From an uncultured Prochlorococcus sp. (lineage in GTDB: Bacteria > Cyanobacteriota > Cyanobacteriia > PCC-6307 > Cyanobiaceae): a stretch of DNA of 39,355 bases. The stretch is from NCBI GenBank assembly GCA_902624085.1, contig CACNWD010000011.1, forward strand, positions 1 to 39,355, written 5' to 3'. Below are positions 1-39,355 of the stretch, piece by piece. Within the stretch, counting starts at the first letter, position 1. Every line of letters begins with the position of its first letter. The notes beneath the pieces are model-generated. The model did no database searches, was not told the origin of the DNA, and saw only the letters and a list, made by a program, of their open reading frames with translations. The translations under genes and the position numbers were made by a program.

Positions 1-1
1 A

Positions 2-1129
2 AAGAATAAGAAAAGTTTTTGTAATAATTTTCCTGATAGTCAAGAATTATCAAAGAATATGCCAACTCTTGATATCCTTGTGGCGGCAAGAGATGAACAG
101 AATGTTATCGCTCGACTTGTTGAAAGATTATTTAACTTAGATTATCCATCAGATAAATTAAAAATACACATAATTGATGATGGGAGTGTAGATGATACTT
201 CAATTATCTTAAATGAACTATCTAAAAAATATGAAAAATTAAATATCATAAGTAGATCTAAAAATGCTGGTGGAGGAAAGTCAGGAGCATTAAATCATGC
301 TTTAAAATTCATTTCTGGGGAATGGGTATTTATATTGGATGCAGATGCTCAATTGAAAGATGATACACTCCGAAGAGTTCTTGATTTTGCGCAGCAGGGT
401 TCTTGGTCTGCTGTCCAATTAAGAAAATCAGTCCTAAATATAGATAAAAATTTTTTAACTTCTTGCCAAGGTATAGAAATGGCTATGGATGCATATTTTC
501 AAGTAGGCAGATTATACTCGGCAGGTATTTCAGAACTAAGAGGGAATGGACAACTTGTTAGGAGAGATGTTTTAGTAAGTTGTGGTTCATTTAATGAGAA
601 TACCGTAACAGATGATTTAGATCTAAGTGTGAGATTAATATTATCGAAATCTAAAATTGGTATCTTTTGGGATCCACCTGTAATGGAAGAGGCAGTAGAA
701 GATATTTCCGCTTTATTTAGGCAAAGGCAAAGATGGGCAGAGGGAGGCTTGCAAAGATTTTTTGACTATGGCAGAAATTTAATTTATAGCAAATTAACAT
801 TTATTCAGAAATTTGATTTGACCTATTTTTTTATTTTGCAATATGCATTACCGATTATCGCTTTAGTAGATTTAATTGTCTGCCTTATATTTTTAAAATC
901 ACCTATTTATTGGCCTGTTTCACTCACGGCGTTCACTCTTTCGGCTAGTGCTTCTTGGTTTGGATGCCATAAAAAACATGAAGGACCTATATTGCCACAT
1001 AACTCAATTAAGATAATTCTATATTTAATCTACTTATCACATTGGTTTATTATTATTCCTCTTGTTACATTTAAAATGTCTATTTTTCCTAAAAAAATAA
1101 TTTGGAAAAAAACAATGCATTTAGGGTAG
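2..1129 (+). CDS. Membrane-anchored family 2 glycosyltransferase, 5' end cut off by the window
   Basis: Processive-type GT2 enzyme that likely transfers sugar from a nucleotide-sugar to a polysaccharide or glycolipid at the cytoplasmic membrane. The reading frame is open to the left edge (codons from base 2), so the ATG at 59 is internal and the true start lies upstream. Counting from that ATG, the nucleotide-sugar motif IDDGSVDD is at residues 39-46, DADAQ (metal binding) at 94-98, a TDD acceptor-site motif at 184-186 and QRQRW, the Q-x-x-R-W signature of cellulose-synthase-like enzymes, at 222-226. The last ~110 residues hold about three hydrophobic membrane segments. It ends one base before the convergent dnaX stop. 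The family assignment is firm; the product is unknown. Confidence 0.85.
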   Translation, partial: KNKKSFCNNFPDSQELSKNMPTLDILVAARDEQNVIARLVERLFNLDYPSDKLKIHIIDDGSVDDTSIILNELSKKYEKLNIISRSKNAGGGKSGALNHALKFISGEWVFILDADAQLKDDTLRRVLDFAQQGSWSAVQLRKSVLNIDKNFLTSCQGIEMAMDAYFQVGRLYSAGISELRGNGQLVRRDVLVSCGSFNENTVTDDLDLSVRLILSKSKIGIFWDPPVMEEAVEDISALFRQRQRWAEGGLQRFFDYGRNLIYSKLTFIQKFDLTYFFILQYALPIIALVDLIVCLIFLKSPIYWPVSLTAFTLSASASWFGCHKKHEGPILPHNSIKIILYLIYLSHWFIIIPLVTFKMSIFPKKIIWKKTMHLG

Positions 1130-2860
1130 TTATTCTTCTTCCGTATCTACAATTTGCCCATTAAAGAAATCAGCTAAATTTTTTGAGCTATTTTTTTCAA
1201 TATTGAGAGAATTTTCAGAGAAATTATCTTTATTATTGATTTTTGAGTCTTTTAACTGTGAATCATTATTTTGATGTATTGCATTTTTTAAGTCACTAGA
1301 ATTTATAAATTTTTTTTTAATATCATTTCCTTTGTCAGATTTTTGATCGCTATTAATAATTAAATTTGTATTATTTGTTTTTGATTTAAAACTTATACTC
1401 ATATGTTCACCAAATATTTTTTTTACGGCATCCTCAATAACTACTGTTCTGCTTTTAATCATATTTTCCCAATTTGGAGCCAAGCCTATTTTTACAGTAT
1501 TAGATTCAATACTTATCAGTTCTGCTTGCTGAGATAGGAGCATCCTCGTGGATGGCAATTCTAGTTTTGAAAGTATTAAGGACCATTTTTCTTTTAAATG
1601 AATTGATTCATTATCTAAATTTTTATTGAACTCTTGATCGTGATCACAAATAGTAATTTTTTCATCTTTAATTTTAGGTTTCAAATTTTCTTTTGGAGAA
1701 ATGATGTTTTTCTCTTTTGTAAATTCTTCATCATTCGCAGTTTTTTGTTTTATTAAAGTTTGATCATCTATGTTGAGTAGACTAGTTAAATGAATTTCAA
1801 GCCATAATCTTGGTTGGCTACTATTTTTGATTTGATATTCAAGATTTTTTAGATAACTATGCCATTCAATTATTTTGGTTTTGTTTATTAATTTAGAAAG
1901 CCTTTCTATCTCAGGTTGAAATTCTTTTGAGGTATAGAAAAGATCGGAATAATTATCATCTACTGTTTTCAGTAATAAATCTCTAGTAATATTTAAAAGT
2001 CCCTCCAGAATAGCGAGCGGTTCATTTCCTGAATCATACAAATCACTACAAGATTTAATCAAAGAATCTGGAGCATTTTTTATTAATGAGTCAATTAAAT
2101 TTAAAAGGTCATTCTCTGAAACTTCTCCAAGTAATTCTTCAGCATTTTTTTTAGTGATACCATTTGGAATTAAACTTAATTGATCCAAGAGACGCTGAGC
2201 ATCTCTCATCCCACCATTGGATCTTTTAGCAATAAGTCTTAAACCTTCATCTTCAAAGTTTATTACTTCTTTATTTGAAATTTCCAAAAGATGATTATAT
2301 ATATGCTCTGAATTGATTCTTTTAAAGTTAAATTTTTGGCATCTACTTTGAATTGTTTCTAGCACTCTCTCAGGATTTGTAGTGGCTAGTATAAAAACGA
2401 CTCTTTCGGGAGGTTCTTCTATGGTTTTTAATAAAGCGTTAGAAGCCGCTGTAGAAAGCATATGACATTCGTCAATTACATAAACCTTCCACCTGGCTTG
2501 AGTAGGTGCAAAATTTGCTCTTTCTATAATTTCCCTTATATTCTCAACTCCAGTATTTGATGCCGCATCAATTTCGATTATGTCTAAGGCAATTCCAATA
2601 TTAATACTTTTACATAATTCGCATTTATTACAAGGTAATTCGCTGGGCTTGCTATATTTTTGGCAATTTAATGATTTAGCAAGAATTCTTGCGCTAGAGG
2701 TCTTACCTGTACCTCTAGGACCACAAAATAAATAAGCTGGAGCAATCTTATTTGTAATTAATGCTTGTTTTAAAGTTAGTGAAATTAAATCTTGTCCTAC
2801 AAGTTCATCAAAATTTAATGGTCTATATTTTAGATGAAAAGGTTGATGACTATTTCCCAT
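1130..2860 (-). CDS. dnaX: DNA polymerase III subunit gamma/tau
   Basis: Clamp-loader ATPase that, with delta (holA is also in this window) and delta', loads the sliding clamp during replication. Residues 1-230 are the AAA+ module: Walker A GPRGTGKT at 47-54, zinc cysteines C66, C77, C80 and C83, and Walker B VYVIDE at 126-131. Domain III follows. The region after about residue 370 is Lys/Asn-rich and poorly structured, ending in an FFNGQIVD segment. At 576 aa it is in the range of bacterial tau. The gene is last in the minus-strand run tig-clpP-clpX-dnaX; 52 bp separate it from clpX. A run of nine A in the coding strand lies at codons 515-517 (see findings). Confidence 0.96.
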   Translation of the reverse strand: MGNSHQPFHLKYRPLNFDELVGQDLISLTLKQALITNKIAPAYLFCGPRGTGKTSSARILAKSLNCQKYSKPSELPCNKCELCKSINIGIALDIIEIDAASNTGVENIREIIERANFAPTQARWKVYVIDECHMLSTAASNALLKTIEEPPERVVFILATTNPERVLETIQSRCQKFNFKRINSEHIYNHLLEISNKEVINFEDEGLRLIAKRSNGGMRDAQRLLDQLSLIPNGITKKNAEELLGEVSENDLLNLIDSLIKNAPDSLIKSCSDLYDSGNEPLAILEGLLNITRDLLLKTVDDNYSDLFYTSKEFQPEIERLSKLINKTKIIEWHSYLKNLEYQIKNSSQPRLWLEIHLTSLLNIDDQTLIKQKTANDEEFTKEKNIISPKENLKPKIKDEKITICDHDQEFNKNLDNESIHLKEKWSLILSKLELPSTRMLLSQQAELISIESNTVKIGLAPNWENMIKSRTVVIEDAVKKIFGEHMSISFKSKTNNTNLIINSDQKSDKGNDIKKKFINSSDLKNAIHQNNDSQLKDSKINNKDNFSENSLNIEKNSSKNLADFFNGQIVDTEEE

Positions 2861-2912
2861 TAATTAGTTTGTAAATATCGTAAGAATGTTGTTCAATCAT
2901 AACCAAATAAAC

Positions 2913-4289
2913 TTAAGCAGATTCTTTTCTTATTCTGTTTTTGGTGGTTCTGAGCTTAACAATTTTTGAGGAGAATAGATTGTCAACCATTTTTCTTGTA
3001 ACTGTAAATTCCTTTACTTCTTCTTGAGATGGTAATGAATACATTAAATCAAGCATAAGTTCTTCAATAATAGATCTTAAGGCCCTTGCACCTGTTTTTC
3101 TGGAATATGCTTCTTTCGCTATCGCAGAAACTGAATCCGGTTCAAAGTTTAAATTGACATTATCCATGCTTAATAAAGCTTTAAATTGTTTCACTAAAGC
3201 ATCTCTGGGCTCAGTAAGAATTGATTTCAAAGTGTCTTCATTAAGTGGGTCTAAAATGGCACATACGGGAATTCTTCCTATAAACTCAGGAATTAATCCG
3301 TATTTAACTAAATCATCAAGCTCTAAATTCTTAATTGAGTCCCTAGAGTCCAATGTCTTTTTTGGTTCGATTTTTTCGAGATCTGATGAAGTTGTAAAAC
3401 CAATACTATGTTTACCTAATCTTTTTTGAACAATATCCTCAAGCCCTATGAATGCACCACCACAAACAAATAGGATTTGACTCGTATCAATTTGGATACA
3501 ATCATGATAAGGGTGTTTTCTGCCCCCTTGAGGAGGAACATTCGCTATAGTCCCCTCAAGCATTTTTAATAAAGCTTGTTGTACTCCTTCTCCAGAGACA
3601 TCTCTAGTAATTGATGGGTTTTCACTTTTTCTAGCAATTTTATCTATTTCATCAATATAAATTATTCCTCTTTGTGCGAGCTCAACATTCATGTCAGATT
3701 TTTGTAAAAGCCTTAAAAGAATATTTTCGACGTCCTCTCCTACATAACCAGCTTCTGTAAGAGTGGTTGCATCAGCTACTGCAAATGGTACATCAAGAAA
3801 TTCAGCAAGCGTTTGTGCTAATAAGGTTTTTCCACTGCCGGTTGGTCCAATAAGCAAAATATTAGATTTTTGTAATTTGGTAGATTGGAAATCATTTTGT
3901 TTGTTCTCTAAATCTTTATTATTATCTATATTTTTCCAAGCAAGTCTTTTATAATGGTTATATACGGCAACGGATAGTATTTTTTTTGCGGATTCTTGTC
4001 CTACAACTTGCTTGTCAAGGAATCCTTTTATTTCGATTGGTTTTGGGATTGTATTGATTTTTAAGAGATCAATGGTTTCGGCTTGAGTATTTGTTAACTT
4101 TTTCTTAACTTGTGGAGAGCTAATATTTGTTTTTGCTTGTGACTCTAATAATTCTTCATCAAGAATTTCATTACACAGATCAATACATTCATCACAGATA
4201 TATACCCCAGGACCAGCTATTAGTTTTCTTACTTGGTCTTGTGATTTACTGCAAAAAGAGCATTTAAGATGGGCGTCGAATTTAGCCAT
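2913..4289 (-). CDS. clpX: ATP-dependent Clp protease ATP-binding subunit ClpX
   Basis: Hexameric AAA+ unfoldase that recognises tagged substrates and feeds them into ClpP. An N-terminal zinc-binding domain has C10, C13, C32 and C35. Walker A GPTGSGKT is at 148-155, the substrate-gripping pore loop GYVG at 181-184, Walker B IIYIDEID at 209-216, and the ClpP-docking IGF loop at 296-298. The sensor-2 GARALR motif is near the C-terminus. The length (458 aa) is normal for a cyanobacterial ClpX. An insert of about 20 polar residues precedes Walker A. It sits 100 bp downstream of clpP on the same strand, and the pair is expected to act together. Confidence 0.97.
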
Positions 4290-4389
4290 CGAATAATAAA
4301 ACCTATTTTAATTTGTAAGGGTAAATGTGCCCTTCTTCAAGGATTGCTTATAAACTACAATTCGTCATCAAAATCTTAAAGTAAATTAT

Positions 4390-5043
4390 CTAGTTGTCAT
4401 TTTTTATAACTTTGTCAATTAATCCGTAATTGACTGCTTCATAGGGAGATAAGAAATAATCTCTTTCTGTATCCTCCACTATCTTTTCAAGAGGTTGACC
4501 AGTATGCTCAGATAATAATTTATTCAAAGTTTCTTTCAGATATAAAATTTCTTTCGCTTGAATTTCTATCTCAACTGCTTGTCCTTGAGCTCCCCCGAGT
4601 GGCTGATGAATCATAATCCTCGAGTTTGGGAGTGCTAATCTTTTACCTTTGGTACCACCTGACAATAAAAAGGCACCCATGCTTGCAGCAACTCCAAAGC
4701 AAATGGTGACAATGTCTGGAGATATTTGTTGCATAGTATCATAAATTGCTAACCCTGCAGTGACGGAACCACCTGGGGAATTTATATAAACCTGTATGTC
4801 TTTAGTGGGATCTTCTGCTTCTAAAAATAGTAATTGTGCGACTAAAGAATCAGACACTTGATCATTTACTTCAGTTCCTAAAAATATGATTCTCTCTCTT
4901 AATAATCTTGAATAAATATCAAAAGCTCTTTCACCTCTACCAGATTGTTCGATAACAGTTGGTAAAGCACCTTTAACGCTATTTTTTGAAAATTTTGATT
5001 TATAGATATTGGAAAATTGATGATGTCTTATTGATTGGATCAA
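4390..5043 (-). CDS. clpP: ATP-dependent Clp protease proteolytic subunit (ClpX-linked paralog)
   Basis: Serine peptidase that forms the proteolytic barrel under ClpX. The catalytic triad is visible: S121 in ASMGAF, H146 in MIHQPLGG, D195 in TERDYF. The region from about residue 30 ([19 protein letters not shown]) matches the ClpP mature N-terminus, so residues 1-25 are probably a propeptide. The start used is a TTG at 5041-5043 with no clear Shine-Dalgarno, so the exact N-terminus is uncertain; no in-frame ATG is available before the conserved core. Cyanobacteria carry several ClpP paralogs; the clpX-adjacent one is usually called clpP2, which I infer from position only. Confidence 0.94.
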
Positions 5044-5106
5044 AATAAAAAGTATTACTGTTTATAATTTAAAAGTTTTTTTTAATATTAGTTAGATTTT
5101 CACAAA

Positions 5107-6540
5107 TTATTTTTTTTCTTCTTTATCTTTAGTTGTCTTTTTTTTGGCTGTTTTTGTGTTAACTGAAGATTTATTTTTAGTTCCTTTTGTTACTTTTTTG
5201 GAATTAGTTTTTGTTTTTGTTACTTTCTTCTCAATAATTTCAGAATTATTATCTAACCATTCTATTAACTTATCTTTAATAAGGTCATTTTTAATAGCTT
5301 CTCTTAGTTTCCCTATGTCAATTTTGTTTGGAGATTTTTCAATCTCTTGTTCAAATTCTTTTAATTTTTGATCAATTTCAATTTCTTCTACATCAATTTT
5401 CTCTTTTTCGGCAAGTGCTTTAAGAGCTAATGTAGTTAGTACATTTTTTTCTGCTTGGGGACGACTTGACTTTGCAAGTGATTTTATTAGCTCAGGAGTA
5501 AAAGTGGATTTAACATCTAAGCCTTGCTGAGCAAATCTTTGAGCAGTTTGCTCGATATTATGTTGGACCTCCAAATCAATCATTGATTTTGGAATTTCTA
5601 CTTCTAGCTCCTTAGAAAGAGCATCAATTAATGCTTCAACTTTTATATTTCTTTGAGTTTTTTCAAAATTATCCTTTAATTGACGTTCAAGATCTTTTTT
5701 TAAGTCTTTTAATGTTTCTTTATTTCCTGATTGCTTAGCAAATTCATCATCTAATGTAGGTAATTCTTTGGTTTTTAAATCTTTTAGGTGAATTTCAAAA
5801 ATAGCTTCTTGCCCTTGTGATTCTTCATGAGCATAGTCTTTTGGGAATGTAAGATTAAGTTCTTTTTTTTCATTTATGTTCATACCTATAATACCTTCTA
5901 CAAATCCAGGAATCATTTTATTTTTTTCAAGCTCAAGATCCATAGATTCGCTTGATCCTCCCTCAATAGATTCCTTCGAATTTTTGTAAATACCATTAAA
6001 ACTAATTATTGCAATATCACCCATTTGTGCAGGCCTATCAACTACTGGAACAATATTTGCTAGTTGATTTCTTGATTTTTCTAGCGCTTCATCAATACTT
6101 TTTGGATCAAACTTATTTTTCTCAATTTCAACTTTAAGACCTTTTGTCTTTTTAATCTTTAACTTGGGTTCAATATCAGTCTTAAGAATTAATTTCAAGT
6201 TTTCTTCAGGATTAAATCTTGTTAAAAGAGATTCAAAACCATCTTCTAATTCAGGTTCACAAAGGGGTTTTATTGATTCAACTTGTAAAGCTTCTTTCCA
6301 ATATTTATCTATTAATTTTTCAAGTGCCGAAGCATATATCTGAGACAAACCAATTCTTTGTATTAAAACTTGTTTTGGAATTTTACCGGATCTAAATCCA
6401 GGAAGCTTAACTGATTTACTTATTGTTTTAATTGTATCTTCGACAATTGACTTACATGATGAGGATGGAATATCTAATTCAATAGAAATTCTACTTTGAG
6501 GTAGTGAACTTGTTTTTACTTTTAAAGATTGTTCTTTCAT
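5107..6540 (-). CDS. tig: Trigger factor, ribosome-associated chaperone
   Basis: Binds near the ribosomal exit tunnel and shields nascent chains. The order is an N-terminal ribosome-binding domain with the signature GFRSGKIPKQV at residues 49-59, an FKBP-type peptidyl-prolyl isomerase domain at roughly 155-250, and a long helical C-terminal chaperone domain. The final ~40 residues form a Lys/Thr/Ser-rich, basic, apparently disordered tail ending EEKK, beyond the usual end of the E. coli protein (432 aa). It starts the minus-strand run tig-clpP-clpX-dnaX and is divergent from asd across 128 bp. Confidence 0.96.
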   Translation of the reverse strand: MKEQSLKVKTSSLPQSRISIELDIPSSSCKSIVEDTIKTISKSVKLPGFRSGKIPKQVLIQRIGLSQIYASALEKLIDKYWKEALQVESIKPLCEPELEDGFESLLTRFNPEENLKLILKTDIEPKLKIKKTKGLKVEIEKNKFDPKSIDEALEKSRNQLANIVPVVDRPAQMGDIAIISFNGIYKNSKESIEGGSSESMDLELEKNKMIPGFVEGIIGMNINEKKELNLTFPKDYAHEESQGQEAIFEIHLKDLKTKELPTLDDEFAKQSGNKETLKDLKKDLERQLKDNFEKTQRNIKVEALIDALSKELEVEIPKSMIDLEVQHNIEQTAQRFAQQGLDVKSTFTPELIKSLAKSSRPQAEKNVLTTLALKALAEKEKIDVEEIEIDQKLKEFEQEIEKSPNKIDIGKLREAIKNDLIKDKLIEWLDNNSEIIEKKVTKTKTNSKKVTKGTKNKSSVNTKTAKKKTTKDKEEKK

Positions 6541-6668
6541 TTTTAAAATTTAAAATTCTTACGAATAGAGAAACTTAATTATTTCACATTAAGTGTTTTA
6601 CTTGAAAGTTATCTTTTTTGATAAAGTAAGAAACATATTTTTTATTATTTCCATAATTTTTTATAATT

Positions 6669-7706
6669 TTGGCTAAATCTTCACTATTACCTAACAGATC
6701 TTTAAAAGTAGCCATTTTAGGTTCATCTGGAGCAGTTGGATCTGAATTATTAAAAATATTGCAAGAAAGAAATTTCCCTATCTCTGAATTAATTTTACTT
6801 TCTTCCTCTAGATCAGCTGGTAAAAGAATAATATGGAAAAATCAAGAACTTATTACTCAAGAAGTTACCGAAAAATCCTTCTTGAATGTTGATTTGGTTT
6901 TTGCTTCAGCAGGAGGATCAGTTTCTAAAAAATGGCTTTCTACAATTAAAAATGAAAATGCGATACTGATTGATAATTCAAGTGCTTTTAGATTAGATAA
7001 AAATGTTCCATTAGTTGTTCCAGAAGTTAATCCCAATGCAGCATTAAATCATGATGGAGTAATAGCAAATCCAAATTGCACTACGATATTACTTACTTTA
7101 GTTCTTGCACCTTTAAATCATATTTCTAAAATTAAAAGGATCATTGTCTCTACTTATCAATCTGCAAGTGGAGCAGGTCAACTCGCGATGGAGGAATTAA
7201 AGTCCCTTTCAAAAATGTATTTAGAAGGTAATCCACAAAAACCTCAAATATTACCTCATTCACTGGCTTTTAATTTGTTTTTACATAATTCCCCTATGCA
7301 GGAAAATAATTATTGTGAAGAAGAAATGAAAATGATTAATGAGACCAGAAAGATTTTAAATAATACAGAACTAAAGTTATCTGCAACATGCGTAAGAGTA
7401 CCAATACTAAGGGCTCATTCAGAATCAGTAAATATTGAATTTTTCCAAAGTGTCGATCTTTCTGAAGCTATCTCTAAATTAAGAGTTGCTAAAGGTGTAG
7501 ATGTTATTGAGGACTACAAAAATAATAGATTTCCTATGCCTGAGGATGTTAAAGAGAAAGATAATATTGCAGTTGGAAGGATTAGGACGGATTTAAGCAA
7601 TCCTAATGCATTAGAATTATGGTTGTGTGGTGATCAGATCAGAAAAGGGGCAGCACTTAATGCTATTCAAATAGCAGAAATTTTACTTCAAAACAATCAT
7701 GAATAA
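6669..7706 (+). CDS. asd: Aspartate-semialdehyde dehydrogenase
   Basis: NADPH-dependent reduction of aspartyl-4-phosphate to aspartate semialdehyde, the branch point for lysine, threonine and methionine. The Rossmann motif GSSGAVG is at residues 18-24, the active-site cysteine C137 in NPNCTT, and a conserved RAHSE segment holds the catalytic histidine. The start is TTG at 6669; no ATG or GTG lies between it and the dinucleotide-binding motif, and the N-terminus then has the length expected. It overlaps dapA by 8 bp, so the two are almost certainly co-transcribed and act in consecutive steps. Confidence 0.95.
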
Positions 7707-8607
7707 TCTTCTTGGACAATATCAGCCGCCTTTTGGGAAGATATTAACTGCAATGGTTACACCTTTTGATAAAGATGGTGCAGTTGATTATGATTTGGCA
7801 GTAAAACTTGCAAACTATATTATCGATAATGGTTCTGATGGATTGGTATTATGTGGAACTACAGGAGAGTCTCCAACTTTAACTTGGAAGGAGCAACATG
7901 ATTTATTTTTGGCAATAAAGAATTCATTGAGTACGAAAGCAAACATTCTTGTTGGGACTGGAAGCAATTCAACATCTGAAGCAATAGAGGCTACGAAACA
8001 AGCATGTAAGTCGGGAGCAGATGGAGCTTTAGTAGTCGTACCTTACTATAATAAGCCGCCTCAAGAAGGTTTATATGAACATTTTAGTATGGTCGCTAAA
8101 GCAGCACCGGATATGCCATTGATGCTATATAACATTCCTGGAAGAACTGGATGCAATCTTTTACCTAGTACTGTAAAGAAACTTATGAAATGCTCAAATA
8201 TTGTAAGTATTAAGGCAGCAAGCGGTAGAATAGAAGAAGTGACCGAGTTGAGAGCCATATGTGGCTCTGAATTTGCAATTTATAGCGGCGATGATTCATT
8301 ATTGCTTCCTATGCTATCTGTTGGAGCTGTGGGTGTTGTGAGTGTTGCAAGCCATATAGTTGGTCTGCAATTAAAAGAAATGATTTCATCTTTTCAAAAT
8401 GGGCACGTATCAAAAGCTCTAGCAATTCATGAAAAATTACAGGGCCTTTTTAATGCACTATTTGAAACAACTAACCCAATTCCAATCAAGGCAGCTTTAG
8501 TCTTATTAGGTTGGAATGTTGGTTCACCCAGGTATCCGTTAACTAAATTAAATGATGTAAAAACAAAAAATCTTTTAGAGATTATTAACAATTTATCTTT
8601 AAAATGA
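7699..8607 (+). CDS. dapA: 4-hydroxy-tetrahydrodipicolinate synthase
   Basis: Condenses pyruvate with aspartate semialdehyde, the committed step to diaminopimelate and lysine. It is a (beta/alpha)8 aldolase-type barrel of 302 aa. Visible residues are the CGTTGES pyruvate-binding motif at 52-58, the catalytic tyrosine Y144 in YNIPGRTG, and the Schiff-base lysine K172 in VSIKAASG. The ATG lies inside the 3' end of asd in another frame, indicating translational coupling. The substrate is made by the preceding gene product. Confidence 0.96.
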
Positions 8608-8676
8608 AAAATCTATTTTTGTTTTTTATCATTTTTCAGTTAATAAATCAAATTGTTCGTTTTAATACTTTATCAA

Positions 8677-10620
8677 ATGAATTCCAGTAAATTAAGTACT
8701 CAAAATAGTCCATCAAATAACACTTCGAAAAATCCCAAGGAACCTTGTGTAAAAATAATTCCTCTAGGAGGTTTACATGAAATAGGTAAAAATACATGTG
8801 TTTTTGAATTTGGTGATGATTTAATTCTTATCGATGGTGGATTAGCATTCCCTACCGAGGGTATGCACGGGGTGAATGTTGTTATGCCGGATACTACATA
8901 TTTGCAAGCTAATTTAAAAAGATTTAGAGGAATGATAGTTACACATGGTCATGAAGATCATATTGGAGGTATTTCGCATCATTTGAAAAAATTTAATATC
9001 CCGATTATTTATGGTCCTCCTTTGGCAATTTCAATGTTGAAGGGCAAAATTGAAGAAGCAGGTGTAGCAGACAGAACTAATTTGCAATCTGTGGAACCTA
9101 GGCAAGTTGTAAAGCTTGGACAACATTTTTCTATAGAATTTGTTCGAAATACACATTCAATTTCTGATAGTTTTGCTTTAGCATTGACTACTCCTGTTGG
9201 AGTCATATTCTTTACCGGAGATTTTAAATTTGATCATTCTCCTCCTGATGGGAAGTTAGCTGATATAGAACGCATGGCTTTTTATGGAGAGAAAGGAGTT
9301 CTTTGCCTTCTTTCAGATTCAACAAATTCAGAGGTTCCCGGCTTTGTTCCATCAGAGAGTTCAGTTCTTCCTAATTTAGATCGCTTAATTAGCGAGGCTG
9401 AAGGAAGAGTACTAATTACAACTTTTGCAAGCTCTACGCATAGAGTTGCCATGATTATTGAAACTGCAATGAAGCATGGACGAAAGATAGGATTATTGGG
9501 TAGGTCAATGTTAAATGTTGTTGGAAAGTGTAGAGAACTTGGTTATATTCGAGTTCCGGATGATTTATTTTTTCCAATAAGAACTATTAGAGATTTACCT
9601 GATAAAGAAACATTACTTCTTATGACAGGTAGTCAAGGGGAGACAATGGCTGCTTTAAGCCGCATCTCAAGGAGTGAACATCCTAATGTTCAATTAAAAA
9701 CTACTGATACTGTAATATTTTCATCTAGTCCAATACCAGGGAATACGATATCGGTCAGTCATACAATTGATAAACTTGTTTATCTTGGAGCAAAGGTAAT
9801 TTACGGAAAAGAACATGGGATTCATGTCTCAGGTCATGGTTGTAGAGAAGATCAAAAGATGATGCTTGCATTAATTAAACCTAAATTCTTCATACCAGTT
9901 CATGGTGAGTATAGAATGCAAGTCTTGCATGGAAAGACAGCTGTCTCTATGGGCGTATCTCCTAATAATATCTTAATACTAGATAATGGTGATTCTATTG
10001 AGTTGAGAGCTAATTCAATGATTCAAGGTCAGCCTGTGAAATCCGGAATCGAAATGCTTGATAATACTAGAACAGGAATTGTTGATGCTCGTTCATTGAA
10101 GGAAAGACAACAATTAGCTAATGATGGCATAGTAACTGTTTTAATACCTATAAGCACAGATGGTAATATGGTGGCCCCTCCAAGAGTAAGTTTGAGAGGC
10201 GTTGTAACTTCTGCTGATCCAAGAAAAATGTCATTGTGGACTGAAAGAGAAATTAGTTGGGTTTTAGAAAATAGATGGAAACAACTCTCAAGAAAAACTG
10301 GTCCAAAAACTTTTGAAGTGGATTGGATAGGTGTACAAAGAGAAATTGAATCAGGGTTAAGTAGGAGAATGCGACGTGAATTACAAGTTGAACCGTTAGT
10401 GTTGTGTTTAGTTCAGCCTGCGCCAAGTGGAACTCCAGCTTATAAGCCAAGAGCTATAAGTGAACAGCAGAATAATAAAAATAGAAGTCATAATGGCCAA
10501 TCTAACAAAACTCAAAGCAATGTTAATAATTTTAGAGATAATGCTAAGCAGAATATTAAAAATCAAGAAGAGGAAGTAACTGGTAGAACACGAAGAAGAC
10601 GGTCTGCTTTGACAACTTAG
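8677..10620 (+). CDS. rnj: Ribonuclease J
   Basis: Metallo-beta-lactamase/beta-CASP ribonuclease with endo- and 5'-3' exonuclease activity in mRNA decay and rRNA maturation. The zinc motif THGHEDHIGG starts at residue 89, followed by the beta-CASP region and later metal ligands in FTGDFKFDHSPPDG, SGHG and VHGEYRM. The last ~60 residues are Asn/Gln/Arg-rich and low in complexity. The frame can be extended upstream to a TTG at 8653, but I prefer the ATG at 8677 (647 aa), because the eight extra residues are hydrophobic and not family-like. It overlaps the convergent tilS by 4 bp. Confidence 0.93.
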   Translation: MNSSKLSTQNSPSNNTSKNPKEPCVKIIPLGGLHEIGKNTCVFEFGDDLILIDGGLAFPTEGMHGVNVVMPDTTYLQANLKRFRGMIVTHGHEDHIGGISHHLKKFNIPIIYGPPLAISMLKGKIEEAGVADRTNLQSVEPRQVVKLGQHFSIEFVRNTHSISDSFALALTTPVGVIFFTGDFKFDHSPPDGKLADIERMAFYGEKGVLCLLSDSTNSEVPGFVPSESSVLPNLDRLISEAEGRVLITTFASSTHRVAMIIETAMKHGRKIGLLGRSMLNVVGKCRELGYIRVPDDLFFPIRTIRDLPDKETLLLMTGSQGETMAALSRISRSEHPNVQLKTTDTVIFSSSPIPGNTISVSHTIDKLVYLGAKVIYGKEHGIHVSGHGCREDQKMMLALIKPKFFIPVHGEYRMQVLHGKTAVSMGVSPNNILILDNGDSIELRANSMIQGQPVKSGIEMLDNTRTGIVDARSLKERQQLANDGIVTVLIPISTDGNMVAPPRVSLRGVVTSADPRKMSLWTEREISWVLENRWKQLSRKTGPKTFEVDWIGVQREIESGLSRRMRRELQVEPLVLCLVQPAPSGTPAYKPRAISEQQNNKNRSHNGQSNKTQSNVNNFRDNAKQNIKNQEEEVTGRTRRRRSALTT

Positions 10621-11618
10621 GAAATAATTTTAATAAAATTTTTATTCCAAATTACTTTTACTCCATTTGAAAAACATTTCTGGCCAGAATTTTTTGTAAA
10701 AACTTGTTTAGATAGGTCATCAATGTTTTTTGAACTAATTTGCTTTCTGCATTTTGTTTTTAACAGAGAATGTAAAAGTGTTGCTCGAGCTTGTGTACCT
10801 AATTCATTTAACATTGCCCTTTTTATCCCGTCATCACATAAACAGGATTTTATAGCTAGTTCACATAATTCTGATCTCTCTTGGCTATAGTTCATTATTT
10901 TTTCTATAAAATTGTTGATTCTATGGCTACAACCAGGATAGATTGCTTCGAGCTCACTCATAACTTTTTGCCTGACTAAATTTCTTTTTAGTCGTGTATC
11001 AGCATTTGTAGGATCTATCCAAAAAGGAATTTTTAGTTCTTTGCATATAGCTTTAGTGTCATCTCTGCTAAAAATCATTAAAGGTCTTACTAAAAAATAA
11101 TCTTCATTTAATAACCTTTTGCTAGGAATACCGCTTAATCCACTAAGGTTGCTCCCTCTCGCTAGATTTAAAAGAAATGTTTCGGAATTATCTGTGCTTG
11201 TGTGACCTGTAACAACATATAAGTCATTATATCTCTTATTTTTAGAGCAAATTATCGAAGCTTTTTCGTATAATTTTTGATATCTCCATTTTCTGGCTTT
11301 TTCTTCTGTTGATATATCGATTTCATCTGCACAGTCTTTATGAAAAATAATCTTCTTTTGGAGACAATAATTTTGCAATTCTTTTGCAAATTCTTCTGAT
11401 TTATTGTGCCATTTATGATTTCCATGCCAAACATTTAAAGACCAATTATGGTGCTCTTTAATATCATCTAGTAAAGTAATTAATGCCATTGAATCTTGTC
11501 CGCCTGATACGCTTACAAGTAAATGAATGCCATTCGGTATGAAATTTACACTATTAAGAATCGACTGATGAAATATATGATGCCATTTGGTCCAATTATT
11601 TTTTAATTTATTAACCAT
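10617..11618 (-). CDS. tilS: tRNA(Ile)-lysidine synthase
   Basis: Converts C34 of the CAU-anticodon tRNA-Ile to lysidine using ATP and lysine, so that AUA is read as isoleucine. AUA is frequent in this AT-rich coding style, so the enzyme should be essential here. The PP-loop SGGQDS is at residues 38-43, and the N-type ATPase core continues to about residue 220, including GHTSTDNSET and LARGSNLSGLSG. The C-terminal part is short compared with E. coli TilS (432 aa), as is common in cyanobacteria. The gene overlaps rnj tail to tail. Confidence 0.94.
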   Translation of the reverse strand: MVNKLKNNWTKWHHIFHQSILNSVNFIPNGIHLLVSVSGGQDSMALITLLDDIKEHHNWSLNVWHGNHKWHNKSEEFAKELQNYCLQKKIIFHKDCADEIDISTEEKARKWRYQKLYEKASIICSKNKRYNDLYVVTGHTSTDNSETFLLNLARGSNLSGLSGIPSKRLLNEDYFLVRPLMIFSRDDTKAICKELKIPFWIDPTNADTRLKRNLVRQKVMSELEAIYPGCSHRINNFIEKIMNYSQERSELCELAIKSCLCDDGIKRAMLNELGTQARATLLHSLLKTKCRKQISSKNIDDLSKQVFTKNSGQKCFSNGVKVIWNKNFIKIIS

Positions 11619-11699
11619 TTGTTGAAGTCAAATAATATTTAAAAAAATATGCTTTTTTATAAAAGAATGTCACAATCAGGGAGTAAATACATCTAGTCA

Positions 11700-12476
11700 A
11701 TGACTCTGATTAATCAATTGCCACAAAAAGTTCAGAAAGAACTTTATAAAAAATCATTATTAAAAATAATATCAGGACTGAATAATTTTGATATTGAATC
11801 TGTACAAATGATTGCGAAGGCTGCTGCTATAGGGGGGGCAGATGTTGTTGACATAGCTTGTAAACCTTTATTAGTAGAAAAGGTTTTAGATATAACTTCC
11901 TTGCCAGTTTGTGTAAGTGCTGTAGAACCCACATTATTTATTGATTCTGTTAAAGCTGGTGCAACATTTATTGAAATTGGAAATTTTGATTCTTTTTACG
12001 AAAAAGGAATAAATTTTTCAGCGAATAAAGTCTTATCTTTGACAAAAGAAACTAAAGATTTACTGCCACATATTCCACTATCAGTCACGGTTCCGCATAC
12101 AATTTCTTTGGATAAACAAGTAGATCTTGCACTACAATTAATCAAAGAAGGTGTTGATATTATTCAAACAGAGGGGGGTAAAAGTTCCAAGCCATATAGT
12201 CCTGGTATACAAGGATTATTTGAAAAATCTGTGCCAACATTAGCTGCGACATTTGCTATTAAAAAGGAATTTATAAAGAATGCAATAGATAATCCAATTA
12301 TGTGTGCTTCTGGATTGTCTCAAATTACCTGTCCTTTTGCTATTACTGCTGGTGCTTCAGCCGTAGGTGTTGGGAGTGTAATCAATAAACTAGATAATAT
12401 GGTGGGAATGATTGCAGGGATAAGAGGTTTAAAAGAATCTTTAGATAATTCATTAAATACTCAAAAAATTTCTTAG
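11700..12476 (+). CDS. Ycf23-like protein (DUF561)
   Basis: Conserved protein of cyanobacteria and some plastids with no assigned reaction. The 258 residues read as an alternating beta/alpha barrel: GGADVVDIAC near residue 47, VCVSAVEP, GATFIEIGNFD, GVDIIQTEGG and, near the end, GASAVGVGSVIN, which resembles the phosphate-binding end of TIM-barrel enzymes. The start is ATG at 11700. It lies 81 bp from the divergent tilS and 24 bp before uvrB on the same strand, so it may share a transcript with uvrB. I recognise the family, not the function. Confidence 0.8.
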   Translation: MTLINQLPQKVQKELYKKSLLKIISGLNNFDIESVQMIAKAAAIGGADVVDIACKPLLVEKVLDITSLPVCVSAVEPTLFIDSVKAGATFIEIGNFDSFYEKGINFSANKVLSLTKETKDLLPHIPLSVTVPHTISLDKQVDLALQLIKEGVDIIQTEGGKSSKPYSPGIQGLFEKSVPTLAATFAIKKEFIKNAIDNPIMCASGLSQITCPFAITAGASAVGVGSVINKLDNMVGMIAGIRGLKESLDNSLNTQKIS

Positions 12477-12500
12477 TATATTTCTAGCTGTTACTAGAAA

Positions 12501-14540
12501 GTGAATAATTATCAACTTAATGCACCATATGAACCGAAAGGTGATCAACCTAGTGCTATTAGAAGTTTGGTAAAAGGAGTTAATACAGGTGAAAAGTTTC
12601 AAACACTTCTTGGGGCCACTGGAACCGGAAAAACTTTTACAATCGCAAATGTAATTGCTCAAACAGGTAGACCTGCTTTAGTTCTTGCTCATAATAAAAC
12701 CCTAGCCGCACAATTATGTAATGAATTAAGACAGTTCTTTCCAAAAAATGCCGTTGAATATTTTATTTCTTATTACGACTATTATCAGCCTGAAGCATAT
12801 GTTCCAGTAAGTGATACATATATTGCAAAAACAGCATCAATTAACGAAGAAATTGACATGTTGAGACATTCTGCTACAAGATCATTATTTGAGAGGAAAG
12901 ACGTTATCGTTGTTGCATCCATCAGTTGTATTTATGGGCTTGGGATTCCTAGTGAATATCTGAAAGCAGCTGTAAAATTTAAAGTTGGTGAAACAATTAA
13001 TTTAAGATCTTCTTTAAGAGAATTAGTAAATAATCAATACTCTAGGAATGATGTTGAAATAAGTAGAGGTAGGTTTCGGATTAAAGGCGATGTCCTTGAA
13101 GTTGGTCCAGCTTATGAGGATAGAATTATCAGAATTGAATTCTTTGGTGATGAAATTGAAGCGATTAGATATGTAGATCCCTTAACAGGTGAAATATTAG
13201 AAAGTTTAGATCAAGTCAGTGTATATCCTGCAAAGCATTTTGTTACTCCTAAAGAAAGACTAGAGAGTGCAATTTATGAAATCAAGCAAGAATTAAAATC
13301 ACAATTAGATTTTTTTGTTAATAATGGACAGTTATTAGAAGCCCAAAGATTAGAACAAAGAACTAAATACGATTTAGAAATGCTGAAAGAAGTCGGATAC
13401 TGTAATGGGGTGGAAAATTATGCAAGACATTTAGCGGGAAGAGAAGCCGGAACCCCACCAGAATGTTTAATTGATTACTTCCCTGATGATTGGTTATTAG
13501 TTGTAGATGAAAGTCATGTTACTTGTCCACAGCTTCATGCTATGTATAACGGAGATCAAGCAAGAAAAAAAGTATTAATTGAGCATGGTTTTAGATTACC
13601 TAGTGCGGCCGATAATAGGCCATTAAAATGTGAGGAATTTTGGGATAAATCAAAACAGACTCTTTTTGTAAGTGCAACGCCTGGTCAATGGGAGTTAGAT
13701 CAATCTAACGGTGACTTTGTGGAACAAGTGATTAGACCTACAGGTGTACTTGATCCTTTGATTGATGTGAGGCCAAGTAAGGGGCAGATAGATGATCTTT
13801 TATCTGAAATTCGAGTCAGATCAGAAAAAAATCAAAGAGTTCTTGTCACTACGCTTACAAAAAGGATGGCAGAGGATCTTACCGACTTTTTATCAGATAA
13901 TAAAATTAGAGTGAGATATTTACATTCTGAAATTCATTCGATTGAAAGAATTGAAATTATTCAAGATCTCAGGCTAGGTGAATATGATGTTTTGGTTGGG
14001 GTTAATTTGTTGAGAGAAGGATTAGATTTACCCGAAGTATCTTTAGTAGCTATATTAGATGCTGATAAAGAGGGTTTTTTAAGAGCAGAACGTTCATTAA
14101 TTCAAACAATTGGAAGAGCCGCTAGGCATGTTGAGGGCGTTGCTTTACTCTATGCAGATAATTTCACAGATTCTATGAAGAAAGCAATTTCTGAAACTGA
14201 TAGACGTCGAGCGATACAGGAAGAATATAATCGAATTAATGGGATAACTCCACAAGCAGCAGGTAAAAAAATTGAAAATTCTATATTATCTTTTTTAGAG
14301 TTATCAAGAAAATTAGAAGCTGGTGGATTTTCAAAAGATATTATAAAAGTAGTAAATAACAAAACAGATGAGATTTTGAACTCGAATGATGATATTTGTT
14401 TATTAGAGGAGATGCCAGAGCTGATTGAGAAATTGGAATTAAAAATGAAAAATGCTGCTTCAGATTTAAACTTTGAAGAAGCTGCAAATTTAAGAGATAG
14501 AATAAAAAAATTAAGACAAAAGCTAGCAAGAAATACTTAA
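12501..14540 (+). CDS. uvrB: Excinuclease ABC subunit B
   Basis: Damage-verification helicase of nucleotide excision repair; it receives the lesion from UvrA and recruits UvrC. Walker A GATGTGKT is at residues 38-45. The beta-hairpin that clamps [13 protein letters not shown], is at 91-100, with the DESH-type Walker B in VVDESH later. Helicase motifs V and VI ([21 protein letters not shown]) follow, and a C-terminal UVR motif rich in AANLRDRI contacts UvrC. It starts with GTG at 12501 (679 aa), a normal length. It ends one base from the stop codon of the convergent lysC. Confidence 0.97.
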
Positions 14541-14541
14541 A

Positions 14542-16301
14542 TTATTCATTTAATTTAAAATACTTATGGATAGCATTTACTGCCTTATTACAATCTTTCT
14601 CAAGAACAATACATGATGTTCTAATCTCACTAGTTGCAATCATTTCAATATTAATATTTTCGTTGGCAAGCGCTCTAAATATTTTTGCAGCAGTTCCTTC
14701 TTTACAAGCCATTCCTGCACCAACAGCGCTTACTTTAGCTATGGCTAGACCATCTTCCAATCTTGATTCAGGATATTTTTTAATTAACATTTTTAAAACA
14801 TTTTCTGCATTCAGTCTGTCTTCTTTGCTCATGGTGAAACTAATATCTTTTGTATTTAATTCACTATTTCTCTCGGATTGAACGATAGTATCAAAAATTA
14901 AATTTGCTTCAGCCAGCGCTAAGCAGATTGAAGCTGCAACTCCTGGCTTGTCTGGTAAATTTCTAAAACTAACTTGTACTTGATTCTTATCTAGAGCAAT
15001 TCCTCTAACTTCTGGTTTATCCTTTTTCTCTGAAATAGGATTAATAAAAATTTGGTTAGAACATAATTTAAATTTCTCCCCGACAAATCTAATTGCTTTC
15101 CCGATATCTTTTAAATTTATTACGCAACTTACTTTTATTTCACTTGTAGCTATGAGTCTTACATTTATACTAGCTTTTGAGAGGGTATCAAAGAATTCTG
15201 CAGAAATACTCGGTCTCCCCATTATTCCTGCTCCTTGAATACTTAATTTAGTCATATTTTGTGTGATACTGTATTTCCCTCCTATTTGAGAAATGATTAA
15301 ATCGCATTGCTCTATTGTTTTTTCTAAGAACTTTTCTGAAATAGTAAACGTAATATCATTACTATTTTCTTCTCGCGTAGCTTGAATTATTAAATCTACA
15401 TTTATTTTGGCTTTGGATAATTCTTCAAAAATTTGTGCGGCAATTCCTGGTTTATCTGGAAGTTCATATAAACCAAAAACAACTTGATTTTCAAGAATTT
15501 CAAGACTATTTACTGTTTTTGTTAATTCTAAGCTTCCTCTAGATAATTTTAAGGGTTTGATATCACTTAGTAAAAGTGTTCCTTGCTGATCAGTTTCACT
15601 AGATTTTACATATAGTTTTATTCCATAATTTCTTGCTATTTCAACAGCTCTAGGATGTAGTACAGAAGCACCGACACTTGCTAATTCCAACATTTCTTCA
15701 CAGCTAATCGCATCTAGAAGTTTTGCATTGTTTACTATTCTTGGATCAGTTGTTAATACTCCTGGAACATCTGTATATATTTCGCAGGTTTCTGCGCCTA
15801 AAGCTGTTGATAGAGCAACTGCAGAGGTATCTGATCCACCTCTCCCTAATGTTGTTATTTCCATTGAACCGTTATGACTTAAACTTGAACCTTGAAATCC
15901 TGCAATTACTACTACGTAACCTTGGGCTAAATGGTCCTCTATTCTACTGGTTTTGATTTCAAGAATTCTTGCTTTTCCATGAATTGATTCTGTAATAATG
16001 CCAACTTGACTACCAGTCATAGAGATGGCTGGAACCCCGTATTCATTAAGTGCGATAGATAGTAGAGCAATGGTAACTTGTTCTCCTGTAGAAAGCAGCA
16101 TATCCAGCTCTCTTCTGGGAGGATTTTTGCTTAATGAATAAGCTAAGTTATTTAAATTATCTGTAGAGTCTCCCATCGCTGAAACTACAATTACTATGTC
16201 ATGTCCAGCGTCTTTGCTCTGACTTATATTCTTTGCAATATTTTTAATTTTATTAATGCTGCCAACTGAAGTTCCGCCAAATTTTTTACTAATAATGCCA
16301 T
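14542..16301 (-). CDS. lysC: Aspartate kinase, frameshifted near its start in this sequence
   Basis: Phosphorylates aspartate, the entry step to lysine, threonine and methionine; its product is the substrate of Asd in this window. The kinase domain is followed by a C-terminal half with four ACT-type segments (for example LPDKPGIAAQIF and LPDKPGVAASIC), the sites of lysine/threonine feedback in cyanobacterial enzymes. The catalytic KFGGTSVGS motif is in the main frame, but the only suitable ATG (16299-16301) encodes MALLVK in a neighbouring frame. Adding one base to the six-base T run at 16282-16287 (an A run in the gene) joins them into MALLVKKFGGTS. That gives 586 codons, the length I recall for this enzyme in relatives. 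Starting at the first in-frame ATG (16174-16176) would delete the catalytic motif. It could be an assembly error, a real mutation, or a slippage-dependent gene. Confidence 0.88.
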
Positions 16302-16337
16302 AATTAAATAATAATAAAATACTTAATCAAACTTTCA

Positions 16338-17318
16338 TTAAGTTAGTGAAGCTAAATTTTCTGTAAAAACATTTATGGGATTGTTACCTTTTTTTAGAAA
16401 TAATTCAATATCAAGTAATTTAATCATTAAATCAATTAAAAAATTTGGATCACAATTTTTTATTTTTTTTCTTATAAAAAATATTCTTTTTGGATTTGCG
16501 ATGCCTGCAAGTTGGCTGATTTTTGATAAATCATTCTCATCTGAAAGTAATAAAACTATTGTATGAATTCTTATTTGACTCGTTAATCCTGAGATTAATC
16601 TTAAGGGAGGTTCTCCTTGATTTATTAGAGTATTAATATGATTAATACTTTGAGAAATGTCTTTTTCAATTAGAGAATCAATGATTTTAAATATATTTGA
16701 TTGTTGTTCAAAAAATATTGATTCAATATCTTTAACGGTTAGCAAGTCTTTATCTTTTGCAGATAAGTAAAGTAAGGCTTTTCGTAATTCATTATCTAAT
16801 TTTGTACTCTCAGTTCCGATAGATTCTATGATTGCTTGAGCTGCATTTTCCTCTAAATTGATATTTAAATTTCTTGAAATTTCTTCAACATGTTTGACTT
16901 GACTATCATAATCCCAAATGTCGGGTAAATTATAAGATGATTCAAATGCTTTTTTGGATTTGATAAGTGTCTTTAAAACTTTGGTAGTTTTCATTCTTGC
17001 ATCAGGCTTATCTGTGCAAAATAATATTAAGAAAGTTGAGTCAGGGATATTTTTTGCAGAGAATTCAAATTTAGCTGCAAATTTATCATTTTTAATATTA
17101 AATATTGGATTATTTTTTAATATGATAATTCTTGATCCATCTCCCAAAGGCGCATTTTGAGTCTCTTCTAATGCTTTAAAAACTTGATTTTCATCATTAC
17201 CATCTAATTTACTTAGATTAAAAGACTTCCAGTATTCTGAAATATTTGAATCAATAATTTTTTCTATCTTATTTTCACAGGATTTTATGTCGTTACCCCA
17301 TATAATTTGAATTGGCAT
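16338..17318 (-). CDS. holA: DNA polymerase III subunit delta
   Basis: The clamp-opening 'wrench' subunit of the clamp loader, partner of DnaX in this window. The 326 residues begin with the typical PIQIIWGND strand where AAA+ proteins would have a Walker A; delta lacks a functional ATP site, and none is seen here. The C-terminal third is helical, with the family-like segment GEPPLRLISGLTSQIRIH. Sequence conservation in this family is low, so the call rests on overall pattern and length. It lies 36 bp upstream of the lysC start on the same strand and is divergent from cobH over 50 bp. Confidence 0.88.
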   Translation of the reverse strand: MPIQIIWGNDIKSCENKIEKIIDSNISEYWKSFNLSKLDGNDENQVFKALEETQNAPLGDGSRIIILKNNPIFNIKNDKFAAKFEFSAKNIPDSTFLILFCTDKPDARMKTTKVLKTLIKSKKAFESSYNLPDIWDYDSQVKHVEEISRNLNINLEENAAQAIIESIGTESTKLDNELRKALLYLSAKDKDLLTVKDIESIFFEQQSNIFKIIDSLIEKDISQSINHINTLINQGEPPLRLISGLTSQIRIHTIVLLLSDENDLSKISQLAGIANPKRIFFIRKKIKNCDPNFLIDLMIKLLDIELFLKKGNNPINVFTENLASLT

Positions 17319-17368
17319 CTAATTATCCATTTATATTAATGTCTCCTAATAATTAAATTTTTACTTGA

Positions 17369-17995
17369 ATGATTAATGATCATCCTATTTTCTTAGAAAG
17401 TATTAAATTTATTAATTCTAAATTAACTAAGAATAATTTGAAGCGCATAGAATTAAAGGTTTTAGAAAGACTAATTCATACTTCTGGAGATTTTCAAATC
17501 CAAGAGCTTTTAGAATTTAGTGAAAATGTATGTGAAAGAACTTTAGAGTCTTTAAAGTTAGGAGCTCCAATATTAACAGATACAGATATGGCTGCTGCTG
17601 CCATTAAAGCAATGGCTAATAGATGTAATAGGAATAAAGTCTTTTCGGCTAAAAAATGGGTAATAGATGATTTAGAAATATCTTGTACTAAAACTGCTTA
17701 TGGTATAGAGCATGCTTGGTTAGATCTCTCAAAAAAATACTATGGCAAAATTTCACCTATTGTCGTTTTTGGAAGTTCTCCAACCGGGTTAGAAAAATTA
17801 TTAGATATTTTGGAAGTTTGCGATAATAAACCAACTTTAATTATTGGTATGCCTGTGGGTTTTATTGGTGTTGAGAAAAGTAAACAAAGGCTATTAGCGA
17901 CCAATTTACCTTATATAGTTATGGGTTCAACGAGAGGGGGCGCAGCAATGGCGGGTGCAACAGTTAATGCCCTTTTAAGAGAATCAATCCAATAA
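17369..17995 (+). CDS. cobH: Precorrin-8X methylmutase
   Basis: Moves a methyl group from C-11 to C-12 to form hydrogenobyrinate or cobyrinate, a late corrin-ring step in vitamin B12 synthesis (CobH/CbiC family). The catalytic histidine is H37 in RLIHTSGDF. LTDTDMAAAAI around residues 68-78 and the C-terminal GSTRGGAAMAGATVNAL are family signatures. At 208 aa it is full length. It is a single-gene plus-strand unit between holA and mutS; its stop is 4 bp from the mutS stop. Its presence implies that this organism makes its own corrinoid (pseudocobalamin in marine picocyanobacteria, from general knowledge). Confidence 0.94.
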   Translation: MINDHPIFLESIKFINSKLTKNNLKRIELKVLERLIHTSGDFQIQELLEFSENVCERTLESLKLGAPILTDTDMAAAAIKAMANRCNRNKVFSAKKWVIDDLEISCTKTAYGIEHAWLDLSKKYYGKISPIVVFGSSPTGLEKLLDILEVCDNKPTLIIGMPVGFIGVEKSKQRLLATNLPYIVMGSTRGGAAMAGATVNALLRESIQ

Positions 17996-17999
17996 ATTC

Positions 18000-20762
18000 C
18001 TAAGCTGCTTTATTACTAATTAATTCGATATTTATTTCATCAGCAAATTTATTACTTGCTTCTAAATGATTTAAAATGCAATTAGCTTTTGTTATGACTT
18101 TTTGAGGAATACCGGCTAGTCTGGCAGCTTCGATGCCATAACTTTTATTTGATCCGCCTTTTTCAATCTTATGACAAAAATCAAGTTTATTTTTTAAATT
18201 TTTTACTATTACTTGAAAATTTTCAACATTTTTTTGTGTATTTTTTAGATAATTTAATTCATGGTAATGTGTAGCAAAAATGCATTTACAAAAAATTTCT
18301 GAAGCGATATATTCACTTACAGACCAAGCTATTGATAATCCATCAAAAGTTGATGTTCCTCGACCTATCTCATCTAGCAATACTAATGAATTTTTGGTGG
18401 CTTGATTTAAAATTGAAGCTGTTTCAGCCATCTCTACCATGAACGTAGACTGGCCAGTTGATTGATCATCAACAGCGCCGACTCTTGTAAATATTCTATC
18501 TACTACTTTTATAATTGCATTACTTGCAGGAACAAAGCTTCCTATTTGAGCCAAAATTTGAATAAGGCCAATTTGTCTTATGAAACAACTTTTGCCACTA
18601 GCATTTGGCCCTGTCAATATAATTAAGCTTTGAGTATCGTTAAAGATAATATCGTTAGGAATAAATTTATGTTCATCTAATAATTGTTCAACTATAGGGT
18701 TTCTTCCATCTTGTACTTGAGTTAAGTTTGAATCTATATCTTCTATAGCAATCATTTTGGGCTGAATAAAATTATTTTCAATTGCTGCCAATGCTAAACC
18801 TAATGAAGCATCTAGACTTGCAATTGATTTCGCTATTGATCTTATCTCTTTAGTCTTTTCTGCTACTGATATTCTTAATTCACAAAAAATTTCATATTCT
18901 TTTGAAGCTGCTCGATTTTTAATCTCAAATATCTTACTTTCTTGAGACTTTATTGCTGCAGTTATATATCTCTCTTCATTAGTGAGTGTTTGCCTTTTAA
19001 TCCAATGATTTGGAGCCAAATTGACTTTTGATTTATTAATAGAAATATAGTAGCCAAAGTTCCTGTGAAATTGAATTTTTAAATTTGCAATTTTGCTTAA
19101 CTTTCTTTCTTTTATTTCTTCATTATTTAGCCAGTCACTATAGTCATCAATAACATTTCTCAATCCATCCAGAGTATTATCGACCCCATCATGAATTAAT
19201 CCTCCTTCACTAATATTTAATGGGGGGTAATTAATAAGAGTATTAGAAATTTTATCTGCTAATTTAATAAGTTCGGAATTAGGTTTCTTTAATTGTTTAA
19301 CCCAATTTGGTAATTCATAATTAAAAGATTCTATGGTTGATCTTAGCCGTGGCAATCTTTTTAGTCCTTCTGATATGGCTATAAGATCTCTTGCAGTTGC
19401 TTGCCCAGCCCATGCTCTACCTGCAAGTCTTTCAAGATCCCCCATGGCCCTGAGGAGGTTCTGAGTGTCACTCCGAATCTTTTTTGAGTCTATAAAATTT
19501 TTTATAATATTTTGTCTCATTGAGATTTCCTTAATGTTGATTAAAGGGAAATCGATCCAATTTCTTAAACATCTCGCACCCATGCATGTATAAGTTCTGT
19601 CAATGCTCCAAAGTAATGAACCAACATATTGATTTTCTCTTTGAGTATGAATAATCTCGAGATTTTTTTTAGTTTGATAATCAATGATTAAATGATCGTT
19701 GGAGAAATTCATCTGTGGGAAATCTAGTGAAATTTTCACTGAAGAGTCATTTTCATGCTCTGCTGGATTTATTTTTACAAGGTAAGTTAATAATCCACCT
19801 AAAGACCTAGTGGCATTATTTAGATTTTTTAATCCAAGACCTTCTAATGTCTTAACTTCAAAATATGTTTTTATCGCTTTTGAGGCTTCAATAAGGCTGA
19901 AATCCGTTTTTTGAGTAATTGTAAATTTTAATAATTTTCCTTGAATTGTAAGAAGATTTTTTTCTCCCTCACTACCTATTATAATTTCTGACGCATCTAG
20001 TTTTGTTATTTCATCGCGAAGTTTACTTAACGATTGACCTTCTTGAGAAATTAATTCACCAGTACTTACATCAGCTCTAGAAATACCCCAAAGTGAGTCT
20101 TCAGTCGATTTTGCTGCTTCAATATAAATAGCTGTTATCCAATTATTTTTCTTTGCGACTAACATTCCTTCCTCAATGACTGTTCCAGGAGTAATAATTC
20201 TTGTAATAGCTCTTTTGATAGGTCCGCCGTTCTTTCCTAAACTTTTTTCTATTTGGTCACAAATTACAATTGAATGATTTTTTTTGATTAATTCTGAACT
20301 ATATCTTTCTAAAGCATGATGGGGTATGCCTGCCATTGGAACCCTACCAACAGCTTTACCTCCATCTTTACTTGTAAGAGTTATTTCAAGTGTTTCTGAA
20401 ATTAAAATAGCATCTTCAAAAAAACACTCAAAGAAATCTCCTAATCTATATAGCAATAAGTGATTTTCATTTTCTTCCTTGAGTGATACGTAATGCTTGA
20501 GTACTGGAGCTAATTTTTCTTTCTCTACAGTTTTAAAACTATTGGACTTATCACTGACTAAATCGTGCGTATTTGTACTTGATAAAATACTTTTGTTACA
20601 ATTACTATTTGTAGAATTTTTTCTCGCTCTTGGCCTATTTTTTCCGTTAATGGCTAAAGCTTCATTTGTTAAATTTTCACACTTAGAAATATTACTGTAC
20701 GTAGTTACTGTCTTAGTTTCGTCGCCAAATAAACTTTTTTGAATCAGATTATCATCAGTCAT
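18000..20762 (-). CDS. mutS: DNA mismatch repair protein MutS
   Basis: Recognises mismatches and starts repair. The mismatch-reading F-x-E motif is F110-F-E112 in LGDFFECF. Connector, lever and clamp domains follow. The ATPase has Walker A GPNASGKS at 718-725, Walker B LLDEIGRG and the signature STFDG. The protein is 920 aa, longer than E. coli MutS (853), mainly because about 75 polar residues rich in Asn, Ser and Lys precede the mismatch-binding domain, where E. coli has its F-x-E at 36-38. The ATG at 20762 is the first in frame, so the extension is encoded; whether it is translated is not known. It is divergent from psbZ. Confidence 0.96.
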
Positions 20763-20867
20763 CTTTTTTTTAATACTAAATAGATATTAGAGACATATTC
20801 TGATTTTGCATTTTACAACTCACTAAGAGTATGTAAATTTTTTCCAAAAAATGCTTTTTTATGAGAA

Positions 20868-20873
20868 TATAAT
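20868..20873 (+). promoter_or_regulatory. Candidate -10 box for psbZ
   Basis: A perfect TATAAT at 20868-20873 lies 26 bp before the psbZ ATG at 20900, in the 137-bp gap between the divergent mutS and psbZ. The matching -35 region, around TTTCCA at 20841-20846, is weak. A start about 20 bases upstream of the ATG would leave a short leader. This is position and consensus only. Confidence 0.45.
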
Positions 20874-20899
20874 ATCCATATAACTTTAATCGCAAAATT

Positions 20900-21097
20900 A
20901 TGCAGGCTGTAAATTTCTTTTTTGTAAATGCTCTTCTTTTCTCATCTTTAATTGCAGTAATTGGTGTACCTGTATTGTATGTGACTCAGCCTTCAACAGA
21001 AGAAGGTCAAAAAGAAAACAGACGAAAAATTTATTCAATTGCCGCTGTCTGGGTCGTTTTAGTGTTCGTAACCGGAATTGTTTCCTCTTTAGTTTGA
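20900..21097 (+). CDS. psbZ: Photosystem II protein PsbZ (Ycf9)
   Basis: A 65-aa thylakoid membrane protein at the periphery of photosystem II, helping to stabilise antenna contacts. Two hydrophobic helices are visible: residues 5-28 (FFFVNALLFSSLIAVIGVPV) and 44-63 (YSIAAVWVVLVFVTGIVS), joined by a charged loop with EEGQKENRR. The IGVPVLYVTQP segment after helix 1 and the VWVVLVFVTGIVSSLV end match the PsbZ pattern (GVPV, then LVxxVGxLNS). It stands between mutS and ribH, an arrangement I recall from other Prochlorococcus. It is one of the clearest signs of an oxygenic phototroph here. Confidence 0.85.
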   Translation: MQAVNFFFVNALLFSSLIAVIGVPVLYVTQPSTEEGQKENRRKIYSIAAVWVVLVFVTGIVSSLV

Positions 21098-21144
21098 TCT
21101 AATACACTTTACGTGAGAATCTATATAATATATGCAAAATTTAA

Positions 21145-21621
21145 ATGACAATTTATGAGGGATCTTTTACTAATGCTTCATCTTTAAAAGTTGGCATAGT
21201 AATTGCTAGATTTAACGATCTAATCACAAATAAAATTTTAGCTGGATGTCTTGATTGTCTTAAGAGGCATGGCTTAGATATTTCAGATGATAGTGAAAAT
21301 TTAGACATGGTTTGGGTCCCGGGTTCATTTGAATTACCTATAGCAGCAAAAGCTATGATTCAGAAATCTGACTACGATGTAATTATTTCACTAGGAGCAG
21401 TAATAAAAGGAGAAACTTCTCATTATGATGTTGTTGTCAATGAAGCTAGTAAAGGTATAGCCAAAATTGCACATGATAATAATGTTCCAATCATTTTTGG
21501 TGTTTTAACAACTGATACTATGCAGCAGGCATTAGAGCGCGCAGGAATCAAGAATAATCTAGGTTGGAATTATGCATTGCAAGCTATTGAGATGGGATCT
21601 TTAATAAAAACTCTAAAATAG
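21145..21621 (+). CDS. ribH: 6,7-dimethyl-8-ribityllumazine synthase
   Basis: Joins 5-amino-6-ribitylamino-uracil with dihydroxybutanone phosphate, the penultimate step of riboflavin synthesis. The family signatures are present: ARFND at residues 20-24, VPGSFELP near 54, and the substrate-binding [14 protein letters not shown] with the catalytic histidine. [11 protein letters not shown] lies near the C-terminus. At 158 aa it is full length. It follows psbZ by 47 bp and directly precedes tRNA-Gly, marking the last core gene before the island. Confidence 0.96.
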
Positions 21622-21671
21622 AATTGTAATTTTTTTATTTTTTTACTTTAGTAAGATATTATAAATAGTAT

Positions 21672-21743
21672 GCGGATGTAGCTCAGTGGTAGAGCATCTC
21701 CTTGCCAAGGAGAATGTCGAGAGTTCGAATCTCTTCATCCGCT
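21672..21743 (+). tRNA. tRNA-Gly (anticodon GCC)
   Basis: A complete 72-nt cloverleaf without encoded CCA. The acceptor stem pairs GCGGATG with CATCCGC and is followed by discriminator T. The D-arm is GCTCAGTGGTAGAGC, the anticodon stem-loop TCTCC-TTGCCAA-GGAGA has GCC at 21704-21706, and the T-arm is GAGAG-TTCGAAT-CTCTT. A possible -10 element (TATTAT, 21657-21662) lies just upstream. Its last 15 bases recur exactly at 26427-26441, so it marks the left border of the variable island. Confidence 0.97.
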
Positions 21744-21748
21744 CTCTT

Positions 21749-21773
21749 AAAACCTTATATATGAAGAGGTTTT
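21749..21773 (+). terminator. Weak hairpin after tRNA-Gly, possible terminator
   Basis: AAAACCT (21749-21755) can pair with AGGTTTT (21767-21773) around an 11-base loop. The descending arm runs into a short T stretch. It lies 5 bases after the tRNA. The ATG of the next small ORF (21761) is in the loop, so the structure may instead control that ORF. The stem is mostly A-T and the prediction is weak. Confidence 0.3.
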
Positions 21774-21967
21774 TAATTCATTGGGATAAACCTAAAATAA
21801 ATATTGGTAATTATTGGCTAGTGAATAAAATCGATTTTGCAATAGAATTGTCACTAATGGCACTTAACAAGAGGGCAAGCAGAACAAGATATTCATGGGA
21901 ATTGTTAGTAATAAAACAAATTAGTGCAAGGTTTAGGGCAAAACAGCAAAAATTTGTTTATGGCTAA
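21761..21967 (+). CDS. Small basic hypothetical protein
   Basis: A 68-aa ORF beginning MKRFLIHWDKPK and ending AKQQKFVYG. It is rich in Lys and Arg, with a probable helical stretch in the middle (DFAIELSLMALNKRASR) and a second amphipathic stretch (ELLVIKQISARFRAKQQK). The composition looks like a genuine protein rather than a random AT-rich frame, but I do not recognise the family. The frame extends upstream into the tRNA; I use the first ATG after it. It is the first ORF in the island, 17 bp after tRNA-Gly. Confidence 0.5.
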   Translation: MKRFLIHWDKPKINIGNYWLVNKIDFAIELSLMALNKRASRTRYSWELLVIKQISARFRAKQQKFVYG

Positions 21968-22496
21968 TCTAAATTAGAGTACATAACAACCTTTTTTTTA
22001 ATGGTAAATTATTCATATCTTTATAAGCAGCTATCGTTTTGCCTACTGGAGTTGATGCAAATGTAGATTCAGAAGTTCATAAGAAATTTTAATAAGCATG
22101 AGATTATGTAGGTTTCGTGAATACTAATAAAAAATTTTCTTGCAAAAAAGATAAATAAATATCTGGAATAGGAACAAGGCTGTTTCTCTAATGAAAGGAC
22201 CAATAGATAAACCAATTAAATTAGTCTTTTTAGAGTTTATGAGTCAGGTGAAAAGGAGAAAATAAATGTAAATTTAGTAAGAAATACTTTTAAATTCACT
22301 TTTAAAGACTTTATATATAAATTTGATTTAAAAGTAAAAATTTGCAATGTAAATTCTAAATTGAAGGCGTAATATTCAGAAAATAATTCTTGATTTTTGA
22401 TTAATTAATTGAATCCGTATACTTCAGAAAACTTTACATTATGTTTGTATATATCAAATATATATGTTATTAATTTATTCCTGAACTTAAAAAGCC
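21968..22496. other. Gene-poor island segment with possible decayed coding fragments
   Basis: No intact gene is seen in 529 bp. One plus-strand frame (22027-22158) gives two protein-like stretches separated by stops: IVLPTGVDANVDSEVHKKF and DYVGFVNTNKKFSCKKDK. A 24-codon ORF starting with ATG lies at 22191-22265. These read like remnants of one or two lost genes, but I cannot name them. Confidence 0.35.
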
Positions 22497-22688
22497 ATGA
22501 ACAATAAATCATCTAATATACCTCAACGCAAAACTACTCTTAAGTGGAATAGAAATGGAGAATTATCTTCTATTGATATGGCAAGAATAATTAATGCTCT
22601 TTCAGTCCCAGAATTAAGAGAATGTGAGCTTGCATGTAAAAGAGTTATCAGAAAAAAACAAGTTTTAAATCTTAGTATGTGGCGGTAA
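22497..22688 (+). CDS. Small hypothetical protein
   Basis: A 63-aa ORF with an ATG start, basic overall. The C-terminal half (SIDMARIINALSVPELRE and CELACKRVIRKKQ) looks like two helices with coding-like composition; two cysteines (C41 and C45 in ECELACKR) are four residues apart. There is no signal peptide or membrane segment, and I recognise no known family. It is isolated, with over 170 bp of apparently non-coding DNA on both sides. Confidence 0.5.
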   Translation: MNNKSSNIPQRKTTLKWNRNGELSSIDMARIINALSVPELRECELACKRVIRKKQVLNLSMWR

Positions 22689-22864
22689 TAGTTGAGGTTA
22701 TAGCTTAAGAAAAAGATTATTTCATCTTAATTAAATATGGTTTATTTGGTTGGTAGCATATCCAAACCTTTAAAGCATAAGTTTGAAGATTTATAGAGAG
22801 TAGAGCGAGTGAAGAGCAACTTAAAAATATGGTTTTTAATTTATAAATTATTTTGATCTAGAAA

Positions 22865-23116
22865 TTAATTAATATCAAGAAGCTTTTTTTCTTCTGCTTT
22901 TAAAGGTCTTCCTTCCTTAAACTTTTTAATAGCCTGGTTTTTTTTAAATATAAGCTTAATTTTTTCCTTTATGGCTTTTCTCTTTGCTTTGGCCTTTGGC
23001 GAATTCCCACTACTGCCACCACTGCCGCCGCCGCTATAAGAAATTAAAAGATTACTATTTTTATAACTATTATTAATTTGATTATTCGAAGTAATTATTA
23101 ATGTATTGATATTCAA
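22865..23116 (-). CDS. Small cationic protein with Gly/Ser linker, possibly secreted
   Basis: The visible ORF (83 codons) starts at a TTG (23114-23116). A Gly/Ser-rich linker (YSGGGSGGSSGNSP) is followed by a strongly basic, helix-prone C-terminal domain (KAKAKRKAIKEKIKLIFKKN, then AIKKFKEGRPLKAEEKKLL). The frame stays open upstream of the TTG to 23085-23190 and encodes a Lys plus hydrophobic stretch (CCISYLLITLFIPL) that resembles a signal peptide, but without an ATG or GTG. So the real start may be a rare codon, or the 5' end may be damaged. Family and function are not recognised. Confidence 0.45.
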   Translation of the reverse strand: MNINTLIITSNNQINNSYKNSNLLISYSGGGSGGSSGNSPKAKAKRKAIKEKIKLIFKKNQAIKKFKEGRPLKAEEKKLLDIN

Positions 23117-23701
23117 AGGGATGAATAATGTAATTAGAAGATAGGAAATGCAGCAATTATTTTTATCATTTTGAATTAAAAATATCTACCATAGCAGTAA
23201 ATAAAAAAATATGACTACTTTTTTTAGGTCCAATTTAAAAAAGTATATTATTCAAAATTTATAAGCCAAAATATAAAGATAAAAGATCATTTAATAATAT
23301 TTAGATCTTAAGTTTTTCTAAGGTCCAATGAATTAATGTTAATTACTGAGAAAAATTCTTATCAAAATAAAGACTAATGCTTACTAGTTGATTAATTCAT
23401 ATAGGTAGGGTTTAGAAGCTTCATAAAAAATACTACTTTCAATATTGAAGACAAATTTTTTAAATAAATTTTAATTGATTCAAGTAAGATAGCTAAAACT
23501 CTTGATCATGCTTATCCAGATATATAAAGGAGAGAGGAATGAACATTAGAGGAGGCTTGAAAGAGTTGGAAAAATTAATATCACAAGGTTGGCTAAGAAT
23601 AGACTTATGTGATTCATAACCTTATGAGGGTTAGTGATTAACCTGCCAAAGTTATATAAGGCTATAAAAATAATCGCTTATGAAGATATTAGTTAGAAAA
23701 T
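23117..23701. other. Gene-poor island segment
   Basis: There is no intact gene in about 585 bp apart from the fragments listed separately at 23468-23619. The first 350 bp are very AT-rich with stops in all frames, and I see no RNA gene. The left end holds the hydrophobic upstream extension of the preceding small cationic protein. Confidence 0.4.
23468..23619 (+). pseudogene. Possible decayed gene fragment with a strong Shine-Dalgarno
   Basis: One frame from 23468 reads ILIDSSKIAKTLDHAYPDI, a stop, RREE, a stop, TLEEA, a stop, KSWKN: protein-like pieces broken by TAA and TGA codons. In a second frame an AAGGAG-AGAGGA Shine-Dalgarno-like sequence (23527-23538) precedes an ATG at 23539 and a 26-codon ORF (MNIRGGLKELEKLISQGW...) ending at 23619. 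Either this is a frameshifted pseudogene or the 26-codon ORF is a true micro-gene. I cannot identify a family. Confidence 0.3.
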
Positions 23702-24421
23702 CTATCTCAAAGCTCCATAGATAAATCTTCCAATAATTTCTCTAATTGCCTTAGAGCTTTTATTTAAAGAAGAGGAACTGGGTATCCAGCTTATTGGATT
23801 ACGTAATGAAGAAAAAAAACTTTTATTACTTTTAAAATCTACAGGATATGGTTGAACACTTATCCCCTCCCTCTCAAAAACTTTTTTTGCCCTTTTCATG
23901 TGAAAGGCACTTGTAACTAGAATAATTCTCGTTCTCTTATATGGGATTTCATTATTAAGTAATTTTTTAATTGCTTTAGCTTCCTGAAGAGTATTATTCA
24001 CAGGATATGTTGTAAATAAGTCTTCTTTTGGGAGCCCCATTGAAATAGCTTCCTTAATGTAGATATCTCCTTCTGGAGGTAAATTTGAAGTTAAAGGATT
24101 TATTCCTCCTGTAAAAATCAACCTGTTTGATTTATGCTCCTTATAAAGCTCTATTCCAGCAAGAAACCTATCTGGGTCGTGCCATTCAATTATTTTTGTA
24201 TTTCCGGGAGGCAAATGCCTTCCACCACTTAAAACAACTATCCCATCTGAGGGAGCAACTAAAGAATAATCTAATCTTTTCCAGGGATGTTCTAATAATC
24301 TCCACAAAATATCAGCAAATAATCCATTGCTAAAAATGATTAAGAAAATAATTGCTGAATAAATAAATTTAACTTTTTTTCTAAAAATAAAAACTAATAA
24401 TAAGGTTAAAATAATCCCCAA
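23702..24421 (-). CDS. DUF218 (YdcF/ElyC-like) membrane-anchored protein
   Basis: The YdcF/SanA/ElyC family is linked to envelope maintenance in enterobacteria; no reaction is established. After two N-terminal hydrophobic helices (about residues 2-12 and 20-36) comes the DUF218 core: DGIVVLSGG at 59-67, RLIFTGG, the conserved NTLQEAKAI segment, and ILVTSAFHMKRAKKVF with a conserved His. The start used is TTG at 24421. The frame continues about 18 codons upstream and encodes a family-like hydrophobic stretch (YLLSKLLPLIFSPLG) with no standard start codon, so the N-terminus may be damaged or use a rare initiator. It lies inside the island. Confidence 0.72.
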   Translation of the reverse strand: MGIILTLLLVFIFRKKVKFIYSAIIFLIIFSNGLFADILWRLLEHPWKRLDYSLVAPSDGIVVLSGGRHLPPGNTKIIEWHDPDRFLAGIELYKEHKSNRLIFTGGINPLTSNLPPEGDIYIKEAISMGLPKEDLFTTYPVNNTLQEAKAIKKLLNNEIPYKRTRIILVTSAFHMKRAKKVFEREGISVQPYPVDFKSNKSFFSSLRNPISWIPSSSSLNKSSKAIREIIGRFIYGALR

Positions 24422-24738
24422 CGGAGAGAAAATTAAAGGTAATAATTTGCTAAGTAAGTACGTATCTAAAAATATTATCTAAATTTATCCTAATGTAATA
24501 AATTATCTGTTTTCAAAAATATGTTTAATTCAACAGACCTAAGTTATACAAAGCTATCCAAATAAACTCTAGAAGAAATATTGCGAATGCTGACAAGTTA
24601 ATCGGAGCGACATGCTTGGAACCTGTGATCTAGCGCTCTTAAAGGGAAAAACCTATAAAGATACAATATATTTTATTTACAAAAAATCTTGATTAGTCCA
24701 AAGTATTTTTTAAACTTTTAAAAATTTGATAAGTATTA
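24422..24738. other. Intergenic island segment holding a tRNA-like remnant
   Basis: There is no protein gene in 317 bp. It contains the upstream open extension of the DUF218 gene (to 24478) and the tRNA-like 3' half on the minus strand at 24602-24643. Nothing else is recognisable. Confidence 0.5.
24602..24643 (-). pseudogene. tRNA 3'-half remnant (identity uncertain)
   Basis: Read on the minus strand, this has the order anticodon loop TTTAAGA, stem arm GCGCT, a short variable loop, T-arm ACAGG-TTCCAAG-CATGT (four of five pairs intact) and acceptor arm CGCTCCGA. The matching 5' half is absent. The loop would give anticodon UAA, but the short variable region is unlike tRNA-Leu, so the original tRNA is unclear. 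It lies between the methyltransferase and DUF218 genes, both minus strand. Similar halves of tRNA-Pro and tRNA-Gly lie further right, suggesting an old attachment site. Confidence 0.5.
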
Positions 24739-25539
24739 TTAAAAGTTTTTGTTCATTTCTTTTTTTAATAGTATCCACGCGATGACAGGATAATCTTTTT
24801 TCCCATAATACCAAATCGATTGAAAATTATATTTTATTTTATGATAAAAATATTTTATAAAACCTTTTAAATTGAAATTTTTTGATGAAATGTAAATATT
24901 ATCTATCAAATCTCCTGAAGAGACTAATGGTGTCCAGTCGATTACTGAATACATACTTACAGCTTTTTTTGATCCCCAATATTCACAGTCGATTATTTCA
25001 TATCCCCCAGATTTATTTGCAAGATAAGATAACATTCTTTTATGATAACCAGCTGTAAAATAATATGGTTCTGTATGTATTCCATTAATACATGGAACGG
25101 AAATATGGAGAATACCTCCCTCTTTGAGAAGATATTTTAAATTATCTATTGCAATTTGAGGATCTGGAATATGTTCAAAAACTTGTTCACAAAGTATTAG
25201 GTCATATTTATTATGATATTCAGAATATTGATTTTCACTCCAATTCAAACCCAAGTCCCAAAATTGATGTTCTCCAGGTTTAATATGTTCATCGAAACAT
25301 AAGCATTCAACCGAAGCATTACTAAAAAAAATTAATTCTGGTTCTGAGAGATTTCCTGAAATCACAGCGATATTTATATGATCTTTGAAAGAAAAAGTTC
25401 CTATTTCCGACAATAAATCATAAAATCTCACAAGAGAAATTATTCTTGCAGGATCGTTTTTAACCAGCATTTTGTACAAACGTGGATCATCTATATTTTT
25501 AATTTTTGAATAAAGTTCTTTTCTATTAATTTTGAACAT
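24739..25539 (-). CDS. SAM-dependent methyltransferase (Methyltransf_23-like)
   Basis: A class I methyltransferase of the kind found with surface-polysaccharide genes; substrate unknown. The best motif is DLILCEQVFEHIPDP at residues 113-127 (motif II/post-II region), followed by LKEGGILHISVPC (motif III region). The glycine-rich motif I is poor: around residues 57-63 it reads IAVISGN instead of the usual D/E-x-G-x-G-x-G, so SAM binding may be altered. The start is ATG at 25539. A Lys/Tyr-rich C-terminal tail may sit near membranes. It is an island gene flanked by two tRNA remnants. Confidence 0.75.
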   Translation of the reverse strand: MFKINRKELYSKIKNIDDPRLYKMLVKNDPARIISLVRFYDLLSEIGTFSFKDHINIAVISGNLSEPELIFFSNASVECLCFDEHIKPGEHQFWDLGLNWSENQYSEYHNKYDLILCEQVFEHIPDPQIAIDNLKYLLKEGGILHISVPCINGIHTEPYYFTAGYHKRMLSYLANKSGGYEIIDCEYWGSKKAVSMYSVIDWTPLVSSGDLIDNIYISSKNFNLKGFIKYFYHKIKYNFQSIWYYGKKDYPVIAWILLKKEMNKNF

Positions 25540-25721
25540 ACTTACGTTAAACCAGTTTTATTGAAATTTATATTGAAAAACAACTAGGTTTCCCTAATCA
25601 ATTACTTTAACCTAATTATTGTCTCAATTATTATTCTTTAATAAAAACAGCTGCAATTCTATAGAGGGTAAGACTTTTTGATGGAAACATATTATTAGCT
25701 AAGACTTACTGCTATAACTTA
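25540..25721. other. Non-coding stretch upstream of the methyltransferase gene
   Basis: It is AT-rich with stops in all frames. It lies between the methyltransferase start and the tRNA-Pro remnant and presumably holds the methyltransferase promoter on the minus strand; I see no convincing -10/-35 pair. The stretch from here to 26492 holds no intact gene, only the remnants listed separately. Confidence 0.4.
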
Positions 25722-25770
25722 TCGGGGGAGAGAGGATTCGAACCTGAGATCTAGTGTTCCCAAAACACCC
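25722..25770 (-). pseudogene. tRNA-Pro (UGG) 3'-half remnant
   Basis: On the minus strand the segment reads anticodon stem GGTGT, loop TTTGGGA (anticodon UGG), stem ACACT, variable loop, T-arm with intact TTCGAAT loop flanked by CAGG and CCT, and acceptor strand CTCCCCCGA. The stem has four Watson-Crick pairs and one G-T. The upstream (5') half is not tRNA-like: no D-arm or 5' acceptor strand. It starts 4 bases after the stop of the decayed HTH gene. This is the shape left when an element integrates into the 3' half of a tRNA gene. Confidence 0.75.
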
Positions 25771-25773
25771 TGT

Positions 25774-26116
25774 CTAACTTTTTATTTTTGCTTCTAATCC
25801 AATATATTTCATCAGAATTAGTGCATGACTTACAACTCCAGAATGTTGTTTTCCCTTGAATAGCTGTATGCATTGCAGTTTCAAAAATATAAATTAATTT
25901 TTGCAGTCATTTCTGGACGATTTAAGTCCACTTCCTATATCGTTTTTATAGTAAGTTGAAAGTATTGGAGATGATTTGCCTAGCTCTTCTAGTTGATATT
26001 CCATATTTCGCTGTAAAGAGGCTAGTGAATGAACAATATGCCTGCCTTTCGGTAACTAATTCAGCAGTATGAGCAATCCTTAATTCGCTTTCTTGTTTAG
26101 TCATTTTTTTCGGCAT
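25774..26116 (-). pseudogene. Decayed small HTH protein, possibly phage small-terminase-like
   Basis: Frame 0 from the ATG at 26116 encodes MPKKMTKQESELRIAHTAELV and a helix-turn-helix-like segment, YGISTRRARQIIS, ending at TAA after 56 codons. The protein-like signal then hops frames: YKNDIGSG (+1), LNRPEMTAK (+2), KLIYIFETAMHTAIQG (frame 0 again), and SGVVSHALILMKYIGLEAKIKS (+1), ending at a TAG at 25774-25776. Together these give about 112 residues of plausible all-helical protein broken by at least four indels. An N-terminal HTH plus a helical C-terminus resembles small terminase or excision/regulatory proteins of phages and satellites. The pseudogene call is good; the family is a guess. 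Confidence 0.55.
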
Positions 26117-26365
26117 AACTTCAACAAATACTAATAACATAGGGAATTGCGATTATAAATCTATTGCCATTATTGCCGTCTTCCATTCGCTGGGGAAGTT
26201 TGCATTCACCTTTTAATTAATAATTAATGTCTTATTTATACTAATAAAAGTGGTGTAAACCTATTTTGTAAAACTACTATTATTCTATGTATAGTAAAAA
26301 ACTTATTCTGAACTTATAACTGCACTGTTTCATTAATATTTAGTAAGAATTAACATAAAAGCATT

Positions 26366-26391
26366 GCTATGACTTATGTTTGAAGCATAGC
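26366..26391. repeat. Imperfect inverted repeat beside the tRNA-Gly remnant
   Basis: GCTATG-a-CTT (26366-26375) is complementary to AAGCATAGC (26383-26391) with one bulged A and a 7-base loop, giving nine pairs. It ends 4 bases before the tRNA-Gly 3'-half copy. It could be a recombinase-binding arm, a remnant of the element end, or chance. Confidence 0.35.
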
Positions 26392-26395
26392 TAAG

Positions 26396-26441
26396 CCCTT
26401 GGTCAAGGGGAATGATGAGAGTTTGCATCTCTTCATCCGCT
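26396..26441 (+). repeat. tRNA-Gly 3'-half copy, right border of the island
   Basis: Aligned with the intact tRNA-Gly, about 38 of 45 positions match from the anticodon stem onward, with one inserted base. The last 15 bases, ATCTCTTCATCCGCT (26427-26441), are identical to 21729-21743 and end at the same base as the tRNA. The 5' half is missing and the anticodon loop is mutated, so it is not a functional tRNA. As a direct repeat bounding 4.7 kb it looks like an old attachment site. Confidence 0.8.
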
Positions 26442-26492
26442 TCTAAAATTTAATTAATTTATCTATTATGAATTAATGATTATTTTTTAAGT

Positions 26493-26924
26493 ATGGATAG
26501 GAGCATTACAGAAGGAGAATTACAAAAATTATTTACTAAACCTTATGGAGGGGAAGCGCCATCCAAAAATGTATGGGCCTCCTATTATGAAGAAGATGTT
26601 GTGTTTATCGATCCTACCCAAGAAAAATATGGATTAGATGCATATATTGAAGCTCAGGAAAATCTTATTAAGCGATGCAAAGATGTCTACTTAGAAACAC
26701 ATGCGGTTGCAATTAATCAAAATATTGGTTTTGTGGAGTGGACAATGGGTTTAAAAATTCTCAATAAGGAATTTATATATCCAGGGACAACTAGGTTAAC
26801 TTTCGGTGAAAGCGGTAAAATAAAAGAGCATAGAGATTATTTTGACTTTTGTGGACCAACTTTTGCTCCTGTTCCAGTATTAGGTAATTTTATTAGATGG
26901 CTTTATGGCATCTTTGTTAGTTAA
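26493..26924 (+). CDS. NTF2-like / SnoaL-like domain protein
   Basis: A 143-aa cytoplasmic protein. The pattern VWASYYEEDVVFIDPTQ near residues 27-43, GLDAYIEAQENL, then alternating strands (FVEWTMGLKI, TRLTFGESGKIKEHRDYFD) fits the cone-shaped NTF2/SnoaL fold; the HRDYFD end is typical of its last strand. Members include isomerases and ligand-binding proteins, and no specific role can be read here. It is the first gene right of the island border. It overlaps the following GtrA-like gene by 20 bp, suggesting translational coupling. Confidence 0.72.
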   Translation: MDRSITEGELQKLFTKPYGGEAPSKNVWASYYEEDVVFIDPTQEKYGLDAYIEAQENLIKRCKDVYLETHAVAINQNIGFVEWTMGLKILNKEFIYPGTTRLTFGESGKIKEHRDYFDFCGPTFAPVPVLGNFIRWLYGIFVS

Positions 26925-27330
26925 TTTATTTTGTAATTTGATACGGTTCCTTAAAAAAAATAAAATTCAAATATTGAAATTTGGTCTTGTAGGCCTAGGA
27001 TCAACTTTTTTGAATTTTTGTATTTACTCTATTGTTTATCGATTAACTTTAATAATTAATTTGGCTAGTTCTCTCGGTTATTGCTCTGGATTATTTGCAA
27101 CTTTTTATTTTTCAAATAATTGGACATTTTCTAAGTCAAGATTTAATAAACTAAGTAATACATTGTTTCTATTTGTTGTTATTTATTTTATTGGCGGTTT
27201 AGAAATGACTTTAATTATAAATGTTGTTGATCAGTTGATTCAAAATCATAGAATTGCATGGATATGTGGAGTACTTGTCGCTGCAGTGAATAATTATTTT
27301 TGGTCTAAATATCTATTATTTCATGATTAA
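26905..27330 (+). CDS. GtrA-family membrane protein
   Basis: A 141-aa protein with four predicted membrane helices (about residues 23-44, 51-72, 85-105 and 112-133). It has the family hallmarks LKFGLVGLGSTFLNF near the start, SNNWTF after helix 2, and NYFWSKYLLF at the end. GtrA-like proteins are thought to flip polyprenyl-linked sugars or otherwise support cell-surface glycosylation. Its start lies within the upstream NTF2-like gene, and its 3' end overlaps the convergent acetyltransferase gene by 26 bp. Confidence 0.85.
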   Translation: MASLLVNLFCNLIRFLKKNKIQILKFGLVGLGSTFLNFCIYSIVYRLTLIINLASSLGYCSGLFATFYFSNNWTFSKSRFNKLSNTLFLFVVIYFIGGLEMTLIINVVDQLIQNHRIAWICGVLVAAVNNYFWSKYLLFHD

Positions 27331-27808
27331 TTTTTTTGTTTTTTATTAGTAGATTTTGGGAGTAAACTTCGTCAAAGCCAATTTGACAATAAAAATCTTT
27401 TTGATTTGATGTCATTAAATAAATTTTTTCAGATTGTTTTATCCTTTTCGACTCTAAAAGTGAATTAACTATAAGCTTGCCATAACCTTTCCCTTGATAA
27501 TTATGATCAATGACAATATCCCAAAGAACAGTTCTATAAGTTCCATCACTTAATGCTCTCCCAAAGCCAAGAATTTTATCTTTTGACCAAAGACTAACTA
27601 CTACATCACTATTAGCGAGGCAAGTTTTTAAGTCTTTAATTTTTCTATTTCTAGCCCAACTAGTATTTTTGTCTAATAAAACTTTTAATTTGCATAATCC
27701 ATTGCAGGGCAAAAAGTTAGGGCCTATTCCGAATAGCCTTAAGCCGGGAGCCCCTTTAAAATGCTTTATTAGTACTATTTTTCTATTCAAAAAAATATTT
27801 TTATTCAA
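27305..27808 (-). CDS. GNAT-family N-acetyltransferase
   Basis: A 167-aa acetyl-CoA-dependent acyltransferase of unknown substrate. The acetyl-CoA-binding motif A is clear: LWDIVIDHNYQGKGYGKLIV, with the QGKGYGK pyrophosphate loop. The later strand KIYLMTSNQKDFYCQIGF is motif B. The N-terminal ~60 residues contain a GAPGLRLFGIGPNFLP segment that is not part of the usual domain. The start is TTG at 27808, with an in-frame stop just upstream; a second TTG at codon 7 is equally possible. It is convergent with the GtrA-like gene and divergent from secA. Confidence 0.85.
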   Translation of the reverse strand: MNKNIFLNRKIVLIKHFKGAPGLRLFGIGPNFLPCNGLCKLKVLLDKNTSWARNRKIKDLKTCLANSDVVVSLWSKDKILGFGRALSDGTYRTVLWDIVIDHNYQGKGYGKLIVNSLLESKRIKQSEKIYLMTSNQKDFYCQIGFDEVYSQNLLIKNKKINHEIIDI

Positions 27809-27904
27809 TATTTAATTCTAAAAATTCAAATAACAATGTAAGATATTTTGGATTAATTGTCTAAAAACTTTTATTGTTCTTGTAAGTTCTTGATCAATTA
27901 CATT

Positions 27905-27910
27905 TATAAT
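27905..27910 (+). promoter_or_regulatory. Candidate -10 box for secA
   Basis: A perfect TATAAT at 27905-27910, 38 bp before the secA ATG. A partial -35 (TTGTAA, 27880-27885) is 19 bp upstream. An AGGGAA purine stretch (27935-27940) near the ATG may serve as the ribosome binding site. This is consensus match only. Confidence 0.4.
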
Positions 27911-27947
27911 AGTTTGTAATTGATGTTTTGCGCCAGGGAAAAAAATT

Positions 27948-30800
27948 ATGCTCAAACTATTGCTGGGAGATCCAAATACTCGAAAATTAAAGCGATATCA
28001 ACCAATAGTTGAAGAAATAAATCTGCTGGAGGCTGAAGTAACCAAATTAAGTGATGAACAATTACGAGCTGAAACTTATAACTTTAGGTCTATTCTTTCT
28101 GAAGAAACAAACTTAATAAAACAAAAAGATTTAATTAATGATCTTCTTCCAAAAGCTTTTGCAATTGTTAGAGAAGCGAGCAAAAGAGTTTTAGGGATGA
28201 GACATTTTGATGTTCAATTAATTGGAGGCATGGTGTTACATGAATGTCAAATTGCTGAGATGAAAACTGGTGAGGGTAAGACTCTTGTCGCTACATTACC
28301 CTGTTACTTGAACGCTTTATCAGGGAAAGGGGTTCATGTCGTTACGGTTAACGATTATCTCGCAAGAAGAGATGCGGAGTGGATGGGGCAAGTACATAAG
28401 TTTTTAGGTTTAAGCGTAGGTTTAATTCAACAAGATATGAGTCCTGCACAAAGAAAGAAAAACTATGCATGTGATATTACTTACGCTACAAATTCTGAAT
28501 TAGGTTTTGATTATTTAAGAGATAATATGTCAACTGATATTGAAGAAGTTGTTCAAAGAGAATTTAACTATTGTGTGATTGATGAAGTTGATTCAATTTT
28601 AATTGATGAAGCTAGAACTCCTCTCATAATTTCTGGTCAAATTGAGCGTCCACAAGAGAAATATCAGAAAGCAGCTGAACTAACCTTGCAATTAGAAAGA
28701 GCAGAAGAAATGAGTAAGGATGGAGTTGATCCAAAAGGAGATTATGAAGTGGATGAGAAACAAAGAAGTTGTATATTAACTGATCAAGGATTTGCTAAAT
28801 GTGAAGAATCTCTAAAGGTGAACGATTTATATGATCCCCAGGATCCTTGGGCTCATTACATTACAAATGCTTTGAAAGCGAAAGAATTATTTGTTAAAGA
28901 TGTAAATTATATTTTAAAAAATGGTGAAGCAGTAATTGTTGATGAATTTACAGGTAGGGTAATGCCTGGAAGAAGATGGAGTGATGGACAGCACCAAGCT
29001 ATAGAAGCCAAAGAGGGTTTAAAGATTCAACCTGAGACTCAAACATTAGCTTCTATTACTTATCAAAACTTTTTTTTACTTTATCCAGGTCTTGCAGGTA
29101 TGACTGGCACAGCTAAAACTGAAGAAGTTGAATTTGAGAAAACATATAAATTACAATCAACAGTTGTGCCCACAAATATGGCTAGACAACGAAAGGATTG
29201 GTCGGATCAGGTTTTTAAAACAGAAATGGGAAAATGGAAAGCTGTCGCTAATGAAACAGCTGATATACATAAAAAAGGTAGACCAGTATTAGTTGGAACT
29301 ACAAGTGTTGAAAAGAGCGAACTCCTTAGTTCCTTATTACAAGAACAACAAATACCTCATAATTTACTAAATGCCAAACCAGAAAATGTAGAGAGAGAAG
29401 CAGAAATCGTTGCTCAGGCTGGAAGGTTCGGTGCTGTAACAATAGCAACAAATATGGCTGGGAGAGGTACGGATATTATTTTAGGTGGCAATAGTGATTA
29501 TATGGCGAGATTAAAGTTGAAAGAAACCTTATTACCTCTTTTAGTAAAACCAGATAATGAACATAAACCACCAATTCCCAAACAAAGAGATTTGAAGTCT
29601 AAGAGTGGTTTTTCATCATCATCGAAAATTAAATTAAAAAAATCTACTGGAAATATCTTAAATAATGTTAAAAGTCTTTTCCCTTGTAATCTTGGCGAAA
29701 ATATTGAGAAAGATCTTCATTCCTTGTCAAAAGAACTTGTGAATAATTGGGGAGAGCGCAAACTTACTTTAATTGAATTAGAAGATAGAATATCAACTGC
29801 TGCAGAAAAAGCACCCACTAATGATAATCTTATAAAGTTATTGAGAGAAGTATTAGCATCAGTTAAATCTGAGTATGAAAAAGTTCTTAAAATAGAAGAA
29901 GAAAATGTTAGAAATGCTGGGGGCTTGCATGTAATTGGTACTGAGAGACACGAGTCTAGGAGGGTGGATAATCAGCTTAGAGGAAGAGCTGGAAGACAAG
30001 GTGATTTAGGAAGTACAAGATTTTTCTTGTCCCTAGAAGATAATTTATTAAGAATTTTTGGAGGAGATAGAGTCGCTAACTTAATGAATGCATTCAGAGT
30101 CGATGAAGATATGCCTATTGAATCTGGAATGCTCACTAGGTCTCTTGAGAGTGCTCAGAAAAAAGTTGAGACTTATTATTATGATATTAGAAAACAAGTT
30201 TTTGAATATGATGAAGTAATGAATAATCAAAGAAAAGCTGTTTATTCAGAAAGGTTGAGAGTCTTAAAAGGAATAGATTTGAAAAAACAAGTTATTGGAT
30301 ATGGAGAGATAACAATGGAGGAAATAGTTGAAGCTTATGTTAATCAAGATTTACCTCCAGAAGAGTGGGATTTGGAACAATTGGTATCTAAAGTGAAAGA
30401 ATTTATTTATTTGTTGAATGATTTAGAAGTGAAAGATATATTTTCATTGTCAATACAAGAATTAAAAAATTATTTGAAAGAGCAATTAAGAGCAGCTTAT
30501 GATTTGAAAGAATCTCAGATAGAAAATCATCGACTTGGTTTGATGAGAGAAGCAGAAAGGTTTTTTATCCTTCAACAAATTGATAATCTCTGGAGAGAGC
30601 ATTTACAATCTATGGATTCTCTTAGAGAGTCAGTGGGTTTAAGGGGTTATGGGCAAAAAGATCCTCTAATTGAGTATAAAAATGAAGGTTATGATATGTT
30701 CCTTGAAATGATGACAAATATGAGGAGAAATGTTATTTACTCAATGTTTATGTTTCAACCAAAAATAGAAAAAGAAGTAGATGATAAAAAGATTAATTAA
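27948..30800 (+). CDS. secA: Preprotein translocase motor subunit SecA
   Basis: ATPase that pushes precursor proteins through SecYEG in the plasma and thylakoid membranes. Walker A MKTGEGKT is at residues 105-112. [14 protein letters not shown] (Walker B region), the preprotein cross-linking domain, [19 protein letters not shown] and the RGRAGRQGD motif are all present. The central part carries an extra ~60-residue polar insert before the [22 protein letters not shown] segment, as in cyanobacterial SecA. The C-terminal zinc-binding SecB tail of E. coli SecA is absent. At 950 aa it is normal for the group. Its stop overlaps that of the convergent cysE by 4 bp. Confidence 0.97.
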
Positions 30801-31537
30801 TTACTATCATCTCCTAAAAACTCGATAATTTCTTTATCTTTTAAATTCTGTGCATCTCCCAATTTTGAAATATCAATTACTTCATCATTAACTAAATTGT
30901 GCAGAGCTTTTTGTAATCTATTTAGTTGATTTTCTAGAGTATCTATTCTATCCATAAGATTTCTTATGACATTTGCTTCTGCATCTGGCAGAGCTGAATG
31001 CGCTAAGGGATTAATCTTAACTCCACTTTGATGAACTACTCTCCCAGGAATTCCTACTACGGTGCTGTTTCCTTGAACGCTACGAACTACGACAGAACCA
31101 GCTCCAATTCTTGTGTTTGCTCCAACAGTGATTGAACCTAAAACTTTTGCGCCTGCTCCGACAACAACATTTTCTTTTAATGTTGGATGCCTTTTCCCAT
31201 GGTTTTTGCCTGTTCCTCCTAAAGTTACTCCTTGATATAGTAAGCAGTTATCTCCTATCTCAGCTGTTTCCCCTATTACAACTCCCATCCCATGATCAAT
31301 AAAAACTTTTCTACCTATTCTAGCTCCTGGATGAATTTCAATTCCTGTTATAGTCCTGGTAATTTGGCTTAATATCCTTGGAATTAAGGGTAATTTTAGA
31401 TTCCATAATTTATGAGTGAATCTATGAAGGAAGATTGCTTGAAATCCTGGGTAACACAGAAAGATTTCAAGGATCCCTCTTGCGGCAGGATCTCTTTCTT
31501 TAATTATCGCTATGTCTGACTTTATAGTATTAATCAT
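30797..31537 (-). CDS. cysE: Serine O-acetyltransferase
   Basis: Makes O-acetylserine, the carbon skeleton for cysteine. The 246 aa comprise an N-terminal helical part ([15 protein letters not shown]) and a left-handed beta-helix of hexapeptide repeats ([41 protein letters not shown]). The catalytic His is in [11 protein letters not shown]. The C-terminal tail has a coiled-coil-like stretch ([19 protein letters not shown]) and ends in an acidic segment rather than the usual Ile-ended CysK-binding peptide. It is the last gene of the minus-strand run miaA-infC-gntR-cysE, 5 bp after the regulator gene. Confidence 0.94.
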
Positions 31538-31542
31538 TTGAA

Positions 31543-32526
31543 TTAATGTGATATCCCAATTTCTTTTTTTAGTTGATTAATAGTTTCTTGTGTTAGGTAG
31601 TTCGCAGCACAGTGTATGAGTGGCATCCTTATTAACTGAGAGCGATTTTTGGTAAGAGTGTTTTCAACAGCTGATAAGCTTGGACTGTCACATAGTACGT
31701 GGCTTGTAGTCCTCAATAGAGCTAAAAGTCTACTACTATTTTCTGGATTGGCTGTCATAAGAAGTATATCATTGCCTCTAATACTGTGTAAGATCACTTC
31801 TGCTGCTCGAAGTAGTCCTGGACTAATACTCACAATGCCAACGCAGCTCCCTGGTTTTAATTCTGTTAACATCTTTAATTCTTTTTGAAAATCACTTAAA
31901 TCTACAGCTATAGCTCGAATTCCATATTTCTTGGCAAGTTTTTCTAATGGTTGTAAAAAATAACGGCTAGTTACAAGTGTGCCATTATTTGAGTTACAAA
32001 GAACTTTTTCCAGCTCTTCCATTGGTATGACTTCTACTGGAACATTTATTCGTGGGGCTAAATCTTCTGCAATTAACATTGAAGCTCCAATATCCTCTCT
32101 GGGTGTGCTAACTAATATTCTCGCACCGCATTTTATCCTCCAATCAACTTCTTTGGTTAATATTTCTCTAGCTTCTTGTAAAGAGCATCCAATATTAATT
32201 AATTGGTCAATAGCTTTTTTAGCTTCAAGTGACGGGTCTCTCCCTGGCTTGTTTGACTGAATTGATTCTTTAATATCTTTCTTTTTAACTTGATCTCTTA
32301 CGTAAATACCAGAACCAGCAATTGCTTCAACGACACCGTCTGTTTCTAGTTGTCTATAAACTTTGCTTATTGTATTTCTATGAAGACCTGTCTGCATGGC
32401 CAATTGCCTTGTACTAGGTAGTCTATGACCAGGTGGATAATGTCTTGAGGCTATTGCGAAGCAAATTTGATTATAAAGTTGGCTTGAAGCTGAAATATCA
32501 CTTTCTGACTGTATATGGAATCTCAC
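31543..32526 (-). CDS. GntR-type transcriptional regulator
   Basis: An N-terminal winged HTH of the GntR family spans residues ~13-80 (SSQLYNQICFAIASRHYPPG, LPSTRQLAMQTGLHRNTISKVYRQL, GVVEAIAGSGIYV). The ~240-residue C-terminal region is neither an aminotransferase-like (MocR) nor a FadR/HutC effector domain that I can recognise. It contains Rossmann-like stretches (ARILVSTPRED, GSCVGIVSISPGLLRAAEVIL) and ends at GISH. This layout seems typical of a cyanobacterial subfamily. It sits between infC and cysE on the same strand, 5 bp upstream of cysE; regulating cysE is possible but unproven. Confidence 0.85.
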   Translation of the reverse strand: MRFHIQSESDISASSQLYNQICFAIASRHYPPGHRLPSTRQLAMQTGLHRNTISKVYRQLETDGVVEAIAGSGIYVRDQVKKKDIKESIQSNKPGRDPSLEAKKAIDQLINIGCSLQEAREILTKEVDWRIKCGARILVSTPREDIGASMLIAEDLAPRINVPVEVIPMEELEKVLCNSNNGTLVTSRYFLQPLEKLAKKYGIRAIAVDLSDFQKELKMLTELKPGSCVGIVSISPGLLRAAEVILHSIRGNDILLMTANPENSSRLLALLRTTSHVLCDSPSLSAVENTLTKNRSQLIRMPLIHCAANYLTQETINQLKKEIGISH

Positions 32527-32620
32527 GCTATTTGTAAAACTTATGTTCTTAAGAGTTATAGTGCCACATTAACATCTGTCATAGATTAAATAATATAAAT
32601 ATTATGAAATTTAAAAATAT

Positions 32621-33196
32621 TTAGTTTTCATCTTCTTTTTTAATTAAAGGTGTTTTTCTCGGACTCAGAAACATAATCATGTTTCTGCCTTCTCTTTTAG
32701 GAGATTGTTGGACCTCTGATTGCTCTTCCAAATCATTGGCCATTTTCAGGAGAAGTGTTTCTGCTAAATTTGAATGTTGAATTTCTCGACCCCTAAAAAT
32801 AACAGTACATTTAACTTTATCTCCTGCCTTAAGAAATCTTAATGCCTGACCAATTCTCACATCGTAGTCATGCTTATCAATTTTATATCTCATCTTAACT
32901 TCTTTAACTTCTGTTTGATGTGATTTTTTTCTAGCTTCTTTTGCTTTTTTTTCTTGTTCAAATTTATATTTTCCATAATCCATAATCCTGCAAACTGGGG
33001 GATTAGCTTTTTCACTTACTAATACTAAATCTAGTTCTCTTTTAGAAGCAATCTCTAACGCTTTTAATCTATCTATTACGCCTAATTGTTGCCCATCTGA
33101 GTCAACTACTCTGAGTTCAGGATAATTAATCCTTTCATTAATATTGGGTAGCTCTCTTACTGGAGCGCGGCGATCAAAGCGTGGACGTGGTGGCAT
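32621..33196 (-). CDS. infC: Translation initiation factor IF-3
   Basis: Prevents 50S joining and checks start-codon fidelity. The N-domain signature [22 protein letters not shown] is near residues 19-40. The C-domain ([41 protein letters not shown]) is complete. The length (191 aa) is normal. It starts with ATG rather than the rare AUU used for autoregulation in E. coli. It lies 54 bp after miaA and 94 bp before the regulator on the minus strand. The usual rpmI-rplT partners are not adjacent. Confidence 0.97.
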
Positions 33197-33250
33197 TCAG
33201 TTTGTTTGTGGAAAATAATTTTAAAATTTAATCTTAAATTTAATTTAAAT

Positions 33251-34150
33251 CTAGCAAATAGTAGATTGTATTTTAATTATTGCATCTTTTAGAGGGTTTT
33301 TGTTATCAAGCCAGTAGGGATTATTTTTATTACGAAACCAAGTTCGTTGTCTTTTGGCAAAATTAATTGTTTTTTTGGAAGTTATTTCTATCGCATCATT
33401 TATTTTTTGATTATTTGTAATTACATTTATTGCCTCTTGATAACCAATAGTTTTGAGTAAAGGTAAATCTATTCCGTATTTGTTTATAAGATTTTTTGTC
33501 TCATCTATAATTCCATTTTCAAACATTATTTTCGTTCTTTTTAGAATTCTTTCATTTAACTCATTACAATCGAGTCCAATTTCTAGAACTTTCCAAGGTG
33601 GAGGATTGATTGATTGTTGAATAGATATGGGTTTGCCGGTGGCATAAAAAACTTCAAGAGCTCTTATGGTCCTAATTTTATCTTCAGCATTTATTTTTTG
33701 AGCTGTGACAGGATCACAGATTTGAAGGAGTTCCCAACACTCTTTTTGACCTAATTTTGTTAAGTTATTTCTGAAGTTTTTTTGAGGAGGAACTTCTGGA
33801 GTAATAAATCCATAAATGATTGAATTCATATAAAGTCCGCTACCTCCAACAAGGAAAGGATGTTCACCTTTTGATATCTCATTATTAATTGATTTTGTAG
33901 CAATTTCTTGAAATTCTTTTACGTTAATCGTCTGGTCTGGATTAGTAAGGTTTAATAAATAATGTCTAATAACTTTTTGTTGGATTTTATTAGGCTTGGC
34001 TGTTCCAATATCCATTTCTTTATATATTTGTCTTGAATCAACATTATGAATTCTCATGTTAAAATGTTTTGCAATTTCAATTGCTAAATCAGTTTTGCCA
34101 CTCGCAGTAGGTCCTATAAGAACTATTACTAGGGGTTTTGAAGAATTCAT
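33251..34150 (-). CDS. miaA: tRNA dimethylallyltransferase
   Basis: Adds a dimethylallyl group to A37 of tRNAs reading UNN codons. Walker A GPTASGKT is at residues 13-20, [16 protein letters not shown] (catalytic D and substrate-binding region) at 38-53, and [13 protein letters not shown] follows. The C-terminal part has the [11 protein letters not shown] signature. At 299 aa it is full length. It is the promoter-proximal gene of the minus-strand run, divergent from gyrB across 158 bp that probably holds both promoters. Confidence 0.96.
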
Positions 34151-34308
34151 AAATAAAATACTTTCTAATTAAGTTTTAATAATAGTAAATAAGTAATTAA
34201 ATTATTCATTATTTTTGAAGCCTTTCTTGTTTACCAGTGGTAAGTTTAAATCGATACCTTCCTAAATAAAAATTTTGGAAAGGTTTTAATTATTAATTTT
34301 TGGTTTAA

Positions 34309-36602
<2,294 letters not shown>

Positions 36603-36656
36603 TTTTAGTTCTAACCATATATTTATTAAACTAATTTTATTATTTAAAATAAACTT

Positions 36657-38063
36657 ATGAATGATGATATTAATAGTTATAGTTATGCTTCATTTTCTGG
36701 GGAACTTACTTCAAGCGAAAAAATAGCGAAAGAATTACAAGAACTTTTAGTAGCAGGTAATTATGATACTGCAAAGCTTATCTTGGAGCCCTCACAGCCT
36801 GTTGATATAGCAGAAGCGATTGGCTGTCTGCCTCAAATTTTACAAGCTTTAGCTTTCAGGCTGCTTAAAAAGAATGAAGCTATTGAAGTTTATGAATATT
36901 TAGATCCAGTAGTTCAGCAAACTCTATTAGATAGGCTTCGCTCGGGGGAAGTTTTAGAGATTGTCGAGAAAATGTCACCTGATGATCGTGTACAGTTGTT
37001 TGACGAATTACCTGCGAAAGTTGTCAGAAAATTCTTGTCAGCACTTAGTCCTGGAGAGAGGAAAGTTACAGCTGAGTTATTAGGGTATCAGCCAGAAACT
37101 GCTGGAAGGTTAATGACTACTGAGTTTATAGATTTAAAAGAGATGCAAACAGCAGAAGAAGCTCTCTCTCTAGTAAGGGAAAGAGCTCCTTTTACTGAAA
37201 CTATTTATAGTCTATATGTCACAGATAAAGAGAGGCATTTAACAGGCATCCTTTCTTTAAGAGATCTTGTGACTGCTAATCCTCAAATGCAAATTGGAGA
37301 AGTTATGACGAGGGAAGTAGTGAATACAACAACTGATACAAATCAAGAAGAAGTGGCTAGGGCAATACAAAGATATGATTTTTTGGCACTTCCTGTTGTA
37401 GATAAAGAAAATAGGCTTGTGGGTATTGTTACTGTTGATGATTTGATTGATGTTATAGAGCAAGAAGCTACAAGAGATATATATGCTGCTGGTGCAGTTC
37501 AAGCAGGAGATGAAGATGATTATTTTCAAAGTGGATTATTTACTATCGCTAGAAGAAGGATCGTTTGGTTGCTAATTCTTGTTTTAGCAAATGGAATTAC
37601 GACAAAAGTTATTGCTACTAATGATCAAATACTAAGCGAAGTAGTGATTTTGGCGGCTTTTATTCCTTTACTAATTGGCACAGGTGGAAATGTGGGAGCG
37701 CAAAGCTCTACCGTGGTTATTAGGGGTTTAAGTACTCAAAAGATTAAATCTTTGGGAGCTTTAAAAGCTATCTTAAAAGAAGCTATTACTGGAGCCCTGC
37801 TTGGAATATTGATGCTAATTGTCGTAATACCTTTTGCTTGGTGGCAAGGAGAAGGTTTGTTAATAGGACTAGCAGTTGGCATTAGTTTGCTTTCTATTAC
37901 GACACTTGCCGCCACTGCAGGAGCGGTGCTCCCGCTTCTTTTTGACAGGATGGGTCTAGATCCTGCCCTGATGTCTTCACCTTTCATAACAACTGCAACA
38001 GATATAGCGGGTGTTTTTATATACCTAAATACAGCAGCATGGTTAGTAAATAATTATAAATGA
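36657..38063 (+). CDS. mgtE: Magnesium transporter MgtE
   Basis: Mg2+-gated channel in the plasma membrane. The N-domain (MgtE_N superhelix) spans about residues 30-135, two CBS domains about 135-270 (MTTEFIDL, VMTREVVNTTTDTNQEE, LPVVDKENRLVGIVTVDD), and the connecting helix IEQEATRDIYAAGAV leads to five membrane helices from residue ~298 to the end. GTGGNVGAQSSTVVIRGL is the pore signature, and the last helices contain MSSPFITTATDIAGVFIY. Cytoplasmic acidic residues should close the channel when Mg2+ is high. The length is 468 aa. Confidence 0.96.
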   Translation: MNDDINSYSYASFSGELTSSEKIAKELQELLVAGNYDTAKLILEPSQPVDIAEAIGCLPQILQALAFRLLKKNEAIEVYEYLDPVVQQTLLDRLRSGEVLEIVEKMSPDDRVQLFDELPAKVVRKFLSALSPGERKVTAELLGYQPETAGRLMTTEFIDLKEMQTAEEALSLVRERAPFTETIYSLYVTDKERHLTGILSLRDLVTANPQMQIGEVMTREVVNTTTDTNQEEVARAIQRYDFLALPVVDKENRLVGIVTVDDLIDVIEQEATRDIYAAGAVQAGDEDDYFQSGLFTIARRRIVWLLILVLANGITTKVIATNDQILSEVVILAAFIPLLIGTGGNVGAQSSTVVIRGLSTQKIKSLGALKAILKEAITGALLGILMLIVVIPFAWWQGEGLLIGLAVGISLLSITTLAATAGAVLPLLFDRMGLDPALMSSPFITTATDIAGVFIYLNTAAWLVNNYK

Positions 38064-38160
38064 TAGAATGAGTAAATATACTCAATTATGTAAATTTGTG
38101 GATTTTTAGGTTTAACTTTACAATTCTTAATGGTATTGTTTACAAAAGTATATTTTATTT

Positions 38161-39162
38161 ATGTCTACGGAAACCATAGTTGAAAATAAATTAAGTTCGA
38201 TTTCAGCACTTAAGACTGCCAATGAAGTTGATTTAGTAAGATCTTACTTGAGAGATATTGGTAGAGTCCCTTTATTGACTCATGAGCAAGAGATTACTCT
38301 TGGCAGGCAAGTTCAAGAACTGATGCAGGTAGAAAGACTTGAATTAGAAATACTTGATTTAACCGGAGAGAAGCCTTCTCTTGAAGTAATAGCACAAAAA
38401 TTAGATTTAACTATTCCCCAGGTCAAAAAGAGATTAAGAGCCGGTCAAAGAGCAAAAGAAAGAATGGTCGCGGCTAACCTAAGACTTGTAGTTAGTGTTG
38501 CGAAGAAATATACAAAAAGAAATATGGAATTACTAGACCTTATCCAAGAAGGAACTATTGGTCTTGTAAGAGGGGTAGAGAAGTTTGATCCAGCAAGAGG
38601 GTATAAATTTTCTACTTATGCGTATTGGTGGATTAGGCAGGGTATTACGAGAGCTATTGCTGAAAAAAGTAGAGCAATTAGACTGCCTATCCATATAACT
38701 GAAATGCTAAATAAACTTAAAAAAGGTCAGAGGGAATTAAGTCAAGAGATGTCGAGAACTCCAACTATTAGTGAACTTGCAAAATATGTTGAACTGCCTG
38801 AAGAAGATGTAAAAGATTTAATGTGTAAAGCTGGTCAACCAGTTAGCTTAGAAACTAAAGTTGGAGATGGTGAAGATACTGTACTCTTAGATTTGTTAGC
38901 AGGTGGAGAAGATTTGCCTGACGAGCAAATTGAAATGGATTGCATGCGAGGAGATTTACATTCGTTATTACATCAATTACCTGATTTGCAATGTAGAGTT
39001 TTAAGAATGAGATATGGTATGGATGGAGATGAGCCTATGTCTCTTACCGGTATAGGAAGGGTTTTAGGGATCAGTAGAGACAGGGTCAGAAATTTAGAAA
39101 GAGATGGCTTGAGAGGTTTAAGAAGACTTAGTGATAATGTTGAAGCTTATTTCGTCTCTTGA
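38161..39162 (+). CDS. Group 2 sigma-70 family RNA polymerase sigma factor
   Basis: Non-essential-type sigma factor of the RpoD/SigA family. Region 1.2 (VRSYLRDIGRVPLLTHEQEI) is near residue 24. Region 2 is nearly canonical: LRLVVSVAKKYTKRN, LDLIQEGTIGLVRGVEKFDP and the -10 recognition helix YKFSTYAYWWIRQ. Region 3 (RLPIHITEMLNKLKK) and region 4 (VLRMRYGM, GIGRVLGISRDRVRNLERDGLRGLRRL) complete it. At 333 aa and lacking region 1.1, it is a group 2 factor rather than the principal one; such factors in cyanobacteria respond to light, diel phase and stress. The 97-bp gap after mgtE likely holds its promoter. Confidence 0.93.
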   Translation: MSTETIVENKLSSISALKTANEVDLVRSYLRDIGRVPLLTHEQEITLGRQVQELMQVERLELEILDLTGEKPSLEVIAQKLDLTIPQVKKRLRAGQRAKERMVAANLRLVVSVAKKYTKRNMELLDLIQEGTIGLVRGVEKFDPARGYKFSTYAYWWIRQGITRAIAEKSRAIRLPIHITEMLNKLKKGQRELSQEMSRTPTISELAKYVELPEEDVKDLMCKAGQPVSLETKVGDGEDTVLLDLLAGGEDLPDEQIEMDCMRGDLHSLLHQLPDLQCRVLRMRYGMDGDEPMSLTGIGRVLGISRDRVRNLERDGLRGLRRLSDNVEAYFVS

Positions 39163-39355
39163 ATAATCTTTAAGATTAATTTATTAGTTTGTTCTGGTTT
39201 CTCATCATGAGGACAATGACCAGCATCCTTAATCACATTTAGACTTTTAATTTCTTCATAATCATTTACCCATTGTTTTGCTTCTTCAAGTGATTCCCAA
39301 GGGTCTTTTTCTCCCCAAATAAGGTGTATATCAGTTTTAATGTTTTTAAATAAAT
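39147..39355 (-). CDS. Alpha/beta hydrolase, C-terminal end only
   Basis: An open minus-strand frame of 69 codons runs from the right edge to a TAA at 39147-39149. It reads IHLIWGEKDPWESLEEAKQW, then LNVIKDAGHCPHDEKPEQT and ends KIIQETK. WGEKDPW carries the acid residue and GHCPHDEKPE the catalytic histidine, as at the C-terminus of alpha/beta-hydrolase enzymes. The nucleophile motif and start are beyond the window. It overlaps the 3' end of the convergent sigma factor gene by 16 bp. The substrate is unknown. Confidence 0.8.
   Translation of the reverse strand, partial: LFKNIKTDIHLIWGEKDPWESLEEAKQWVNDYEEIKSLNVIKDAGHCPHDEKPEQTNKLILKIIQETK

Follow-up and report, generated by a model that had tools for sequence, protein, structure and literature searches.

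Nutrient genes differ greatly between Prochlorococcus cells. The mobile elements of this genus known as tycheposons were reportedly described by Hackl et al. in Cell in 2023. Canonical mechanisms of gene transfer are reportedly absent from Prochlorococcus (PMC10654061). In the accessible parts of four papers that cite tycheposons, these elements target tRNA genes, encode a tyrosine recombinase, leave displaced tRNA ends, carry nutrient cargo and include proposed phage-satellite members (PMC10872708, PMC10803314, PMC11389934, PMC10187409). Additive flexible genomic islands of Methylophilaceae contain repeats of a tRNA-Lys end (PMC10872708), and tRNA-targeted cassettes are described in Alteromonas (PMC4119200). 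The phage satellites called PICMIs lack terS according to PMC10803314, where the authors list terS among the packaging-redirecting genes of other satellites.

A decayed tRNA-Gly island

Tycheposons are the closest described family to an island at positions 21672 to 26441 of the window, the whole 39,355-nucleotide stretch of Prochlorococcus DNA analysed here, which comes from a genome that is 68% complete (Table 1). As in tycheposons, the island is inserted at a tRNA gene and bounded by a displaced tRNA 3' end; it differs from them in the absence of a tyrosine recombinase, no match to which was left in the island in blastn comparison with related loci. Because it lacks this enzyme, we class it as a decayed remnant rather than as a member of the family.

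The end of the island and its displaced tRNA-Gly half match loci L064 and L105, and the genes on its recombinase side match L105 and L108; we therefore read the island as the decayed form of a tycheposon-like element of tRNA-Gly that has lost its recombinase. L105, L064 and L087 represent the same end of the same tRNA-Gly/secA island, and L105 is an intact copy, headed by the same tRNA-Gly(GCC), that keeps its recombinase. Window positions 25710 to 26906 align at 69 to 71% with the ends of L064 and L105, across the tRNA-Gly half and the outer SnoaL-like gene, and L087 matches the island end in two blocks; the SnoaL-like flank is common to all three. At the equivalent position the tRNA-Gly half is 100% identical in L105 and L064. 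Among the cargo, the DUF218 gene has 81% nucleotide identity to positions 4907 to 5765 of L081, another TerS-bearing locus, and the methyltransferase gene occupies a unit of 1,080 bp between two tRNA-Pro halves.

Table 1. Features of the island and its flank in the window.
Feature	Position	Strand	Evidence
Intact tRNA-Gly(GCC), integrase-side end of island	21672..21744	+	ARAGORN; Rfam tRNA 74.7 bits
Remnants of small genes near the recombinase in L105/L108	21874..22688	+	blastn patches, 76-81% to L105, L108, L089
DUF218-domain gene, cargo	23702..24421	-	PF02698 3.1e-26
Second, more eroded tRNA-Pro(UGG) 3' half (positions 32-74)	24602..24644	-	79%, E 1.4e-5 (computed within the window)
Methyltransferase gene, sole cargo gene between both Pro halves	24739..25539	-	PF13489 4.3e-9
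tRNA-Pro(UGG) 3' half (positions 27-72)	25725..25770	-	87% over 46 nt, E 1.5e-11 (computed within the window)
Decayed terS-like HTH gene	25774..26116	-	~75-80% nucleotide identity to intact terS-Pro modules
Displaced tRNA-Gly 3' half (positions 35-72), element's own attachment scar	26404..26441	+	87% over 38 nt
SnoaL-like gene, chromosomal flank outside element	26493..26924	+	PF12680 7.8e-10

A first-pass annotation of this DNA had reported a frameshifted helix-turn-helix (HTH) gene on the minus strand, followed directly by a tRNA-Pro(UGG) 3' half with no 5' half, and both observations stood. The gene starts with an ATG at 26116-26114, several frameshifts and in-frame stops interrupt its reading frame in alignment with homologs, and the final homologous frame closes with a TAG at 25776-25774; no tRNA-Pro 5' half was found anywhere in the window. 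That description of the junction was accurate as far as it went, and it omitted the second Pro half and the tRNA-Gly 3' half. It is the tRNA-Gly half, not the tRNA-Pro half, that is the element's own scar. Because this scar derives from the locus's own target, the HTH gene is native to the tRNA-Gly element, and the earlier suggestion of a second-hand or nested arrival is not supported. The Pro half beside the gene, together with about 20 bp past it, is 88% like cassette boundaries across the genus, and is an internal junction, presumably once a landing site of cassettes.

The window copy is a fossil: its terS, its two Pro halves and its tRNA-Gly scar are eroded, its recombinase is gone, and its terS has no close intact relative. 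The broken gene is a dead copy of what is probably a phage-packaging gene, carried at one end by many Prochlorococcus mobile elements. We call the protein TerS-like since no curated TerS profile from Pfam, NCBIfam or PHROGs matched its family.

tRNA-Pro halves, arrays and cassettes

Homologs of the window gene, searched for with its read-through translation, were present in 56 of 200 sampled genomes of the genus, the best about 53% identical, and a sample of 53 loci was analysed, all from Prochlorococcus genomes. As foreseen in the first-pass annotation, intact homologs adjoin tRNA-Pro(UGG) 3' halves, and some of these loci also carry a tyrosine recombinase. In roughly half of the 53 loci, across all target types, the stop codon of TerS is followed by a Pro half, as it is in the window and in both copies of genome G050 (1,780,061 bp); at least 21 terS copies have no Pro half at all. 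The two near-identical terS copies of G050 have an Ala neighbour in one case and a Gly neighbour in the other. The terS tree, most branches of which are weakly supported, groups copies with different targets, which suggests that the TerS-Pro module moves from one target type to another. The fused terS copies are under purifying selection (median dN/dS 0.16) and thus look like maintained genes rather than debris, the window copy being the exception.

A second type of 3' junction occurs in about 20 loci (L070, L073, L074, L076, L077, L078, L084, L088, L094, L097, L098, L102 and others), in which TerS terminates in ...TQIR and in most cases precedes a conserved sequence resembling TTACTTTTTATTAAAAATATAACTT.

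Fragments of tRNA-Pro are abundant beyond terS. An identical search, counting any intact gene, gave 3 to 18 matches per complete genome for the tRNA-Pro 3'-end pattern versus 1 to 3 for that of tRNA-Thr. In complete genomes the Pro halves form arrays headed by an intact tRNA-Pro, which is an integration hot spot. All 67 pairs of neighbouring Pro halves share one orientation, and the units between them have a median length of 2.1 kb. For 21 of the 67 units, other loci hold a counterpart of at least 75% identity, and several of these units stand behind both tRNA-Pro and TerS-Pro; one that does so carries GAPDH-like, transporter-like and PstS-like genes (named by inspection, without a profile search). 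A recombinase of the family found here, whose profile was built only from Prochlorococcus, is present in 4 of the 67. In L062, a TerS-Pro half and the next half enclose a unit of 7.7 kb that encodes a recombinase, an AAA_25 protein and another TerS-like protein.

In the flanks of 107 distinct tRNA-Pro halves from the fetched loci, the motifs TATAGC (about 5- to 9-fold over background) and AGTCTCA (about 11- to 14-fold) are enriched on both sides. The enrichment hints at recombinase arm sites, and shared descent of the flanks could produce the same pattern. A Pro half might possibly also act as a pac site or a tRNA-like terminator; the landing-pad role is the one that has direct support.

This support comes from G050, in which a 16.4-kb unit is present twice with zero mismatches over ~16.4 kb. 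One copy extends from the intact tRNA-Pro (~1,075,772) and the other from a TerS-Pro half (~1,306,564), and identity between them begins at the tRNA's shared GCGGGTGC. The unit encodes its own recombinase and, by inspection, nitrate assimilation-like and molybdenum-cofactor-like genes. Because such a pair is the expected trace of one element at two equivalent sites, we conclude that the TerS-Pro half can serve as an attachment site.

How the smaller units reached these docks admits a second account, to which we give an even chance: the arrays would be scars of successive insertions into tRNA-Pro whose recombinases were later lost, and homologous recombination would have spread them to TerS-Pro. 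Recombinases do persist in those four units, the halves and their flanks are repetitive enough for homologous recombination, and the sole clean transfer, in G050, brings its own recombinase. Against this, the units are small and of one orientation, and the same recombinase-less units stand behind different heads. Exchange of recombinase-less cassettes could proceed either by recombination in trans or by homologous recombination between the near-identical repeats and flanks.

The TerS-like protein and its place in mobile elements

Thirteen intact copies of the protein share 91 to 96% identity with the first of the set, and the intact family is 113 amino acids long. Its sole clear profile match is phrog_34910, a phage family of unknown function (E 8e-8); the read-through window protein itself gave nothing useful against PHROGs and Pfam, and searches of PDB sequences with the family gave no meaningful match. 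A more telling relative lies on an IMG/VR phage contig (L061; 40% over 43 amino acids, family profile 1.5e-5). On this single contig, from which the synteny argument is drawn, the gene, itself also a match to phrog_34910, sits directly 5' of terL (phrog_38, 2.3e-98), followed by portal, head morphogenesis and major head genes.

Two AlphaFold (AF2) models of the family are essentially all-helical with an N-terminal HTH. The second model, built from a more diverse alignment that included the phage protein, was compared with PDB chains by VIA-align, and the small terminases of G20c and P74-26 ranked 1, 2 and 5 with Z of 6.0 to 7.0, values below 8 for which the tool warns of a possibly mere common arrangement. 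The first model gave TetR-like chains on top and no terminase among the rows shown, and a Foldseek search of the PDB with it returned nothing below E 0.001. Taking gene order and predicted fold together, we consider the protein very probably a small terminase, as the first-pass annotation had guessed; such a protein would bind TerL and pac or cos DNA.

The alternative, a protein that regulates the element or serves as its excisionase, is unlikely in our judgement. The protein is short, has an HTH, matches no curated TerS profile and gives weak matches to sigma region 4 in profile searches, and TetR-like chains head the first structural comparison. However, its phage relative directly precedes terL, terminase structures head the second comparison, and intact elements have other small genes, close to the recombinase, that are candidates for DNA binding.

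Close relatives were sought among phages by several routes. A tblastn search of GenBank phages with four family members and relatives found no match, and a distant DNA search of phages gave short matches, the annotated ones mostly to tRNA-Pro genes. IMG/VR scans with distant relatives found none, nor any close relative on viral contigs, and a scan with the phage TerS returned that phage alone.

Two variants of the protein were observed. The longer relatives in L148 and L149 have a C-terminal tail of about 15 residues that is absent from the tRNA-Pro-fused copies. A second TerS-like subfamily, starting with M(A)xVSRAERKRRR, is represented in L157 (4077-4439), near tRNA-Ser(TGA), and in L062 (10050-10412), inside the unit nested on the TerS-Pro dock.

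Inspection of the 900 bp 5' of terS revealed a displaced tRNA half in 50 of the 53 loci (51 with a slightly laxer search), while random positions had one in a mean of 4 and a maximum of 11 loci over 1,000 trials. These halves are tRNA-Thr 3', tRNA-Ala 3', tRNA-Ala 5' or tRNA-Gly 3' halves, each with constant polarity, which makes terS the final gene of the recombinase-distal end, reading inward. The earlier view of the HTH gene as the terminal gene of a mobile element beside an attachment scar is borne out by this arrangement; tRNA-Pro as the element's target is not supported, the gene lying just inside halves of other tRNAs. In intact elements the recombinase, assigned by matches to Phage_integrase and phrog_1, adjoins tRNA-Gly, -Thr or -Ala. 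L155, for instance, runs within 6.8 kb from tRNA-Thr through genes for a recombinase, a VapE-like replication protein and a TerS-like protein to the displaced tRNA-Thr half. L148 opens with a tRNA-Ala 5' half and an operon whose last gene is TerS, and continues with an AAA_25 protein, a recombinase and tRNA-Ala.

Several further features of these ends were recorded. Compact elements encode proteins of unknown function ahead of TerS, of about 135 to 144 amino acids (L148 9101-9864, L149 9495-10237, L155 10369-10776) and, in L148 and L149, of 110 amino acids; they are possible packaging or capsid-redirection partners. Elements apparently use tRNA-Ala(GGC) from either side: 3' halves are left by some, and 5' halves of about positions 1-40 by others, which sit on the 5' side of the tRNA (the set comprises L148 8742-15188, L085, L062, L078, L084, L089 and L106). 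L085 (9360-12283) has recombinases on both flanks of one tRNA-Ala(GGC), the anticodon arm of which, TGCATGGCATGCA, is palindromic save for its central base. One TerS-Pro copy (L136 6175-6930; G050 ~1,692,174-1,692,929) lies ~345 bp downstream of the intact tRNA-Gly; its polarity is reversed, and its 5' side showed no displaced half.

With these positions in hand, the idea that a since-lost satellite targeting tRNA-Pro used the Pro half for attachment, with the HTH gene as its last gene and a nested or second-hand arrival at this locus, becomes very unlikely. The gene does adjoin a Pro half, and tRNA-Pro is a genuine hot spot; yet in 50 of 53 loci terS is tied to displaced Thr, Ala or Gly halves at the opposite end and reads away from them, those 21 or more copies do without a Pro half, and the recombinases of intact elements adjoin other tRNAs.

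That the tRNA-Pro resemblance and its placement beside the gene are coincidental has a negligible chance: the Rfam covariance model gives no match to the half, but over 25 other loci have this junction in an identical register, and the match in the window reaches E 1.5e-11. The covariance search that the first-pass annotation had named as a check thus came out formally against the Pro half, which the Rfam tRNA model did not report in either default or lenient (E ≤ 10) mode, and ARAGORN called only tRNA-Gly in the window. Such a miss is to be expected of a fragment whose T-stem is mismatched, and the homology of the half is secure by the recurrence of the junction.

A proposed landing site beside a probable packaging gene, compared with known systems

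The anatomy of these elements, its conservation, the purifying selection on fused terS and the identical element pair at tRNA-Pro and TerS-Pro are observations. We fit them to a model that we regard as likely, in which the window holds the decayed end of a tRNA-Gly tycheposon-like element and the TerS-Pro half is a landing site for cargo. In intact relatives a tyrosine recombinase sits beside the restored tRNA, with the displaced half and an inward-reading terS at the other end. In many of these elements, whichever tRNA is targeted, terS is joined at its 3' end to a tRNA-Pro(UGG) 3' half; this half would serve as a recombination site, so that elements of the tRNA-Pro type and cassettes may insert downstream of terS and become cargo of an element with a packaging gene. 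The TerS-like protein would mark the DNA of this element for packaging by a helper phage. Terminase function, the action of the recombinase on the Pro half and phage packaging are the steps that we infer.

A bolder extension, which we hold tentatively and think somewhat improbable, is an integron-like capture of genes in Prochlorococcus: Pro halves would play the part of attC, Pro-fused TerS genes would be mobile heads, and recombinase-less cassettes would be moved in trans onto TerS-tagged elements and so become packageable by phages.

If the model is true, packaging gene and cargo dock form one end module, mobile among tRNA-Gly, -Thr and -Ala elements, and this module offers a concrete way for cassettes of genomic islands to be transferred by phages. 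The numerous tRNA-Pro fragments of Prochlorococcus genomes would become readable as cassette boundaries, and the TerS-Pro boundary site may link gene capture with spread by phages.

Several known systems share parts of this organization. The one-directional, small and mostly recombinase-less cassettes of the Pro arrays, set between recombination sites, resemble those of integrons; the repeats, however, are tRNA-Pro 3' halves and not attC sites, and each array is headed by a tRNA or by terS. L155 and L148, unlike the window copy, resemble phage satellites (PICIs and PICMIs) in that 6 to 7 kb accommodate TerS, a recombinase and a gene for replication, VapE-like in L155, with no capsid genes; they differ from known satellites in having no known helper phage. 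Closer still in layout to the arrays are additive flexible genomic islands, with a tRNA head, direct repeats of a tRNA end and variable cassettes, and the tRNA-Pro-headed arrays of complete genomes show this same head and direct repeats between cassettes; unlike in those islands, the Prochlorococcus repeat is additionally joined to TerS genes within other mobile elements. The fusion of TerS with a tRNA-Pro half into a landing pad finds no mention in the accessible parts of the tycheposon-citing papers (PMC10872708, PMC10803314, PMC11389934, PMC10187409). The window is a remnant of a known kind; measured against those parts, a landing pad joined to TerS seems to be a variant not yet described.
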